Both the position numbers and the translations under genes were made by a program. Below are positions 1 to 64,000 of a stretch of DNA of 64,000 bases, piece after piece. Within the stretch, counting starts at the first letter, position 1. Every line of letters begins with the position of its first letter. Source of the DNA: Pedobacter sp. Leaf250 (GTDB taxonomy: Bacteria; Bacteroidota; Bacteroidia; Sphingobacteriales; Sphingobacteriaceae); contig NZ_CAKLBU010000021.1 of assembly GCF_920984735.1 (NCBI RefSeq), positions 1 through 64,000 on the forward strand, read 5' to 3'. The notes beneath the pieces are model-generated. The model was not told where the DNA came from. It did not search any database and worked only from the letters and a program-made list of their open reading frames with translations.

Positions 1-1
1 C

Positions 2-78
2 AAGACCACAACATCTTTCCATAACAACTTTGTTTTTTAGTTCATTATAAAGTTAATAAAGATCGATGAAGTGGTCTT
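2..78. repeat. Distant inverted repeat at left window edge
   Basis: AAGACCAC at 2-9 is matched by GTGGTCTT at 71-78, which runs into a T-rich stretch. This could be the closing stem of a structured RNA or a terminator of a gene lying left of the window. The loop is about 60 bases and I recognise no RNA family in it. An eight-base match at this distance may be chance. Confidence 0.2.
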
Positions 79-118
79 AATTTTTATTGAACGCGATTAT
101 AATTCCTCACTTTTTATG

Positions 119-126
119 TAAGTTTG
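119..126 (+). promoter_or_regulatory. -7 promoter element of the toxin-antitoxin operon
   Basis: TAAGTTTG matches the Bacteroidota -7 consensus TAnnTTTG and lies 19 bases before the antitoxin ATG. No TTTG -33 element is found at the usual 19-21 base spacing, so the promoter may be weak or controlled by the antitoxin itself. Confidence 0.5.
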
Positions 127-145
127 TTTATCAAGCAACATTAAA

Positions 146-343
146 ATGGAAACTTTAATCGCACATCCTAAAAACGAAGAACAAGCCACAGCTTTAAAAG
201 CGGTGATGAAAGTTTTGAAAATTGATTTTGAAACTGAAGAAAGCCCATATAATCCAGAGTTTGTAAAAGATATTTTGCAAGCGAGAGAAGACATCAAAGA
301 TGGCAAAGGTGTAAAGATTGCTGTTGAAGATTTATGGAAGTAA
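146..343 (+). CDS. DUF2683-type antitoxin of a YoeB toxin-antitoxin pair
   Basis: This 65-residue protein is acidic and rich in charged helical segments. It has the pattern of small Bacteroidota proteins (DUF2683 type) that pair with YoeB toxins: an N-terminal METLIAHP, a central YNPEFVK stretch and a C-terminal DLWK. The stop overlaps the toxin start by 10 bases, the usual layout for translational coupling of antitoxin and toxin. It should bind and neutralise the toxin and repress the shared promoter, although I see no clear DNA-binding domain in it. Family assignment is from memory of the family pattern and from the neighbour. Confidence 0.8.
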   Translation: METLIAHPKNEEQATALKAVMKVLKIDFETEESPYNPEFVKDILQAREDIKDGKGVKIAVEDLWK

Positions 344-603
344 TATATGCTCCGAAAGCCATAGAACATCTAAAATATTGGAAAAAATCTGGTAATATAA
401 CTATTCAGAAAAAAATTGAGCAACTAATTAAAGCTATTCAAGAAAATCCTTTCGATGGAATTGGTAAGCCAGAACCACTTAAATATGAATTATCCGGTTC
501 ATGGTCTCGAAGAATAAACGAAGAACATCGTATTGTTTACGAAGTTCATGATGATGGCATTATTGTTATTTTAGAAATTCAATCATTAAAGGGACATTAC
601 TAA
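334..603 (+). CDS. yoeB: YoeB/Txe family mRNA interferase toxin
   Basis: This 89-residue RelE-fold toxin should cut mRNA in the ribosomal A site when freed from its antitoxin. The sequence closely follows YoeB: NPFDGIGKPEPLK at residues 38-50, WSRRINEEHRIVY at 57-69 and a C-terminal GHY. The residues matching the E. coli catalytic set (Glu46, Arg65, His83) are visible as E47, R66 and H88, so the toxin looks intact. It overlaps the antitoxin gene by 10 bases and ends 2 bases before the next gene, so all three may share a transcript. Confidence 0.92.
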   Translation: MEVIYAPKAIEHLKYWKKSGNITIQKKIEQLIKAIQENPFDGIGKPEPLKYELSGSWSRRINEEHRIVYEVHDDGIIVILEIQSLKGHY

Positions 604-605
604 AA

Positions 606-1694
606 GTGTTTACACGTTCGGTATTTAAAATATTTATTGCTTTAATCAGCGCATCCATTCTGATTTTCCTTTTTGGCTTATTCCCTACCTCCGTTCAAAA
701 ATATTATTCAACTGGCATTTATCCTCATATTTCTTCTACTTTAAGATTTATCTCATCGGTTTTTCCTTTTGCTATTGGTGATATTGTTTATGCGATATTA
801 ATCGGTTATGTTCTTTATAAAATCATCAGGTTTTTAAAAAAAAGGAAAACTCTGAAAAAGGAACACAGAATAATAGTTCCAATGCAAATTATGAACTTCA
901 TTTTGATTTTGTACATCATCTTCAAAATGGTTTGGGGTTTAAATTACAGTAGGCCAAGTATTAGTGAAGAATTAGGAATAGGAAATGAAAAATATAATGT
1001 AAAGGAATTGGTTTTACTGGGTGATTACTTTGTAAACAAAACAAACGATTTAAAACTTAAACAAACTAAAATCCTTGCTTATTCAATCCATGATTTAGAA
1101 ACAAATTCATCGAGAGCCTATGATTTAATGGCAAATAAAAATTCTTTATTCCATTACCCAAATCCTTGTTTAAAAGCGGTTTTAAATTCGTGGATAATAA
1201 GTAAAGTTGGCATCGAAGGTTATTATGCGCCATTAACAGGCGAAGCGAACATGAATATGAATCTGCCTGATTTTGTAAAACCTTATGTTTCTTGCCACGA
1301 AATTGCACATCAATTGGGTATATCTTATGAAGATGAGGCCAATCTTTTAGGTTATTTAACAGCCAGCAACAGCCCAGATGTGAATTACCAATATTCGGCC
1401 AATTACGAAATGCTCAGGTATATTTTGTTCGAAATCAGAATGAAATCTCCTGACGATTATAAAATACTTCACGATAAATTATCAGGTGGTGTTTTAGCTG
1501 ATTTTAAAACCGAAAAGGAGTTTTGGCGTAAATATAACGGCGATATGTTCGGTTACATGGATGCTGCTTTCGACAGTTTTTTAAAACTCAATAACCAGAA
1601 AAAAGGAATAGACAGCTATCAGGATATTGTAATCTGGCTTTGGAATATTCACAAGTCTGAGGTCGGAAGACAGAGGTCCGAAGAGATAAAGTAG
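606..1694 (+). CDS. DUF3810 membrane protein with HExxH zinc-protease motif
   Basis: The 362-residue protein begins with a GTG two bases after the toxin stop. Three hydrophobic segments (about residues 7-29, 58-78 and 97-115) precede a soluble domain containing H231-E-I-A-H235, followed by glutamates 242 and 244, as in gluzincin-type metalloproteases. DUF3810 proteins are common in Bacteroidota and of unknown role, so proteolytic activity is inferred. The last residues (SEVGRQRSEEIK) are encoded by a dispersed intergenic repeat, so the native C-terminus may have been replaced or extended. Transcription could be shared with the toxin pair or start within it. Confidence 0.8.
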   Translation: MFTRSVFKIFIALISASILIFLFGLFPTSVQKYYSTGIYPHISSTLRFISSVFPFAIGDIVYAILIGYVLYKIIRFLKKRKTLKKEHRIIVPMQIMNFILILYIIFKMVWGLNYSRPSISEELGIGNEKYNVKELVLLGDYFVNKTNDLKLKQTKILAYSIHDLETNSSRAYDLMANKNSLFHYPNPCLKAVLNSWIISKVGIEGYYAPLTGEANMNMNLPDFVKPYVSCHEIAHQLGISYEDEANLLGYLTASNSPDVNYQYSANYEMLRYILFEIRMKSPDDYKILHDKLSGGVLADFKTEKEFWRKYNGDMFGYMDAAFDSFLKLNNQKKGIDSYQDIVIWLWNIHKSEVGRQRSEEIK

Positions 1695-1742
1695 TATTTA
1701 TAAGCACAAAACTTCTGACTTCGGACAACCAACTTCGGACTA
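1660..1742. repeat. Dispersed GGTCCGAAG / CTTCGGAC repeat
   Basis: The stretch contains GTCGGAAGACAGAGGTCCGA near 1662-1681 and, after an AT spacer, CTGACTTCGGACAACCAACT near 1717-1736 in the opposite sense. A related piece, GGACCTCGGACTTTCCGACT, lies at 4100-4119. Short mirrored copies of this motif are typical intergenic repeats of Sphingobacteriaceae. Here the repeat reaches into the 3' end of the DUF3810 gene on one side and nearly to the miaE stop on the other. Confidence 0.55.
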
Positions 1743-2363
1743 ACCATGTATCGCCTCTTTCGTTCCGAAACTCTGAATTAATTCGCCCTCAAATTCCAAC
1801 CATTCTTTCCAGCGTTTATCTACATCAACATCCGTACTGTATTTACGGGCAAAATTTAAAAATGTTGTATAATGACCAGCTTCTGAAACCATTAATTCGT
1901 GATAGAATTTAGCTAATTCTTCATCTTTAATGTTTAAAGAAAGTACGCGGAAACGTTCGCAACTTCTGGCCTCAATCATTGCGGCAAATAATAACCTATC
2001 AATAAATGCCTGGTTTCTGCTCCCATCTTTCTTGCTAAATTTCACCAAACGACCAACATAATCATCCTTACGTTCGCGACTAAGCGTATATCCGCGTTGT
2101 TTAATGATATCAATTACCATTTGGAAATGCTGCATTTCTTCAATTGCGATGGCGGTTAATTCATCAACTAAGTCCTGATGTTCAGAATTTTGAGTAATTA
2201 ATGTAATGGCATTTGATGCTGCTTTCTGTTCGCACCAGGCATGGTCAGATAAAATTTCCTCTAAATTCGATTCTGCAATATTCGCCCAACGTGGGTCTGT
2301 CAACAATTTTAATCCTAACATGTGGTAGTGTGATTGAGCTGCAAAATTAAGAATATTTAACAT
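1740..2363 (-). CDS. miaE: tRNA 2-methylthio-N6-isopentenyladenosine hydroxylase MiaE
   Basis: MiaE is a diiron monooxygenase that hydroxylates ms2i6A37 in tRNAs reading codons that start with U. The 207-residue length fits the family. The four-helix ferritin-like iron ligands are visible: DHAWCEQKAA at 40-49, EEMQH at 75-79, EARSCERF at 131-138 and SEAGHY at 160-165. The gene stands alone and converges with the DUF3810 gene. The ATG at 2363 is the first in frame and gives the expected N-terminus. Confidence 0.93.
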   Translation of the reverse strand: MLNILNFAAQSHYHMLGLKLLTDPRWANIAESNLEEILSDHAWCEQKAASNAITLITQNSEHQDLVDELTAIAIEEMQHFQMVIDIIKQRGYTLSRERKDDYVGRLVKFSKKDGSRNQAFIDRLLFAAMIEARSCERFRVLSLNIKDEELAKFYHELMVSEAGHYTTFLNFARKYSTDVDVDKRWKEWLEFEGELIQSFGTKEAIHG

Positions 2364-2472
2364 ACGTTTAATATCTGCCGCAGATTTAGAAAATGTACGT
2401 AGATATAGATTTTAATCGACGAAAACCATATTTATCTGCGAGAGCAAAAAAAAAGAGTTTATTTTGTAGAAA

Positions 2473-3702
2473 ATGACTGGAACGGAAAAAAAAATATTGA
2501 TCATTGGATTAGTCTGGCCTGAGCCTACTTCATCGGCAGCGGGAACACGAATGATTCAACTGGTCGATTTATTTCTGCATAAAGGTTACAAAATCACTTT
2601 TGCCTCGGCAGCATCAAAAAGCGATTTCAGTTATGATTTCTCTGCAACTGGCGTTATAGAACAGGAAATTAAACTCAATGATGAAAGTTTCAATTCGTTT
2701 TTAAAAGAGTTGAATCCAGCAATTGTTATGTTCGATCGTTTTATGGTTGAAGAACAATATGGTTGGCGGGTTCAGCAGGAATGCCCTGATGCATTTAGAA
2801 TTTTAGATACTGAAGATTTACATTGCCTGAGAAGTGCACGTCAGCACAGCGATAAAAAGCAAACCCAAATTGATTTATTTTCTGATACCGCGAAGCGGGA
2901 AATTGCTTCAATTTTACGTTGCGATTTATCGTTAATTATTTCGGAGGTGGAAATGAAAATATTGGCAGTAACTTTTAAAATTGATTCTTCACTCCTTTAT
3001 TATTTACCATTTCTGGAAAATGAAATCACCAATGAAAGTATAACAAACTGGGTTCCATTTGAAGATAGAGCCGATTTTGTTTTTATTGGTAATTTCCTGC
3101 ATAAGCCAAACTGGAATACTGTTCAGGTTTTAAAAACTAAAATATGGCCAGTATTAAGGAAAAAATTGCCAGGAGTGAATTTGAATATTTACGGTTCTTA
3201 TGCTTCACAGAAAGTTATACAATTAGAGAATAAAACCGAAAGATTTTTTATTAAGGGAAGAGCGGCCGATGCCCAGCAAGTGATTTCTAAACATAAAATT
3301 TTGCTCGCTCCGATTCAATTTGGAGCAGGGGTAAAAGGAAAATTTATAGATGCCATGCAAGTTGGAACGCCATCTGTAACCACATCAATTGGTGCAGAGG
3401 CAATGAAAGGTTCATTAGATTGGAATGGATTTATTGAAAATGATTTAGATAATTTTATTGAGAAAGCAGTTTTGTTGTATCAGGATAAAGCTGAATGGTC
3501 TTTAGCTCAACAAAATGGTGTTAGGATAATTAATGAGCGCTATTCCGCTTCGCATTTTGCTAATCAGTTTATTACTACAATCGAAAAATTAGATTTAACA
3601 GCGCATCGCCAGCAGAATTTCATCGGACAGATTCTAAATCACCATACTGTTCAAAGCACAAAATATATGTCGCTGTGGATTGAGGAGAAAAATAGGAAAT
3701 AG
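2473..3702 (+). CDS. GT4-like glycosyltransferase
   Basis: The 409-residue protein has the two Rossmann-like halves of a GT-B glycosyltransferase. The N-terminal half has a glycine-rich SSAAGTRM loop (about residues 20-27) for the acceptor side. The C-terminal half contains IGNFLHKPNW (about 210) and the donor-binding segment FGAGVKGKFIDAMQVGTP (about 280-297), with the acidic residue placed as in family 4. Substrate and product are unknown. No other polysaccharide genes lie next to it. It is transcribed divergently from miaE across a 109-base spacer. Confidence 0.8.
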   Translation: MTGTEKKILIIGLVWPEPTSSAAGTRMIQLVDLFLHKGYKITFASAASKSDFSYDFSATGVIEQEIKLNDESFNSFLKELNPAIVMFDRFMVEEQYGWRVQQECPDAFRILDTEDLHCLRSARQHSDKKQTQIDLFSDTAKREIASILRCDLSLIISEVEMKILAVTFKIDSSLLYYLPFLENEITNESITNWVPFEDRADFVFIGNFLHKPNWNTVQVLKTKIWPVLRKKLPGVNLNIYGSYASQKVIQLENKTERFFIKGRAADAQQVISKHKILLAPIQFGAGVKGKFIDAMQVGTPSVTTSIGAEAMKGSLDWNGFIENDLDNFIEKAVLLYQDKAEWSLAQQNGVRIINERYSASHFANQFITTIEKLDLTAHRQQNFIGQILNHHTVQSTKYMSLWIEEKNRK

Positions 3703-4179
3703 TTTGAAGTTTTTAGACTGAAGTTTAGAAGATATGATTTGTATTAGCAATTTTATTTTAATTAATAGGTTCGTCACCTTCTCCCGAAAATTCGGAACTA
3801 TATTACTTGAAAGATGCTGAAATAAATTTAGCATGATGATAGCTTAAATTGAGAAAACGTAATTTACAAGTTAAGGTGGGTTGTTTCCCAAAAAGCATTT
3901 TACCGCTGTTTATAAACCTGATTGATGGGGAAAGCCCAAACTTTTTCTGTTTGGCTTGTACCAAAAAGCAGGACTACAGTTACCGAAAATTTACCGGACC
4001 ACTCATTTCCAATCAGGATTTAAGGATTTTCGGGATGAAGCAGGATTTTGGGATTATAAGATGAACCAGGATTTTAACGTATCGTCTTCAAACTTTCGGA
4101 CCTCGGACTTTCCGACTTCTTTACAACATTAAAACATTTCGACCTGAAAACATTGCAACAATCTCCGTAAATTCGCCCC
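3703..4179. repeat. 477-base intergenic region built from dispersed repeats
   Basis: No convincing gene is present. Three repeat types can be seen. A degraded palindromic element with AGATGCTGAAATAAATTTAG at 3811-3830 is the source of the spurious peptide MLNLFQHL on the minus strand. A block of short direct repeats around CAGGATTT, with copies near 4014, 4041 and 4069, contributes to a spurious 71-codon plus-strand frame at 3849-4064. A GGACCTCGGACTTTCCGACT piece lies at 4100-4119. The last 30 bases should hold the hscA promoter; TAAATTCG at 4168-4175 is a weak -7 candidate. Confidence 0.55.
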
Positions 4180-6036
4180 ATGGCAAAAATATCAATTAAC
4201 CTTGCTACGGGTTCGTTTCAAAAGGAAGAAATTATAGTTGGAATCGATTTAGGCACCACAAATAGCTTGGTGGCTTTTATCAATCCCGATAAAAATCCAC
4301 AAGTAATTAACGATTCTGGCAAGGGAATTTTGGTTCCATCGGTTGTATATTTCAACAATCAAAATGAAGCAGTTGTAGGGAATGAAGCGAAAGAATTCTT
4401 AACTACAGACCCTGCAAACACCATTTTTTCAGTAAAACGATTGCTTGGTCGCTCGTATAAAGATGTTGCTGAACACAGGGATATTTTTTCTTACAAAATT
4501 ATTGACGACGACAGCGACGCTTTGGTTAAAATCCATGCTGGCGACCGTTTTTATACGCCAATTGAATTATCGGCAGAGATTTTAAAAGAGCTTAAAGCCA
4601 GAGCAGAACATGCTTTAAAAACGCCTGTAAACCGTGCTGTAATTACGGTTCCTGCATATTTCAACGATAGTCAGCGCCAGGCAACCCGTGATGCGGGGAA
4701 ACTTGCAGGACTGGATGTGATGCGTATTGTGAATGAGCCAACCGCAGCAAGTTTGGCTTACGGAATTGGCTTAGATCCATCACAACAAAAAACCATTGCC
4801 GTTTATGATCTAGGGGGCGGTACTTTCGATGTTTCTATTCTTCAGATCCAGAACGGGATTTTCGAGGTTTTAGCTACGAATGGCAATACGTATTTAGGCG
4901 GCGATGATTTCGACCGTGCCATTTTGAACTATTGGTTAGAAAAAAACAACTTGGATTTAGCCGATGTTGCGGAGGATAATATCCTGATGCAAACCTTACG
5001 CTTACAGGCTGAGGCCGCTAAAAAAGCCCTATCAACCCAAAATTTATATAATGAGCAGGTTGGCGAAATCTGGTGCACTTTGGATAAACAAACTTTCGAA
5101 CAATTGATTGCTGCAAAGGTCGAAGAAACCATCACGGCTTGTAAAAACGCTTTGAAGGATGCCGATTTAACTTCAGCTGATATTGACGAAGTGATTTTGG
5201 TTGGCGGTTCTACCCGTACACCTTTCGTTAAACAACAAGTAGAAAATTTCTTTGGTAAAAAACCACAAGATAATATTAATCCTGATGAAGTTGTAGCACT
5301 TGGCGCAGCTATTCAGGCTGATGTTTTGGCTGGAAACCGCTCTGATATTTTATTGCTTGATGTTACCCCACTATCGCTTGGTATTGAGACCATGGGCGGT
5401 TTAATGGATGTAATTATCGCTCGTAATAGCAAGGTTCCAACGAAAGCTGGTCGCCAGTACACTACTTCTATTGATGGGCAAGTAAATATGAAAATTTCGG
5501 TTTATCAAGGGGAACGTGATTTGGTTAAAGAGAACCGCAAGCTAGCCGAGTTTGATTTGAAAGGAATCCCGGCGATGCCTGCAGGCTTGCCAAAAGTGGA
5601 TATTAATTTCCTGTTAAATGCCGATGGAATTTTAACGGTTCAGGCTATCGAATTACGTTCGGGTGTAAAACAGGAAATCGAGATTACACCAAGCTATGGT
5701 TTAAGCGATGATACGGTTGAGAAAATGCTTCTAGATAGTATCGAACACGCAAAAAGCGATGTTGAACAGAGAATGTTAATTGAGGCACGTAGTGAAGGCG
5801 AACAATTGCTTTACACCGCAGAACGATTTATCGAAAAACATGCTGAACATTTAACTGCTGAAGAAATTGCAGAAACAAAAGTTCATATCGAGGCTTTGAA
5901 AATTGCTTTGGCTACTCAAGAAAAAGACACCATTTTGAAAAAAGCTGATGAGTTGAATGAGTTTACCCGGCCGTTTGCAGAACGTGTGATGGATGCAGCA
6001 ATTTCTACTGCAATGAAGGGGAAAAAGATAGAGTAA
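4180..6036 (+). CDS. hscA: HscA-type Hsp70 chaperone for iron-sulfur cluster assembly
   Basis: This is a full-length 618-residue Hsp70. The phosphate-1 loop GIDLGTTNS is at 21-29 and [10 protein letters not shown] begins at 210. The substrate-binding domain carries [14 protein letters not shown], the form typical of HscA rather than DnaK, and the protein ends in a helical lid without the acidic C-terminal tail of DnaK. HscA helps transfer iron-sulfur clusters from the scaffold IscU to client proteins. No iscU, hscB or ferredoxin gene is next to it, so it is a solitary copy. A 27-bp palindromic repeat follows its stop. Confidence 0.88.
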
Positions 6037-6057
6037 AAAATCCGATTATAAATTTTA

Positions 6058-6123
6058 TCGTCATTGCGAGGCACGAAGCAATCTCCTTCGGGAAATAGAT
6101 TGCTTCGTGCCTCGCAATGACGA
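6058..6123. repeat. REP-like palindrome, copy 1
   Basis: A perfect 27-bp inverted repeat (arms 6058-6084 and 6097-6123, loop of 12 bases) is built on the core CATTGCGAGGCACGAAGCAA. It lies just after hscA. Three further copies occur in this window (36482, 40818, 47083). Translation of it gives the spurious peptide RHCEARSN, often seen in databases. Confidence 0.9.
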
Positions 6124-6235
6124 CCATTAAACGAATGGCACAAAAATACTTCAGTTAAGTTTCTGTATAGAAGCTTTATGTTCCTATAGTTAATATTTCT
6201 TACCATACATCAAAAATTTTCTGCTCCTCACCTAT

Positions 6236-6243
6236 TAACTTTG
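6236..6243 (+). promoter_or_regulatory. -7 promoter element of the LLM oxidoreductase gene
   Basis: TAACTTTG is a full match to TAnnTTTG, 20 bases before the ATG at 6264. No -33 TTTG is seen at standard spacing. Confidence 0.5.
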
Positions 6244-6263
6244 CTTTATAAATTTTAGCAATT

Positions 6264-7295
6264 ATGGAATTAGGTATCGGCATGTTCGGCGATTTGCAAA
6301 TCAATGCAAAAGGAGAAATTCAATCTGCCCAACACAGACTTCAGGAAATTATAGAAGAAATTAAATTGATGGACGAAGTAGGATTAGATTTCTATGGAAT
6401 CGGCGAACACCATCGTCCTGATTATGCAGTATCAAGTCCTGAAATTATTTTGGCTGCAGCAGCAACGGTTACGAAAAACATCAAATTAAGCAGTGCCGTT
6501 TCTGTTTTAAGCTCATCAGACCCAGTAAAACTTTATCAAAATTTTGCGACCATAGATTTAATTTCCAATGGCCGAGCAGAATTAATGGCTGGTCGTGGGA
6601 GTTTCATTGAATCTTTCCCATTGTTCGGTTACAATCTTCAGGATTATGATGAACTTTATGAAGAAAAATTAGAGCTGCTCTTAAAAATCAATAAAGAACC
6701 AAAAATAACCTGGAAGGGAAAATTCCGCTCCGAATTGGTTAATCAAGAGGTTTTGCCCCGTGCAGTAAATGATAATTTAAAAATCTGGGTAGCGGTTGGC
6801 GGAACACCAGAATCGGTTGAAAGAGCCGGAAGATTAGGTTTACCAGTAATGTTTGCCATCATCGGCGGACAACCAGTACAGTTTAAACCACTTTTCGATT
6901 ACTATAAAAAGGTTTATCAGGCCTATGGCCACGATATGAATAAATTCCAAGTTGGAGTTCACATGCACTCGTTATTTGGCAACAACAGTCAGGAGGTTTC
7001 AGATTATTATTTCCCGTTATATTCTGCACAAATGAATAGAATTGGCAAAAACCGTGGTTGGGCACCATTCCAAAGAAATCAATTTGAAGCAGGAAGAAGC
7101 AGTAATGGCGCTTTAGTTATTGGCGATGCAAATGAATCGGTTGATAAAATTCTGGCGATGGAAGAAACTTTTGGTTTAACTCGTTTCTCTGCTCACATGG
7201 ATGTTGGCGGACCATCACACGCAGCCATGATGAAATCGATAGAAATATTTGGAAATAAAATTGCGCCAGAAGTTAGAAAAGCTTTGAAGGAATAA
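6264..7295 (+). CDS. LLM class flavin-dependent oxidoreductase
   Basis: The 343-residue protein belongs to the bacterial luciferase superfamily (TIM-barrel, FMN- or F420-dependent). Typical features are GIGEHHRPDYAVSSPEI (about residues 46-62), LSSAVSVLSSSDPV (about 76-89), the segment RAELMAGRGSF (about 105-115) and KIWVAVGGTPESV (about 174-186). This branch (LuxA-like) is usually FMN-dependent. Substrate is unknown. It ends exactly where the convergent DUF4395 gene ends, with no spacer between the two stops. Confidence 0.85.
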   Translation: MELGIGMFGDLQINAKGEIQSAQHRLQEIIEEIKLMDEVGLDFYGIGEHHRPDYAVSSPEIILAAAATVTKNIKLSSAVSVLSSSDPVKLYQNFATIDLISNGRAELMAGRGSFIESFPLFGYNLQDYDELYEEKLELLLKINKEPKITWKGKFRSELVNQEVLPRAVNDNLKIWVAVGGTPESVERAGRLGLPVMFAIIGGQPVQFKPLFDYYKKVYQAYGHDMNKFQVGVHMHSLFGNNSQEVSDYYFPLYSAQMNRIGKNRGWAPFQRNQFEAGRSSNGALVIGDANESVDKILAMEETFGLTRFSAHMDVGGPSHAAMMKSIEIFGNKIAPEVRKALKE

Positions 7296-7736
7296 TTAAG
7301 CCTTGCCTCTTTTCAGCACTTGCAAAAAAGAATATACATAACAGCCCACGCAGACGCCTAATAAGCTTTCGAGTAACGCAAAAATTAGCATTATCGCAGT
7401 AAGGATTAAGGCAGCAGTACAAAAATTGAATAGAAATGTCGCGGTAATCAACAGGCAAAAAACAAAGCCCATGGTTGCCGCGAATTTTTTTGGTGCTAAA
7501 TCTGTTAACATAGTCTGTAAATTTAAAGCATTTGAAATTTTGATGGCAACGATTTTTAGCAAACTGAATTTTCCCGATGTAAAAGCCCTAAGAGCAAAAT
7601 CGATAGTTGAAACTAATATTGCCCAGTAATTTGAAAACAAAATACAGGAGATTGCGATAAAAGCAACCAAAAGGGCTACAATTCTTACCACATTTTCATT
7701 CACTCTTTCTGCTGATATTGGACAACTTAACTCCAT
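7296..7736 (-). CDS. DUF4395 membrane protein
   Basis: This 146-residue integral membrane protein has about four hydrophobic segments. DUF4395 is recognised from CPIS near the N-terminus followed by RVNENVVRIVA, a DFALRAF segment, and a C-terminal CVGCY pair of cysteines. Function is unknown; in other bacteria family members are often encoded near thiosulfate or sulfur-transfer proteins, but no such neighbour is seen here. I chose the ATG at 7736 over an in-frame TTG at 7751 because it starts the conserved MELSCP and lies 17 bases after a perfect -7 box. Confidence 0.75.
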   Translation of the reverse strand: MELSCPISAERVNENVVRIVALLVAFIAISCILFSNYWAILVSTIDFALRAFTSGKFSLLKIVAIKISNALNLQTMLTDLAPKKFAATMGFVFCLLITATFLFNFCTAALILTAIMLIFALLESLLGVCVGCYVYSFLQVLKRGKA

Positions 7737-7753
7737 GGGTATGATTTTCAAAT

Positions 7754-7761
7754 CAAATTTA
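7754..7761 (-). promoter_or_regulatory. -7 promoter element of the DUF4395 gene
   Basis: Read on the minus strand this is TAAATTTG, a full match to TAnnTTTG, 17 bases before the ATG at 7736. Confidence 0.5.
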
Positions 7762-7795
7762 CGAATTTAGAGTTTGTTATCTATCCCTTAATCCA

Positions 7796-8611
7796 TTGGA
7801 ACGTTTAATAAATATCAGAAATCTATTTAGGCCTATTCAACCAACTGTACAGCAAATTGCGGGCCTGGTTAGTTATACTGAAATTTTTCCTGATGATAAA
7901 CTTCTCAATTGTATTTATTGTTATTGGGAACTCAAAACCAACAAACGGCTGGAAGAGCAATTTAATTACAAAGTTGTTGCCGATGGCTGTATCGATATAT
8001 TTTTCGATCTCAATAATCCTAAAGAAAGTCTAGTGATGGGTTTCTGTAAAAAATACACAACCTTCCAATTGGCAGATAACTTTCATTATATCGGGATTAG
8101 ATTTCTTCCTACAATGTTTCCTAATTTATTTAACATTGATGCCAGCGAACTAAGCAATAGGGTTGAAAATCTGAATAATGTTATACCCTCTGTGGCAAAT
8201 TTTATCGAAAGTAATTTTTCAAACGGGTTAACTTTCTCGCAAATTACTTCACATTTAAATCAATATTTCACAAACCATCTTAAAGTAGAAAACACCGAGT
8301 TAGACAATCGCTTATATCAGGCAATTGATATCATTTTTAAAAATCGTGGTGTGTTGAATGTTGAAAAAGACTTAGATGTTGGCTTAAGTGATAGGCAGCT
8401 CCGCAGATTATTTAATTTCTATATTGGCGATACGCAGAAAACATTTAGTCAAGTGGTCCGTTTCCAAAATATATTAAGCGCAAAACCATCAACCCAGAGT
8501 TTAAAATTTAATAAACTATTTTTTGATAATGGGTATTTTGACCAATCTCATTTTATTAAAAACTTTAAGAATTTCTATGGACTTACGCCTAATCAGGCAT
8601 TCAAAAAATAA
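7796..8611 (+). CDS. AraC family transcriptional regulator
   Basis: The 271-residue protein has a C-terminal AraC-type double helix-turn-helix (about residues 185-270), ending in the typical GYFDQSHFIKNFKNFYGLTPNQAF segment. The N-terminal half (WELKTNK ... VVADGCIDIFFDL) resembles the sensor domain now called DUF6597 that is common in Bacteroidota AraC regulators. No ATG is available near the N-terminus; a TTG at 7796 is the likely start, so the first residues are uncertain. The VOC protein gene follows after 64 bases and could be its target. Confidence 0.85.
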   Translation: MERLINIRNLFRPIQPTVQQIAGLVSYTEIFPDDKLLNCIYCYWELKTNKRLEEQFNYKVVADGCIDIFFDLNNPKESLVMGFCKKYTTFQLADNFHYIGIRFLPTMFPNLFNIDASELSNRVENLNNVIPSVANFIESNFSNGLTFSQITSHLNQYFTNHLKVENTELDNRLYQAIDIIFKNRGVLNVEKDLDVGLSDRQLRRLFNFYIGDTQKTFSQVVRFQNILSAKPSTQSLKFNKLFFDNGYFDQSHFIKNFKNFYGLTPNQAFKK

Positions 8612-8650
8612 TTTGTCCGATTATTACAATTTTAGCTTTTTCATCCTCCA

Positions 8651-8658
8651 TATTTTTG
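8651..8658 (+). promoter_or_regulatory. -7 promoter element of the VOC gene
   Basis: TATTTTTG matches TAnnTTTG and lies 17 bases before the ATG at 8676. It suggests that the VOC gene has its own promoter rather than only read-through from the AraC gene. Confidence 0.45.
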
Positions 8659-8675
8659 AATAAATAATCAGGGCT

Positions 8676-9155
8676 ATGAAAAAGCAATTTTTAATCTTCA
8701 CAATATTAATAATGGGATGCCATGCATTTTCCCAAGAAAAACCAATGTTAAACTCAAAAACAAATCGAACTATGAAATTAAACGCAGGAATTATCACGAC
8801 AAAAATTGCCGATAGTAAAGCTTTTTATACCAAGCTGTTAAATTTTGGCGTAACCTTTGAAAATGAATTTTATCTGCTGCTGCACGCACCAGACAAAAGT
8901 TCGGAGATTAGCTTTCTATTGCCCAATCATCCTAGTCAGCAGGCATTTTTCCACAAACCTTTTCAAGGTAGTGGAATATATTTAACCATTGAGGTTGATG
9001 ATGTAGATAAAATTTACAGCGTGTTAAAAAGCAAAAATGTGCCCATCAAAATTGATATTAGAAATGAACCATGGGGAGATCGGCATTTTGCAATTGAAGA
9101 TCCAAACGGTGTGGGAATTGATATTGTTACCTATGCTCCCCAAAGCGATAATTAA
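8676..9155 (+). CDS. VOC (glyoxalase/bleomycin-resistance fold) protein with N-terminal export signal
   Basis: Residues about 35-155 form a single VOC domain (IADSKAFYTKLLNFGV at the start, DPNGVGIDIVTY at the end). The first 20 residues (MKKQFLIFTILIMGCHAFSQ) look like a signal peptide, possibly a lipoprotein signal with C15, which is unusual because most VOC enzymes are cytoplasmic. An internal ATG at residue 33, just before the VOC domain, could make a cytoplasmic form. Metal-binding residues for a specific enzyme cannot be assigned. It probably belongs with the AraC regulator upstream. Confidence 0.75.
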   Translation: MKKQFLIFTILIMGCHAFSQEKPMLNSKTNRTMKLNAGIITTKIADSKAFYTKLLNFGVTFENEFYLLLHAPDKSSEISFLLPNHPSQQAFFHKPFQGSGIYLTIEVDDVDKIYSVLKSKNVPIKIDIRNEPWGDRHFAIEDPNGVGIDIVTYAPQSDN

Positions 9156-9244
9156 AGTTATCACTTGGTGTTAATGATAATTTTCCCTATCCTTATCAAA
9201 TTCATTCCTATATTTATTTATTAAGTTACGCATCAAAATATAGA

Positions 9245-11626
9245 ATGGATAAATCTGATAGATTAAACCTGCTTTTAGTTAAGCTGGAAAATTTACTTAT
9301 AAGGCAACAAGGTTTCGAAGCAGAAATAGAGGCTTTAAAGCAAGAAGTGAGGGCTTTACAAATACCCGGAACCACATTTGTTCAACCACCACCAGCACAG
9401 ATCTCTGAACAAGTTATTGCACCACCGCCTAGAAATACTCCGCCAAGTGCAGTAAATCAAAATGCCATTCCACCACAACCAGTTCCAAGTCCGTTTCAGC
9501 CACAGGTAAACCAACCACAAGGCAATTTTGCGGATCGATTTAAGCGGGAGAACATGGTAAAATCCGATTTTGAAAAATTTATCGGAGAAAATCTAATCAG
9601 CAAAATTGGGATTCTTATTTTAATCCTGGGTGTGTGCATTGGTGCAAAATATGCCATCGACCATGACATGATTAGTCCACTCACCAGGATAATTTTAGGT
9701 TACGCAGTTGGCGCAGGATTAATGGCTTTTGCTATTAAACTAAAAGAGAAATATGAAAATTTTTCAGCGGTTTTGGTGAGTGGCGCAATTGCCATTATGT
9801 ACTTTATTACTTATGCTGCATACGATTTTTATGCGCTTATTCCACAGGCTTTAGCGTTTATTCTAATGGTTGTATTTACATCATTTACAGTTGTTGCTGC
9901 CATAAAATACAACAAACAGGTTATCGCTCACATCGGTTTGGTTGGCGCTTACGCCGTTCCATTTTTATTGAGCGATGGATCGGGAAAAGTCGGCGTTTTG
10001 TTTACCTACATGGCTATTATTAATATAGGAATACTCATTTTAAGCTTTAAGAAATACTGGAAACCTCTGTTTTATGCATCTTTTGGTTTAACCTGGTTAA
10101 TTTTTGTTTCTTGGAGAATGGATATGGGGTCAGACAATAAATTCTTCGCATTATCATTGCTGTTTTCAACCATATTTTTTCTTACATTTTACATTACTAA
10201 CCTCGCTTACAAAGTAAGCCGAAAAGAAATTTTTAATTTTAGCGATGTAGTTATCTTGCTTTTAAACTCCTTCATTTACTACGGAATTGGTTATTTCATC
10301 TTAGCTGAAAACAAGAATAGTGTCGAGTTATTAGGCTTATTTACCCTAACCAATGCTGTTATTCATTTCGTAGTAAGTTTAATTATCTACAAAAAAGAAC
10401 TTGCCGATAGAAATCTTTTCTACCTGATTTTGGCAATGGTAATCACCTTTATTACTATAGCTGTTCCTGTTCAACTTAATGGCGGTTGGGTAACTATTTT
10501 CTGGACGGTTGAGGCTTCCGTATTATTTTACTTGGCCAGGGTTAAAAATAGCGCAATTTATGAGAAGCTATCCTTTCCATTAATATTTCTGGCGTTTTTA
10601 AGCTTATTACAAGATTGGTCTAGCTCTTTTGATTACTATGGAAACAATTTGGCTATCACACCAATATTAAATGTTAACTTCTTAACCGCTTGCATCTTCA
10701 TCGGATGTTTTATCTGGATGTTTAAAGTAAGTAAACAGGAAACGGAAAAGCCTGCCGAATGGCCCTGGATGAGACAGATTTTGAGTTACGCAATTCCATC
10801 AATCTTACTTTTAACAGTTTATATAACCTTTAGATTAGAGATTTCTAAACACTTCGATAAGCTGATACAATCGACAAGGATTACGCTACATCAAAGAATT
10901 GGTACTGATGATCCAAGCTACGAATTCAATTACAATTATGAAACGCTTAAAACTGCCTGGATTTACATTTACACATTGTTTTTTGCTTCAGCATTAAACT
11001 ATTATAACACTAAAAAACTGAAGAATAGTAAGCTTGCAATTGCAAATTTGATTATCAATTTATTGGTAGTAGCGATATTCTTAACACATGGACTTCTTAC
11101 TTTAAGCGAACTTAGAGATAGTTACCTTTCATCTGAAAACAAATATTTCAATATCAGTTCTTTCAATATTGGCATAAGATATATTGCAATGGCCTTTTTT
11201 GCATTACTGATTGTTCAGTGTTATCAATTACAGAAATCAGGTTTGCTTAAGAAAGATTTTAAAACCATGTTCGATTATTTGCTTTACATTTCCATTTTAT
11301 GGATTATCAGCAGCGAATTAATAAACATCTTGGAGTTATCGGGCACTCAGGAAAGTTATAAATTGGGCTTAAGTATTCTTTGGGGCGTATATTCATTGTT
11401 CCTCATTGGAATGGGATTAGCGAAAAACAAAAAACATCTACGCATTGGTGCCATGGTTCTGTTTGGTATTACGCTAATTAAGCTCTTCTTTTATGATATT
11501 TATTCTTTAAGCACAATTTCGAAAACCATTGTTTTCGTATCATTGGGTGCGCTTTTGCTGATCATATCATTTCTCTATAATAAGTATAAACATTTAATTA
11601 TTGATGATGTTAAAGTTGAAGATTAA
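9245..11626 (+). CDS. DUF2339 polytopic membrane protein
   Basis: The 793-residue protein has a charged coiled-coil-like N-terminus (residues 1-40), a Pro/Gln-rich linker (about 45-98) and then some 20 or more transmembrane helices, the pattern of DUF2339. The conserved entry to the membrane part is FEKFIGENLISKIGILILILGV. Function is unknown. The next gene (DUF3999) starts inside its 3' end, and these two families often occur together, so they likely form one membrane complex. Confidence 0.85.
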   Translation: MDKSDRLNLLLVKLENLLIRQQGFEAEIEALKQEVRALQIPGTTFVQPPPAQISEQVIAPPPRNTPPSAVNQNAIPPQPVPSPFQPQVNQPQGNFADRFKRENMVKSDFEKFIGENLISKIGILILILGVCIGAKYAIDHDMISPLTRIILGYAVGAGLMAFAIKLKEKYENFSAVLVSGAIAIMYFITYAAYDFYALIPQALAFILMVVFTSFTVVAAIKYNKQVIAHIGLVGAYAVPFLLSDGSGKVGVLFTYMAIINIGILILSFKKYWKPLFYASFGLTWLIFVSWRMDMGSDNKFFALSLLFSTIFFLTFYITNLAYKVSRKEIFNFSDVVILLLNSFIYYGIGYFILAENKNSVELLGLFTLTNAVIHFVVSLIIYKKELADRNLFYLILAMVITFITIAVPVQLNGGWVTIFWTVEASVLFYLARVKNSAIYEKLSFPLIFLAFLSLLQDWSSSFDYYGNNLAITPILNVNFLTACIFIGCFIWMFKVSKQETEKPAEWPWMRQILSYAIPSILLLTVYITFRLEISKHFDKLIQSTRITLHQRIGTDDPSYEFNYNYETLKTAWIYIYTLFFASALNYYNTKKLKNSKLAIANLIINLLVVAIFLTHGLLTLSELRDSYLSSENKYFNISSFNIGIRYIAMAFFALLIVQCYQLQKSGLLKKDFKTMFDYLLYISILWIISSELINILELSGTQESYKLGLSILWGVYSLFLIGMGLAKNKKHLRIGAMVLFGITLIKLFFYDIYSLSTISKTIVFVSLGALLLIISFLYNKYKHLIIDDVKVED

Positions 11627-12839
11627 CTTACTTTTAGTGCTTTTGTTAAGTATTTCTGTCGCTAAAGCACAAACCAGCACATACAAATTTAAACGAGATA
11701 TAACTGGTGTTAACTCGGTTTGGCACAGCATACAACTGCCAGATCAATTGTATAAAAATGCGAATGCCGATTTTGAAGATTTAAGAATTTTTGGTGCCAA
11801 TGGAAAAGATACTGTAGAAATTCCTTACCTTTTAAAACAACGAGCAGATAAGATTAACACTCAAGAGGTTGCCTTCAAGCAAATTAATCAGAGTTCAAAT
11901 CCAAACGGTTATTATTACACTTTTCAATCTGATGCAGCAAGTACCATCAACCAAATTAATTTGTCTTTCAAGCAAGAAAATTTCGATTGGCTAGTAACAC
12001 TTGAGGGCAGTAATGATAACAAATCTTGGTTTTTAATTCTGAAAGATTATCGTATTCTTTCTATCAAAAATAGTAATACAGATTATCAGTTCACTAAATT
12101 GAGCTTTCCTGAATCTAAATATCAATATTTTAGAATGGCCTTGAAAAGTCCTGTTCAACCTGAATTAGTGGAAGCAAAAATTTCGAAAACCGACACCATA
12201 AAAGGAACTTATCAAGACATTAAATACAAAGCCTACCATTTATTTAATGATGCTGCCGCTAAAGAAAGTATCGTAACAGTCGATTTAAATGATCCAGTGC
12301 CTATTTCCAATTTAAAACTGCATGTTCAAAGTGATTTTGATTTTTATCGTCCATTTAAAATTGAATATGCTACAGATAGTTTCAATACAGAAAAAGGAGT
12401 TCAATTTAACTATGCACAGCTTTACGAAGGCACCCTTAGTTCACTCGAAAAATTAACATTTAATTTTCCAAACACGATTGCTTCCAGATTAAAAATCACC
12501 ATCCAAAATAATGATAATAAGCCGCTTCGGTTAAGTGGAGTAGAGTTAAAAGGCAGCGTATATGAACTAATAGCCCGTTTTGATAATCCCAAATACACCT
12601 ATTCGTTATATTATGGAAATGAAAAGGCAGTCACACCAATCTACGAAATTGAGAAATTTGAGAGTAAAATCCCTGCAGATTTAACTTCTGTAACTATTGG
12701 GCCAGAACAACGTAATCCTGCATATTCTATCATACCCAATAAACCATTATTTGAAAACAAAGCCTGGCTCTGGGTTTTGATGGCCGCTATTATAGCATTG
12801 TTAGGTTGGTTTTCATTTAAAATGTTGAGGAATAAATAA
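11604..12839 (+). CDS. DUF3999 exported protein with C-terminal membrane anchor
   Basis: The protein has a signal peptide ending near AKAQ (about residue 23), a large beta-rich periplasmic region with two discoidin-like parts (for example WLVTLEGSNDNKSWFLI) and one C-terminal transmembrane helix (AWLWVLMAAIIALLGWFSF), the DUF3999 layout. The start overlaps the DUF2339 gene by 23 bases, which implies translational coupling. I prefer ATG 11604 (or 11607) over a TTG at 11601. Function unknown; it may present a sensing or binding domain to the DUF2339 partner. Confidence 0.8.
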   Translation: MMLKLKINLLLVLLLSISVAKAQTSTYKFKRDITGVNSVWHSIQLPDQLYKNANADFEDLRIFGANGKDTVEIPYLLKQRADKINTQEVAFKQINQSSNPNGYYYTFQSDAASTINQINLSFKQENFDWLVTLEGSNDNKSWFLILKDYRILSIKNSNTDYQFTKLSFPESKYQYFRMALKSPVQPELVEAKISKTDTIKGTYQDIKYKAYHLFNDAAAKESIVTVDLNDPVPISNLKLHVQSDFDFYRPFKIEYATDSFNTEKGVQFNYAQLYEGTLSSLEKLTFNFPNTIASRLKITIQNNDNKPLRLSGVELKGSVYELIARFDNPKYTYSLYYGNEKAVTPIYEIEKFESKIPADLTSVTIGPEQRNPAYSIIPNKPLFENKAWLWVLMAAIIALLGWFSFKMLRNK

Positions 12840-12855
12840 TTTATAAACAGAAAAA

Positions 12856-13308
12856 ATGAAAAACATTTTCCAATCCGCAGTAACCAGCGAGGTAATCGAA
12901 AGAATTAACAAACTTAATCCAGCTACTCCTCAACTTTGGGGTAAAATGAACGTTTCTCAAATGCTGGCGCATTGCAATGTAAGTTATGAACTCGTTTATG
13001 ATGATAAGCATCCCAAACCGAATGCCTTAATGAAACTGATTATGAAAGCATTTATAAAGAAAATTGTAGTAAGAGAAAAACCTTATAAACGAAACAGCCA
13101 AACTGCATTATCATTTATAATTACTGATGAGAAAGAATTCGAGAAAGAGAAAAGTCGTTTAATAGAATTCCTCAATAAAACCAAAGAATTAGGCGAAAAT
13201 TATTTCGATGGTAAAGAATCGCATTCTTTTGGAAAATTGACCAAAACCGAGTGGAACAACATGTTTTATAAGCATTTAGATCATCACTTAAGTCAATTTG
13301 GCGTTTAG
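12856..13308 (+). CDS. DUF1569 (DinB-like fold) protein
   Basis: The 150-residue protein shows the DUF1569 pattern: an N-terminal LNPATPQLWGKMNVSQMLAHC, a central basic region and the C-terminal HLDHHLSQFGV. Family members have a DinB-like four-helix fold with histidines (H43, then the HLDHH cluster) that could bind a metal. Activity is not known. It follows the DUF3999 gene by 16 bases and may be the last gene of that operon. No signal peptide is seen. Confidence 0.8.
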   Translation: MKNIFQSAVTSEVIERINKLNPATPQLWGKMNVSQMLAHCNVSYELVYDDKHPKPNALMKLIMKAFIKKIVVREKPYKRNSQTALSFIITDEKEFEKEKSRLIEFLNKTKELGENYFDGKESHSFGKLTKTEWNNMFYKHLDHHLSQFGV

Positions 13309-13370
13309 ATAAATGAAATGGGTTAAAATAGAAGGTTAATAAATCAGTTAAAGATTTATTATCTTTAATT

Positions 13371-14327
13371 ATGAAAAGATTAACGATAATATCCGCGTTA
13401 ATCATCCCTATCATTGTGTGTACTTCGTGGGGTTTCTTTGCCCATCAGAGAATCAATAATTTAGCAATTTACACATTGCCAACAGGCATGATTGGCTTTT
13501 ATAAAAAGAACATCAAATATATAACCGAACATGCTGTTGATCCGGATAAACGCTGCTATGCTGATACTTTAGAAGCCCCCAGGCATTATCTTGATGTAGA
13601 AAACTACGAAAAAAATATCGAAAGTATACCTGAAAAATGGAATGATGCTTTGGTTAAATATGGCCAAAAGCATTTAAATGCCAATGGCATTGTTCCCTGG
13701 CAAATTCAGCGCACCTATTTTAGTTTAGTTAAGGCATTTGCTAATCGCGATTCGACAAAAATTTTAAAACACTCTGCAGATTTGGGTCATTACATAGGCG
13801 ATGCCCATGTGCCATTGCACACTACTGCTAACCATAACGGCCAATTAACAAATCAAGTTGGCATTCATGCTTTTTGGGAAAGCAGGTTACCAGAATTGTT
13901 TTCTACCAATTATAATTTCGTTGTTGGGAAGGCAAAATATATAGAAAATCCACTCAAAGAAGCCTGGAAAATATTGAAGCATACGCATGGTTTGGTAGAT
14001 ACTGTTTTGGCTTTAGAAGCAAAGCTGGCTGCTTCTTTCCCTTCTGATAAGAAATATAGTTTTTCTGAAAGGAATAATATTGTTCTAAAACAATATTCTG
14101 TTGAATATTCAAAAACTTATCATGATCAAATGAATAAGATGGTAGAGCGGCAAATGCGATCTGCTATCATGGAGATTGGATCTTTTTGGTATTCAGCCTG
14201 GGTAGATGCTGGCCAACCCGAACTTAAAAATTTAGTAAAGCTGCAAACTGAACCTGAAGAGAAGAAAGCCGCAGAAAATATTGAAAAAAAATACCAGCAA
14301 GGAATCATTATTGGAAGAGAACTTTGA
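13371..14327 (+). CDS. Exported zinc-dependent phospholipase C / S1-P1 nuclease-like protein
   Basis: The 318-residue protein has an N-terminal signal sequence followed by WGFFAHQRIN. In the S1/P1 nuclease and phospholipase C superfamily the first Trp of the mature protein and a nearby His bind zinc; here W20 and H25. Further ligands are visible in D137-L-G-H140-Y-I-G-D144-A-H-V-P-L-H150 and in GIHAFWE (about residues 165-171). The C-terminal third is unconserved. Substrate (phospholipid or nucleic acid) cannot be decided. It has its own start region after a 62-base spacer. Confidence 0.75.
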   Translation: MKRLTIISALIIPIIVCTSWGFFAHQRINNLAIYTLPTGMIGFYKKNIKYITEHAVDPDKRCYADTLEAPRHYLDVENYEKNIESIPEKWNDALVKYGQKHLNANGIVPWQIQRTYFSLVKAFANRDSTKILKHSADLGHYIGDAHVPLHTTANHNGQLTNQVGIHAFWESRLPELFSTNYNFVVGKAKYIENPLKEAWKILKHTHGLVDTVLALEAKLAASFPSDKKYSFSERNNIVLKQYSVEYSKTYHDQMNKMVERQMRSAIMEIGSFWYSAWVDAGQPELKNLVKLQTEPEEKKAAENIEKKYQQGIIIGREL

Positions 14328-14357
14328 GTTATTCTACTGGAAAAAATCAGCATAAAA

Positions 14358-14397
14358 AAGCCGCAAATACACAGAAAGAATCTGGTGTTTGCGGCTT
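14358..14397 (-). terminator. Terminator of the DedA gene
   Basis: AAGCCGCAAA (14358-14367) pairs with TTTGCGGCTT (14388-14397). On the minus strand the hairpin is followed by a run of six T, so it should stop DedA transcription, and it may also act on the convergent phospholipase gene. Confidence 0.75.
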
Positions 14398-14419
14398 AAA
14401 TTATTTAGATTTTATCTCA

Positions 14420-15103
14420 CTAATCTTCCTTTATTTCTTCTTCAATAATTTCCTCAACCTTTTTCTTAGAGAAGATAGATTTTAGTGCACCATAAATCAC
14501 TGGAACGAATGTTCCTACCGCAATAATCAAAACTAAAATTTCGAAATTCTTTTCTACAAACGGAATTTTACCTAATAAATAACCTGCAAACAATAAACTT
14601 GTAATCCAGGCAATACCACCTAAAATATTATAATAAGTAAATTTTCCGAAAGACATTCTTGCTGCTCCAGCTACAAATGGTGCAATGGTTCTAACAATAG
14701 GTAGAAAACGGCTGAAAATTATAGCCTTTGCTCCATGTTTTTCAAAATACTCATGCGATTGATGGTAGTATTTTAGTTTTAAGATCTTATTATTTTCTTT
14801 GAATACCTTAATGCCGAAGTATTTGCCAAGCTGATAATTAACTGAATTGCCTAAAATAGCAGCAGCAATCAATATTAATAGCATAAACCAAATATTCAAA
14901 CCAGTTCCGTTGCCAGCAACCAAGGCGCCTACAGCAAATAACATCGAATCGCCGGGTAGAAATGGGGTAACCACAAAGCCGGTTTCTGCGAAAATAATAA
15001 TGAAGAGAATGAGGTATGTCCAGGTTTTATATTCCTGCATAATTACTTCTAATGTTTCTTTTGTATTAGTAAGTAATTGTATGAGTAAGTCGAAAAATTC
15101 CAA
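14420..15103 (-). CDS. DedA family membrane protein
   Basis: The 227-residue integral membrane protein carries the SNARE-associated (DedA/VTT) domain: FVVTPFLPGDSMLF (about residues 43-56), NSVNYQLGKYFG (about 87-98), FSRFLPIVRTIAPFVAGAARM (about 124-144) and the following GGIAW. DedA proteins include undecaprenyl-phosphate and phospholipid flippases and support membrane potential. The arginines and prolines of the re-entrant motif are present. The C-terminus is Lys/Glu-rich and cytoplasmic. It is transcribed alone from a -7 box at 15125-15132. Confidence 0.9.
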   Translation of the reverse strand: MEFFDLLIQLLTNTKETLEVIMQEYKTWTYLILFIIIFAETGFVVTPFLPGDSMLFAVGALVAGNGTGLNIWFMLLILIAAAILGNSVNYQLGKYFGIKVFKENNKILKLKYYHQSHEYFEKHGAKAIIFSRFLPIVRTIAPFVAGAARMSFGKFTYYNILGGIAWITSLLFAGYLLGKIPFVEKNFEILVLIIAVGTFVPVIYGALKSIFSKKKVEEIIEEEIKED

Positions 15104-15124
15104 GTGATGTTAATTTTATTTTGG

Positions 15125-15132
15125 CAAAAGTA
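15125..15132 (-). promoter_or_regulatory. -7 promoter element of the DedA gene
   Basis: On the minus strand this reads TACTTTTG, matching TAnnTTTG, 21 bases before the ATG at 15103. Confidence 0.45.
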
Positions 15133-15170
15133 TGAATATCGGAGAGATAAATGCGTAACTCTTTTAAGAT

Positions 15171-15881
15171 TTAATTATTAGGTACCAAACGCTCCTTAAG
15201 TTTGCCATTTCTAGCCCCTTCGATAATAACGGTATATACTTTTCCTTTTACAAAGTTTGTATATGAAATTGAATCCTGAACACCTGCAGAATCTACTAAA
15301 TTAAGTATAATAGAGGTTTTACTCATGCCTACATCCGAAATCTGCTTGTATGTAGTTTTTTCACCGTAACCAATGGTTTCCACTATACTGCCACTTTTAT
15401 CCTTAATACTTACCTTCGAACCCAATGTATGGCCTAAATTAATAAACATGATTTGTGCAAAGTTATTATTTTGTCTAACCTCGTCTTGATAAATAATCAT
15501 TTCTGGCTTAGTGGTAGTTAAGCTATTTTTTACGGTATAATAAATGGAATAATTTTTACCCAAAGCAAAGGTTTGTTTTACCGAGTTGGTTGTTGCACCC
15601 GTAATGCTATTTCGTGCATCAATAACATATTCTTTTTCGGCCTCTACCACAAAATAAGAAGAATTTGTGCTCGATGCCAAAGCCGAAATCCCACTAACAC
15701 TATTGAATAAAGCCTGATTAAAATAGAAGTTTCTCGATGTATCAGAAATTATGGTATTAAAAATCCTCACTTTTGAATCTCCAACAATTGAATTATCATT
15801 TTTAATGCAGGCACTTAAACAGATAACAGCAAACATTAAAATTATTAGCTTAGGAGAAATCAAAAAATTACGTTTTTTCAT
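15171..15881 (-). CDS. DUF4397 lipoprotein (first of a pair)
   Basis: The 236-residue protein has a lipoprotein signal with lipobox LSAC and Cys25 as the predicted lipidated residue. The rest is beta-rich, with the DUF4397 pattern of strand repeats (VRIFNTIISDTSRNFYFN, AQIMFINLGHTLGSKVSIKD). It is likely anchored in the outer or cytoplasmic membrane facing the periplasm or surface. It lies 59 bases downstream of a second protein of the same family; they are probably an old duplication. Role unknown, perhaps cell-surface binding. Confidence 0.75.
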   Translation of the reverse strand: MKKRNFLISPKLIILMFAVICLSACIKNDNSIVGDSKVRIFNTIISDTSRNFYFNQALFNSVSGISALASSTNSSYFVVEAEKEYVIDARNSITGATTNSVKQTFALGKNYSIYYTVKNSLTTTKPEMIIYQDEVRQNNNFAQIMFINLGHTLGSKVSIKDKSGSIVETIGYGEKTTYKQISDVGMSKTSIILNLVDSAGVQDSISYTNFVKGKVYTVIIEGARNGKLKERLVPNN

Positions 15882-15940
15882 AAAATTGGATACTGTGCTA
15901 TTAGAACGTAAAGATAATGGAAAGCATATAAACTTAGGAA

Positions 15941-16612
15941 TTAATTATCAGTTATAATGTGGGCTTCCAATGCTGCAGCTGTGCTTCCACTGAACCAGAT
16001 AGTGTAAATTTTCCCGGCTTCTAACGTTGAGCCATCAATGGTTTTAATGGTTCCCGAACCAACAACATTATACCGCAGATTTATGCCGGAATCAACCTGA
16101 AAGTAAGTTGAGGCTTCTTTAAAAAGCAAACCATTAACAAATTGTGTTCCCGCCTGAACACTTACATTTATACCCGTAGTAAAAAAAGGTGTTAAATTAA
16201 TAAGTTTGATTTTCGCCTTACCAGCTTCAGTATTGCTTAAATTATCCTCAAAATTTGCAATTTCTCTTGCTCCGTTCCGATTACTAATTAAAAAGGTAGA
16301 ATATGTAAGCGATGGTGTAAAGTTAAAGGTTGATTCTGTTGCCAGGTTTGATGTGCCGACAAATTTAACATTTCTGCTACCTGAAGAAATTTTTATATAA
16401 TCTGTTGATTCAGTAAATGCGATTGCTTTAGAAGAGGTTTTTAAACCATCTATAGAAATATCCTGGTTTGATTCGGTTAACGTTGCATTAACAAACTTAA
16501 CTTTTGTCTCTCCTTTTACTACAATTCCTGGGTCGTGTTTTTTACAGGCCGAGGCGCAAATAATCAATAAAGCAAATATGCAAAAGATGGAGCGTTTGAT
16601 AGAGATTTTCAT
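15941..16612 (-). CDS. DUF4397 lipoprotein (second of a pair)
   Basis: From the ATG at 16612 the protein has 223 residues with a clear lipoprotein signal (lipobox ASAC, Cys23) followed by KKHDPGIVVKGETKVKFVNATL, the start of a DUF4397 domain. A longer frame to 16660 adds residues that run through the dnaN terminator hairpin region and spoil the signal peptide, so the internal start is preferred. It shares overall layout with the next gene (15171-15881), and the two may be co-transcribed. Function unknown. Confidence 0.75.
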   Translation of the reverse strand: MKISIKRSIFCIFALLIICASACKKHDPGIVVKGETKVKFVNATLTESNQDISIDGLKTSSKAIAFTESTDYIKISSGSRNVKFVGTSNLATESTFNFTPSLTYSTFLISNRNGAREIANFEDNLSNTEAGKAKIKLINLTPFFTTGINVSVQAGTQFVNGLLFKEASTYFQVDSGINLRYNVVGSGTIKTIDGSTLEAGKIYTIWFSGSTAAALEAHIITDN

Positions 16613-16638
16613 AGGTAGATTATTTGGTCGGTAAACAA

Positions 16639-16667
16639 AAATGGCTTGGTCAAAAACCAAGCCATTT
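16639..16667 (-). terminator. Terminator of dnaN
   Basis: A 12-bp perfect stem, AAATGGCTTGGT (16639-16650) with ACCAAGCCATTT (16656-16667), and a loop of five bases. On the minus strand it follows the dnaN stop and is trailed by T residues. Confidence 0.8.
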
Positions 16668-16694
16668 ATAATATTCTAAATCTAAATGAATATT

Positions 16695-17819
16695 TTAATA
16701 ACTGTTGTTAAGCATTACTGGCATTACCAACATTAAAACATCTTCATTTTCATCATTGGTTTGAGGTATTAAAAGACCCGCTCTATTCGGGGTTGATAAT
16801 TCTAAAGTAACTTCATCGCCACTCAAATTACTCAACATTTCAATTAAAAAACGGGCATTAAATCCGATTTCCAGATCTTCGCCATCGTATTGGCAGCTTA
16901 AACGCTCGTGTGCTTCGTTAGCAAAATCTAAATCTTCAGAAGAAATATTAAGTTCGCTACCGTTAATTTTTAACCTCACCTGGTGAGTAGTTTTGTTTGC
17001 GAAAATAACCACACGACGAAGAGTATTCAAAAACAAACCTCTATCAATAACCAATTTATTTGGATTGTTTTGAGGAATAACTGCTTCGTAATCAGGATAA
17101 CGCTCGTCTATTAAACGACACACTAAATTAATATTCTCGAATTTAAAGAAAGCACTTGTAGCATTATAATCTACTGACACATTGATATCAGTTGATGGCA
17201 ATGCTGCCTTTAAAAGTGTTAAAGCTTTTTTAGGTAAAATGAATGATGTTGCTTTATCAGCTTTGCTATCCATTCTACGATAACGCACCAATTTATGAGC
17301 ATCCGTTGCTACAAAGGTGATGTGTTGAGGAGATAACTGACAGAAAACGCCAGTCATTGCCGGGCGAAGTTCATCATTACTTACTGCAAAAATAGTTTTG
17401 GTAATGGCTTCAGTTAAAACAGATGCCGGTAAATTCACCGAAGATGCATTTTCAACTACAGGAATTTTCGGGAAATCATCACCATTTTCTCCGCTTAATT
17501 TATATTTTCCATCTCCAGCACTAATTTCGATTGCGAAGGTAGCATCATCAATATTAAAAGAAATGGGCTGATCTGGTAAAGTTTTAAGTGTATCTAATAA
17601 AATTTTTGATGGAACCGCAACTTTTCCTTCTTCTTTTGATTCTACAGCCAAAGCAGTGGTCATGCTGGTTTGTAAATCGGTTGCAGAGATCGTTAAGTTT
17701 CCGTCTTTAATTTCGAAAAGAAAATTTTCTAGTATAGGTAAAACTGTACTGCTGCTCGATGCACCATTTACAGTTTGCAAATGTTTTAATAAAGTTGATG
17801 TGGATACAATAAATCTCAT
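16695..17819 (-). CDS. dnaN: DNA polymerase III beta sliding clamp
   Basis: The 374-residue length and three-domain layout fit the beta clamp, which encircles DNA and tethers DNA polymerase III, MutS, ligase and others. The start MRFIVSTSTLLKHLQTV and the end DVLMLVMPVMLN are characteristic; the C-terminal MPVML segment lines the protein-binding pocket. It is a single gene, not next to dnaA or recF, which is common in Bacteroidota. A -7 box lies 19 bases upstream and a hairpin terminator follows. Confidence 0.95.
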   Translation of the reverse strand: MRFIVSTSTLLKHLQTVNGASSSSTVLPILENFLFEIKDGNLTISATDLQTSMTTALAVESKEEGKVAVPSKILLDTLKTLPDQPISFNIDDATFAIEISAGDGKYKLSGENGDDFPKIPVVENASSVNLPASVLTEAITKTIFAVSNDELRPAMTGVFCQLSPQHITFVATDAHKLVRYRRMDSKADKATSFILPKKALTLLKAALPSTDINVSVDYNATSAFFKFENINLVCRLIDERYPDYEAVIPQNNPNKLVIDRGLFLNTLRRVVIFANKTTHQVRLKINGSELNISSEDLDFANEAHERLSCQYDGEDLEIGFNARFLIEMLSNLSGDEVTLELSTPNRAGLLIPQTNDENEDVLMLVMPVMLNNSY

Positions 17820-17838
17820 GATATCTTTTAGTCTTCTT

Positions 17839-17846
17839 CAAAAATA
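17839..17846 (-). promoter_or_regulatory. -7 promoter element of dnaN
   Basis: On the minus strand this reads TATTTTTG, a full match to TAnnTTTG, placed 19 bases before the dnaN ATG and just after the end of gldG. Confidence 0.5.
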
Positions 17847-17852
17847 TAAAAA

Positions 17853-19538
17853 TTATTTAGCGTACTTGTATTTGCGGTAATAATGTTGAAAAATTGCAAA
17901 GAATATTAACAATAACAATGGCGCCACCACATTAATAAACTGCCATTTCGTTTTATCAAGCTTAATTTTTGCTTTATCCAACAATCTTATCTTCACTTCT
18001 TTATTTCGTAAGCTAATCAAATTATCATCATCTGTAAAATAATCTACTATATTGAGCAAAAGTGCCTTATTGCCAAATGTTCGTTGCGAATAGCGGTCGA
18101 AACCCAATGGAAAAGCCGAACCATCTTTTTCCGAAATTTGATTCTTAAATATATCACCATCGCCAATTACAATCATTTTCGTGGGTTTACTGCTCATCGC
18201 ATTTGTAAAAGGCTGTACAATGCCTGCAGGTAACGGCCGGCCGGCAAATACCGATGGAAAGTTACCTTCCAACATTAAACCAACATGTTGTGGAGTACTC
18301 TGAAATTCTTGTGGATTTAGCTGTTCGGCAACCATTTGCAAACTAAAGGGTTTTGGCAAATTAAAAACCTTATTATATGGCGACGTTGACAGAATGTAAG
18401 ATTTGCTAACGCCTTTAACACCAATGGTATCTACAGTACTTGGAAATTCTGATTTTACACCATCTAATTTTTTAACAACACTATGAACGGTATCGGGCAA
18501 TAAAATCGGATAATAACTCCATGGCACAAGCTGCATTTGATTCTGCCCGCCAACAGCTCCTGTAGAAACCGGAATTTCTGCATTGTTTGCCGGATCGGCA
18601 ATGATATTGTAGTTTACCCGGGCGCCATACATGAACAGCACATCATCTAAATTTAGATCTCTTGCCGTTGCAAGCTGTCCATTCTGTGTTCTTAAGTTTT
18701 CTAAATCAGCATTATTTTGATCAATACTCCAAAGTACACGACCACCATTCATTACGAAATAGTTTATCTTATATTTTTCGGTTTCGGTAAAAGGTTTTTT
18801 AGGCTTCGCGATAATCATCATATTCAGCTTATCTAAACCTTCTTTTGTGATCGAATTTAAATCAACCCGACCCACAATGTAATTGTTGGCTAGTGTAACC
18901 CTCGCATCCTCTAATTGTAAATCCGTCAATTCTTCATTCGATTCTGTGAAACCAATACGAGGATTGTAACCATTAATCACCTTTTTTAAACTCGAAGTAA
19001 AAGTATACTCTAAATTTTCGATCGACCGATTAATATTTTCCTCGTAACCTCCTGCAACATTATAATTTTGAAGCAATTTTACAGGCATTTGTTTCCCATC
19101 TGCTTCTATCACAGCTGCCGGAACAACAATTTTTTCAGTTGTACCACTCTCCGTTTTGAGTGTCGTACGTGTGGCCTCAATCCCATCTTGGGCCATGTTG
19201 TAAATCACTGTGTCCTGCTCTTCGGTTGTTAATCCTGCTAAAGGATCTACATAAACAAGCTTTACTTCTGCATTTGAATAAGCCTTATAATCAGAAAGCA
19301 AATCTTTTACGCCAGCTTGTAAACGTTTAAAAGCTGGTGGCAATTGCCCATCTAAAAATACAGTAATGGTAATTGGCTTTTGATTTTTAATTAACAGTGC
19401 CTTTGTTTTTTCGCTTAAGGTAAAGCGTTTATCAGCAGTAAAATCAAAGCGATGAAAATAATAATGACCTATTACATTTAAAAGTATTAGGGCAGCGACT
19501 ATTGTAATTAGGTTTATCCAATTTTTATTCTTGGCCAT
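17853..19538 (-). CDS. gldG: Gliding motility ABC transporter auxiliary protein GldG
   Basis: GldG is the membrane-anchored, extracytoplasmic partner of GldF in an ABC transporter needed for gliding or surface functions in some Bacteroidota. The 561-residue protein has an N-terminal transmembrane helix (about residues 6-24), then FDFTADKRFTLSEKTKALL, typical of the GldG/DUF4350-like domain, a large periplasmic part and a C-terminal helix before a basic tail. The ATG at 19538 overlaps the gldF stop by one base (TAATG), so the longer frame to 19586 is rejected. Confidence 0.9.
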   Translation of the reverse strand: MAKNKNWINLITIVAALILLNVIGHYYFHRFDFTADKRFTLSEKTKALLIKNQKPITITVFLDGQLPPAFKRLQAGVKDLLSDYKAYSNAEVKLVYVDPLAGLTTEEQDTVIYNMAQDGIEATRTTLKTESGTTEKIVVPAAVIEADGKQMPVKLLQNYNVAGGYEENINRSIENLEYTFTSSLKKVINGYNPRIGFTESNEELTDLQLEDARVTLANNYIVGRVDLNSITKEGLDKLNMMIIAKPKKPFTETEKYKINYFVMNGGRVLWSIDQNNADLENLRTQNGQLATARDLNLDDVLFMYGARVNYNIIADPANNAEIPVSTGAVGGQNQMQLVPWSYYPILLPDTVHSVVKKLDGVKSEFPSTVDTIGVKGVSKSYILSTSPYNKVFNLPKPFSLQMVAEQLNPQEFQSTPQHVGLMLEGNFPSVFAGRPLPAGIVQPFTNAMSSKPTKMIVIGDGDIFKNQISEKDGSAFPLGFDRYSQRTFGNKALLLNIVDYFTDDDNLISLRNKEVKIRLLDKAKIKLDKTKWQFINVVAPLLLLIFFAIFQHYYRKYKYAK

Positions 19539-20263
19539 TATCGCTTTCCTCCTATTACTAATTTGGTAAACAATAAAAAGAGGCAAGAGAATGTAATAAA
19601 ATAAATCAAATCTCTGGTATCTAAAACACCTCTGCTGATGGAATTATAATGTTGATTTATACTTAAATTGGTAATTAAACCTTCTATGTTTTGAAGAGAA
19701 ATAAGTTGACTGGTGTAATCAAAACCTAAGAAAGCGAAAGCACAAATTGCCGCACAAATAACAAAGGCCACGACTTGATTTTTTGTTAGCGCCGAAGAAA
19801 ACAAGCCGATTGCAGTGAACGTTGCACCCAATAGAAACAAGCCAATGTATGATCCTATTACCGCTCCAGAATCTATATTACCCTCTGGAAAACCAAGTTT
19901 TGAAATGGAGTAGGCATAAATTAATGTTGGAAGTAAAGAAAATAATATCAATACCAAACAGGCTAAATATTTTGCAAAAATAATCTGCCAAACGGTTATA
20001 GGCCTGGTAATTAGCAGTTCGTAAGTCCCCTCCCGTCTTTCTTCGGCAAAAGAACGCATGGTAATGGCAGGGATAAGGAACATGAATAGATAGGGCACCA
20101 GGCTAAAAAACCCGCTCAAATCTGCGTACCCATAATCAAGTATAGAAGTATCAGGAAAAAACCAGAGTAAAAGACCTGAAATCAACAGGAAAACGCCAAT
20201 GGTAATGTAAGCAACCATCGAACTTAAAAAACTGAATAACTCGCGTTTAAAAACTGCGTACAT
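19538..20263 (-). CDS. gldF: Gliding motility ABC transporter permease GldF
   Basis: The 241-residue protein has six predicted transmembrane helices and the ABC-2 permease pattern with RSFAEERREGTYELLITRPIT (about residues 67-87), the cytoplasmic loop that touches the ATPase. It is translationally coupled to gldG by a one-base stop/start overlap. The ATPase partner GldA is about 3 kb upstream on the same strand, separated by four genes. The start MYAVFKRELFSFLSSMVAY is the usual N-terminus. Confidence 0.92.
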   Translation of the reverse strand: MYAVFKRELFSFLSSMVAYITIGVFLLISGLLLWFFPDTSILDYGYADLSGFFSLVPYLFMFLIPAITMRSFAEERREGTYELLITRPITVWQIIFAKYLACLVLILFSLLPTLIYAYSISKLGFPEGNIDSGAVIGSYIGLFLLGATFTAIGLFSSALTKNQVVAFVICAAICAFAFLGFDYTSQLISLQNIEGLITNLSINQHYNSISRGVLDTRDLIYFITFSCLFLLFTKLVIGGKR

Positions 20264-20304
20264 GTGCTAATAAAACGTCGAAGTTAACTATTTATTTGAG
20301 CAAA

Positions 20305-21078
20305 TTAAATATGATCGCGAAGTAAATATGCCTTAAATAAATCGCTCACTTCGGTAATGCTTTCGTAGTTGGGTTTAATAAATCCAATACCCGGATGGTC
20401 CTGATCCCAAATTGCCCCAATCATTACCGAACTGATAATGATAAATATAGTGGTAACAATAAAGGTTTGATTATTGTGGATCTTTTTGATATATCCAATA
20501 AGAAAACCCATTAAAAAAGAGTACACGATTAATATGCTGATGATTAACGTAGGCGTATTTTTTCCGTAATTTTGGGTAAGGCGAATATAAGCAGAACGCA
20601 ATGCACTGGTATTGGTGGTTATTTCAGAAATTTCTGATTTACTTTCTGCGTGTTTTTTCTGATAATCCAATAAAAAGTAATCCAATTGCTGGTCGTTACT
20701 TAGGATTTGTTTTATAATATGCTCGCTTTTTTTTGCGTCTGGATTAAGGTTGTTATTGTGAATGGAAAAAAATGTAGTGAGGTATTTGTGTACACCTTGT
20801 TTCAATTCATCCTCATAATATTTCGATTTCTTGATTACCAATGAAAGTTTATCGGCGACAGCATAAATTTGATCATTCCTTTGATTGGCATGATCGCTGG
20901 AGCCCACTAATCCAAAGGAGAGTAACAAGGCATAAATGCTCATTAAACTAGATTCAAGGCCAATATTTTTCCAGGATTTATTTAGGTGCATGCGATGTGC
21001 TGCATACTTGGCGCCAACAAAAACGCTCAGTAAAAGCAAACCAGGATAAATAAATAGAAAGAAAATATATTGAAACAT
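20305..21078 (-). CDS. Membrane protein, DUF4239-like
   Basis: The 257-residue protein has two N-terminal hydrophobic segments (about residues 3-24 and 42-60), a long charged, probably helical middle (about 65-170) and two hydrophobic segments (about 178-197 and 206-223). This two-plus-two arrangement recalls DUF4239 (bestrophin-like) proteins, but identity is not clear from sequence reading alone. No motif for catalysis is seen. It lies 41 bases upstream of gldF on the same strand and could be co-transcribed. Confidence 0.55.
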   Translation of the reverse strand: MFQYIFFLFIYPGLLLLSVFVGAKYAAHRMHLNKSWKNIGLESSLMSIYALLLSFGLVGSSDHANQRNDQIYAVADKLSLVIKKSKYYEDELKQGVHKYLTTFFSIHNNNLNPDAKKSEHIIKQILSNDQQLDYFLLDYQKKHAESKSEISEITTNTSALRSAYIRLTQNYGKNTPTLIISILIVYSFLMGFLIGYIKKIHNNQTFIVTTIFIIISSVMIGAIWDQDHPGIGFIKPNYESITEVSDLFKAYLLRDHI

Positions 21079-21158
21079 GAGTTCGTTTTAAGCGAATTTA
21101 CTCAAATTAATCTCATGAAAAAAGTTACACTTTGGCACATTAACCATAATTAATTCAT

Positions 21159-21848
21159 TTAGAAAGAGAATCCAACTCCAACAGATAATACCCTGTTTTT
21201 TAAAGATGAATCATTAAAGCCATCTGTATCAATACTGCTTATACCTAAACCATAACCAGCATGGATATTAATGCCATTTTTCAATTCATACCCCGCTAAA
21301 AAGTTTAAGCCAAAATCTCCCCTTTTGTAATCTTTATCATTTCCAAATTCAACTTTTCGCTCCGATGATTCGACACTTCTGGTATCTCCAACAGTTAACA
21401 TTCCATTTCTTTTTTCCTTGCCACTTATTGCTACAGCATAATACGGACCGCCGCCAAGAAATAACTTCCCATTACCTAAATTGAAATTGAATACGGCATT
21501 TACTGGAAGCTCAAGATTCATGGTTTCCAATTTATAGGTACCAGAAAAGGCATACAAATGCGTTGGTTCAAAATTAGATTCGTAAATTTCTGTTTTGCCG
21601 CCCTTGCCAATTAATGTTAAGCCAGGTTGAATGGTAAATCCATCGCTAACACGAAAATCGATTGTACCGCCAACATAGAAAGATACGTTTGACTTAAAAT
21701 CATATTCTGGTGGACCATCAAAGGCTTCCGGTTCACTGTAAGACGACATCGTTGGGAATGTTAAACCAGCTTTAATACCAATTTTATTTTGGGCAAATGA
21801 ACATAAACCCAACGAACAAAAGAGAGTTGAAATAAATATTTTTTTCAT
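21159..21848 (-). CDS. Outer membrane beta-barrel protein (PorT-like), paralog A
   Basis: The 229-residue protein has a signal peptide (MKKIFISTLFCSLGLCSFAQ) followed by alternating hydrophobic strands ending in a C-terminal aromatic residue (VGVGFSF), the sign of an outer membrane barrel. Sequence blocks GIKAGLTFP, SFYVGGTIDF, IQPGLTLIGKG and NIHAGYGLG are shared with the next gene. Family members are annotated as porin family or PorT-like. It probably arose by tandem duplication with 21982-22632. Confidence 0.8.
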   Translation of the reverse strand: MKKIFISTLFCSLGLCSFAQNKIGIKAGLTFPTMSSYSEPEAFDGPPEYDFKSNVSFYVGGTIDFRVSDGFTIQPGLTLIGKGGKTEIYESNFEPTHLYAFSGTYKLETMNLELPVNAVFNFNLGNGKLFLGGGPYYAVAISGKEKRNGMLTVGDTRSVESSERKVEFGNDKDYKRGDFGLNFLAGYELKNGINIHAGYGLGISSIDTDGFNDSSLKNRVLSVGVGFSF

Positions 21849-21928
21849 AGTTTTTTTAGATGGAAGAAAAATACAAAATCTTCTAAAGATAATTGGAGAT
21901 ATTTCAAGAATTAATCATTATTTAACAC

Positions 21929-21963
21929 AAAAAGCCCCTTGAAGATTAATCAAGAAGCTTTTT
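21929..21963 (-). terminator. Terminator of the upstream barrel gene
   Basis: Arms at 21929-21942 and 21950-21963 pair over 14 positions with two G-U pairs when read on the minus strand, followed by TTTTT. It lies 19 bases after the stop of the barrel gene at 21982, separating it from its paralog. Confidence 0.65.
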
Positions 21964-21981
21964 TCAATGTAGTAGTTTGGT

Positions 21982-22632
21982 TTAGAAAGAATAACCTAAA
22001 CCTACAGAAAATACTTTGTTTTTGAATTTAACATCACCTTCGCTAGGTTCGCTGATTACGCTGCTTAAACCTAAACCATAACCAGCATGAACATTTAATT
22101 TGTTATTAAATTGAAATCCAGCCAAAAAGTTTAAGCCAAACTCACCACGTTTGATCCCATCGTTTGAATCAAATTCGATTTTTTCTTTTTCAGAACCCAA
22201 TTTAACATTTCCACTCAAAGCATAAGCAAAATACGGACCTGCACCAATAAATACTTTTCCAGCATTATTTACTTTAAAATTGGCTAAAAGGTTTACAGGC
22301 AATTCTAGATAGTTTAAGTTTAAAGTAGCTGAACTATTCGAAAATTCAGAATCCTCAAGACCAAAAGTGTCGCCACCTAATTTTGTTCCTTTACCTATAA
22401 AACTTAAACCTGGTTGAATGGAAATAATGTCTGATAATGCAAATTCTGCAGTACCACCCACATAAAATGATGTTTTTGAGTCGAAACCGATAGAAGTACC
22501 TCCTGCTGAAATACTCATACTTGGAAAAGCAACACCTGCTTTTACTCCAAAGGTTACTGGTTTACTCGTTTGAGCCGTTGCTGCATAGCTTACACCAGCC
22601 AGCATTAATAAAGATAATAATGTTTTTTTCAT
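21982..22632 (-). CDS. Outer membrane beta-barrel protein (PorT-like), paralog B
   Basis: The 216-residue protein starts at the ATG at 22632 with a clean signal peptide (MKKTLLSLLMLAGVSYAATAQ). The mature part is an eight-strand-type barrel ending in VGLGYSF. It matches its downstream neighbour along the whole length (SFYVGGTAEF, IQPGLSFIGKGTK, FGLNFLAGF, VHAGYGLGLSS). A near-consensus -7 box (TACGTTTA on the minus strand, 22644-22651) precedes it. The longer frame to 22668 adds residues before the signal and is not used. Confidence 0.8.
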   Translation of the reverse strand: MKKTLLSLLMLAGVSYAATAQTSKPVTFGVKAGVAFPSMSISAGGTSIGFDSKTSFYVGGTAEFALSDIISIQPGLSFIGKGTKLGGDTFGLEDSEFSNSSATLNLNYLELPVNLLANFKVNNAGKVFIGAGPYFAYALSGNVKLGSEKEKIEFDSNDGIKRGEFGLNFLAGFQFNNKLNVHAGYGLGLSSVISEPSEGDVKFKNKVFSVGLGYSF

Positions 22633-23006
22633 TTGATTTTGATTAAACGTAATATTTAGTTGATGCAATAGACGTTAATTTTCCCTAATAAGTTACGCAA
22701 CAATTTTATTATAGTATTTATGTAACTGATTATTAATCAATTAAAAAAACACCAGTAAATTTATCATAGCATTTTATAAGAGAAGTTAGACTATGTTTCG
22801 TCATGTAAGCCAAAATCTAAGCTAGATTGTTCGATCTACTAAAAAGGAAACGCTAAAAGCTGGAGCAAATTCTAAGTCAGTTCCTTCTTTCGTGCTAAAC
22901 ACTCAAAGAAATAACCTGAAAACTGAACTATTAAAGTGTTTAATTAGTTCAAAAAATTGATGAAAATTAGAATGTAAAATATAAATGAAGATGCTTAAAT
23001 TTTCAA
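22633..23006. other. Intergenic region, 374 bases
   Basis: Apart from the -7 candidate at 22644-22651 for the barrel gene, I see no gene, hairpin or repeat here. The DNA is AT-rich and unstructured. Short plus-strand frames are all below 15 codons. Confidence 0.5.
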
Positions 23007-23543
23007 CTACAACCCAAAAACATAAGCAAAGCGAATGCCTGCAAAACCCTTCGAATTCGAATTCCTGATACCACTTACGCTGCTTTCATTTTTACCTGCC
23101 CAAGCTTCATACCTGATGCCAACATCGAGTTTGTTGGCTCCTGATAATTTGAATTGATTTCCAATCCCGGGCGACCATATAAATACCTCTCGCTGCCCAT
23201 TTGTTGAAAAGCCTGCTCCTAGTTGAGCTTCAGCATAAAACCCCTGACTTTGGTATTTAATCCCACCCTTTAGTGGAACATAAGTTAAATCGCGAACATT
23301 GATTAACTGATTTCTCTTGCCAAAAAAATTCATAATTCCAGCGTTAGCAGTTAATGCAAGTTGTGGAGAAACTGGAAATTCTGCTTTTACTGATGCGCCT
23401 AAACCAATCCCAGATAGGCTTACGAAATTACCTGAAGGCAGACCAAATTCTGCACCAATGCTAATGTTAGGTGATGTTTGCGCCTTTAAAGTTGTTATAG
23501 AGAATATGCCAAAAGCAATAATAAGGAATGGTAATTTGAACAT
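23007..23543 (-). CDS. Outer membrane beta-barrel protein in the gldA operon
   Basis: The 178-residue protein has a signal peptide ending in LKAQ (about residue 22) and a beta-barrel pattern with a C-terminal FAYVFGL. It is less like the two neighbouring barrels than they are to each other. Its ATG begins on the base next to the gldA stop, so the two genes are almost certainly translated from one message. A functional link to the Gld transporter is possible but not shown. Confidence 0.7.
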   Translation of the reverse strand: MFKLPFLIIAFGIFSITTLKAQTSPNISIGAEFGLPSGNFVSLSGIGLGASVKAEFPVSPQLALTANAGIMNFFGKRNQLINVRDLTYVPLKGGIKYQSQGFYAEAQLGAGFSTNGQREVFIWSPGIGNQFKLSGANKLDVGIRYEAWAGKNESSVSGIRNSNSKGFAGIRFAYVFGL

Positions 23544-24251
23544 TTATGCAGTAAGTTTTCTAAAAATATCTTCTAATGAACTGTTATTGTTAGATTTTTT
23601 TATTCCTTCAAGAGAATCATTAGCAACAATTTTACCTTTGTTAATAATAATGATGTCATCGCAAATGGCTTCTACCTCTTGCATAATGTGTGTAGAAATT
23701 ACAACGGTTTTATTTTTTCCCAATTCCTTTATCAAAGCACGAATATCAACCAGTTGATTTGGGTCTAAACCCGATGTTGGTTCATCTAAAATTAAAACTT
23801 CAGGATTATGAATAATTGCCTGAGCCAGCCCTACCCTTTGGCGATACCCTTTTGATAACATTCCAATTTTTTTATGCTGCTCGGGAGTTAAACCAACTAA
23901 TTTGATTACTTCATCAACTCTGGCTGTTAAATTTTTCAATTTGTAAGTTCGCCCAACAAAGTGGAGAAACTCTCTCACATACATATCAGTGTAAAGCGGC
24001 GTATTCTCTGGCAAATAGCCAATATGCATTTTCGCCTCTATTGCTTGTGTTAAAATATTTTGTTTTGAAATTTCAGCATTGCCTGATGTTGGTTCCAAAT
24101 AACCTGTTAACATACGCATAGTTGTAGATTTCCCAGCGCCGTTTGGACCTAAAAAACCTAAAATACGACCTGGCTTAGCTTCGAAACTTATGGAATCGAC
24201 TGCTTTCTGTTTATCGTAATGTTTAGAAAGATTTCTTACTGAAATACTCAT
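23544..24251 (-). CDS. gldA: Gliding motility ABC transporter ATP-binding protein GldA
   Basis: The 235-residue ABC ATPase has Walker A GPNGAGKST at 35-43, signature LSKGYRQR, Walker B ILDEPTSGLDP and the switch histidine in STHIMQE. The features fit GldA, the ATPase of the GldAFG transporter. The ATG at 24251 gives the usual MSISVRNLSKHYD; the longer frame to 24314 is unlikely. A barrel gene follows without spacer, and gldF-gldG are 3.3 kb downstream on the same strand. Confidence 0.9.
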   Translation of the reverse strand: MSISVRNLSKHYDKQKAVDSISFEAKPGRILGFLGPNGAGKSTTMRMLTGYLEPTSGNAEISKQNILTQAIEAKMHIGYLPENTPLYTDMYVREFLHFVGRTYKLKNLTARVDEVIKLVGLTPEQHKKIGMLSKGYRQRVGLAQAIIHNPEVLILDEPTSGLDPNQLVDIRALIKELGKNKTVVISTHIMQEVEAICDDIIIINKGKIVANDSLEGIKKSNNNSSLEDIFRKLTA

Positions 24252-24329
24252 ATTAAATATTTGAACAACAGATTTGCACAGATAGACACAGATTATTTTC
24301 CTAACTGTGTTCATCCGTTTGAGCTGTGG

Positions 24330-25250
24330 TTAATTAACGAATAATGATGTTAACTTTTTATTATACCTAAACTTATCTAATTGCTCGGCAGCTTGCCCAA
24401 TATTATCCGACGAAAGAATATCGGCACCATTATTTACCAGGTGATAGTAAACATTTTTGGCAGGATTAGCGATTGAGCTTTTATCAATATTACCCATAGT
24501 TCCTAAAATTGTGGTTATACCTTTATCATGAAGAAATTTATATAGTTCCTTATCAGGTGCAGAAACACCAACAAAAGCTACAATTCTATTATTGGGAATG
24601 CCCAAACTGTTTAACCTTTTCAATTCTGATTTCTTTTGAACCGATGCAGATATCATTAAATCAGGTGCCAATTGGTGAACTTCCTGTGCTTGTTTTGCTG
24701 TATAAGTAATCACAATCGAATTGCTTTCTACCTTGTATTGCTTCACTTTCTCAATTACTTTAGCATAAGAAACACCTCTTTTTAAATCGATGGTGAGCAA
24801 TACTTTCCCTTTACTCCAACTCAAAACACTATCCAAAGTCGGGATTTTAAAGCTGGTTTCTTTGCCATCATCATCTTTTAAATTGAACGCTTTCAATTCT
24901 TCAAAAGTGTAATCGCCAATATTACCCTTTCCTGTTGAAGTTCTATCCAATTTATCATCATGCATAACAACCAATACCGAATCTTTGCTGTAAGCGATGT
25001 CAAACTCAATAACCATTGGATTATAGGTGGTGGCGTTGTCAAAGGTTTCGATACAGTTTTCCGGGTAACCTGGCATTGGTCCGCCGCGGTGTGCACTAAT
25101 TAATGGAAAACGATTTTCTGGAGACCATTTTAAGAATTGATATAGTTCTTCAGTTTTGTTGAACTTAATGTAATGATGAACTTTTTCTTCTTGTTTACAC
25201 GAGGCAAAAACAATTGTTACTGCGAAGAAAAGTAAATAATGAAATTTCAT
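24330..25250 (-). CDS. Glycerophosphodiester phosphodiesterase lipoprotein
   Basis: The enzyme class hydrolyses glycerophosphodiesters to glycerol-3-phosphate and an alcohol. The 306-residue protein has a lipoprotein signal (lipobox FASC, Cys18), then the GDPD signature ISAHRGGPMPGYPENCIETF (H54, R55, E64), E82-F-D84 and the second catalytic histidine H97 in VMHDDKLDRTSTG. The active site looks complete. It is probably periplasmic or surface anchored. It is 78 bases upstream of gldA on the same strand. Confidence 0.88.
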   Translation of the reverse strand: MKFHYLLFFAVTIVFASCKQEEKVHHYIKFNKTEELYQFLKWSPENRFPLISAHRGGPMPGYPENCIETFDNATTYNPMVIEFDIAYSKDSVLVVMHDDKLDRTSTGKGNIGDYTFEELKAFNLKDDDGKETSFKIPTLDSVLSWSKGKVLLTIDLKRGVSYAKVIEKVKQYKVESNSIVITYTAKQAQEVHQLAPDLMISASVQKKSELKRLNSLGIPNNRIVAFVGVSAPDKELYKFLHDKGITTILGTMGNIDKSSIANPAKNVYYHLVNNGADILSSDNIGQAAEQLDKFRYNKKLTSLFVN

Positions 25251-25254
25251 GTTT

Positions 25255-25262
25255 CAAAAATA
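25255..25262 (-). promoter_or_regulatory. -7 promoter element of the GDPD gene
   Basis: On the minus strand this reads TATTTTTG and lies only 4 bases before the ATG. If used, transcription would begin at or next to the start codon, giving a leaderless message. Confidence 0.4.
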
Positions 25263-25347
25263 GGAAAAAATGGAAGATGTAAGATGTAAAACGGAATTCT
25301 TGGTTTTGTGCATTTAAAACGTAAATAGATTTAGAATTTTGGCCAAC

Positions 25348-25478
25348 CTAAACCCGATAGAAATGAAAATATTTTTTTTTTGCGATAATAGTTATCCGAT
25401 GAATATATGCAATATGCCGATATTCATCGGATAACTTTAAGTATCCTCAAAAATATTGTAATAAATAGCGGGGCTGAA
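25348..25478 (+). repeat. Conserved-ends element, copy a (with 17-bp inner palindrome)
   Basis: The left end CCTAAACCCGATAGAAATGA starts at 25347 and the right end TAGCGGGGCTG finishes at 25476, giving an element of about 128 bases. The interior holds a perfect 17-bp inverted repeat (25390-25406 and 25420-25436, loop 13 bases) with arm sequence AGTTATCCGATGAATAT. Two more copies with the same ends but other interiors lie at 30817-30888 and 45022-45084, both in the opposite orientation. The 390-base gap 25251-25640 contains nothing else that I recognise besides promoters. Confidence 0.6.
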
Positions 25479-25624
25479 CAAACCGACCGTCACTGTATTT
25501 GCTTTTCTAAAAATTTTTGACCCATCTAAGATACTTCAGAACGTTTGAGCTCAATGTTTTGCATTCAAAATCTTAAAATCAAATAATCATTAAAATCCTA
25601 GTCAAATCCTTTTACCTTATTTAT

Positions 25625-25632
25625 TATCTTTG
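25625..25632 (+). promoter_or_regulatory. -7 promoter element of glyQS
   Basis: TATCTTTG is a perfect match to TAnnTTTG, 8 bases before the ATG at 25641, giving a very short or absent leader. Confidence 0.55.
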
Positions 25633-25640
25633 CCTCCATT

Positions 25641-27284
25641 ATGGCTCAAAAGAATAACGACGAACAATTTAAAAATGTAATATCACACGCCAAAGAATAC
25701 GGTTTCGTGTTCCAAAGCAGCGAAATATATGATGGCTTAAGTGCCGTTTACGATTATGGCCAATTGGGTGCCGAATTAAAAAACAACATTAAAACATACT
25801 GGTGGAAAGCCATGGTGCAAATGCATGAGAACATTGTGGGCATTGATTCTGCAATTTTTATGCACCCTAAAGTTTGGAAGGCCAGCGGACACGTTGATGG
25901 TTTTAACGACCCTATGATTGATAACAAGGATTCGAAAAAACGTTACCGTGCCGACCAGTTATTAGAGAATAAAATTGATGAGCTTTACTCTGAACTAGCA
26001 AATTTCTCAGCTGATAACAAAGTTAAATTCGAGGAATTTCAGCAGGAGATATTAGGTTTAAGCGATGAGGGGCAGGCCAGTTGGATTCCAAGTTTTAAAG
26101 ATGAGGAAGGAATTTTAGATAACGCAAAATACCCTTTCGTTGATGAGGCAAGCTGGAGATTTGTAAAAAAAGGCCTGGCGCTTGAAGTTGAAATGAACCT
26201 TGCACTTAAATCGGAAAATTTAGCACAGCTGAAAGATTTAATTGTTGATTATAAAGTTATTTGCCCGATTTCTAAAACATCAAACTGGACAGATGTTCGC
26301 CAGTTTAACCTGATGTTTAGCACGCAATTCGGCGCTATGGCAGAAGGAAGTGATGAAGTTTATCTTCGTCCGGAAACGGCCCAGGGTATTTTTGTAAACT
26401 TTTTGAACGTTCAAAAATCGGGACGAATGAAAATTCCTTTCGGGATTGCACAGATTGGTAAGGCTTTTAGAAATGAGGTAATTGCCCGTCAGTTTATTAT
26501 GCGCATGCGTGAGTTTGAGCAAATGGAAATGCAATTTTTTGTTCGCCCGGGTGAGGATAAAAAATGGTTTGAGTACTGGAAAGAAGCCCGTTTAAAATGG
26601 CATAAAGCTTTAGGAACTTCTTCGGAAAAATACCGTTACCACGATCATGTGAAACTGGCCCACTATGCAAATGCTGCAACTGATATTGAATTTGAATTCC
26701 CTTTTGGATTTAAAGAAGTAGAAGGTATCCACAGCCGCACCGATTTCGATTTAACACAGCACCAGGAGTTTTCGGGTAAGAAAATGCAATATTTTGATAA
26801 CGATTTAAATGAAGAAGGTAAACCTTATGGAAACTATGTTCCTTATGTTATCGAAACTTCAATCGGTTTAGACCGTATGTTTTTGTTAACGATGATCAAT
26901 GCTTTTGAAGAGCAGGATTTGAGCACAGAAGACAAACAGGATAGCAGAACTTTATTACGCCTGCACCCTGCTTTAGCACCATATAAAGTGGCCGTTTTCC
27001 CATTAACTAAAAAAGATGGTTTACCAGAAAAAGCCCGCGAAATTATGGATACCTTGAAATTCGATTTAAATTGTATTTATGAAGAAAAAGATGCAATTGG
27101 TAAACGCTATCGCCGTCAGGATGCAATAGGTACACCATTCTGTATCACTATTGACCATCAAAGTTTAGAAGACAATACGGTTACGATTCGTCATCGCGAT
27201 AGCATGGAGCAAGAACGTGTTGCCATTGCAGATTTAGCTAATATTGTTGGAAAAGCGGTAAGCTGGAAAACACTTTTAGCTTAA
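25641..27284 (+). CDS. glyQS: Glycyl-tRNA synthetase, single-chain alpha2 type
   Basis: The enzyme charges tRNA-Gly. The 547-residue protein is the single-chain class II type, not the alpha2beta2 GlyQ/GlyS form. Visible motifs: EYGFVFQSSEIYDGL near the N-terminus, RPETAQGIFVNF, motif 2 FRNEVIARQFIMRMREFEQME, and motif 3 GLDRMFLLTM, followed by the anticodon-binding domain (LHPALAPYKVAVFPL ... KRYRRQDAIGTPFCITID). It is slightly longer than typical bacterial members. A strong terminator follows 28 bases after the stop. Confidence 0.96.
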   Translation: MAQKNNDEQFKNVISHAKEYGFVFQSSEIYDGLSAVYDYGQLGAELKNNIKTYWWKAMVQMHENIVGIDSAIFMHPKVWKASGHVDGFNDPMIDNKDSKKRYRADQLLENKIDELYSELANFSADNKVKFEEFQQEILGLSDEGQASWIPSFKDEEGILDNAKYPFVDEASWRFVKKGLALEVEMNLALKSENLAQLKDLIVDYKVICPISKTSNWTDVRQFNLMFSTQFGAMAEGSDEVYLRPETAQGIFVNFLNVQKSGRMKIPFGIAQIGKAFRNEVIARQFIMRMREFEQMEMQFFVRPGEDKKWFEYWKEARLKWHKALGTSSEKYRYHDHVKLAHYANAATDIEFEFPFGFKEVEGIHSRTDFDLTQHQEFSGKKMQYFDNDLNEEGKPYGNYVPYVIETSIGLDRMFLLTMINAFEEQDLSTEDKQDSRTLLRLHPALAPYKVAVFPLTKKDGLPEKAREIMDTLKFDLNCIYEEKDAIGKRYRRQDAIGTPFCITIDHQSLEDNTVTIRHRDSMEQERVAIADLANIVGKAVSWKTLLA

Positions 27285-27312
27285 GTAGACTTAGTTTTGC
27301 ATTATCATATTT

Positions 27313-27345
27313 AGCTGCAGGTTTTAAAACCTGCAGCTTTTTTTT
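27313..27345 (+). terminator. Terminator of glyQS
   Basis: AGCTGCAGGTTTT (27313-27325) is followed directly by its complement AAAACCTGCAGCT (27326-27338) and a run of T to 27345. This is a textbook intrinsic terminator. Confidence 0.9.
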
Positions 27346-27504
27346 GGAATATTTTCTATACTGATTCTATTACAAAGGCTAAATAAATTTAGCCTTATTT
27401 AAAGTTACACTAATTCATTCTGCCTTACTATATCCATTTTTGTTTAAATAAAATAAACAAAAAATAAATGTTTTTTACGAGCGTTATTGTTGAAAACCGA
27501 ACCA

Positions 27505-28194
27505 ATGAGCAAACTATTTTTAGCCTTTTTATTTACAATTCTTATTGGTTACAAAGCTAAAGCTCAAAACTGGACAGATGCTGAATTCCGAATGGCAAAT
27601 ACCGCTGCAAACGCATCCTATCTAACCAACGAGGAAAAAAACATCGTAATGTATATGAACCTTATACGCATTAATGGCGAAAAATTTTACTATACATTTC
27701 TTGAGGATTATATTAACAATTACAATTCGAAAGTTAGAAAGTATCGAAATTATAATGAATTACGGATCACCAAAACCAATATTTATTATGTATCATTACT
27801 TAAAAACCTGCGGGGAATAAAAAATTTACCTATGTTTTATCCCGATGAAAAATTAAGTGCTTTAAGTAAAAGCCATGCTCAAGATTTAAACAGAAATAAC
27901 CTCGATTCGCACGAGAGCAGCAATGGCAATTCTTTTTCTAAACGTTTATCAAAATACTTTCCCAATCAAATAAAAAGTGAAAACATTGATTTTGGTTATT
28001 CAAATAGTTTGGATATTGTTTGCCATTTACTGCTCGATTGCGGTGTACCGTCTCTCGGCCATCGGTTTAATATTATTGATCAGAAAAACAAACTGAATAC
28101 AGTTGGCGTAAATATTCAAAGACACCCATCATTTACTTGGTGCGCCGTGATTGATTTTATTTCTCAACCTATTTACTATACTAAAAATGAGTAG
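27505..28194 (+). CDS. Secreted CAP-domain protein
   Basis: From the ATG at 27505 the protein has 229 residues with a signal peptide ending in KAKAQ (about residue 20). The rest is a CAP/SCP-like domain: LSALSKSHAQDLNRNNLDSHESS holds the conserved His and the HExS-like segment, and GHRFNIIDQ near residue 190 is the second conserved part. CAP proteins are secreted with varied or unknown roles. The middle (about 45-110) is less conserved. A TTG start at 27487 is possible but not preferred. Confidence 0.8.
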   Translation: MSKLFLAFLFTILIGYKAKAQNWTDAEFRMANTAANASYLTNEEKNIVMYMNLIRINGEKFYYTFLEDYINNYNSKVRKYRNYNELRITKTNIYYVSLLKNLRGIKNLPMFYPDEKLSALSKSHAQDLNRNNLDSHESSNGNSFSKRLSKYFPNQIKSENIDFGYSNSLDIVCHLLLDCGVPSLGHRFNIIDQKNKLNTVGVNIQRHPSFTWCAVIDFISQPIYYTKNE

Positions 28195-28258
28195 TACGAT
28201 CGCTCAAATTATGTAACGAAAATTTTATAAAAGTGCTAAGTCACTTTTCAAATTTTAT

Positions 28259-28266
28259 TACATTTG
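28259..28266 (+). promoter_or_regulatory. -7 promoter element of the LTA synthase-like gene
   Basis: TACATTTG matches TAnnTTTG, 16 bases before the ATG at 28283. Confidence 0.45.
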
Positions 28267-28282
28267 CGGATTATAACTAATC

Positions 28283-30211
28283 ATGCCTAACCAAACAACA
28301 CGTAATATTAATTTTTACGCGGCATTATGCTATCGTTTATTTTTAATATTATTTATTTACACCCTATGTAGATTAGGCTTTTATGCCTTTAATTACCATC
28401 TTTTCAATATTGACTCTATTGGCAAATTTTCTTACATTCTTTTTGGCGGAATTAAGTTTGATGTTTCAGCTTTGCTATACATCAATTCCCTTTTTTTAAT
28501 ATTGCAACTTCTACCGTTTAAGTTTAGATATAATGAAACCTATCAATCTATCTGTAAATGGCTATTTATAGTTACAAACACCATTGGTATTGTAACCAAC
28601 TTTATAGATTTTGTGTACTATCCTTTTACGCTAAAAAGAACAACTGCCGATTTTGCAAGCCAATTTGGGCATGAGCACAATATTTTCAAACTTATTATCA
28701 ACTTTCTTGTAGATTATTGGTACCTGTTAATTCTTCTCATCCTTACCGTTTGGATTTTTATCAAACTTTACGATTATTTCAAAATCAAAAAACCTAAATA
28801 TTACGTTTGGCCAAATTATGCATTAAACTCAATCATTTTTATTGTTGGCTTAGCTTTGATGGTTGTAGGTATGCGGGGTGGATGGCGGCACAGCACCCGA
28901 CCAATTACAATGGGTAATGCTGGCGAATTTGTTGATAGTCCAAGCGAAATTAGCCTGGTTTTAAACACACCCTTTTGCCTCATTAGATCATTAAGTAGAA
29001 AAGCATTAAAAAAAATGGATTATTATGATGAAAAAACATTGAATTCCATTTACAATGTGGTTCATCAGCCAGATACCAGCAAGCCATTTAGAAAATTAAA
29101 TGTAGTTTTTTTAATTATTGAAAGCTTAGGGAAAGAACATGTCGGCAGCCTCAATACTGATTTATTAAATGGAAAATATAAAGGTTACACTCCATTTATT
29201 GATAGTTTGGTAAACAATAGTTACACCTTTACACATACTTATGCAAATGGCAGAAAATCAATCGATGCGCTTCCATCGGTCATTTCAGGCATTCCATCGG
29301 TTTGTGGTCCTTTTGTATTGGGCAATTATTCAGGCAATAAAACAACTAGCATCGCTAAGCTTTTAAGCACAAAAGGATACGAAACAGCGTTTTTTCATGG
29401 GGCTCCAAATGGCTCAATGGGATTTAATTCCTACACCCACTTAGCAGGAATTGAGCACTACTATGGTAAAACAGAATATAATAATGATGATGATTTCGAT
29501 GGCATTTGGGGGATTTGGGATGAACCTTTTATGCAGTTTATGGCTCAAAAAATAAATACATTTAAGCAACCATTTTTCAGTGCATTTTTCTCTCTATCGT
29601 CACATCATCCGTTTAAAGTACCAGAAAAATATAAAGGCAAATTTCCACAAGGACCATTGGAAGTGCAAGAGCCAATGGGTTATACCGATATGGCATTAAA
29701 AAAATTCTTTGCTACAGCTTCGAAAATGCCATGGTATAAAAATACATTATTCGTGTTATGCGCCGACCATGCAACAGTTTCATATTTACCTGAATACCAA
29801 ACCACTGCAGGTTATTTTTCAATACCAATTTTATTTTATTATCCTGGTAGCGAATTAAAAGGCAAAACCGAAAAAAATGTACAGCAGATAGATATTATGC
29901 CAACTGTTTTAAACTATTTGCATTATGATAAACCTTATGTAGCCTTTGGTAGGGATGCATTTAAAGATAATCCGAATGATTTTGTGCTGAACCATAATGA
30001 CGGAACCTATAACCTATACAAGGGAGATTATTTATTGAGCAGTGATGGCAAATGCACCAATTCGCTCTATAATTTGAAAACTGATCGATTAAACGAAAAC
30101 AATTTGAAGAACAAATTGCCTGCAGTTCAGGATGATCTAGAAAAACATTTGAAAGCTTTTATCCAACAATATAATAACAGAATGATAGAAAACAAACTCA
30201 CTATCGATTAG
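28283..30211 (+). CDS. LTA synthase-like membrane sulfatase/phosphotransferase
   Basis: The 642-residue protein has five N-terminal transmembrane helices (about residues 12-195) and a large extracytoplasmic domain of the alkaline phosphatase superfamily. VFLIIESLGKEH (about 273-284) supplies a metal-binding Glu, NGRKSIDALPSVISG (about 320-334) the nucleophile region with Ser in place of the usual Thr, and CADHATVSYLPEY (about 493-505) the Asp/His metal ligands. Gram-negative relatives add phosphoglycerol or phosphoethanolamine to surface glycans; the donor and acceptor here are unknown. The GtrA gene follows. Confidence 0.85.
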   Translation: MPNQTTRNINFYAALCYRLFLILFIYTLCRLGFYAFNYHLFNIDSIGKFSYILFGGIKFDVSALLYINSLFLILQLLPFKFRYNETYQSICKWLFIVTNTIGIVTNFIDFVYYPFTLKRTTADFASQFGHEHNIFKLIINFLVDYWYLLILLILTVWIFIKLYDYFKIKKPKYYVWPNYALNSIIFIVGLALMVVGMRGGWRHSTRPITMGNAGEFVDSPSEISLVLNTPFCLIRSLSRKALKKMDYYDEKTLNSIYNVVHQPDTSKPFRKLNVVFLIIESLGKEHVGSLNTDLLNGKYKGYTPFIDSLVNNSYTFTHTYANGRKSIDALPSVISGIPSVCGPFVLGNYSGNKTTSIAKLLSTKGYETAFFHGAPNGSMGFNSYTHLAGIEHYYGKTEYNNDDDFDGIWGIWDEPFMQFMAQKINTFKQPFFSAFFSLSSHHPFKVPEKYKGKFPQGPLEVQEPMGYTDMALKKFFATASKMPWYKNTLFVLCADHATVSYLPEYQTTAGYFSIPILFYYPGSELKGKTEKNVQQIDIMPTVLNYLHYDKPYVAFGRDAFKDNPNDFVLNHNDGTYNLYKGDYLLSSDGKCTNSLYNLKTDRLNENNLKNKLPAVQDDLEKHLKAFIQQYNNRMIENKLTID

Positions 30212-30260
30212 CTTATTTCTACGATTTATGAATTTATTTAACAATTGCAACAAAACTTTA

Positions 30261-30268
30261 TATTTTTG
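30261..30268 (+). promoter_or_regulatory. -7 promoter element of the GtrA gene
   Basis: TATTTTTG matches TAnnTTTG and lies 17 bases before the ATG at 30286, so GtrA may have its own promoter in addition to read-through. Confidence 0.45.
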
Positions 30269-30285
30269 GCCAAATTATTTCAATA

Positions 30286-30777
30286 ATGCGTAAAGCAATC
30301 TTAGCTTTCATAGATTTTTTTTATCCACCATTTAAAAAATTTATTTCCTTACATAATTTCAGGTATTTAGCCACCGGTGGAAGCACTTTTGTACTCGGTT
30401 TAGTTATTTTTTATCTGGCCTACAACTACGTATTTTTAACTGAAGAAGTTAAGGTTATGGGCATGACGCTTAAGCGCAATACCATGGCCCTGCTGGTGGA
30501 GTTCGCCATTGTAATTCCATACAGTTTCTTGCTAAACAAGTATGTTATTTTTACACACAGCGAAGTAAAATCTCGTGTTCAATTATTTCGATTTTTGAAC
30601 CTGCAGTTTATAAACATGCTTTTAAACTATGTGTTACTGAAGTTCTTTGTCGAAATGTTAGGCATTTACCCAACCATTTCCCGCCTGGTTGTTTCTGTAG
30701 CCATAGCAGGATTTAGCTATCTATACCAGCATTATTTTACTTTTAGCGTAAAAAAGATTGGGGGCAAAAACAAGTAA
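30286..30777 (+). CDS. GtrA family membrane protein
   Basis: The 163-residue protein has four transmembrane helices and the GtrA pattern: LHNFRYLATGGSTFVLGLVIFYLAY at the start, YSFLLNKYVIFTHSE in the middle (the conserved N-K-x-x-x-F) and FSYLYQHYFTFS at the end. GtrA-like proteins are thought to move polyprenyl-linked sugars across the membrane. It follows the LTA synthase-like gene by 74 bases, suggesting a shared role in surface glycan or lipid modification. Confidence 0.85.
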   Translation: MRKAILAFIDFFYPPFKKFISLHNFRYLATGGSTFVLGLVIFYLAYNYVFLTEEVKVMGMTLKRNTMALLVEFAIVIPYSFLLNKYVIFTHSEVKSRVQLFRFLNLQFINMLLNYVLLKFFVEMLGIYPTISRLVVSVAIAGFSYLYQHYFTFSVKKIGGKNK

Positions 30778-30816
30778 TTTATTTGAAAAGCACTTTCAGT
30801 AGTTTTTCGGTTTCTG

Positions 30817-30888
30817 CAGCCCCGCCCTCATTTCAAATCCTCGGTTTCGTTCCTCAACCTGTGGGTTTTCCATTAAGTCGGGTTTAAA
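30817..30888 (-). repeat. Conserved-ends element, copy b
   Basis: Read on the minus strand the element starts with TTTAAACCCGACTTAATGGA and ends with GGGCGGGGCTG after about 72 bases. The ends match copies a and c, while the interior (about 45 bases) is unrelated to theirs. CCCG at the left end can pair with CGGG at the right end. Confidence 0.55.
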
Positions 30889-31141
30889 TTGTTTGGGTAT
30901 TACTACTATTTCCGGTTGATAGCGAATTGCCAAAAACCATGGTAAAAAGCACTGCCTGGTGTGATTAAACGGGATGGACGCGATATCTCCCGATTCTTCA
31001 TCGGAAATTTAGCAAACAGCCGACTAATAATCACAATTGAACACAGGTATTGCTTTCCAATAAAAATTTACTATCCAAAAAATCATCAATTTTTGCTGCA
31101 AACCTTTATTACGCTTAGCTGTTAATTTAGGCAGCAGCATA

Positions 31142-31173
31142 TTTGCGAACATAAATGCAACAAGCTAACTTAG
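31142..31173 (+). promoter_or_regulatory. Promoter of the aromatic amino acid hydroxylase gene
   Basis: TTTG at 31142-31145, a 20-base spacer and TAACTTAG at 31166-31173 fit the Bacteroidota promoter (TTTG, 19-21 bases, TAnnTTTG) with one mismatch. The ATG is 27 bases further on. Confidence 0.5.
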
Positions 31174-31200
31174 CTACCGACCAACTTATTTTCATAAACC

Positions 31201-32982
31201 ATGAGCCATTTTAATGACTTCAATAATGCGCAAGTAGCGAAACTACCTAAGCATTTAAAACAGTTTATTGTTGCCCAAAACTACGAAAAGTACACCCCTA
31301 TCGATCAGGCAGTTTGGCGATATGTAATGCGTCAGAACTACAGTTACTTAAAAAATGTAGCCTACTATCCTTATATAAAGGGCTTGCAAAGAGCAGGTTT
31401 AAGCATTGAATATATTCCCGATTTGCAAACCATGAATGATAATTTAGGTAAAATTGGCTGGGGCGCAGTAACTGTTGATGGCTTTATACCGCCTGCAGCG
31501 TTTATGGAATATCAGGCTTACCGGGTTTTGGTTATTGCTGCCGATATTAGGCAAATTAACCATATTGAATATACGCCTGCTCCCGATATTATTCATGAAA
31601 GTGCTGGTCACGCACCCATTATAGCCGATACAGATTACAATAATTATTTAAGTTACTTTGGTTCTATTGGCGCAAAAGCCATGTTTTCGGCCAAAGATTT
31701 TGAACTCTATGAAGCAATTCGGAAACTCTCTATTTTGAAAGAAGCAGTAGATGTTGATGAAAGCCTGATTGCCAAAGCAGAGAAAGAACTTCGGTATATC
31801 AACGAGAACATGGGTGAACCTTCAGAAATGGCTTTACTTGGCCGTTTACATTGGTGGACAGTTGAATACGGCTTGATTGGAACACTTGAAAATCCGAAAA
31901 TTTATGGAGCCGGATTACTTTCATCAATTGGCGAAAGTGCAAGCTGCATGCAAAACGACGTAGAAAAAATCTGGTACAATATTGATACGATTAATTATGC
32001 TTATGACATTACCAAACCTCAACCGCAGCTCTTTGTTACCGAAACATTTCAAAATTTGATTGATGTGCTGGAATCCTTCGCTGATACCATGGCTTTTAGA
32101 GTTGGTGGTGCAGAAAGTATTATGAAGGCCATTGCCTGCAAGAATATAGCTACGGCAGTATACAGTTCCGGTTTACAGGTAAGCGGTTTATTCACCGATT
32201 TAGGTTTAAATGTAGCTGATGACGTAACATTTATTAAAACTACCGGACCATCAGCTTTGGCTTTTGCAGAGAAACAGTTGGATAACCACGGAAAAAATTA
32301 CCATAAAGATGGTTTTTCATCACCTGTTGGTAAGCTAAAAAATTCTACAAAATCGTTAGAAAACTATAGCGACGAAGAAATTAGAGCTTCTGGTTCTGAT
32401 TCAGGCAATAGCACTAAACTCACTTTTGAAAGTGGAATTGTGGTAAATGGTGAGGTTATCAATATTTTAAGAAAAGATGAAAAGGCAATTTTAATCACCT
32501 TTAAAAACTGTACCGTTACAGAAAGTAATGGAAACATTTTGTTTAAGCCAGAATGGGGAGTATACGATATGGCAGTTGGCGATAAAATAGTTTCAGTTTT
32601 TAATGGTGCTGCCGATAAAGATGCTTTTGAGGAAATTACTTTAATTAGCCTGGAACAAACGCAGCACATTGCTTATGATGATAAAACATTGAATCTTCAT
32701 CAATTATATAAAACCGTTCGGGAAATAAGGGAAGGTGGTGAAAACTTAGATCAACTGACTGAAATTTTTAATCAGCTAAAATCAAATTATAGACAGGATT
32801 GGCTTTGTGCTTTAGAAATTTTGGAACTGGTTTACCATAAAAAAATCTATCACCAGCTGGAAAAGGAAGTTCAAATATATCTGGAGTTAAAAGCAGGCAG
32901 AGAGCCCGATCACCATAAATTAATTAGCGACGGACTGCATGTAATTAAGAATCCTGTTAGTCAGTTAATTGCTAATGATTAG
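31201..32982 (+). CDS. Aromatic amino acid hydroxylase with long C-terminal extension
   Basis: This is a biopterin-dependent non-heme iron hydroxylase, most likely converting phenylalanine to tyrosine. The iron ligands are clear: H132-E-S-A-G-H137 and E222 in WWTVEYG. The catalytic domain covers about residues 20-320. Bacterial phenylalanine hydroxylases usually have under 300 residues; this protein has 593. The extra part has a beta-rich stretch (about 400-480, for example GIVVNGEVINILRKDEKAIL) and a helical end (about 500-585), neither of which I recognise. An SDR gene follows after 27 bases. Confidence 0.88.
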   Translation: MSHFNDFNNAQVAKLPKHLKQFIVAQNYEKYTPIDQAVWRYVMRQNYSYLKNVAYYPYIKGLQRAGLSIEYIPDLQTMNDNLGKIGWGAVTVDGFIPPAAFMEYQAYRVLVIAADIRQINHIEYTPAPDIIHESAGHAPIIADTDYNNYLSYFGSIGAKAMFSAKDFELYEAIRKLSILKEAVDVDESLIAKAEKELRYINENMGEPSEMALLGRLHWWTVEYGLIGTLENPKIYGAGLLSSIGESASCMQNDVEKIWYNIDTINYAYDITKPQPQLFVTETFQNLIDVLESFADTMAFRVGGAESIMKAIACKNIATAVYSSGLQVSGLFTDLGLNVADDVTFIKTTGPSALAFAEKQLDNHGKNYHKDGFSSPVGKLKNSTKSLENYSDEEIRASGSDSGNSTKLTFESGIVVNGEVINILRKDEKAILITFKNCTVTESNGNILFKPEWGVYDMAVGDKIVSVFNGAADKDAFEEITLISLEQTQHIAYDDKTLNLHQLYKTVREIREGGENLDQLTEIFNQLKSNYRQDWLCALEILELVYHKKIYHQLEKEVQIYLELKAGREPDHHKLISDGLHVIKNPVSQLIAND

Positions 32983-33009
32983 ATTTGAAGCAGATTTACA
33001 AAATAAAGA

Positions 33010-33711
33010 ATGAATATTATAATTACCGGAGCAAGCAGTGGAATTGGTTTTGAAACTGCATTGGAATTTAGTTTGCAAAAAGAGAATAAGATTGTCGCTA
33101 TCGCCCGCACTGCAGAAAAACTACGAAAGCTTTTAGAAATAGCAAGAGGCATAAACCCTGATTGTACACTTTTACCTGTCGAATTTGATATCGTTAATGA
33201 CGATTATGCCGCATTGGTTCCATTTTTAAAGGAAAGATTGGGCCATGTAGATATTCTGATTAACAATGCCGGCGCCTTAATTAATAAGCCTTTTTTAGAA
33301 ACGACAGAAAACGACCTTGGCGAAATGCTTCAAAGCAACGTAGTATCACACTTCAGGATGATCCAGAATATTTTGCCAATGATGCAAAGCGGAAGCCATA
33401 TTGTTAATATTGGAAGTATGGGCGGCTTTCAGGGCAGCGTAAAATTTCCCGGATTATCGGCATATTCTGCCAGTAAGGCTGCATTACATACCTTAACAGA
33501 ATGTTTGGCTTTCGAATTGGCTGAAACCGGAATCAAAATAAATTGTTTAGCTTTAGGATCTGCTCAAACCGAAATGCTTGAAGCTGCTTTCCCAGGTTAC
33601 CAAAGCCCGATTATGGCCTTTGAAATGGGTAAATATATTGCGGATTTCGCTAAAACAGGACATAAATTTTTTAATGGAAAAATTTTACCGGTTGCCGTTA
33701 CAACTCCTTAG
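33010..33711 (+). CDS. SDR family NAD(P)-dependent oxidoreductase
   Basis: The 233-residue protein is a classical short-chain dehydrogenase: cofactor loop TGASSGIG near residues 6-13, NNAGA near 90, and the active-site Y152-x-x-x-K156 in YSASKAALH. It lies 27 bases after the hydroxylase gene, with no terminator between, so the two are probably co-transcribed. A role as dihydropteridine reductase recycling the pterin cofactor is an attractive inference from context; the sequence alone does not fix the substrate. Confidence 0.85.
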   Translation: MNIIITGASSGIGFETALEFSLQKENKIVAIARTAEKLRKLLEIARGINPDCTLLPVEFDIVNDDYAALVPFLKERLGHVDILINNAGALINKPFLETTENDLGEMLQSNVVSHFRMIQNILPMMQSGSHIVNIGSMGGFQGSVKFPGLSAYSASKAALHTLTECLAFELAETGIKINCLALGSAQTEMLEAAFPGYQSPIMAFEMGKYIADFAKTGHKFFNGKILPVAVTTP

Positions 33712-33844
33712 TAAAGCTTGAAGTGATTCTCGATTAATTAATATTTTGTAAAATAAATTTCATTTCATTTATCAATAAAATTTTTATTACTTAGTAGGAG
33801 TTTCCCTATTACTAAATCTAACAAACTAAAAACTAAATTAATAT

Positions 33845-34219
33845 ATGGAAACAAACAAAAACTTCACTACAACCGATAATGGCAAAACTGCTGGTATCGT
33901 AAGTTATTTTACAATCATTGGTTGGTTAATTGCCTACTTTGCACTCCACAAAGATAACAAGACTGAACTGGGTAGTTATCAATTAAGACAGACATTACTT
34001 TTTGCAATTGTATCTACTGTATTAGGATGGGGATTAGCCATTTTGTTAACAGTTTTAATTGTATCTACCAACATTGCATCACTAGGTATCATCGGAACTA
34101 TTGTTCAAATTGGTCTTTTTGTGCTTTGGATTATCGGTTTAATTGGTGCAATTAATGGTCAGAAGAAACCGATTCCTCTAATTGGCGAGAAAGCACAAAC
34201 CATGTTCCCTGGAATTTAA
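33845..34219 (+). CDS. DUF4870 membrane protein
   Basis: The 124-residue protein has three predicted transmembrane helices (about residues 20-36, 50-76 and 80-104) and the DUF4870 pattern: GIVSYFTIIGWLIAYF, a conserved YQLRQTLLF and the C-terminal IPLIGEKAQTMF. The family is related to Tic20-like proteins and has no assigned role. It stands alone, with a strong terminator after it. Confidence 0.8.
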   Translation: METNKNFTTTDNGKTAGIVSYFTIIGWLIAYFALHKDNKTELGSYQLRQTLLFAIVSTVLGWGLAILLTVLIVSTNIASLGIIGTIVQIGLFVLWIIGLIGAINGQKKPIPLIGEKAQTMFPGI

Positions 34220-34238
34220 TTAAGATTCATAATTCATT

Positions 34239-34273
34239 AAAAAGCTCAAGTACACCAACTTGAGCTTTTTTGT
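34239..34273 (+). terminator. Terminator after the DUF4870 gene
   Basis: A perfect 13-bp stem, AAAAAGCTCAAGT (34239-34251) with ACTTGAGCTTTTT (34258-34270), and a six-base loop, followed by more T. Flanking A and T runs make it possibly active in both directions. Confidence 0.9.
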
Positions 34274-34292
34274 TTTAACAGGTTTTCCACAT

Positions 34293-34325
34293 TTTGAGGT
34301 GCCTTAAATAATTTTTCTATCTTTG
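34293..34325 (+). promoter_or_regulatory. Promoter of the C40 peptidase gene
   Basis: TTTG at 34293-34296, a 21-base spacer and TATCTTTG at 34318-34325: both elements of the Bacteroidota promoter are perfect. The ATG is 10 bases after the -7 box, so the leader is very short. Confidence 0.65.
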
Positions 34326-34335
34326 GCACCAACAT

Positions 34336-34884
34336 ATGAAGAAAATAATCATTCCAATTCTGTTTTTCATTTTGTCTGCAACTGCAGGAAAAGCCCAAAC
34401 ACTAATACCAGCACAATACCAGGAAATGGTAAAAAAACTGGTAGCCAATCTTCCAAAAGAGGCTAAATCAACCATCAATCACGATCAGGAAACCAAATCA
34501 GAAACTTTAATAGATTTTGCCAAAAGTATGTTGGGCATTCGTTACAGATATGCCACGAGCAATCCAAAATTAGGTTTTGATTGTTCGGGTTTTGTAAGTT
34601 ATGTTTTCAGCAACTTCGGCTTCAAAGTTCCACGTTCATCTCGCGAATTTAGTGGTGCTGGAAAAGAAACATCTTTAGAGAATGCAAAGGTTGGCGATGT
34701 ACTCATTTTTACTGGCAGTAATAGTAAAGTGAGAAGAATTGGCCATGTTGGCATTGTTTATTCTATTGATTCAGATGGAATTAAGTTTATTCATGCTTCA
34801 TCAGGAAAAGCGCATAGTGTAACCATCACTGAACTTGATGGTCATTATAGAAACCGGTTTATGAAGATTGTAAGTATTTTGTAG
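34336..34884 (+). CDS. C40 (NlpC/P60) peptidoglycan endopeptidase
   Basis: The 182-residue protein has a signal peptide ending in KAQ (about residue 21) and a C-terminal NlpC/P60 domain that cuts peptide bonds in peptidoglycan. The catalytic Cys is C83 in FDCSGFVSYVF, the catalytic His is H137 in IGHVGIVYS, and a third polar residue comes from FIHASSGK. A charged linker (about 35-55) precedes the domain. It converges with the YdeI-like gene, with a one-base gap between the stops. Confidence 0.9.
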   Translation: MKKIIIPILFFILSATAGKAQTLIPAQYQEMVKKLVANLPKEAKSTINHDQETKSETLIDFAKSMLGIRYRYATSNPKLGFDCSGFVSYVFSNFGFKVPRSSREFSGAGKETSLENAKVGDVLIFTGSNSKVRRIGHVGIVYSIDSDGIKFIHASSGKAHSVTITELDGHYRNRFMKIVSIL

Positions 34885-34885
34885 C

Positions 34886-35494
34886 TTACTTTTTCAAGTA
34901 TTTCCACATTCTAGGTTTACCTTCTGCAATCCATTCCATTGCATTATCCAAGCGTTTCAATTTAGTAGTTTCCGTTTTGGCTTCCTCCAGCCAGTTAACG
35001 TATTCGCGTTTGTTTGATTCGCTAAAGTTTTGAAATACACCCATGGCAATTGGATCTTCCTGTAATGCATCTAGAAAATAAGCAGGTACAATAAGAGTTG
35101 GTTTATCGTTAGCTTTCGGTTTTGGCGGAAGTTTAATTCCATCTTCATTTAACTGAATCGCTTGTTGAATATAAGCGATCAGTACTTCATCAGGAGGTAA
35201 ATCCTTAAAAGATTTAATCTTCCCTAATGAGCCCATTGCATTCTCGTGTTTTTCAAAAAGATTATATTCATCTTTCATCAACGAACCTTTCCAGAATCCG
35301 AATGCGCAATGATTCTTGAATGAAGCCATGTGACAAACCGATCCTTTCAATTCGAAAAATGGCATGCTCCATTTCATTTTTTCTTCAATTCGGGCATCTG
35401 CCTTATGTACCAAATTTCTTAGGTGATCTAAAATTGGAATGGCAAATTCTGCCGAATTTATAATGTACTGGTCAACTTGAACAATGGTGTGCAT
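34886..35494 (-). CDS. DUF1801 / YdeI-like protein
   Basis: The 202-residue protein has an N-terminal DUF1801 domain (IEEKMKWSMPFFELKGSVCHMASFKNHCAFGFWKG, about residues 36-70) and a C-terminal YdeI/OmpD-associated domain (YFLDALQEDPIAMGVFQNFSESNKREYVNWLEEAKTETTKLKRL). It is cytoplasmic. The function is unknown; such proteins are frequent in Bacteroidota. It lies 24 bases downstream of the flavin reductase gene and may share its transcript. Confidence 0.82.
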   Translation of the reverse strand: MHTIVQVDQYIINSAEFAIPILDHLRNLVHKADARIEEKMKWSMPFFELKGSVCHMASFKNHCAFGFWKGSLMKDEYNLFEKHENAMGSLGKIKSFKDLPPDEVLIAYIQQAIQLNEDGIKLPPKPKANDKPTLIVPAYFLDALQEDPIAMGVFQNFSESNKREYVNWLEEAKTETTKLKRLDNAMEWIAEGKPRMWKYLKK

Positions 35495-35518
35495 AATTTT
35501 TGTTTTGGTCTACTAAAT

Positions 35519-36406
35519 TTAAAGCAAAACTACTTTTAAAGCAAACTCAACCTCTCCCCGTAACAAATAGCTTTGAGCAAGTTGATGAAGCTCTCGTTCT
35601 CTATTGGTTGCATCTCCAATGGTAGCATCTAATATTTCTTTCACTTCAGGATGATTCGAAATCAAATCAATATCTTCTTCATTTGGTAGGGTTTCGATAT
35701 TCCCCAACATTCCTAAATCATTACCAGTTAATACTTTTGATAAGCGTACTGATTTTGGTAACTGATCTACCCCAACGCCTAATTTAGCCAATGGTTTCGC
35801 TACTTTGAATAAATTACTTTCGGTTACCCGGCAATACCAATCGCCGCCTAAGCGAGCAACTAAATCTATTTTTTTCTGGTCGATTTTACCGTTTTCATCT
35901 AAAATGTTTTCATTGATGTGAATAAGCTTTACCTCTGCTAAAATCAAATTTCCTGCACCGTGAGTTTCGCCCAAAGGGATAACCTGATTTACCACACATT
36001 CAAACTGAACAGGTGCTTCTGCAACTCTTGGCGGAGCCACTACATCGGATTTCAGCATGGTAAAACCAGCTTTATCAAATTCGTTAACACCTTTTCCATA
36101 TTCTGTACTGGCCAAACTCATTTGCTGTACCATATCGTAATTCACAATATTGATGACACACTCCTTTACTTCCAAAACGTTTTCCAAGGTATGTTTTGTT
36201 GTGTTATCACGCACTCGTCTTGCTGGCGAAAAAACACAAATCGGTGGCTTTGTGCTAAACATATTGAAAAAGCTAAACGGACTTAGATTGATATTTCCTT
36301 CAGGATCAATGGTTGATGCAAAGCAAATTGGTCGTGGGGCGATAGCATATTGCAGGTAATCCTGTAATTGAACGGCAGACAGGTCGGAGGTTTTTAGGGT
36401 TAGCAA
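35519..36406 (-). CDS. Flavin reductase family (DIM6/NTAB) protein
   Basis: The 295-residue protein has an FMN-binding split-barrel domain: LQYAIAPRPICFASTIDPEGNINLSPFSFFN (about residues 17-47) and VFSPARRVRDNTTKHTLENV (about 57-76) are typical. The C-terminal 110 residues form a helical extension. The frame starts with TTG at 36406; this gives the expected N-terminus and there is no ATG in a better place. It sits beside tyrosine-degradation genes, but its role in that route is unknown. Confidence 0.82.
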   Translation of the reverse strand: MLTLKTSDLSAVQLQDYLQYAIAPRPICFASTIDPEGNINLSPFSFFNMFSTKPPICVFSPARRVRDNTTKHTLENVLEVKECVINIVNYDMVQQMSLASTEYGKGVNEFDKAGFTMLKSDVVAPPRVAEAPVQFECVVNQVIPLGETHGAGNLILAEVKLIHINENILDENGKIDQKKIDLVARLGGDWYCRVTESNLFKVAKPLAKLGVGVDQLPKSVRLSKVLTGNDLGMLGNIETLPNEEDIDLISNHPEVKEILDATIGDATNRERELHQLAQSYLLRGEVEFALKVVLL

Positions 36407-36481
36407 AGCTTTATGATTAAAAGTTTGAATTAATGTGGTTAGAAATTAATTATTGGTCGTTATAAATCTTAAATTAGATAG

Positions 36482-36574
36482 GTCGTCCTTGCGAGGCACG
36501 AAGCAATCTCATTAAGTTTATTAATCAAATGAGATTGCTTCAATCGATGAAGAATCGATTTCGCAATGACGGAC
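36482..36574. repeat. REP-like palindrome, copy 2 (altered right arm)
   Basis: The left arm (CGTCCTTGCGAGGCACGAAG at 36484-36503) follows the family core. The right arm has AATCGATGAAGAATCGATT in place of the usual CGTGCC segment, so the outer ends and the inner GCAATCTCATT/GAGATTGC stem pair but the middle does not. It lies between the flavin reductase and fumarylacetoacetase genes. Confidence 0.75.
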
Positions 36575-36650
36575 AATAAATGTAAATTATTGCTCGCTTA
36601 AATATCCTGCATTTGGTTTGTGATAATTTGATAACACCACCAAATCTCGG

Positions 36651-37646
36651 CTATTTCTTCAACCCCAATATCGAAAATTCAGTTTCTGCTTTTGTAATGG
36701 TATTAGTTAGCGCACCTAAGCCAGTAATTTCCATTTCTACCACATCTCCAGCTTGGAGCCATTGCGTTTTATAGTTTGGGTCATTTAGTAAACCCGTTCC
36801 ATTCAGTTCGAGAAAACAACCAGTACCAACTGTTCCAGATCCAATTACATCGCCTGGCAAAATATCTACACCATAAGCACAGCGTTCGATAATTTCGGCA
36901 AATGTCCAATCCATATCCGCAGCATTGCCTTTCGATACTTCGATTCCATTTACTCTACAAGTCATTTTTAAATCGTAAGCATTCCCCGTGTGGCCATCTT
37001 TAGCAGAAACTTTATATTGCTCCAGTTCATCGGGAGTAACCAACCAAGGACCGATAACAGTAGAAAAATCTTTTCCCTTTGCTGGGCCAAGATTCAACAG
37101 CATCTCTTCCATTTGTAAGGTGCGGGCGCTCATATCGTTCATCACCATATAACCAGCAATGTATTCGTCGGCTTCTGCTGCCTTTATATTCCTTCCTTTT
37201 TTACCAATTACAATTGCCAATTCCAATTCAAAATCAAGCTTTTCAAAATGATCTGGCATACATTCTATTTCGCCTGTTCCCTGTATTGCATTATGATTGG
37301 TAAAATAAAAGATTGGATATTCATCAAATTGTGGAATCATATCAACTTTGCGGTTTCGGCGGGCTGCCGCTACATGTTGTCTGAATGCATATCCATCTCT
37401 GCAACTGGTTGGGTGAGGAACCGGAGCTAAAATTTCGTAAAAAATTTCTTCCTTAGCTGATAGGCTACCATCTTTAATTTGTAAATCAACCTTTTTTGCA
37501 CGTTCCATCAGCACCTCTCCGCCCTGCAAAAATTCATTCATTGTGTCAGGAAGAAGTTTATCGCAACTGTTTAAATTATAAATGTGGCCATCTATAAATA
37601 AGCCTAAATGCTCTCTGTCTTCAGTTTTATAACTTACTAATTTCAT
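36651..37646 (-). CDS. fahA: Fumarylacetoacetate hydrolase family protein
   Basis: The 331-residue protein has a full FAH domain: FRQHVAAARRNR (about residues 89-100), the metal-binding FELELAIVIGKKGRNI (about 134-149), YMVMNDMSAR (about 161-170), KGKDFSTVIGPWLVT and the C-terminal GSGTVGTGCFLELNG. Within the tyrosine cluster it most likely splits fumarylacetoacetate into fumarate and acetoacetate, the last step. The gene symbol rests on context, because FAH-fold enzymes also act on other acylpyruvates. Confidence 0.82.
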   Translation of the reverse strand: MKLVSYKTEDREHLGLFIDGHIYNLNSCDKLLPDTMNEFLQGGEVLMERAKKVDLQIKDGSLSAKEEIFYEILAPVPHPTSCRDGYAFRQHVAAARRNRKVDMIPQFDEYPIFYFTNHNAIQGTGEIECMPDHFEKLDFELELAIVIGKKGRNIKAAEADEYIAGYMVMNDMSARTLQMEEMLLNLGPAKGKDFSTVIGPWLVTPDELEQYKVSAKDGHTGNAYDLKMTCRVNGIEVSKGNAADMDWTFAEIIERCAYGVDILPGDVIGSGTVGTGCFLELNGTGLLNDPNYKTQWLQAGDVVEMEITGLGALTNTITKAETEFSILGLKK

Positions 37647-37711
37647 ATAAATTTGGTTAAAATACGTGGTAAAGCTAGTGATTTAGGGCAGGAAATAAAA
37701 CATGAACAAAC

Positions 37712-38167
37712 TTATTTCAGTTCGGTGTATTTCTGTAAATCGGTTTTGATCAAAGGAAAATCCTTTGCTTCAAGCTTTTTGTAAAATCTTTTATTGGCAA
37801 ACAATTCACCAGTTAACAAACCCAACGAAACACCGATTGGAATACCAACAAAAATTAACACGAATGACTCTAAAGTATCAGGACTTTCTATCGCAAAAGC
37901 AAAAAGAACCAGTGCACTTGCTATCGCAATTGGCGCCACAATTCCCCTTCTGTGAATATACAGCCTGCTAATTTTTTCGGCGCTTAACTTGCTGGTATCG
38001 CCATTACTTTTCACCAAAATAAGTTGGGTATCTTCTGCTGCATAAAAAAAACCGCGATGCCTTTTACCGCTATGCTCAAAAATTTTAATCTTATACTTCC
38101 ATTTTTTCTGTGCTGAAACAGTAAAACAAATGATAAGGCAAAGTGAGAGTGTTAGGAGAAATTTCAT
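37712..38167 (-). CDS. Small exported or membrane protein of unknown function
   Basis: The 151-residue protein begins with a signal-like segment (MKFLLTLSLCLIICFTVSAQ), then a basic beta-like part (KKWKYKIKIFEHSGKRHRGFFYAAEDTQLILV, about residues 21-52) and two hydrophobic stretches (about 75-92 and 100-120). I do not recognise a family. The segment RHRGFFYAAEDTQLIL looks like a short SH3-like or PRC-like strand set. It lies 65 bases upstream of the fumarylacetoacetase gene on the same strand. Confidence 0.6.
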   Translation of the reverse strand: MKFLLTLSLCLIICFTVSAQKKWKYKIKIFEHSGKRHRGFFYAAEDTQLILVKSNGDTSKLSAEKISRLYIHRRGIVAPIAIASALVLFAFAIESPDTLESFVLIFVGIPIGVSLGLLTGELFANKRFYKKLEAKDFPLIKTDLQKYTELK

Positions 38168-38222
38168 TTCAATATTGGTTAGAATTAAATATAAAGAAAT
38201 TTAATCTTAAAAATAAAATCAT

Positions 38223-38230
38223 TACTTTAG
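38223..38230 (+). promoter_or_regulatory. Possible -7 element before the homogentisate dioxygenase leader
   Basis: TACTTTAG matches TAnnTTTG at seven of eight positions, 13 bases before the leader ORF ATG. The TAnnTTTG-GCACC-ATG-like spacing is common for starts in this window. Confidence 0.35.
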
Positions 38231-38243
38231 CACCATCAAAACC

Positions 38244-38345
38244 ATGATTTTAAAAGCATTACATATCAATTTAGTGAACGACGCCATTGCTGCACGTCGC
38301 TATAAAATGCTATCTAAATTAATCATGGCTCAATATTCTCTATAA
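38244..38345 (+). CDS. Candidate 33-residue leader peptide or small protein
   Basis: An ATG-started frame of 33 codons (MILKALHINLVNDAIAAR at its N-terminal half, two tyrosines, TAA stop) lies 87 bases before the homogentisate dioxygenase gene. It has a reasonable codon pattern and a -7-like box in front. A hairpin follows 22 bases after the stop. It could be a small protein or a leader peptide. I do not recognise it, and a chance frame is possible. Confidence 0.35.
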   Translation: MILKALHINLVNDAIAARRYKMLSKLIMAQYSL

Positions 38346-38367
38346 TTCTGAGCATTATTCTATTAAT

Positions 38368-38399
38368 TGAAACGCCTTCGCGTTTTGATTGTTTATTCT
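38368..38399 (+). terminator. Hairpin between leader ORF and homogentisate dioxygenase gene
   Basis: AAACGC and GCGTTT (38370-38375, 38380-38385) close a four-base CTTC loop, with two possible G-U pairs extending the stem, and T-rich DNA follows. It may be an attenuator or a weak terminator in the hmgA leader. Confidence 0.4.
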
Positions 38400-38432
38400 T
38401 TTAGATTTTATTTCTAACCTAAAATATACATT

Positions 38433-39599
38433 ATGCCTGTTTATCATAAATTGGGGCAAATACCTGCAAAGCGCCACACGGTTTTTCGTAAACCTGACGG
38501 AAACCTTTATGCGGAAGAATTGGTTTCAACCGAAGGTTTTTCGAGTTTGTACTCGCTTGTTTATCATTGCCACCCACCTACCATTGTTAAGCATCTAGGC
38601 GATCCTTATAGCGTAGAGCCTATAATTGCAAGAGAAAAACATTTAAAACATACCAGTTTAATCGGTTTCAATATTAAGCCAGAGGATGACTTTTTGAAAA
38701 GTAGGAAAGCTGTTTTAGTAAATAGCGACTTACACATTGTATTGGCTGCTCCCCGTAAATCAATGACAGATTATTTTTATAAAAATAGTCAGGCTGATGA
38801 GATGATTTTTGTACACGAAGGATCGGGTAAACTGAAAACTGGTTTTGGAGAAATTAAATTTGGTTATGGCGATTACCTTATTATTCCAAGAGGAACAATT
38901 TACCAAATGGAATTTGACACTGAGCAAAACAGATTGTTTATCGTTGAAAGCTTTAGTCCGCTGAGGCCGCCAAAAAGATACCTGAATCAATATGGCCAAT
39001 TAATGGAACATTCGCCGTATTGCGAACGCGATTTAAGATTGCCCGAAAATTTGCAAACGCATGATGAATACGGAAATTTTAAAGTATTGATTAAAAAACA
39101 AGGATTAATTTATCCTTACACTTACGGTACACATCCTTTTGATTATGTTGGGTGGGATGGATATCATTACCCATACGCTTTCTCTATTCATGATTTTGAA
39201 CCTATAACTGGCCGCTTACACCAACCTCCTCCGGTTCATCAAACTTTCGAGGGACATAATTTTGTGGTTTGTTCATTTGTTCCACGCAAATATGATTACC
39301 ATCCAGATTCGATTCCAGCGCCTTATAACCACAGCAACGTAGATAGCGACGAAGTTTTATACTACGTTGATGGCGATTTTATGAGTAGAAAAAGTGTGGT
39401 AAAAGGACAGATTACTTTGCATCCAGGGGGAATTCCTCATGGTCCACATCCCGGAACGGTTGAAAAATCAATAGGAAAAGAAAAAACAGATGAACTTGCT
39501 GTAATGATCGACCCTTTTAAACCACTAATGCTTACACAAGATGCTTTAGACATTGAGGATGAGAATTATCACAAAAGCTGGCAGATAAATGTGGAATAA
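38433..39599 (+). CDS. hmgA: Homogentisate 1,2-dioxygenase
   Basis: The enzyme opens the ring of homogentisate to maleylacetoacetate with an iron center in a cupin fold. The 388-residue protein shows the N-terminal cupin (EMIFVHEGSGKLKTGFGEIKFGYGDYLIIPRGTIYQ, about residues 125-160), the family segment THPFDYVGWDGYHYPYAFSIHDFEP (about 232-256) and the C-terminal metal/active-site region HPGGIPHGPHPG (about 330-341). It is a little shorter than animal enzymes, as usual in this branch. It forms an operon with the next gene (73-base gap). Confidence 0.93.
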   Translation: MPVYHKLGQIPAKRHTVFRKPDGNLYAEELVSTEGFSSLYSLVYHCHPPTIVKHLGDPYSVEPIIAREKHLKHTSLIGFNIKPEDDFLKSRKAVLVNSDLHIVLAAPRKSMTDYFYKNSQADEMIFVHEGSGKLKTGFGEIKFGYGDYLIIPRGTIYQMEFDTEQNRLFIVESFSPLRPPKRYLNQYGQLMEHSPYCERDLRLPENLQTHDEYGNFKVLIKKQGLIYPYTYGTHPFDYVGWDGYHYPYAFSIHDFEPITGRLHQPPPVHQTFEGHNFVVCSFVPRKYDYHPDSIPAPYNHSNVDSDEVLYYVDGDFMSRKSVVKGQITLHPGGIPHGPHPGTVEKSIGKEKTDELAVMIDPFKPLMLTQDALDIEDENYHKSWQINVE

Positions 39600-39672
39600 A
39601 TTTGTCGGAGGAGATCAAATCAAAATACGACAATCTTAAACATCTTGATACTAAATACTTGATACTAAAAAT

Positions 39673-40803
39673 ATGGAAACACTAACATTCGCAGAAAAAA
39701 TATCTAAAGCACAGGATTTTCTGCCAATTAATGGAACAGATTATATAGAATTTTATGTGGGCAATGCTAAACAAGCCGCTCATTATTACAAAACTGCATT
39801 TGGCTTTCAAAGCTTAGCTTATGCAGGTCCAGAAACAGGTGTTCGTGATCGGGCCTCGTATGTTTTGCAACAAGGAAAAATCAGGTTGATTTTAACCACT
39901 GCCTTGAAATCCGATCATCCGATTTCGGAGCACGTAAAAAAACATGGCGATGGCGTTAAAGTTTTGGCGCTTTGGGTTGATGATGCTTACAGTGCCTTTG
40001 AAGAAACAACAAAACGAGGTGCAAAAGTATATATGGAACCGAAAACCTTAACCGATGAAAACGGCGAAGTGAGAATGAGTGGAATATACACTTATGGCGA
40101 AACGGTACACATGTTCATCGAACGGAAAAATTACAATGGTACTTTTATGCCTGGTTATCGTGTTTGGGAAAGCGATTATCAACCTGCAGATGCCGGCCTA
40201 TTGTACATCGATCACTGTGTAGGTAATGTAGGTTGGAACCGTATGAATGAGGCAGTGCAGTGGTACGAAGACGTAATGGGTTTTGTAAATATTCTTTCTT
40301 TTGATGATAAGCAAATCAATACAGAATATTCTGCTTTGATGAGTAAAGTGATGAGCAATGGAAATGGTTTTTCGAAATTCCCAATTAACGAACCCGCAGA
40401 AGGCAAAAAGAAATCGCAAATTGAAGAGTATTTAGAATATTATGAAGGCGAAGGTGTTCAGCATATTGCTGTAGCTACTAAAGATATTGTTGCAACGGTT
40501 AAAGAATTAAAGTCTCGTGGTGTGGAGTTTTTAAGTGCTCCGCCAGAAGCGTATTACGATATGATGCCTCAACGGGTGGGTAAAATTGATGAGGAAATCT
40601 CTTTGTTGGAAAGCTTGGGTATTTTGGTAGATTGTGATGAAGAAGGATATTTATTGCAAATATTTACTAAACCTGTAGAAGATCGCCCGACACTTTTCTT
40701 TGAAATTATTCAGCGTAAAGGCGCACAAAGTTTTGGTGCAGGAAATTTTAAAGCTTTGTTCGAATCATTGGAACGTGAGCAGGAATTGAGGGGAAATTTG
40801 TAA
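39673..40803 (+). CDS. hppD: 4-hydroxyphenylpyruvate dioxygenase
   Basis: The enzyme converts 4-hydroxyphenylpyruvate to homogentisate. The 376-residue protein has two VOC repeats. The iron ligands are H181 (YIDHCVGNV), H264 (VQHIAVATKDI) and E344 (FFEIIQRKG), and the C-terminal gating helix FGAGNFKALFESLEREQELRG is present. It supplies the substrate of the preceding gene product. A palindromic repeat separates it from the convergent poxB gene. Confidence 0.96.
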   Translation: METLTFAEKISKAQDFLPINGTDYIEFYVGNAKQAAHYYKTAFGFQSLAYAGPETGVRDRASYVLQQGKIRLILTTALKSDHPISEHVKKHGDGVKVLALWVDDAYSAFEETTKRGAKVYMEPKTLTDENGEVRMSGIYTYGETVHMFIERKNYNGTFMPGYRVWESDYQPADAGLLYIDHCVGNVGWNRMNEAVQWYEDVMGFVNILSFDDKQINTEYSALMSKVMSNGNGFSKFPINEPAEGKKKSQIEEYLEYYEGEGVQHIAVATKDIVATVKELKSRGVEFLSAPPEAYYDMMPQRVGKIDEEISLLESLGILVDCDEEGYLLQIFTKPVEDRPTLFFEIIQRKGAQSFGAGNFKALFESLEREQELRGNL

Positions 40804-40817
40804 ATAACTACAATAAT

Positions 40818-40884
40818 ATCGTTTTTGCGAGACACGAAGCAATATACATTAGCGTGAGATTGCTTTTTGCCTCGCAAAAACGAT
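40818..40884. repeat. REP-like palindrome, copy 3
   Basis: Left arm ATCGTTTTTGCGAGACACGA (from 40818) and right arm ending TGCCTCGCAAAAACGAT (to 40884). Compared with copy 1, CATT in the left arm has become TTTT and the right arm has changed to match (AATG to AAAA), so pairing is kept. It lies between the convergent stops of hppD and poxB and may serve as a bidirectional terminator. Confidence 0.85.
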
Positions 40885-40895
40885 TTCTTAATTTG

Positions 40896-42632
40896 CTAAA
40901 GCACCTCGCCCAAATGCTTATAATTTGATTTTATCGTATCAAAAACCTCAGTCATTTTTCCACCAAGCATTAACTTCGTCATCGATTCGGTCATCCCTTT
41001 TATTTGTGCCCATTCAATTTTCGGAGGCATAGCCAAAGCATTGGGGTTGGTCATAATATTCAGCAATACAGGACCGCTTTCACTTAATGCGTTACTAATT
41101 GCAGTTTCTACTTCTTCAGGTTTAGAAACGGTTATACCCTTAAAACCCATTGCCTGTGCAACTAAGGCAAAATCTGGATTTACCATATCTGTTTCATTAT
41201 CCGGTAAACCATCAACTTCCATTTCTAATTTAACCATTCCCAATGCTCTATTATTAAAAACAATGAGTTTAATGGGTAAATGATACTGTTTAATAGTTGC
41301 TAAATCGCCAAGAAGCATAGATAAACCACCATCACCGCAAAGCGCAATCACTTGTTTATCAGGATGTGCTAATGCTGCACCAATTGCCATTGGCATTGCA
41401 TTTGCCATTGAACCGTGATTAAAAGAGCCCAGCATTTTTCTTTCTCCAGTTCCATCAATAAAACGAGCACCCCAAACACAGCACATTCCTGTATCTACAG
41501 TAAAAATCGCATCATGAGCAGCTAAACGATTGATCGTTTCGGCAACAAATTCGGGCTGAATTTTATTTTCCTCACCTTGATCTTTAACATAAACCTGTTG
41601 ATTTTCCTTTACCTTTTCATAAAATTCAAGTTGCGATTTTAAAAATTTATCGTCTTTTTTCTCTTCCAATAAAGGCAATAATGCACGAATAGAATCTGCA
41701 ACATCACCACATAAGCCCATTGTTAATTTCGCCCTTCTGCCCAAACGCTCCGGACTTTCATCGATCTGAATAATTTTATTTTTTACGGGCATAAAGTTCA
41801 CATAAGGAAAATCCGTTCCCAAAAGCAGCACAACATCGGCTTCATGCATCGCATGGTATCCGGAAGGCTGTCCTAATAGTCCAGTCATACCTACAACAAA
41901 TGGATTATTGTGCTGAATACCCATTTTCCCACGGAAAGAGAACCCGACAGGTGCTTTCAATCTTGAAGCCAGCTCTACTACTTCATCATGTGCATCTGCA
42001 GCACCAATTCCGCAGTAAATCATCACTTTTTTCTCTTCATTCAGCAAATCGGCTAAAGCTTGAAGTTCTTCATCCGCAGGGCGGATAACTGGTTTATTTC
42101 TGAATAATTGCATAGCAGTAACGCTTTCTATAGCATCCATCTCAGCTACATCACCAGGCAAACCAAACACCGAAACACCTTTTTTATGTATAGCATGCTG
42201 AATAGCCGTTTGAAACATTCTTGGCGCCTGTTCTGCTGTGGTAGCAACCTGATTGTAATAACTACAATCGTCGAAGAGTTTGATGGTATTGGTTTCCTGA
42301 AAGAACTCAGTTCCAAATTCTCCTGTTGGAATGGTAGAAGCAATGGCTATTACCGGAACATGAGAGCGATGAGCATCATAAAGGCCATTTATTAAATGAA
42401 CATGTCCCGGCCCACAACTACCTGCACAACAAGCAATACCATCCAATTCGGCCTCAGCAGCAGCAGCAAATGCGCCAACTTCCTCATTCCGAACATGTAT
42501 CCATTTTATTTTGCCATTTCTGCGAACCGCATCATTGAAATAATTCAAACTATCGCCGGTAACTGCATAAACTCTTTTAACACCAACTTCAACCAGCATT
42601 TCTACCAATTGTTCTGCCACATTTTTTGCCAT
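40896..42632 (-). CDS. poxB: Thiamine-diphosphate-dependent pyruvate oxidase / pyruvate:quinone dehydrogenase
   Basis: The 578-residue protein is a three-domain ThDP enzyme. The catalytic Glu lies in RNEEVGAFAAAAEA (E50/E51), the FAD or central domain in about 190-340, and the ThDP motif GDGGLSMLLGDLATIKQYHLP to NN at about 430-460. Pattern and length match PoxB, which oxidises pyruvate to acetate and CO2 with quinone as acceptor. The C-terminal membrane-binding tail of E. coli PoxB cannot be confirmed. It is a single gene. Confidence 0.87.
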   Translation of the reverse strand: MAKNVAEQLVEMLVEVGVKRVYAVTGDSLNYFNDAVRRNGKIKWIHVRNEEVGAFAAAAEAELDGIACCAGSCGPGHVHLINGLYDAHRSHVPVIAIASTIPTGEFGTEFFQETNTIKLFDDCSYYNQVATTAEQAPRMFQTAIQHAIHKKGVSVFGLPGDVAEMDAIESVTAMQLFRNKPVIRPADEELQALADLLNEEKKVMIYCGIGAADAHDEVVELASRLKAPVGFSFRGKMGIQHNNPFVVGMTGLLGQPSGYHAMHEADVVLLLGTDFPYVNFMPVKNKIIQIDESPERLGRRAKLTMGLCGDVADSIRALLPLLEEKKDDKFLKSQLEFYEKVKENQQVYVKDQGEENKIQPEFVAETINRLAAHDAIFTVDTGMCCVWGARFIDGTGERKMLGSFNHGSMANAMPMAIGAALAHPDKQVIALCGDGGLSMLLGDLATIKQYHLPIKLIVFNNRALGMVKLEMEVDGLPDNETDMVNPDFALVAQAMGFKGITVSKPEEVETAISNALSESGPVLLNIMTNPNALAMPPKIEWAQIKGMTESMTKLMLGGKMTEVFDTIKSNYKHLGEVL

Positions 42633-42938
42633 GAAAGTATTTTTGATTAGTCAACACCACGATGATATTGATATCATATAAATACTTGAAGCAGAAATTT
42701 TGTTTTAAACTATTGAGGAAAGTACAGATTCTGACTTAGCTAAGACGCTAGCTAAAACATTTATCGTCTTACAGGTTTTCTTCACTAAAACTTCATAAAT
42801 GAAATGCACCTTTGATATAACAAAATACGAAGCGATTTCTTTTTTGTTAAATTCTAAAAACTCATAATTAGTTTTTTAGTTTTCCGGTTACCCTTATCTG
42901 ATACCTCATGTATTGCAAAATACATGAGGTTTTTTTAT
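42633..42938. other. 306-base intergenic region with orphan plus-strand terminator
   Basis: Both flanking genes are on the minus strand. The DNA is AT-rich, with GATATTGATATCATATAAAT near 42662 and CTAAGACGCTAGCTAA near 42741. The only plus-strand frame with ATG has 22 codons (42799-42867). A strong plus-oriented terminator ends the region, so a plus-strand RNA is possible. Confidence 0.45.
42903..42937 (+). terminator. Plus-strand terminator without an assigned gene
   Basis: ACCTCATGTAT (42903-42913) pairs with ATACATGAGGT (42920-42930), loop six bases, then TTTTTTATTT. On the minus strand no T run follows the stem, so the orientation is plus, although the only gene ending nearby (DsbA-like, stop at 42939) is on the minus strand. 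Confidence 0.7.
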
Positions 42939-43457
42939 TTATTCAGCACTTTCTTTAAGCATTTGATAAAGGTCTGTTGCGCCACCATCGAACTTTGTTC
43001 CGTTAACATAAAATGATGGCGTACCATTTACACCGCTTCTTACGCCACTTTCAAAATCATTATCAACTTTTTCTTTTACTTCACTGGAAGTAAAATCTTG
43101 CTGAAATTTTTCAATATCCAAACCAATAGTTTCTGCCAGCTCTGCAAATAAGCTTTCATCTAAACGGTATTGATTTTCATATAATGCATCATGCATTTCC
43201 CAAAATTTATTTTGTAATGCTGCTGCTTCTGCAGCGGCGGCAGCAGAAAAAGCAAATTGATGAGCTTCTTGTAATGGAAAATTCCGAAAAATAAATTTAA
43301 TCTGATCTCCAAAAGTATCTTCAATTTCTTTAACAATAGGATAGGCGTCGCCACAATACGGGCATTGGTAATCGCCAAATTCTACGATAGTGATTGCAGC
43401 ATTATCAGCGCCTTGCGAATGATCTTTGCTGTTTACATCGGGTTTTAAGTTGCTCAT
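42939..43457 (-). CDS. DsbA-like thioredoxin-fold protein, no signal peptide
   Basis: The 172-residue protein has a DsbA fold with C32-P-Y-C35 at the start of the active helix (VEFGDYQCPYCGDAYP) and the cis-Pro loop in NGTPSFYVNG (about residues 143-152). It lacks a signal peptide, so it is probably cytoplasmic, as in FrnE-like or DSBA thiol-disulfide proteins of aerobic bacteria. The gene begins one base after the peroxiredoxin stop, and the two likely act in one thiol-redox function. Confidence 0.87.
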   Translation of the reverse strand: MSNLKPDVNSKDHSQGADNAAITIVEFGDYQCPYCGDAYPIVKEIEDTFGDQIKFIFRNFPLQEAHQFAFSAAAAAEAAALQNKFWEMHDALYENQYRLDESLFAELAETIGLDIEKFQQDFTSSEVKEKVDNDFESGVRSGVNGTPSFYVNGTKFDGGATDLYQMLKESAE

Positions 43458-43458
43458 A

Positions 43459-43920
43459 TTATTTTTTATCCAGTTCTTCTAATGCATCCAAAATTCCATC
43501 GGCGCCTGGATTAACCGCAGTTGGCGATAAATAACTCCAGGCAATGTTCCCTTCTTTATCAATTACAAAAAGTGCTCGTTTACTTTCTCCTACTTCATCA
43601 TCATAAACACCGTAAGCTTTTGATACGGCTCCTTTAGGTTCAAAATCTGCCAGCAATGGAAAATGTAATTTCCTATCCTTTTCAAAAGCCAAATGACACC
43701 AAACACTATCAACCGAAATACCAAAAATCTGCGCATCATGTTTGCCAAAATATTTAAGCATTTCGTTATAAAGCGCCATTTGATCACTGCAAACTGGACT
43801 CCAATCTGCCGGATAAAATGCCAGGATTACATTTTTACCGAGAAAATCTTTGAGTTTAATCTTTTGATCGGGAGTAGCATTCAGTTCAAAATCTGGTGCT
43901 TTCGTACCTTTTTCTAACAT
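43459..43920 (-). CDS. Peroxiredoxin (AhpC/TSA family)
   Basis: The 153-residue protein reduces peroxides through a peroxidatic cysteine, here C44 in FYPADWSPVCSDQM, with R112 of the ESKRALFVIDKEG segment near the active site. The common T/S-x-x-C is written S-P-V-C. A second cysteine at C75 (DSVWCHLAF) could resolve the disulfide. It is the first gene of a two-gene operon with the DsbA-like protein, which may act as its reductant. Confidence 0.88.
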   Translation of the reverse strand: MLEKGTKAPDFELNATPDQKIKLKDFLGKNVILAFYPADWSPVCSDQMALYNEMLKYFGKHDAQIFGISVDSVWCHLAFEKDRKLHFPLLADFEPKGAVSKAYGVYDDEVGESKRALFVIDKEGNIAWSYLSPTAVNPGADGILDALEELDKK

Positions 43921-43997
43921 ATTTATGAAGTTTAAATATTAATATTTTCTAGTGTAACAGCTTGAGATGCCAGTTGTTTGATGCACAAATTTATCGC

Positions 43998-44915
43998 CTA
44001 TCCTAATTTTTGCCTTTTTATCAGGTAAGATTGAAGAATGGGATAAAAGCCTTGATTGATATCAGCATCGATCAAATCGATTTTATATTGCGCACATTTT
44101 AAAGCAATCTGTTGGCGATATTCGGAAACTGCATTGATATAATTTTCTCTAACCTGGTTGGTATGAACCTTAATGGTATCGCCAGTTTCCATATCAATAA
44201 ACTGGTACGGACGATTTTCAAATTCAAAATTTACTTCTTTCGATTGATCAACCACATTGAAAACAACCACCTCATGTTTATTAAATTTTAAGTGTTGAAG
44301 TGCATCGAAAAACTGATCTGTTTTTTCATCACTGGTTTGCGTGTTAAACAAATCGCTAAAAATAATCACCAGTGAGCGTTTATGAATCAATTCTGCAACC
44401 TGATGCAGCGCTTCACTAATATTGGTTTGCGCATTGACTTTTGGATTCTGTAAAAGCGCTTCAAGCTGCGTAAACAAATACTTTTGATGTACATTGGTTG
44501 ATTTGGCAGGCGAGTTGAGCAAAATTTCATCGGTAAATAAACTTAATCCAAATGCATCCCGTTGTTTTTTGAGCAAATACATAAGCGATGCAGTTGCCTG
44601 AATGGCAAAAGTAAGTTTGTTGTTTTTTGGCTCGGGAAAGTACATAGACGAAGAAACATCGATTACAAACTGGCAACGCAAATTAGTTTCTTCCTCAAAA
44701 CGTTTGCTATAAAGTTTATCTGTTTTGGCGTAAAGTTTCCAATCGATATTTTTAACATTATCGCCACTATTGTACTGCCTGTGTTCGGCAAACTCTACCG
44801 AAAAACCATGGAATGGACTTTTATGTAAACCTGTAATAAAACCTTCAACCACCTGTTGTGCCAACAATTCGAGATTGCCGAAGCTGGTTTCATTTTCGTA
44901 ATTCACAGTCTGCAT
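43998..44915 (-). CDS. DUF58 domain protein
   Basis: The 305-residue protein has the DUF58 core VKNIDWKLYAKTDKLYSKRFEEETNLRC (about residues 55-82) followed by a von Willebrand A-like fold with the metal site DVSSSM (about 90-95). No transmembrane helix is seen. DUF58 proteins usually work with MoxR AAA ATPases, in gene clusters for chaperone or envelope functions. No moxR gene is adjacent here, which is a little unusual. Confidence 0.87.
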   Translation of the reverse strand: MQTVNYENETSFGNLELLAQQVVEGFITGLHKSPFHGFSVEFAEHRQYNSGDNVKNIDWKLYAKTDKLYSKRFEEETNLRCQFVIDVSSSMYFPEPKNNKLTFAIQATASLMYLLKKQRDAFGLSLFTDEILLNSPAKSTNVHQKYLFTQLEALLQNPKVNAQTNISEALHQVAELIHKRSLVIIFSDLFNTQTSDEKTDQFFDALQHLKFNKHEVVVFNVVDQSKEVNFEFENRPYQFIDMETGDTIKVHTNQVRENYINAVSEYRQQIALKCAQYKIDLIDADINQGFYPILQSYLIKRQKLG

Positions 44916-45021
44916 AACGTAAAGCTAATAAAAGATTAATGAAATAAAAGCTGGTTAGTACATTCTCTTAAACTAAACCAATTGATGATTTGGAAAGCAC
45001 AGACAGTGACCTTAAAGTAAA

Positions 45022-45137
45022 AGCAGTCCCGCCCCCGCTTCTGCCGACGAAAAGCGGCATCTCGCTACGGTCGGGTTTAGGTGGCAGCTACAGTGCATCT
45101 ATTTTTGGTTTAAAACCCGATTGAAATGAAAAACGCC
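45022..45137 (-). repeat. Conserved-ends element, copy c, with an extra left end
   Basis: On the minus strand CCACCTAAACCCGACCGTAG begins at 45084 and GGGGGCGGGACTGC ends near 45023, giving about 63 bases with a self-complementary GC-rich interior (CGCTTTTCGTCGGCAGAAGCG region). A separate left-end sequence, AAAACCCGATTGAAATGAAA, lies in plus orientation at 45112-45131 without a matching right end. Confidence 0.6.
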
Positions 45138-45251
45138 AGGAGCATATTTTAGATACAAAAGTGTTCTAATGGCTGGTGTTGCCACCTGCCAAAATTAATT
45201 GTAAACACCAGACACAGTTTTGTGGGGACACTAATACCCAAAACCAAAAAA

Positions 45252-45284
45252 AAATCCCAAATTCAACAAATGAATTTGGGATTT
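45252..45284 (-). terminator. Terminator of the sugar dehydrogenase gene
   Basis: A perfect 14-bp stem, AAATCCCAAATTCA (45252-45265) with TGAATTTGGGATTT (45271-45284), with a five-base loop, followed on the minus strand by nine T. Confidence 0.88.
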
Positions 45285-45302
45285 AATATACTATGTTCAG
45301 CT

Positions 45303-46511
45303 TTATTTCTTAGCTATCTTATATAAATTTCCATTATCGGTAACGGCATAAAAGGCACCATCTTTTTCTACTAAATCACGGAAACGTTCTCCCTTTCCGG
45401 TAAGTAATCTTTCTTCACCAACAACCTTATTATCTTTAATAACCAAACGAATGATATGCGAACCACTTAATCCGCCAACAAATAAATTACCTTTCCATTC
45501 AGGAATTACGTTGCTATTATAAAAAGCTATCGAACCTGGTGAAATTACAGGATTCCAATAATAAACTGGTTGTTCCATACCTTCTTTTTGCTGAATGCCA
45601 TCGCCTACTGCTTTACCACTGTATTCAATACCATAAGTAATTACTGGCCAGCCATAATTTTTGCCAGGTTTAATTAAGTTAACTTCATCGCCACCTCTCG
45701 GTCCAAATTCAGCTTCCCATAGGTCGCCGGTTTGTGGGTTAATGGCCAAACCATCAGGATTACGTAGTCCGTAGGCATAAATTTCTGGTTTAGCATCTGC
45801 TTTGCCAGCAAAACGCCCATTTGACACTGCTTTTCCATCTTTAGTCAAGTGAAGAATTTTTCCTAAAGAAGAATTTAATTGTTGAGCCTGAATTCTGATT
45901 TCACGATCAGAACGTTCGCCAGTACTCACAAAAAGGTTTCCATTTTTATCAAAAACAATACGTGAACCATATTGCAACTTACCTGTATGCGCCGGGGTGG
46001 CACGATAAATAATGGTCTGGTTTTCGATTTTGGTTTCACTGGCTGATAATTTTCCCTTGGCAATTGCTAAAAGCACCCCTTTGGCTTGTGGTTCTGAATA
46101 TGCCCAATAAACCATTCTGTTTTTTGCAAAGTCAGGATCTAAGGTAACATCCAGCAATCCACCCTGGCCAGATGCATCAACTTTTGGCAAACCCTCAATT
46201 TTTTTGGTAAGTTTTCCACTTGCATCCAATATAACCATGGTGCCTTGCTTTTGGGTAATTAAAAAACCTCCATTTGGAAGAACGGATATTGCCCAAGGGT
46301 TTTCCAATTTTCCATTGATGATTGAAATATCTAGAGGAGTAGAAGTTTTAACCCCTGCAATACGCGTTTGCCCTGCAAAAGCAGGCTTGTAATCGGCGGT
46401 AGGCTTTTCTGTTTCAACAGGATTTTGTCCGGATACACAAGCTACATTAGCACAGTTAAGCGTAAATCCAGCAATTAATATACCCAATGTTTTATTTGTG
46501 ATGAGTTTCAT
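45303..46511 (-). CDS. PQQ-dependent sugar dehydrogenase (soluble aldose dehydrogenase family)
   Basis: The 402-residue protein has an N-terminal signal (possible lipobox NVAC) and a six-bladed beta-propeller of the GSDH family. Signature parts are PWAISVLPNGGFLITQKQG (about residues 72-90), PAHTGKLQYGSRIVFDKNGNLFVSTGER (about 172-199), YGLRNPDGLA and WEAEFGPRGGDEVNLI (about 248-285). It should oxidise aldose sugars in the periplasm if PQQ is available. No PQQ synthesis genes are in the window. Confidence 0.88.
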   Translation of the reverse strand: MKLITNKTLGILIAGFTLNCANVACVSGQNPVETEKPTADYKPAFAGQTRIAGVKTSTPLDISIINGKLENPWAISVLPNGGFLITQKQGTMVILDASGKLTKKIEGLPKVDASGQGGLLDVTLDPDFAKNRMVYWAYSEPQAKGVLLAIAKGKLSASETKIENQTIIYRATPAHTGKLQYGSRIVFDKNGNLFVSTGERSDREIRIQAQQLNSSLGKILHLTKDGKAVSNGRFAGKADAKPEIYAYGLRNPDGLAINPQTGDLWEAEFGPRGGDEVNLIKPGKNYGWPVITYGIEYSGKAVGDGIQQKEGMEQPVYYWNPVISPGSIAFYNSNVIPEWKGNLFVGGLSGSHIIRLVIKDNKVVGEERLLTGKGERFRDLVEKDGAFYAVTDNGNLYKIAKK

Positions 46512-46541
46512 AGGAATAGTGAGATTTTTCTAATAAAGGAA

Positions 46542-46549
46542 CAAAAATA
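46542..46549 (-). promoter_or_regulatory. -7 promoter element of the sugar dehydrogenase gene
   Basis: On the minus strand this reads TATTTTTG, 30 bases before the ATG at 46511. Confidence 0.45.
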
Positions 46550-46560
46550 TTTTCTCATAA

Positions 46561-46595
46561 AAAAACCCGAATCCAATAAATAGATCCGGGTTTTT
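46561..46595 (-). terminator. Terminator of trxA
   Basis: AAAAACCCG (46561-46569) and CGGGTTTTT (46587-46595) form a stem with an inner ATC/GAT extension across a mismatch. On the minus strand the hairpin is followed by T residues. It lies about 70 bases after the trxA stop. Confidence 0.7.
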
Positions 46596-46665
46596 GTAAT
46601 ATTATTATTGAGGTTTGAGCATCAGATATAACATAAACCCTTTGCCTTTAACCATCAACCTATAC

Positions 46666-46986
46666 TTAAGCCAATTGCTTATTTAACTTATCTGCTAATA
46701 CTGATTTAGGTACTGCACCAACTTGTTTATCAACAACTTGTCCATCTTTAAAATACAATAAAGCTGGAATGTTACGGATACCAAACTGCATAGAAATTTG
46801 AGGGTTGTTATCAACATTAACTTTTCCTACTACTGCTTTACCATCATATTCTTTAGCGATTTCTTCTACTACAGGACCAACCATGCGACAAGGGCCACAC
46901 CATTCTGCCCAAAAATCTACTAATACGGGTTTATCTGATTTTAATACAAGCTCCTCAAAGTTTGCATCTGTGATTTCTAATGCCAT
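46666..46986 (-). CDS. trxA: Thioredoxin
   Basis: From the ATG at 46986 this is a 106-residue thioredoxin with the active site WAEWC30-G-P-C33 and the cis-Pro loop [10 protein letters not shown] (about residues 72-81). It reduces disulfides in cytoplasmic proteins such as ribonucleotide reductase and peroxiredoxins. The longer frame (seven extra residues, to 47007) would start inside the promoter region and is rejected. It has a -7 box at 47005-47012 and its own terminator. Confidence 0.95.
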
Positions 46987-47004
46987 AATTATTTTTTTTA
47001 TGTT

Positions 47005-47012
47005 CAAATATA
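47005..47012 (-). promoter_or_regulatory. -7 promoter element of trxA
   Basis: On the minus strand this reads TATATTTG, a full match to TAnnTTTG, 18 bases before the trxA ATG. A TTG on the minus strand at 47031-47033 gives an 18-base spacer. Confidence 0.5.
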
Positions 47013-47082
47013 TGTATTCAATTGTAATGCCAACTACAGTGTAATGTCAATTTGACACTATTGTGGTTTGTTTTATTCTGTC

Positions 47083-47144
47083 GTCATTGCGAGGTACGAA
47101 GCAATCCATTATGAGAGATTGCTTCGTACCTCGCAATGACGATA
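47083..47144. repeat. REP-like palindrome, copy 4
   Basis: A perfect 26-bp inverted repeat (47083-47108 and 47119-47144, loop 10 bases). Against copy 1 it has GAGGTACG instead of GAGGCACG in the left arm and the matching change in the right arm (CGTACC), so pairing is kept. It lies four bases after the dnaE stop and could end its transcript. Confidence 0.9.
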
Positions 47145-47147
47145 ATG

Positions 47148-50100
47148 TTAATTTAATTTGTAGTTTACAACATTCAACCCAACCAATTGTTCTAAGAACT
47201 TGTTATTGGGATTAATTTTCAAATTCTTCGACGGCAAATCCAACATAATCTGCTTCTCGCTATCAAAAACAGCGAAGTTAAGTTGGCAGTTTTGCTGCTC
47301 TGAGTTTGCCTTATTGTCTGCTAATATCAATTCAATTTCCCGCATTAACTCTTCGTTCACTCTCTCAATTGGAACTTGGATGGTTAAACTTTTCGCCAGT
47401 TTATCTCTCAATTCAGACATTAAGTTGATTGCCGTGATTTTAAATTCCCAATCGCCGGCTTTACCAAAACGTTCTCCAACCCTACCCCTAATTTGCAAGA
47501 AATAACCTTCCGTTAAAAAGGATTTGAACTTTAAAAAATCTTCTCCAAATAATGCCATTTCGCAGGCATCATCATAATCTTCGAAAACAAATGTGCCGAA
47601 AGGTTTACCGGTTTTGGTGATTCTTTGCGACGCTGCAACCACTAAACCGCCCACGCATAATTCACGGTTCTGAAGCTTGGCAAATTCAGCCAGAACTTCT
47701 TCATTCGTATCACCCATCCTCACTTTATTGATGATGCTTAACTGCCTTACGCCATGCGTACAAAACTTATCAAGCTCTAATTTATAGTTATCCAACGGGT
47801 GGCCGGAAAGGAAAATTCCAATGGCGTCTTTTTCATATTTTAATCGATCCATCAAAGCCCATTCTGGAGAAACTGGCAAAGTAGGCTCAAGAATTAAATC
47901 AGCTTTTGAACCTCCAAATAATGAAGCCTGTGAGGTGCTTTCATTATTCTGAAAGTCGTTAGCAAATTTGATAATTTTCTCGATACCATTCATTTTATCA
48001 TTTGGACCAATGTAGAAAAATTGCGCCCGGTGACCACCAAAGGCATCAAATGCGCCGCTGTAAACAAAACTTTCGTAAGCTTTTTTATTTACAATTCGGG
48101 TGTTTGATCGCTTGGCAAAATCATAAACAGAAGCATAAGGTCCATTTCCAAGTCGTTCCTCGATAATACTTTCTACCGCTTTTTCACCTACCCCTTTAAC
48201 TGCCGACATACCAAAACGAACTTCACCACGAACATTAACCGAGAATTTCAAATCAGATTCATTTACATCCGGACCCAAAACGGTAACACCCATTTGGCGA
48301 CATTCTTCCATAAAGAAAGCCACTTGTTTGATATCGCTCATGTTGTTGGAAAGTACCGCAGCCATATATTCAGCAGGATAATGTGCCTTTAAATAAGCAG
48401 TTTGATAGGCGATCCAGGCGTAACAGGTGGAGTGTGATTTGTTAAAAGCGTAAGATGCAAATGCTTCCCAATCTTTCCAGATTTTTTCTAAAGTTGCAGC
48501 ATCATGACCTTTTTCAGCTGCTTGCTTTACAAATTTAGGTTTCATTTTATCCAGAACGTCTTTCTGCTTTTTACCCATTGCCTTACGCAAAACGTCGGCC
48601 TCACCTTTGGTAAAACCAGCCAATTTTTGCGATAAAAGCATTACCTGCTCCTGGTAGACGGTAATTCCGTAAGTTTCTTTTAAATATTCCTCGCAGGCAT
48701 CTAAATCATATTTAATATCTTCCTCGCCATTTTTACGCTTAACAAAACTTGGAATATATTCCATTGGTCCTGGGCGGTATAAGGCATTCATGGCAATTAA
48801 ATCGTCGAAAACTGTTGGTTTCAACTCTTTCATGTATTTCTGCATACCCGGACTTTCATATTGAAAAATACCGATGGTTTCGCCACGCTGGAAGAGTTCA
48901 TACGTCATCACATCATCAATTGGAAAAGTATCCGGATCAAGATTAATGCCATGCCTTTTCTTCACCAATTTAACGGTATCTTTAATCAGAGTAAGGGTTT
49001 TCAAACCCAAAAAGTCCATTTTTAATAAACCGGCGCTTTCTACAACCGAGTTATCAAATTGGGTTACATATAAGTCAGAATCTTTGGCTGTAGCAACCGG
49101 AACGAAATTCGTAATATCACTTGGCGTGATAATTACACCACAGGCGTGAATACCTGTATTTCTTAACGAGCCCTCTAAAACCTGAGCCTGTTGAATGGTT
49201 TCGGCACTTAGATCTTTCAAAAGCCCCATTGCTTTCAGCTCTTGCACACGCTCATATTCATCCGGACGTAAAGCATCTTTCAATGCTTTTTCATCCAAAT
49301 TGAATATTTTGGCCAGCTTCATGTTTGGAATCAGCTTTGCAATTTTATCAGCCTCGAACAATGGTAAATCTAAAACCCTCGCCGTATCACGGATGGAAGA
49401 TTTCGCCGCCATGGTTCCGTATGTGATAATTTGAGCCACCTGACTGGAACCATATTTATTAATTACGTATTCCATTACGCGACCACGGCCCTCATCATCA
49501 AAATCGATATCAATATCGGGCATGGAAACACGATCGGGATTTAAGAAACGCTCAAAAAGGAGATCGTACTTAATAGGATCGATGTTGGTAATCCACAAAC
49601 AGTAGGCCACCACCGAACCCGCCGCCGAACCACGACCAGGACCAACGGAAACATCCCTTCGACGAGCCTCTGCTATAAAATCCTGCACAATCAAAAAGTA
49701 ACCCGGGTATCCGGTTTTCTCAATCGTTGCTAACTCAAAATCCAAACGTTCGATTACAGGTGGTGTTAATTCCCCGTAACGTTTTTTTGCACCTTCGTAA
49801 GTTAAATGCCTTAAAAATTTATTTTCACCACGTTTTCCGCCGTCTGTTTCATCTTCATCAACCAGAAATTGTTCTGGAATATCGAACTTTGGTAAAAGTA
49901 CTTCGCGGGCAAGTTTGTAGGTTTCAATTTTATCTACAATCTCTTGTATGTTTAAAATCGCATCGGGCAAATCAGCAAAAAGTGCTTTCATTTCGTCACC
50001 CGATTTGAAGTAATACTCTTGATTAGGCAAGCCATAGCGATAACCTCTTCCACGGCCAATTGGCGTAGCCTGTTTCTCACCGTCTTTTACACACAGTAAA

Positions 50101-51581
50101 ATATCATGCGCATTTGCATCTTTTTTATTGATGTAGTAAGTATTGTTTGTCGCAACCAGTTTTACATCATGTTTTTTTGCAAGAGAAATTAAAGAAGTAT
50201 TTACACGATCTTCATCTTCTTGACTATGACGCATCACTTCTACATAAAAATCTGATCCGAACTTTTCTTTCCACCAAACCAAAGCTTCTTCAGCCTGGTT
50301 TTCGCCCATGTTGAGGAGTTTATTTGAGATTTCTCCTGAAAGGTTTCCAGATAATACAATAATATCATCTTTGTACTGCTCAATTACATTTCGATCTATA
50401 CGAGGAACATAATAGAAACCTTTTGTATAAGCGATAGACGACATTTTAGCCAAATTATGGTAGCCGTTTTTATTCTTCGCCAAAAGCACCATTTGGTAAC
50501 CATTATCTTTTACGGTTCTGTTCAAATGGTCATCACAAACAAAAAACTCTACTCCAATAATTGGTGTCATTACCACTTCGGTTGGCCTTTGCCCAGCTTC
50601 AATGGCTTCTGCATTTTTTACTTCGGCTGCTTTGTTATGATTTAAAACTGCATTTACAAAGTGGAAAGCGCCCATCATATTGGCATGATCGGTCATAGCA
50701 ACGGCTGGCATTTTTTGTGCTGCTGCTGCTTTTATCAAAGCAGGAATGCTGATTGTACTTTGTAAGACTGAAAATTGAGTGTGATTATGTAAATGCACAA
50801 ACGTTGCCGCAGCAAGTTCTTGTTTATTTTCAGCGAGTTCTTGTTTGGAAACGCCGCCACTTTCTGCTTTCTGCAGGCGTTTGCGAATTTCATCGGAAGC
50901 TGCCTTTAAATTGATGTGTTTTAAACCTACACCATCAATCAATGCCGGGTTAATTTCCCTAAAACGAGGAAAATATTCCGCATCAACAAGCAGTTCTTCT
51001 TTTTTAAATACTTCGCGTTTAACCAGTTCTAAGAAGCATCGGGTTGTGGCTTCCACATCGGCGGTAGCATTGTGTGCTTCGTTAAAAGGAACGCCAAATA
51101 AATAAGAGTGCAATTCGGTTAAAGTTGGGAGTTTAAACTTCCCACCCCTACCTCCTGGCAGTTGCAAAAGTTGAGCTGTAATTTCAGTACAGGTATCAAG
51201 CACTGGCATTTCGGCCATGCGATTGGATACACCAAACCGGTGAAACTCACAACCCATAATGTTTACATCAAAGCCAACATTCTGACCCACAATAAACTTT
51301 GCTTTATTTAAAACCTCATTGAATTTAGCCAGCATTTCATCAAATGAGATACCTTGTTCAGTAGCCAATTCTGTAGAGATTCCATGGATTCTTTCTGCAT
51401 CATAAGGAATGTTGAATCCCTCTGGTTTAACTAAATAATCCTGATGTTCAACCATCCTCCCCATCTCATCATGCAATTGCCATGCAATTTGAATACAACG
51501 CGGCCAGTTATCCGTATCGGTAATTGGAGCATTATAATTACGAGGCAAACCCGTGGTTTCAGTATCAAAAATTAAGTACAT
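47148..51581 (-). CDS. dnaE: DNA polymerase III alpha subunit with fused N-terminal 3'-5' exonuclease
   Basis: From the ATG at 51581 the protein has 1477 residues, about 300 more than E. coli DnaE. Residues 1-200 are a DEDDh exonuclease like the epsilon subunit: D6-T-E8 in FDTETTGLP and H170-N-A-T-A-D175. A PHP domain follows (HLHNHTQFSVLQ, about 265-276). The polymerase active-site acids are D689, D691 and D693 in PDIDIDFDD. A C-terminal OB fold (CVGGLVVAASQRITKTGKPFGTFVFEDYDD) completes it. Proofreading and synthesis thus lie in one chain. The longer frame to 51629 adds 16 unconserved residues. Confidence 0.95.
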   Translation of the reverse strand: MYLIFDTETTGLPRNYNAPITDTDNWPRCIQIAWQLHDEMGRMVEHQDYLVKPEGFNIPYDAERIHGISTELATEQGISFDEMLAKFNEVLNKAKFIVGQNVGFDVNIMGCEFHRFGVSNRMAEMPVLDTCTEITAQLLQLPGGRGGKFKLPTLTELHSYLFGVPFNEAHNATADVEATTRCFLELVKREVFKKEELLVDAEYFPRFREINPALIDGVGLKHINLKAASDEIRKRLQKAESGGVSKQELAENKQELAAATFVHLHNHTQFSVLQSTISIPALIKAAAAQKMPAVAMTDHANMMGAFHFVNAVLNHNKAAEVKNAEAIEAGQRPTEVVMTPIIGVEFFVCDDHLNRTVKDNGYQMVLLAKNKNGYHNLAKMSSIAYTKGFYYVPRIDRNVIEQYKDDIIVLSGNLSGEISNKLLNMGENQAEEALVWWKEKFGSDFYVEVMRHSQEDEDRVNTSLISLAKKHDVKLVATNNTYYINKKDANAHDILLCVKDGEKQATPIGRGRGYRYGLPNQEYYFKSGDEMKALFADLPDAILNIQEIVDKIETYKLAREVLLPKFDIPEQFLVDEDETDGGKRGENKFLRHLTYEGAKKRYGELTPPVIERLDFELATIEKTGYPGYFLIVQDFIAEARRRDVSVGPGRGSAAGSVVAYCLWITNIDPIKYDLLFERFLNPDRVSMPDIDIDFDDEGRGRVMEYVINKYGSSQVAQIITYGTMAAKSSIRDTARVLDLPLFEADKIAKLIPNMKLAKIFNLDEKALKDALRPDEYERVQELKAMGLLKDLSAETIQQAQVLEGSLRNTGIHACGVIITPSDITNFVPVATAKDSDLYVTQFDNSVVESAGLLKMDFLGLKTLTLIKDTVKLVKKRHGINLDPDTFPIDDVMTYELFQRGETIGIFQYESPGMQKYMKELKPTVFDDLIAMNALYRPGPMEYIPSFVKRKNGEEDIKYDLDACEEYLKETYGITVYQEQVMLLSQKLAGFTKGEADVLRKAMGKKQKDVLDKMKPKFVKQAAEKGHDAATLEKIWKDWEAFASYAFNKSHSTCYAWIAYQTAYLKAHYPAEYMAAVLSNNMSDIKQVAFFMEECRQMGVTVLGPDVNESDLKFSVNVRGEVRFGMSAVKGVGEKAVESIIEERLGNGPYASVYDFAKRSNTRIVNKKAYESFVYSGAFDAFGGHRAQFFYIGPNDKMNGIEKIIKFANDFQNNESTSQASLFGGSKADLILEPTLPVSPEWALMDRLKYEKDAIGIFLSGHPLDNYKLELDKFCTHGVRQLSIINKVRMGDTNEEVLAEFAKLQNRELCVGGLVVAASQRITKTGKPFGTFVFEDYDDACEMALFGEDFLKFKSFLTEGYFLQIRGRVGERFGKAGDWEFKITAINLMSELRDKLAKSLTIQVPIERVNEELMREIELILADNKANSEQQNCQLNFAVFDSEKQIMLDLPSKNLKINPNNKFLEQLVGLNVVNYKLN

Positions 51582-51915
51582 ATTGTATTTTAAAGAATTA
51601 GCCGTTGCAGAAGAATAACGGTTCTTCAAAAATAAGGAATTTGGATGTTGATGTTGTCAGGATTTTATCAACAAAAGATAAGGATTGAATGAATAAATTT
51701 TGAATTAAGGAGTTGCGATAAAAACCATCTTTTTGTCATTCTGAACACAGTAAAGAATCTATAAGCGATAGAATACAAAAATAATGGAAACTGGTGTAAA
51801 TCGGTTAAGGATTATTCGTTGCTTCTTTTTCTTCATTGCTTCTTGCGATGAAAAACCGGAACTCGCAATGACGATCGCCCAATAAATTAAACTTTAGAAT
51901 GATAGAAAAAACTCC
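51582..51915. repeat. 334-base intergenic region with degraded dispersed repeats
   Basis: No gene is seen. GTCATTCTGAACACAGTAAA at 51735-51754, running into AGAATCTATAAGCGATAG, is a copy of a dispersed repeat frequent in Bacteroidota. At 51835-51883 there is a degraded REP-like palindrome (CATTGCTTCTTGCG ... CTCGCAATGACGA) lacking most of the left arm. The dnaE promoter should be in the right part of the dnaE-proximal DNA, but no clear -7 box was found. Confidence 0.5.
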
Positions 51916-52368
51916 TTAAAAATGCTCCTGGCTCACCAACTCACTCACATCATATCCTTTTTCTCTACATCTTTCAATAATATCCACCAATAAATCGGCT
52001 TCCATTTTTGGTTCTCTAGCCATGATAAATAAGTATTTCTCATCTGGATGCCCAACTACAACATAACTATAATCAGCATCGATCTCGATAATCCAGTAAC
52101 CAACTTTAAATGGCCACAGAAACTGGGCTTTCATATCTCCATCAGGCTTTTCTTCATCAAAAAATAATTTTGAAGTGATAGTCTTTTCTTCAGGTTTCCC
52201 ATCCTTATGGTAAGTTGTCAATACATCAAAATGGTCATCATCTTTAAGTGTGTAGGTTTCGGTGGTTTGTTTCCAATTTTTATCCATCAATGTTGGAATA
52301 GAATATAAGGAATACCATTTACCTTCAAATGCTTTATAATCGATGTTTTCAATTGGTCTGTTTTCCAT
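51916..52368 (-). CDS. Lipocalin family protein
   Basis: The 150-residue protein has the lipocalin start FEGKWYSLYSIP (G-x-W, residues 15-26) and the Blc-like segments KAQFLWPFKVGYWIIEIDADYSYVVVGHPDEKYLFIMAREPKM (about 80-122), followed by a C-terminal helix. Blc-type lipocalins bind lipids. Unlike E. coli Blc there is no lipoprotein signal, so it is probably cytoplasmic. It is divergent from mdh. Confidence 0.88.
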   Translation of the reverse strand: MENRPIENIDYKAFEGKWYSLYSIPTLMDKNWKQTTETYTLKDDDHFDVLTTYHKDGKPEEKTITSKLFFDEEKPDGDMKAQFLWPFKVGYWIIEIDADYSYVVVGHPDEKYLFIMAREPKMEADLLVDIIERCREKGYDVSELVSQEHF

Positions 52369-52542
52369 GATGAGTATTTATAATTTAACGCTATAGAAAG
52401 AAATATTGTTTTAAATAATTAGTTTTTTGATATGCAGATAGATTCATCGCGTCAAACATAAAGTTCATAAAAGCGTTTCATAAGCTCGTATTTGTTTTTA
52501 TCTTCGATAGATAATTAACAGCAAACCTTTAAAATTAAATAT

Positions 52543-53481
52543 ATGAAAGTAACGGTTGTAGGTGCAGGCGCAGTAGGCGCAACCTGTGCAGATAATATCG
52601 CCAGAAAAGAATTAGCGAACGAACTTATTTTGCTGGATATTAAAGAAGGTTTTGCCGAAGGTAAAGCCATTGATATGATGCAAACGGCTACACTTTTAGG
52701 ATTCGATACAAAAATTACTGGTGTAACCAACGATTACAGCAAAACGGCTGGATCGGATGTAGTTGTAATTACTTCGGGTTTACCGCGTAAACCAGGAATG
52801 ACCCGCGAGGAATTAATTGGCATTAACGCTGGCATTGTAAAAGGTGTTGCCGAAAATATTCTAAAATTCTCTCCAGAGGCAATCATTATCGTGATCAGTA
52901 ACCCAATGGATACCATGACTTATTTGGCTTTAAAATCATTAGGTTTACCTAAAAACCGCATTATTGGTATGGGTGGAACATTGGATAGTAGCCGTTTTAA
53001 ATTCTACTTATCGCAAGCTTTAGATTGCAACCCAAGCGATTTGCAGGGTTTTGTAATTGGCGGCCATGGCGATACAACCATGATTCCGTTGACGCGTTTA
53101 GCAACCTACCAAAGTTTACCAGTAAGCAATTTATTAGATAAAGCTACGCTTGATAAAGTTGCCGCAGATACCATGGTTGGTGGAGCAACACTAACAGGTT
53201 TAATTGGAACTTCTGCCTGGTACGCACCAGGAGCTGCCGGTGCTGCTTTGGTTGAAGCAATTCTTCGTGATGAGAAAAAACTGTTTACTTGCTGTGTATC
53301 TTTAGAGGGTGAATATGGTCAGGATGATATTTGCTTAGGCGTTCCGGTAATTATTGGCCGCAATGGTTGGGAAAAAATTATCGATTTTAAATTAACCGAA
53401 GAAGAGCAGGCTGCTTTTAATAAAAGTGCTGATGCAGTAAGAAGCATGAACAGTGTTTTAGCAGAAATGAAATTGGTGTAA
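52543..53481 (+). CDS. mdh: Malate dehydrogenase
   Basis: The enzyme converts malate to oxaloacetate with NAD in the citric acid cycle. The 312-residue protein is of the LDH-like type: GAGAVGATCADNIA (residues 6-19), substrate loop SGLPRKPGMTREE (about 79-91), DTMTYLALK, and the catalytic His175 in GGHGDTTMIP with MTREELIGIN near the nucleotide. The promoter may be TATCTTCG at 52499-52506 (one mismatch to the -7 consensus). Two small genes follow on the same strand. Confidence 0.96.
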   Translation: MKVTVVGAGAVGATCADNIARKELANELILLDIKEGFAEGKAIDMMQTATLLGFDTKITGVTNDYSKTAGSDVVVITSGLPRKPGMTREELIGINAGIVKGVAENILKFSPEAIIIVISNPMDTMTYLALKSLGLPKNRIIGMGGTLDSSRFKFYLSQALDCNPSDLQGFVIGGHGDTTMIPLTRLATYQSLPVSNLLDKATLDKVAADTMVGGATLTGLIGTSAWYAPGAAGAALVEAILRDEKKLFTCCVSLEGEYGQDDICLGVPVIIGRNGWEKIIDFKLTEEEQAAFNKSADAVRSMNSVLAEMKLV

Positions 53482-53555
53482 TACAAACAACTACTACTAA
53501 AACTTAGGTCATGTAATACTTCTAACATGATCAAATAGATAGTAAAAAATATTAA

Positions 53556-53981
53556 ATGAAATCCATTACTATCCCATTAAAACTGATAAACTTACAAGAT
53601 GACGGCTTCCACCTATTGGTGGAAGTTGTTGTTTTTAAGGAAAAACATTTTGCCGTATTAGATACTGGTGCTTCGCGAAGTGTATTCGATAAATCGTTAA
53701 TTGAACTACATCTTGCTGAAACACTCCAAGTATCAGAAGATATTAACGCTGCTACCCTATTTACCACTACTACAACTATTCAAGCTACCATTCCTGAAGT
53801 TAAAATTGGATCGCTGAAAATTAAAAACTACGAAACGGTTGCCTTTGATTTACAATCAGTTACTGACACTTATCAGCAATTCGGCCATCCACCAATTATT
53901 GGTATTATTGGTGGCGATATTTTAATGCAGTATAAAGCCGTTATTAATTATGAGAAATCTGCGTTAAGGCTTTACAAATAA
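53556..53981 (+). CDS. Retropepsin-like aspartyl protease-fold protein
   Basis: The 141-residue protein has the clan AA active-site motif VLDTGASRSVFD (catalytic D36 in D-T-G-A-S) and the matching hydrophobic-GG loop IIGIIGGDIL (about residues 110-119) as in retropepsin-like domains. Length fits a single domain that would act as a dimer. There is no signal peptide or membrane segment. Substrate unknown. It is two bases before the globin gene, implying coupling. Confidence 0.85.
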   Translation: MKSITIPLKLINLQDDGFHLLVEVVVFKEKHFAVLDTGASRSVFDKSLIELHLAETLQVSEDINAATLFTTTTTIQATIPEVKIGSLKIKNYETVAFDLQSVTDTYQQFGHPPIIGIIGGDILMQYKAVINYEKSALRLYK

Positions 53982-53983
53982 TT

Positions 53984-54382
53984 ATGGCAAAAAAAGATAT
54001 TATTGATCGGAACGATATTATATTATTGGTAGACTCATTTTACCAAAAAGTTCAGCAAAATAATATCATTGGCCATATATTTAATCAAGTTGTCCAAGTA
54101 GACTGGCTACATCATCTTCCAAAAATGTACGATTTTTGGGAAAGCATTTTATTTGGCAAAGCCACCTATAAAGGAAATCCAATGCTTACTCATTTCGATA
54201 TCAATAAAAAAGCTGCTTTAAAAACTGAAGAATTTGATGCCTGGAAAAGATTATTTTTTGATACCGTTGATGAATTATTTGCAGGAGAAAACGCAGAAAT
54301 AATCAAGCAGAAAGCACAATCTATAGCCGATTTAATGCACTTCAAAATAAATACGCATAACTCAAAAATCAATATCGTTTAA
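53984..54382 (+). CDS. Group III truncated hemoglobin
   Basis: The 132-residue protein matches group III truncated globins: LVDSFYQKVQQNNIIGHIFN at the N-terminus, MYDFWESILFGKATYKGNPMLTHFDI in the middle (the proximal His lies in PMLTHF) and the following F-helix to FDAWKRLFFDTVDELF. Such globins bind heme and oxygen or nitric oxide; physiological roles are little known. It lies 2 bases after the aspartyl protease-like gene. Confidence 0.9.
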   Translation: MAKKDIIDRNDIILLVDSFYQKVQQNNIIGHIFNQVVQVDWLHHLPKMYDFWESILFGKATYKGNPMLTHFDINKKAALKTEEFDAWKRLFFDTVDELFAGENAEIIKQKAQSIADLMHFKINTHNSKINIV

Positions 54383-54474
54383 CATTTTTTTCTTTTAATG
54401 GTGTCTTATGAAATTTAGGTAACCAAAAAATTATAGATGGATATCGCTCCTGATTGAACAGCATACAAAGCAAC

Positions 54475-54600
54475 ATGTACTATAGCCGAGAAAAGAATAT
54501 CATTAGCAAGTGGATGTGTTTGGTATTGGATGGAATGGATAAGATGATTGGTAAAGATTTTGAAAGCGGATTAGCTAGCCTAAAGGAGAAGGAAAATTAA
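54475..54600 (+). CDS. Candidate 41-residue small protein
   Basis: An ATG frame of 41 codons (MYYSREKNIISKWMCLVL ... LASLKEKEN, TAA) lies in the 391-base gap between the globin gene and the response regulator, and its stop is 17 bases before a perfect terminator. The peptide is basic with one hydrophobic patch. I do not recognise it. It could be a real short gene, or a remnant of a longer one, since an upstream stop closes the frame at 54451. Confidence 0.35.
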   Translation: MYYSREKNIISKWMCLVLDGMDKMIGKDFESGLASLKEKEN

Positions 54601-54617
54601 TGTTGTTTTTTCTCCTC

Positions 54618-54657
54618 AAAGCCTCTTAATTGTTACATTTTAAGAGGCTTTGTTTTT
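54618..54657 (+). terminator. Terminator after the globin operon
   Basis: AAAGCCTCTTAA (54618-54629) and TTAAGAGGCTTT (54640-54651) form a perfect 12-bp stem with a ten-base loop, followed by GTTTTTT. Confidence 0.88.
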
Positions 54658-54773
54658 TGGTTAATTTTTGACAAACAAACATTTATACCGTTATTGCGTT
54701 AAAAATCAATAATCCATAAAATTTACATCCAGTAAATTTTGGAGTTTCCTATTTATTAGACTATTTGCCAAGC

Positions 54774-55448
54774 ATGAATATATTGTTAGTAGAAGATGAG
54801 CCAAATGTGGTTTCAGTAATTTCAAGAGGTTTAAGTGATGAAGGTTTTACAGTAAGTGTTGCACCCGATGGTTTAATCGGCAAGCAATTGGCAGCAGAAA
54901 ATCAGTTCGACTTAATAATTCTCGATATTATGCTTCCCGGTATAAATGGATTGGAGCTTTGCAAAATCATAAAGGCTGAAACGCCAAATGTGCCCATCAT
55001 TATGCTTACTGCTTTGGGCACTACCGAAAATGTGGTTAATGGATTGGATAATGGTGCTGATGATTACCTGATTAAACCCTTCAAATTTGCCGAACTTTTC
55101 GCCAGAATTAGAATGTTACTTCGCAGGTATAATGGCGCTGCCAATTTAGACCAGGTAATTAACATTGCTGATTTACAGATAAACCTAAGTGCCAAAACAG
55201 TAAAGCGAAACAATAAGGAAATTATATTAACAGCCACAGAGTACCGCTTGCTGGAGTTTATGGCAAAAAACAAATCAAAAATTCTATCTCGTATTGATAT
55301 ATTAGAAAGTGTATGGGATATCGATTTTAATTTAGGCACTAATGTGGTAGATGTATATGTAAACTACCTTCGCAAAAAAATAGATAAAAATGCCGATCAA
55401 AAACTCATTCATACTGCCGTAGGTTTGGGCTATGTTTTAAAAGGCTAA
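54774..55448 (+). CDS. OmpR-type response regulator
   Basis: From the ATG at 54774 the protein has 224 residues. Receiver domain: acidic pair ED (residues 8-9), phosphoacceptor D51 in LIILDIMLPG, conserved T in MLTALG, and K in YLIKPF. A C-terminal winged helix DNA-binding domain follows (LLEFMAKNKSKILSR ... VVDVYVNYLRKKI ... GLGYVLKG). The kinase gene begins 3 bases after the stop. Its likely DNA site is discussed at 56915-56947. A TTG at 54765 is an alternative start. Confidence 0.95.
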   Translation: MNILLVEDEPNVVSVISRGLSDEGFTVSVAPDGLIGKQLAAENQFDLIILDIMLPGINGLELCKIIKAETPNVPIIMLTALGTTENVVNGLDNGADDYLIKPFKFAELFARIRMLLRRYNGAANLDQVINIADLQINLSAKTVKRNNKEIILTATEYRLLEFMAKNKSKILSRIDILESVWDIDFNLGTNVVDVYVNYLRKKIDKNADQKLIHTAVGLGYVLKG

Positions 55449-55451
55449 ACA

Positions 55452-56810
55452 ATGAATATCGCCAAAAAAATCACTTTATTATTTGCCATACTTTCGGCAG
55501 TGATCATCCTATTATTAAGCGGTTTTGTGTGGTATTTTTCAAACGAATTTGCATTCGAAGATTTTTATAAACGATTGGAAGCTCGGGTTAACATAGCTGC
55601 TCAAATAAAATTGTATGAAGATGATAACAATAAGGTTTATGCAAAAATGCGAAACCAATATTTAGAGCGTTTAGCATCAGAACGAGAATTTATTATCGAA
55701 GCTGGCAAAACAGAAAATAAATTAGACCGAGAATTGCCCTCAAGCTTTTACAACAGGATAAATTCTGGTTTCATGGCAAGATACCGTGTCGAAAATCATT
55801 TTTACGCCGGTAAGTTATTTAAGAGTGGCAATAAAAAGTATATCGTTATTATCTCTGCCAATGATCCTTTTGGCTTTAGAGAATTAAAAGATCTTCAGCG
55901 AACGCTGATTATTGGATTTTTTCTGTCTATCATATTATCATTTATTGTAGGCTGGAAATTCTCCAATTATATGCTGATGCCCTTGCGAAACATTATCTCT
56001 AGCGTAAAAAGGATAAAAGCCGAAAACTTACACATGCGTTTGGAAGTTAAAAAAGGCACTGATGAAATAGCGCAATTGGCACAAACCTTTAATAACATGC
56101 TCAATCGGCTGGAAACTGCTTTTGAGACACAGAATAATTTCATTAGCAATGCATCTCACGAGCTCAGAACCCCACTTACAGTAATTAGCGGAGAAGTAGA
56201 ATTGGCCATGCGGGCGAATACCGATCCGCAAAAACAACATTTTGCCCTTGGAAAAATTAAAGATGAGGCGGAAAGATTGGAAAATATTATCACCAGTTTG
56301 CTGGGCTTGGCACAATCCGGTTTCAATGGAAAAAATCAACCGTGGGAACTTGTAAGAATGGATGAACTGCTTTGGGAAATTAAAGCTTCGGTACATCAGG
56401 TTCATCCGGAAAGCAAAATAGAGATAGATTTTTCCAAACTTCCTGATGATGATGAATTATTGAATTTAAAAATAAATAAAAACCTAATTAAACTTGCTCT
56501 TACGAATATTGTAAGCAACGCATGCAAATATTCGAATGATAAGCTGGTTAATATCGCAATAGAAACAAGTGCAAATTCTTTATCAATTGCAGTAACAGAT
56601 CAAGGCATTGGAATTCCACAAACGGACATTCAACATATTTTTGAACCGTTTTACAGAGCTTCAAACACAAATGCTTTTAAAGGTTATGGCATTGGTTTAC
56701 CCTTATCGCTTAACATCATCAGATTACACCGGGGAAGCATTGCCATCAAATCGCAGGAAGGAAAAGGAACTGAGATAAAAGTTCTGTTGCCATTAACAAG
56801 TATTTACTAA
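55452..56810 (+). CDS. Sensor histidine kinase with HAMP domain
   Basis: The 452-residue protein has two transmembrane helices (about residues 8-28 and 155-175) around a 125-residue periplasmic sensor, then a HAMP linker, the dimerisation/phosphoacceptor helix with H236 in ISNASHELRTPLTVISG, and the ATPase domain with the N box (LTNIVSNACKYS), G1 (VTDQGIGIP) and G2 (GYGIGLPLS). It should phosphorylate the response regulator just upstream. The stimulus is unknown. Confidence 0.94.
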   Translation: MNIAKKITLLFAILSAVIILLLSGFVWYFSNEFAFEDFYKRLEARVNIAAQIKLYEDDNNKVYAKMRNQYLERLASEREFIIEAGKTENKLDRELPSSFYNRINSGFMARYRVENHFYAGKLFKSGNKKYIVIISANDPFGFRELKDLQRTLIIGFFLSIILSFIVGWKFSNYMLMPLRNIISSVKRIKAENLHMRLEVKKGTDEIAQLAQTFNNMLNRLETAFETQNNFISNASHELRTPLTVISGEVELAMRANTDPQKQHFALGKIKDEAERLENIITSLLGLAQSGFNGKNQPWELVRMDELLWEIKASVHQVHPESKIEIDFSKLPDDDELLNLKINKNLIKLALTNIVSNACKYSNDKLVNIAIETSANSLSIAVTDQGIGIPQTDIQHIFEPFYRASNTNAFKGYGIGLPLSLNIIRLHRGSIAIKSQEGKGTEIKVLLPLTSIY

Positions 56811-56914
56811 TATATGAATCTGATTTTCTTCTGATTCTATTAAATATTATTAATTTTGGCAATCTAAAGTCTAAATTCTCCCATTCTACAACGTCAATCT
56901 CTAAGTTTCTGAAA

Positions 56915-56947
56915 TTCTAATCCCGTTCTAATCTCATTCTTATGTCG
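56915..56947 (+). promoter_or_regulatory. Three 11-base direct repeats, candidate response-regulator operator
   Basis: TTCTAATCCCG (56915-56925), TTCTAATCTCA (56926-56936) and TTCTTATGTCG (56937-56947) are in perfect 11-base register. OmpR/PhoB-type regulators bind such 10-11 base direct repeats. The array ends 17 bases before a -7 box, where the -33 element would lie, as in activator-dependent promoters. The neighbouring response regulator is the obvious candidate. Confidence 0.55.
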
Positions 56948-56964
56948 CTGTAATCTTTTCGGGC

Positions 56965-56972
56965 TAAACTTG
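56965..56972 (+). promoter_or_regulatory. -7 promoter element of the Usp-bestrophin operon
   Basis: TAAACTTG matches TAnnTTTG at seven of eight positions, 33 bases before the ATG at 57006. No TTTG -33 element is present; the third 11-base repeat occupies its place. Confidence 0.45.
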
Positions 56973-57005
56973 TATAAATATTTATTCATTTAACAAGAAA
57001 AAGCC

Positions 57006-57503
57006 ATGAAAACAGTATTAGTACCTACAGATTTCAATATAGAAAGTACAAAAATCATTGATGGTTTAACGCAGACTCAACCTAACGAAACTTTTAATAT
57101 CATTTTTGTACACGCATTCAAGTTATCAGATTCTATCACTGATATGTTAATGCTAAGTCGCAGAAGTAAAGATTATGAAAATATAAGCGATGAGTTTTAT
57201 GAAACATTGAATAATTACAAAGCAAAGTACGCGAAGCAAGTAAGCACCATCGGTATAGAATATTTTTACGGCAGCACTGTAGCCGCATTTAAAAATTTTA
57301 TAGAAGCTTTCGATGTAGATTTTATTGCTTACCCGAAAGATTATAGCTTTAAGCAAATCAATAAATTCAGTATCGATCCGAAGATTTTAACAGCTCGCTG
57401 CGGTTGCGAAGTTTTGGAACTAAACATCATGACACTTCACAACCAAGAAAACTTGATTGAAACTAAAATGCAAGAGAACGAATTAAAAGCGGCAAACGCT
57501 TAA
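57006..57503 (+). CDS. Universal stress protein-like protein
   Basis: The 165-residue protein begins MKTVLVPTDFNIESTKIIDGL, the first strand and helix of a Usp/HUP fold, and continues with FNIIFVHAFKLSD and a DFIAYPKDYSF segment. The ATP-binding G-x-x-G-x(9)-G-S/T motif of classical UspA is not seen, so it may not bind ATP. It is the first gene of a likely two-gene operon with the bestrophin (25-base gap) and lies behind a promoter with 11-base direct repeats. Confidence 0.65.
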   Translation: MKTVLVPTDFNIESTKIIDGLTQTQPNETFNIIFVHAFKLSDSITDMLMLSRRSKDYENISDEFYETLNNYKAKYAKQVSTIGIEYFYGSTVAAFKNFIEAFDVDFIAYPKDYSFKQINKFSIDPKILTARCGCEVLELNIMTLHNQENLIETKMQENELKAANA

Positions 57504-57528
57504 TAACTAACGAAATAAATTTAATATC

Positions 57529-58455
57529 ATGCTGTTACGAAATAATATTCCGCTCACCTATATATTCGGGAAGATAAAAAAAGAAGTACTTTTTGTAATT
57601 GCATATTCCATCGGAATTGTAATTCTTTACCAAAACTTTCACGTTACCCGAATTTCAATTCCGATTACTGTGCCGGCTCTTTTAGGTACAATTATTTCTT
57701 TATTGTTGGCCTTCCGATCAAATCAGGCATACGATAGATGGTGGGAAGCCAGAATTTTGTGGGGAGCAATCGTTAACGATTCCAGATCAATCTCTCGCCA
57801 AATACTATCTTTTGTAGATAATCCTTACGGTTCTGATGAAATTGAAGCCTTTAAAGAAAAATTCATTAAAAGACAAATTGCCTGGGCTTATGCTTTAAGT
57901 CAGGCGTTACGCGGATTTAATCCACGAAAAGGATTGGAACAATATTTATCTGCCGATGAAATGGCTTTTATTAAAAAACGTAAAAATGTAACCACCACAA
58001 TATTGGAATTACATGCTATGGATTTAAAGAAAGCTTTAAATGAAGGTTGGATAAATAAGTATCAGCAAATTGAAATAGACAAGACACTAACTGCATTGTG
58101 TAACCACATGGGTGGCTGTGAACGTATTAAAAACACGGTTTTTCCGGTAACTTACAGCAAATACATCAACATGTCGATACACTTATTTATCGTATTGTTA
58201 CCTTTTGGATTAATCGAATACTTCGGTTATATGGAGGTTCCATTGGTTGTTGCAATTGCGGCTTTCCTTCTTTTGGTAGAGAAAATGGCTGTTCATCTTC
58301 AAGATCCATTTGAGAATAAACCAACCGATACGCCGACAACTACCATTTGCAGAACAATTGAGCGTGATCTGTACCAAATGATTGATGACAATAAAATACT
58401 AGAAGATAAGCCACAAACAGAATTGGCCCAAGTAGGTTCATACTACATCTTATAA
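57529..58455 (+). CDS. Bestrophin family channel protein
   Basis: The 308-residue protein shows the bestrophin-like (UPF0187) pattern: FRSNQAYDRWWEARILWGAIVNDSRSISRQ (about residues 63-92), HMGGCERIKNTVFPVTYSKYI (about 194-214) and an F-E-N-K-P-T-D-T segment near 262-269. Four transmembrane helices are predicted. Bacterial relatives form pentameric ion channels. It is encoded after the Usp-like gene and followed by a terminator. Ion selectivity cannot be read from the sequence. Confidence 0.9.
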   Translation: MLLRNNIPLTYIFGKIKKEVLFVIAYSIGIVILYQNFHVTRISIPITVPALLGTIISLLLAFRSNQAYDRWWEARILWGAIVNDSRSISRQILSFVDNPYGSDEIEAFKEKFIKRQIAWAYALSQALRGFNPRKGLEQYLSADEMAFIKKRKNVTTTILELHAMDLKKALNEGWINKYQQIEIDKTLTALCNHMGGCERIKNTVFPVTYSKYINMSIHLFIVLLPFGLIEYFGYMEVPLVVAIAAFLLLVEKMAVHLQDPFENKPTDTPTTTICRTIERDLYQMIDDNKILEDKPQTELAQVGSYYIL

Positions 58456-58513
58456 AAATCTTAATTCTTAGTTCTGTTCCAAGTTCGGAATGGGTTAGTT
58501 AAAAACGATAGGT

Positions 58514-58547
58514 CTTCTCCCTGGATGGGGAGAAGCTTATTTATTTT
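58514..58547 (+). terminator. Terminator of the Usp-bestrophin operon
   Basis: CTTCTCCC (58514-58521) pairs with GGGAGAAG (58528-58535) over a six-base loop, followed by CTTATTTATTTT. It lies between convergent genes. Confidence 0.7.
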
Positions 58548-58605
58548 AAAGCCAATCCATTAAGATTTATACCCAAAAATTTCTTTACGATCTGTAGTGC
58601 TAAAT

Positions 58606-59826
58606 CTATTTAAACCTAATGGCTTTTAAAGGCGATACTTTGCTGATTAATAAAGATGGAATAATGAGCACAATTAAGCAAACAACTACAGTAAGCACAT
58701 TCAAACCCAATACATCGAGAAAGTGAAATTCGATTGGTGCATAAGCCAGGAAATAAGAAGATTGATTTAGCTTGAAAATATGTGTTGCTTGCTGGAAGAA
58801 ACCCAATCCTAAGCCCAGGATATTTCCAAGGAGCAACCCAATGCCGATAAGATAAGCTGCATTATAAAGGAATATTTTCATAATACTCCAATTACTTGCC
58901 CCGAATGATTTGAGCATTCCAATCATATTGGTACGCTCCAAAATCATTATTAATAATGCTGTAACCATATTAATTACACCTACAATAAGCATTAAAATTA
59001 GCAAAACCCGAGTATTTACATCAAGTAATCCTAACCAGGTAAATATATTTGGAAAGTTTTCGATGATGGAGAATGAGCGTAGATTTTGAGGTAGGCTTTC
59101 GAAAATATTTGCCGAAACTTTGCCAATATTTTTGAAGTTTTTTATTCGGATTTCAACTCCGCCAATTTGATTGGGTTTCCAGTTATTTAAACGTTTGATA
59201 ATGTTCAAATTTCCAAGCACGAAACTCTTGTCAATATCCTCTACCCCAATATCATAAATCCCAACAATTTTAAATTTCCTGGGCCGCAATTGGTTTTGAA
59301 CAAAGTACATGATAAAATCATCACCAGTTTTGAGTTTTAATCTATTGGCGGTATAATTTGAAATCAATAGTTCTTGCATTGCTGCTGTGCTGTCGGCAAA
59401 ATCGATAATGGTTCCACTAATAATGTGCTGCTTGATATAATCCCAATTATAATTTTTATCAACCCCCTTGAAATTTATTCCTTCAATTTCATCATTAGCT
59501 GATAAAATTGCTGGTTTGGTAGCAAATGGATAAAAATATTCTATATCTGGATTTTCCTTCAGCTTTTTTTGGGTTTCACTATCCAATATAAAAGGCGAGT
59601 GTTCGAAAGAATTATTTAAATCATACCGGGTAATTTGTACATCGCCTAAATAGCCTCGTACTTTATCCTGAATTTCGGTTTTAAAGCCTTTGATAATAGC
59701 AATGGAAAGGATCATCACCGCTAAACTTAGCATTACGCCTGCTATGGCAATACGAACGATGAGCTTTGAAAAAGGTCGATCAGATTTAATGGCGATACGC
59801 CCAGCTATGAAATAGGAGAAATTCAA
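58606..59826 (-). CDS. LolC/LolE-like FtsX-family permease
   Basis: The 406-residue protein has an N-terminal transmembrane helix (about residues 28-50), a MacB-like periplasmic core and three C-terminal helices (about 270-300, 318-345 and 370-398), the FtsX/LolE layout. The N-terminal FIAGRIAIKSDRPFSKLIVRIAIAGVMLSLAVMILS is typical of lipoprotein-releasing permeases. It would extract lipoproteins from the inner membrane with a LolD ATPase, which is not encoded nearby. Confidence 0.88.
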   Translation of the reverse strand: MNFSYFIAGRIAIKSDRPFSKLIVRIAIAGVMLSLAVMILSIAIIKGFKTEIQDKVRGYLGDVQITRYDLNNSFEHSPFILDSETQKKLKENPDIEYFYPFATKPAILSANDEIEGINFKGVDKNYNWDYIKQHIISGTIIDFADSTAAMQELLISNYTANRLKLKTGDDFIMYFVQNQLRPRKFKIVGIYDIGVEDIDKSFVLGNLNIIKRLNNWKPNQIGGVEIRIKNFKNIGKVSANIFESLPQNLRSFSIIENFPNIFTWLGLLDVNTRVLLILMLIVGVINMVTALLIMILERTNMIGMLKSFGASNWSIMKIFLYNAAYLIGIGLLLGNILGLGLGFFQQATHIFKLNQSSYFLAYAPIEFHFLDVLGLNVLTVVVCLIVLIIPSLLISKVSPLKAIRFK

Positions 59827-59996
59827 CTTGATTAATTTGTAACAGCAAAAATGCTTAAATCCTTTTTAAAAATGGTATATATTTGGAATATAATGGTCGG
59901 CTTAACAGAATAATATCCAAATTACAATAATCAAATAAAATGCTAAATTGTTTTATCGACTCATTTATAGAACCAAATATTAAAATTTATCCCAAA

Positions 59997-61268
59997 ATGA
60001 AAAAATACATCAGCTTCGCACTTACTTCTTTAATTGCATTTTCAGCATGTGGGCAAGGACCGAAAACTTTAGAGCAAGAGGTTGGAAAAGGCGTTCCAAA
60101 TTCTAAAAAATCAATACGAAAGGAAAGTGTAAATATTCAAACCAGCATTAAAACTGGCGCCGAACAAACTGAAAAGTATTTACCGCTTTTAAAAGGGAAA
60201 CGTGTAGGTATGGTGGTCAATCCAACATCAATCATCGGTAAAGAAACTGTTGTAGATAGTTTGTTAAAATTAGGTGTTAAAATTCAGAAAATATTTGGGC
60301 CTGAACATGGTTTTAGAGGCGATGCCAGTGCAGGAATTCATGTTGATGACGCAGTTGATACCAAAACTGGCATAAAGGCGATTTCTCTATATGGTAAACA
60401 TAGTACGCCCACTAAAGATGATCTATCGGATATTGATATTGTGATTTTCGATATCCAGGATGTGGGTGTTCGATTTTATACCTATATGAATACCCTGCAG
60501 CGGGTAATGGAGGCTTGTGCTGTTTATGATAAGGAAGTCATGATTTTGGATCGCCCAAACCCAAATGGTTATTTTATCGATGGTCCGATTCTCGATCCTA
60601 AATACAAATCTGGTATTGGTATACAGCCCATCCCTATTGTACATGGCTTAACCTTAGGCGAATATGCACAGATGCTTAATGGCGAAGGCTGGTTAAAAGA
60701 TAAAGTTAAATGTAAGATCACAGTGATAAAAAACGCAAACTACAGCCATGATATGGAGTATGTTTTGCCGGTTAAACCATCACCGAATTTAAATACAGCG
60801 CAATCAATTTTATTATATCCAAGTACTTGCCTGTTCGAAGGTATTTATCTAAATCACGGTCGCGGTACTCAATTTCCGTTCACTATCATTGGCGCACCGT
60901 ATTTAAAAGGAATTTACAAATTTTCTTATACACCTACCGGGATTAAAGGAATGGCAGAAACGCCAATTTTTAAGGATCAGGTTTGTTATGGTATTGATTT
61001 AAGAAATTATGATACTAATATTTTAAGAAAAGAAAAAAAGATCAACTTAAGCTGGGTAATTGATTTGTACAAAGCATCACCAAAAAAAGAGGATTTCTTC
61101 AATTCGAGCCTAAGTAACCAAACTATGCCCATCGAAAGGTTAATCGGCGTTGGTGATTTTAGACAGCAAATTATCGATGGAAAAAGTGAAAAAGAAATTA
61201 GAGCAAGTTGGGAACCCGGATTGAGTAATTACAAAAAAATGCGTTTGAAGTATTTGCTGTATAAATAA
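59997..61268 (+). CDS. namZ: Exo-beta-N-acetylmuramidase NamZ-like (DUF1343) lipoprotein
   Basis: The 423-residue protein has a lipoprotein signal (MKKYISFALTSLIAFSACGQ, Cys18) followed by a DUF1343 domain: GKRVGMVVNPTSI, FGPEHGFRGDASAG, SLYGKHSTPTKDDL, DIVIFDIQDVGVRFYTYMNTL, ILDRPNPNG and STCLFEGIYLNHGRGT. DUF1343 contains NamZ of Bacillus and Tannerella, which removes terminal MurNAc from peptidoglycan fragments. The ATG at 59997 is preferred over 59940. A peptidoglycan-recycling role is inferred from the family. Confidence 0.85.
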   Translation: MKKYISFALTSLIAFSACGQGPKTLEQEVGKGVPNSKKSIRKESVNIQTSIKTGAEQTEKYLPLLKGKRVGMVVNPTSIIGKETVVDSLLKLGVKIQKIFGPEHGFRGDASAGIHVDDAVDTKTGIKAISLYGKHSTPTKDDLSDIDIVIFDIQDVGVRFYTYMNTLQRVMEACAVYDKEVMILDRPNPNGYFIDGPILDPKYKSGIGIQPIPIVHGLTLGEYAQMLNGEGWLKDKVKCKITVIKNANYSHDMEYVLPVKPSPNLNTAQSILLYPSTCLFEGIYLNHGRGTQFPFTIIGAPYLKGIYKFSYTPTGIKGMAETPIFKDQVCYGIDLRNYDTNILRKEKKINLSWVIDLYKASPKKEDFFNSSLSNQTMPIERLIGVGDFRQQIIDGKSEKEIRASWEPGLSNYKKMRLKYLLYK

Positions 61269-61278
61269 TGATTGATTG

Positions 61279-61425
61279 AGGGAGGGAATGAGAGAATTAG
61301 TGAATGAGAGAATGAGAGAATGAATGATTGAATTATTGTATGGCAATGCAAACAATTGATCTTTAAACTTTGTTTTCAATGCAGAATGGCATTTAATCAT
61401 TCACTCATTCAAAATTCAATAATCA
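61279..61425. repeat. Low-complexity GAATGA-type repeat
   Basis: The DNA between NamZ and the next gene is made of repeats of GAATGAGA and GAATGATT units (61284-61330) and the inverse TCATTCACTCATTCA (61398-61412), forming an imperfect inverted repeat about 70 bases apart. It yields only a spurious minus-strand peptide rich in HSLILSFT-like sequence. Confidence 0.55.
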
Positions 61426-61430
61426 TTATT

Positions 61431-61637
61431 ATGAGCGGACCTAAAGAAAAAAACGATAATCCTGGAAGTAATTATCAGGAAGAAGTACCTAAAGGAAGAG
61501 AACCAAAAGATCATAAAACGGTTAGAAAGCCAAACGACAGCTTACCAAATAAACCATCTAAAACGGAGAATCCTGCTAAACAACGCGAGAATGAAGAACA
61601 GCCCGTTCATTCTATAAAAAAAGCGCCTAAAGAATAA
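61431..61637 (+). CDS. Small hydrophilic, disordered protein
   Basis: The 68-residue product (MSGPKEKNDNPGSNYQEEVP at its start, HSIKKAPKE at its end) is rich in Lys, Glu, Pro and Asn and is probably unfolded. It looks like a short stress-type or uncharacterised protein; I do not recognise a family. The ATG at 61431 is the natural start; upstream frame belongs to the low-complexity repeat. A bidirectional terminator follows. Confidence 0.6.
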   Translation: MSGPKEKNDNPGSNYQEEVPKGREPKDHKTVRKPNDSLPNKPSKTENPAKQRENEEQPVHSIKKAPKE

Positions 61638-61646
61638 AAATTATTA

Positions 61647-61680
61647 AGTTTCATCACAATTTAAACAGTGTGATGAAACT
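61647..61680. terminator. Bidirectional terminator
   Basis: AGTTTCATCACA (61647-61658) and TGTGATGAAACT (61669-61680), a perfect 12-bp stem with a ten-base loop, sits between the convergent ends of the small protein gene and the topoisomerase gene. Confidence 0.75.
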
Positions 61681-61683
61681 AAT

Positions 61684-62730
61684 TTATTTACTTCCAGTTG
61701 CTTTTAAAAACGATAATAATACTTTCTCATCATGTTCCAAGCCAGTTTTTCCAATGGCTTTATGGTTATTCATTTTCTTTAAATATTTTTCCAGCTCATT
61801 ATTTTCGTAAGCTGTTATCAAAATTGGATAAACATAAGAACTCTTGCAAACAGCACGTGTATTTCCTAATTTGGTTGCTACACAATCCAAAACACTTACA
61901 ACCGTTTTCTTTGTATTCAACTCCCAATTTTTATCAGCTGCACATTTCGAAAACTGACGTAAAGCTTCTAAAGTTCCACCCCAGGTTCTAAAATCTTTAG
62001 CGGTAAAATCATTCCCTGTAATTTCTTTAATGTAGTTATTGATTTTTCCAGAATCGATGCCTTTGTGCTCCTTGCCGTTGGTATAATATTGAAATAAATC
62101 CTGCCCAGGAATATCACGACACTTTTTAACGAGCTTGGCAAGCGATCGATCATTGAGTTCAACATTTTGTTTTACTCCCTTTTTGCCAATAAATTTCATG
62201 CTAATTTTACTTCCGTTGATTTTAACATGTTTATCTTTCAAGGTTGTTAATCCAAATGATCCATAAAGCTGTGCGTAACTTTCATTACCCACACGGATTA
62301 AAGTTTTCTGAAGCACATCTACAGAAATTGCTAGCACTTTGCGCTCATCAAATTCTTTCCTTTTTAAATCTTTTGATAGTTTTTTTCTGGCATCGGGCAG
62401 TGCTTTGCCAAATTCAAATAAACGGTAATACTTATCGTCTGATCGGCGACTTGTCCATTTAGCGTGATACCTATATTGTTTTCTACCTGCGGCATCGGTA
62501 CCAGTTACCTGCAAATAAGCATTTGGTTTATTTGCTATCCACACATTCTGCCAGGCAGGCGGAATCACCAATGCTTTTATTCGATCGAGATGCTTTTCTT
62601 CAGTAATTTTTAGACCTTTTTTATCTTCGTAATAAAATTTACCAGGTTTACCCTTTCTGTAAATTCCAGACATGGAATCGGTTACATAAACCAACCCGCT
62701 TGCTTTAACTACATCTTCGCCTTGTACCAT
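61684..62730 (-). CDS. DNA topoisomerase IB (poxvirus-like)
   Basis: The 348-residue protein matches bacterial type IB topoisomerases, which relax supercoils through a 3'-phosphotyrosine. The N-terminal domain has YVTDSMSGIYRKGKPGKFYYED and IPPAWQNVWIANKPNAYLQVTGTDAAGRKQYRYH. The catalytic domain has RVGNESYAQLYGSFGLTTLKDKHV, DFTAKDFRTWGGTLEAL (Arg and the His/Trp position) and a C-terminal SSYVYPILITAY with the active-site Tyr (about residues 303-314). The gene is divergent from fmt. Confidence 0.93.
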   Translation of the reverse strand: MVQGEDVVKASGLVYVTDSMSGIYRKGKPGKFYYEDKKGLKITEEKHLDRIKALVIPPAWQNVWIANKPNAYLQVTGTDAAGRKQYRYHAKWTSRRSDDKYYRLFEFGKALPDARKKLSKDLKRKEFDERKVLAISVDVLQKTLIRVGNESYAQLYGSFGLTTLKDKHVKINGSKISMKFIGKKGVKQNVELNDRSLAKLVKKCRDIPGQDLFQYYTNGKEHKGIDSGKINNYIKEITGNDFTAKDFRTWGGTLEALRQFSKCAADKNWELNTKKTVVSVLDCVATKLGNTRAVCKSSYVYPILITAYENNELEKYLKKMNNHKAIGKTGLEHDEKVLLSFLKATGSK

Positions 62731-62818
62731 TTTAACCTATAAGGATGATTTATTTTTAGTTATTTTGCAAAAACTTAATGTGCACATTCACGTTAAGATA
62801 GAAACACAACACTTTCTT

Positions 62819-63727
62819 ATGAAAATAGTTTTTATGGGCACGCCCGATTTTGCAGTTGCTTCTTTAGACGCTTTGGTGCAAGCCAATTTCGATATTGTAG
62901 CTGTAGTTACTGCTCCGGATAAACCTGCTGGTCGCGGACAAAAAATTAACGAAAGCGCAGTTAAAAAGTATGCAGTAGAGAAAGGAATTCCTGTTTTACA
63001 GCCTGAAAGATTAAAAAATCCAGAATTTTTGGAAGTGCTTAAATCTTACCAAGCCGATTTACAAGTTGTTGTAGCTTTTAGAATGTTGCCAGAAGTGGTT
63101 TGGAATATGCCAGCAAAGGGCACGATTAATCTTCATGGGTCTTTATTGCCACAATATCGTGGAGCAGCTCCAATTAATCATGCCATTATCAATGGTGAAA
63201 AAGAAAGTGGCGTAACTACATTTTTTCTCACTCATGAAATTGATACTGGCGATATTATTCAAAGTGCCTCTACCGCTATTTCAGACCATGAAACCGCAGG
63301 AGAACTACATGATAAACTGATGCATATCGGAGCGAATTTATTAGTAAAAACTGTCGCTGCAATCGAAAAGGGAGATTACACAGAGCAGCCACAACCACAA
63401 AGTGATGTTTTAAAACATGCACCTAAAATTTTTAAAGACGATTGCAAAATCAATTGGAACAACTCATCACTTCAGGTATATAATTTGATCCGTGGATTGA
63501 GTCCGTACCCAACAGCATTTACATTTTTGAATGATAAAACCCTTAAAATTTTTAAAGCTGAATTAGAAGACAAAGAACCAGGAATAGTTGCTGGTGGTTT
63601 CCTTACCGACGGCAAAACCTATTTAAAATTTGCTACCAAAGATGGTTTTATCAAATTGTTAGATATTCAGTATGAAGGGAAAAAACGTATGCTTATTGAA
63701 GACTTTCTTCGTGGAACGAGGTTGTAA
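62819..63727 (+). CDS. fmt: Methionyl-tRNA formyltransferase
   Basis: The enzyme formylates initiator Met-tRNA using 10-formyl-tetrahydrofolate. From the ATG at 62819 the protein has 302 residues: MKIVFMGTPDFAVASLDAL, APDKPAGRGQ, and the formyl-transfer core NLHGSLLPQYRGAAPINHAIINGEKESGVTTFFL with the catalytic N-H-D type residues (DTGDIIQ), then the tRNA-binding OB-like domain. A longer TTG frame from 62765 is unlikely. Confidence 0.95.
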   Translation: MKIVFMGTPDFAVASLDALVQANFDIVAVVTAPDKPAGRGQKINESAVKKYAVEKGIPVLQPERLKNPEFLEVLKSYQADLQVVVAFRMLPEVVWNMPAKGTINLHGSLLPQYRGAAPINHAIINGEKESGVTTFFLTHEIDTGDIIQSASTAISDHETAGELHDKLMHIGANLLVKTVAAIEKGDYTEQPQPQSDVLKHAPKIFKDDCKINWNNSSLQVYNLIRGLSPYPTAFTFLNDKTLKIFKAELEDKEPGIVAGGFLTDGKTYLKFATKDGFIKLLDIQYEGKKRMLIEDFLRGTRL

Positions 63728-63758
63728 TGCAATTTTATTGAATAATTGCGCTAACAGA

Positions 63759-64000
63759 TTAATTGGAATTCAGTAGAAATTCTAGCACGGCCTGATTAAA
63801 AAGTTCAGGATTTTCCTCAACTACAAAGTGTGTTTGAGCTTTAAGAATATTCAGTTTTGCATGAGGTATACTTTCAGCAATAAGGCGTGTATGCTTTTCT
63901 AAAATTACATCTTTTTCTCCAGCTATAATCATTGTTTTGGCTGTAATGCTTTTTAAACTTTCAGGATTGATATTTGGCTCCTTTAGGAGCATTTCCATTA
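63759..64000 (-). CDS. Alpha/beta hydrolase, C-terminal part (cut by window edge)
   Basis: The visible 79-80 residues are the C-terminal part of an alpha/beta hydrolase: a strand TMIIAGEKDVILEKHT with the acidic catalytic residue (D in GEKD) and the histidine in LKAQTHFVVEENPELF. The start lies beyond the right edge; the Met at 63998 is probably internal. The specific enzyme cannot be named. Confidence 0.7.
   Translation of the reverse strand, partial: MEMLLKEPNINPESLKSITAKTMIIAGEKDVILEKHTRLIAESIPHAKLNILKAQTHFVVEENPELFNQAVLEFLLNSN

Follow-up and report, generated by a model that had tools for sequence, protein, structure and literature searches.

A tandem array of four 11-bp direct repeats in Pedobacter sp. 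Leaf250, located between a two-component gene pair and an operon for a Usp-fold protein and a bestrophin, is very probably the operator of the adjacent OmpR/PhoB-type regulator, which would activate the Usp-bestrophin operon, in an arrangement apparently reused by related regulator-kinase pairs. This reading comes from sequence comparison of a 64,000-nucleotide stretch of DNA (the window) with the rest of the genome and with relatives. The features concerned are as follows.

54774..55448, + strand: OmpR/PhoB-type response regulator, 224 aa (PF00072, 1.5e-30; PF00486, 3.5e-23)
55452..56810, + strand: sensor histidine kinase, 452 aa (PF00672, PF00512, PF02518)
56915..56925, + strand: array unit 1, TTCTAATCCCG, about -62 to -52; conserved
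56926..56936, + strand: array unit 2, TTCTAATCTCA, about -51 to -41; conserved
56937..56947, + strand: array unit 3, TTCTTATGTCG, about -40 to -30, covering position -33; conserved as YTCTTAT
56948..56958, + strand: array unit 4, CTGTAATCTTT, about -29 to -19; conserved (CTRTAAT in Pedobacter, YTNTAAT/CTTAAT elsewhere)
56965..56972, + strand: -7 box, TAAACTTG, 6 bp 3' of unit 4, recognized by the TAnnTTTG consensus (PMC9723704)
57006..57503, + strand: Usp-fold protein, 165 aa (profile and fold matches)
57529..58455, + strand: bestrophin-family ion channel, 308 aa (PF25539, 4.6e-65)

The array and its neighboring genes

The 195-bp intergenic region from the kinase to the Usp gene contains the succession TTCTAATCCCG TTCTAATCTCA TTCTTATGTCG CTGTAATCTTT TCGGGC TAAACTTG. 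The initial annotation of this DNA had reported three 11-mers at 56915, 56926, and 56937 and the box at 56965-56972, all of which we found in place, but the array has a fourth unit that it did not list, and the four (56915-56958) share a single phase. It had also put the end of the two-component genes shortly before the array, as is the case, although the distance from the kinase stop at 56810 is 104 bases and not 105. Within the intergenic region, 11 was the best period among 9 to 13, and none of 2,000 shuffles reached an in-phase identity of three units as high as the one observed. Using a scoring matrix of 40 positions trained on loci of other species, with the window excluded, the site scored 57.2 bits, while the next best nonoverlapping place in the window had a negative score on the + strand and 0.0 on the - strand. 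The maximum of the same matrix in 4.8 Mb of Markov sequence was 7.3 bits, and the closest competitor among the loci scored in the same genome (L146) reached 17.3 bits. No RNA element or tRNA was found at the array site.

The regulator consists of a receiver domain, with the conserved phospho-acceptor Asp and Lys (D8, E9, D51, and K101), followed by a winged-helix Trans_reg_C domain, the architecture that defines OmpR/PhoB members, and its recognition helix is T189-NVVDVYVNYLRKK. The kinase has two transmembrane helices flanking a small periplasmic domain and then HAMP, HisKA, and HATPase domains. The structure model of its residues 1 to 180 had a pLDDT of 83.9, and the only match below an E value of 0.001 in a fold search with the sensor domain was an integrative model of WalK, which gave no clue to the ligand.

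Conservation among bestrophin loci

We collected 80 GTDB loci through their bestrophin, the nearest named ones being those of Pedobacter sp. Leaf41 and MC2016-05, and 74 of them keep the order regulator-kinase-Usp-bestrophin. The array was searched upstream of the Usp gene, or of the bestrophin where no Usp gene was found, and in 75 of 79 loci the best four-unit array exceeded all 60 dinucleotide shuffles. By our own reading, the four exceptions are L097, L106, L112, and L115, of which L106 and L115 have units of the TTCTTACC type. The gap between the array and the -7 box was exactly 6 bp in 64 of the 67 measurable loci, Chitinophaga included, and in 35 of these the box is TAAACTTG itself; in the remaining three, all from Mucilaginibacter, the script picked another TTG, and ten further loci did not match the -7 pattern that we applied. 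The initial annotation had proposed to check whether the repeats are conserved; relatives that share the gene order do retain them, together with their distance from the -7 box. Array and spacing are kept across Pedobacter, Mucilaginibacter, Rufibacter, Rhodocytophaga, and Dyadobacter, with an altered form in Chitinophaga. Upstream of the Usp gene of L106, L115, and L117 (Chitinophaga and a Flavihumibacter), there are two blocks with up to about ten TTCTTACC-type units.

A strict-pattern scan of 41 relatives gave roughly one exact site in each Pedobacter genome that had any, mostly at Usp-bestrophin where the context was read, and we therefore rejected a large regulon as the main picture. Autoregulation was rejected as well, since relatives have no array upstream of the regulator gene, except for L097 and L099, in which the regulator-kinase pair is divergent from the target and the array lies upstream of the regulator gene.

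Related regulator-kinase pairs and their probable targets

The closest relative of the regulator within the genome belongs to the following pair.

G000:C1:264500-268800: sister regulator-kinase pair (L165), next-closest own-genome regulator, 43% identity

Directly after its kinase comes CTTTAATCTGC TTTTAATTTCG ATTTAATTCGC ATTTAATTCGG CAAGGA TAGTTTTG, that is, four TTTAAT units with a 6-bp gap to TAGTTTTG, and OEP-HlyD efflux genes come next. When the class was sampled evenly, the kinase was followed by an array at p ≤ 0.01 in 59 of 114 loci that carry a kinase; the other 55 had none at this threshold, which counts against the regulator-operator reading. The genes behind the 59 arrays, assigned by similarity to Pfam-confirmed references, encode RND efflux systems; Usp with DUF1275, SulP, or bestrophin; SulP with Usp/carbonic anhydrase; SLAC1; OprB; or products left unassigned. 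Because sister pairs with arrays precede such varied transport operons, the arrangement is a property of the regulator clade, with the bestrophin as one membrane target among several.

The SulP, SLAC1, and carbonic anhydrase targets suggest an anion or bicarbonate theme. In one locus (L179:2617-5103), the genes behind regulator, kinase, and array encode a SulP transporter and a beta-carbonic anhydrase, a hint of bicarbonate in this branch. SLAC1 (PF03595) follows the regulator-kinase pair in seven loci (L184, L197, L200, L203, L205, L243, and L257), all with TTTTAAT/TTTTAAG units and F198 regulators. A broader proposal, plausible rather than likely, is that this Bacteroidota two-component clade has one promoter code (at least four 11-bp units, 6 bp, and a -7 box) with unrelated transport proteins behind it (bestrophin, SulP, SLAC1, DUF1275, and RND), frequently with a partner of the Usp fold and in one case with a carbonic anhydrase; its non-efflux branch might then form a regulated ion-permeation cassette, possibly serving bicarbonate or pH balance.

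A competitor to an ion-homeostasis device is a metal or general envelope-stress circuit, in which the bestrophin would be one of several stress outputs. The closest curated families of both regulator and kinase are of the heavy-metal type, and CusCBA-like efflux operons follow, and would be controlled by, several sister pairs. However, the best NCBIfam match of the regulator, TIGR01387 (cztR_silR_copR), scored 229 bits, under its cut-off of 279.2 bits, and the kinase scored 188.5 bits with TIGR01386, under the 292.55 bits required; in the alignment of kinase sensor domains, His and Cys are nowhere invariant and Met is not conserved past the start, and SulP, SLAC1, Usp, and carbonic anhydrase account for many sister targets. 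We consider such a circuit a serious contender, if a somewhat doubtful one.

The comparison with the CopR/PcoR/AgrR/CusR regulators themselves is similarly divided. They make up the best-scoring curated family, the sister pairs precede RND efflux operons, and unit 4 (CTGTAAT) resembles their TGTAAT half-site. On the other hand, AgrR, CopR, and PcoR are reported to bind the inverted repeat ATTACA-N4-TGTAAT (PMC7380067), which also counts against the regulator-operator reading, while the window operator has direct repeats only. We rejected a CopR/CusR identity of the regulator on both grounds, the score under the cut-off and the direct instead of inverted repeats.

A weaker array, TTCTAATCTCA TTTTAATTTCT TTCTTT (17.3 bits; G000:C18:90151-90178; L146, L308), lies upstream of a TonB-receptor-like gene in the genome of the window. 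Three other Pedobacter genomes (G474:C5:38701, G492:C1:193417, and G218:C587:2961) have an identical or almost identical array, in the last of them likewise upstream of a TonB-receptor-like gene. There is no clear -7 box at a 6-bp gap. It may be a second target, either of the same regulator or of a sister.

Promoter position and proposed mechanism

The -7 box of the window was described initially as imperfect, and it does have one mismatch to the TAnnTTTG of Bacteroidota sigma-A promoters; exact matches occur in sister loci (e.g., TAGCTTTG and TAGTTTTG). Since the -7 box has been mapped at -12 to -5 in Flavobacterium psychrophilum (PMC9723704), the array would span about -62 to -19. With this numbering, position -33 falls inside unit 3 and there is no TTTG there, in agreement with the earlier suggestion that the units stand in for the -33 element.

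We propose that the kinase senses an envelope signal and phosphorylates the regulator, as expected from their families. The phosphorylated regulator would bind the four units head to tail, each with a 7-bp contact and a 4-bp spacer as in Mycobacterium tuberculosis PhoP, so that a tandem tetramer would cover the -33 region and end 6 bp from the -7 box. From this position, we infer activation: the bound regulator would recruit RNA polymerase and switch on Usp-bestrophin, as a class II activator of the PhoB kind. Related pairs across the class would use the same arrangement for other transport operons.

PhoB is the obvious point of comparison. Its pho box consists of tandem 11-bp direct repeats that stand in for the -35 element near a -10 box. 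The window likewise has an OmpR/PhoB-type regulator and 11-bp direct repeats that overlap -33 close to the -7 box. It differs in the unit (TTCTAAT-N4 versus the TGTCA type of PhoB), in having four units at a fixed 6-bp gap from a Bacteroidota -7 box, and in the Usp-bestrophin target, and the regulator is under the cut-offs of the NCBIfam PhoB models, both Bacteroides-type (NF053854, 177.7 versus 270) and proteobacterial (TIGR02154, 200.6 versus 296.2). By analogy, then, the mechanism is presumably that of a PhoB/PhoP-type tandem-repeat activator, a kind already known.

The regulator could instead bind the array and repress by covering the -33 region until a signal relieves it. The units overlap the core promoter, and OmpR-family regulators can do both, depending on position (PMC7380067). 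However, the promoter has no recognizable -33 element, and a fixed 6-bp gap is expected for contact with polymerase and is not needed for repression, which makes repression improbable.

Evidence linking the array to the regulator

Three observations support, at the level of sequence, a tie between the array and this regulator family. The first is that the three bestrophin paralogues of the genome (L162-L164) have no array, with best scores of -12 to -20. The second is a natural separation of regulator and target: in Mucilaginibacter UR6-1, ~76 kb of the same contig separate the regulator-kinase pair from Usp-bestrophin, and the array is upstream of Usp-bestrophin, with none near the distant pair. 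In Rhodocytophaga, a second Usp-bestrophin copy, without an adjacent regulator-kinase pair, also has the array.

The third is covariation between the units and the recognition helix. M. tuberculosis PhoP binds 7-bp motifs 4 bp apart, also in arrays of three and four units; its Asn212 makes contact with four central bases, and its Tyr220 forms a hydrogen bond to a C (PMC4832192). In our alignment of the helices, these residues correspond to N190 and Y198 of the window regulator. PhoP differs in its motif (TCACAGC) and its targets, and is a distant homologue. Among 92 loci, an average of 71% of units had C at position 3 with Y198 regulators, and 4% with F198 (Fisher p of 9e-12 for Y198 versus non-Y, uncorrected for kinship). 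Residue 198 changed at least seven times on a tree built without the helix, with no independent pair in the opposite direction; phylogeny-corrected sign tests were not significant, with few independent changes or supported pairs. TACC units accompanied K190 in 7 of 7 loci and N190 in 0 of 95, but this is a single change on the tree, and we rejected it as repeated evidence. The initial annotation had linked the array to the OmpR-type regulator, and the covariation, together with the case of a regulator apart from its target, strengthens that link. Its wider reading, in which kinase and regulator switch on Usp-bestrophin, is likewise supported, with binding and activation as predicted steps.

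Two loci (L093 and L103) keep the array without an adjacent regulator, as would be seen if another DNA-binding protein used the array and the adjacency of the regulator were a coincidence. Yet both genomes hold a close regulator elsewhere, the unit sequence covaries with the helix residues, and regulators of the same genome outside the clade (L151-L156) lack an array of this kind in the stretch retrieved, so that we regard use by another protein as highly unlikely. Chance repetition in AT-rich intergenic DNA is hardly tenable: the units are short and AT-rich, but they score far above shuffles, and their spacing is conserved across families, which refutes it.

The weaker matches in the own genome (L004, L005, L008, and others) were discarded as coding DNA, wrongly oriented, or of very low score. 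At L008 (G000:C25:37218), two TTCTAAT units in inverse orientation lie 8 bp before a small ORF preceding a SulP gene, probably by chance.

The Usp-fold protein and the bestrophin

The bestrophin scored 220.4 with PF25539, against a cut-off of 27, and phmmer matched it to the structures of KpBest from Klebsiella (4wd7, 6.6e-32), with homology over nearly the full length. KpBest, the one well-studied bacterial bestrophin, is reported to be cation selective (PMC6342527), and for this reason we do not assert anion selectivity for the window protein, characterized here by its sequence.

Its partner had been labeled Usp-like, and both profile and fold uphold this. The protein alone gave no Pfam match, while 13 of 31 aligned relatives matched PF00582, and a profile search recovered PDB entries 2dum and 1mjh. 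The model (pLDDT of 81.3) matched Usp proteins in Foldseek, including TeaD (3hgm), and given TM-scores of about 0.4 to 0.5 we classify it, from the modeled fold, as a divergent Usp member. The ATP motif G-2x-G-9x-G(S/T) is absent from it; this motif defines only the ATP-binding subgroup. Like TeaD, the Usp of the Halomonas TeaABC transporter, it is encoded with a transport system, but it lacks the canonical ATP motif and its partner is a channel, not a TRAP transporter.

In the literature searched, which left most subscription journals outside, we found no two-component system for a bestrophin and no description of this array, and nothing relevant on bestrophins with two-component systems or Usp; the target operon and the clade-wide arrangement thus appear undescribed there, a provisional claim of novelty. 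The cellular role of bacterial bestrophins is poorly known, and this system makes it testable, having its own dedicated sensor, one strong operator in each genome, and a partner with the Usp fold. If true, the ion-permeation cassette would give them a physiological context. The pairing of residue 198 with unit base 3, and of residue 190 with TACC units, would be a simple protein-DNA code from which the targets of many uncharacterized Bacteroidota two-component systems could be predicted.

Elsewhere in the window, positions 25346-25479 matched the Flavo-1 RNA slightly over the Rfam gathering score (42.7 versus 42).
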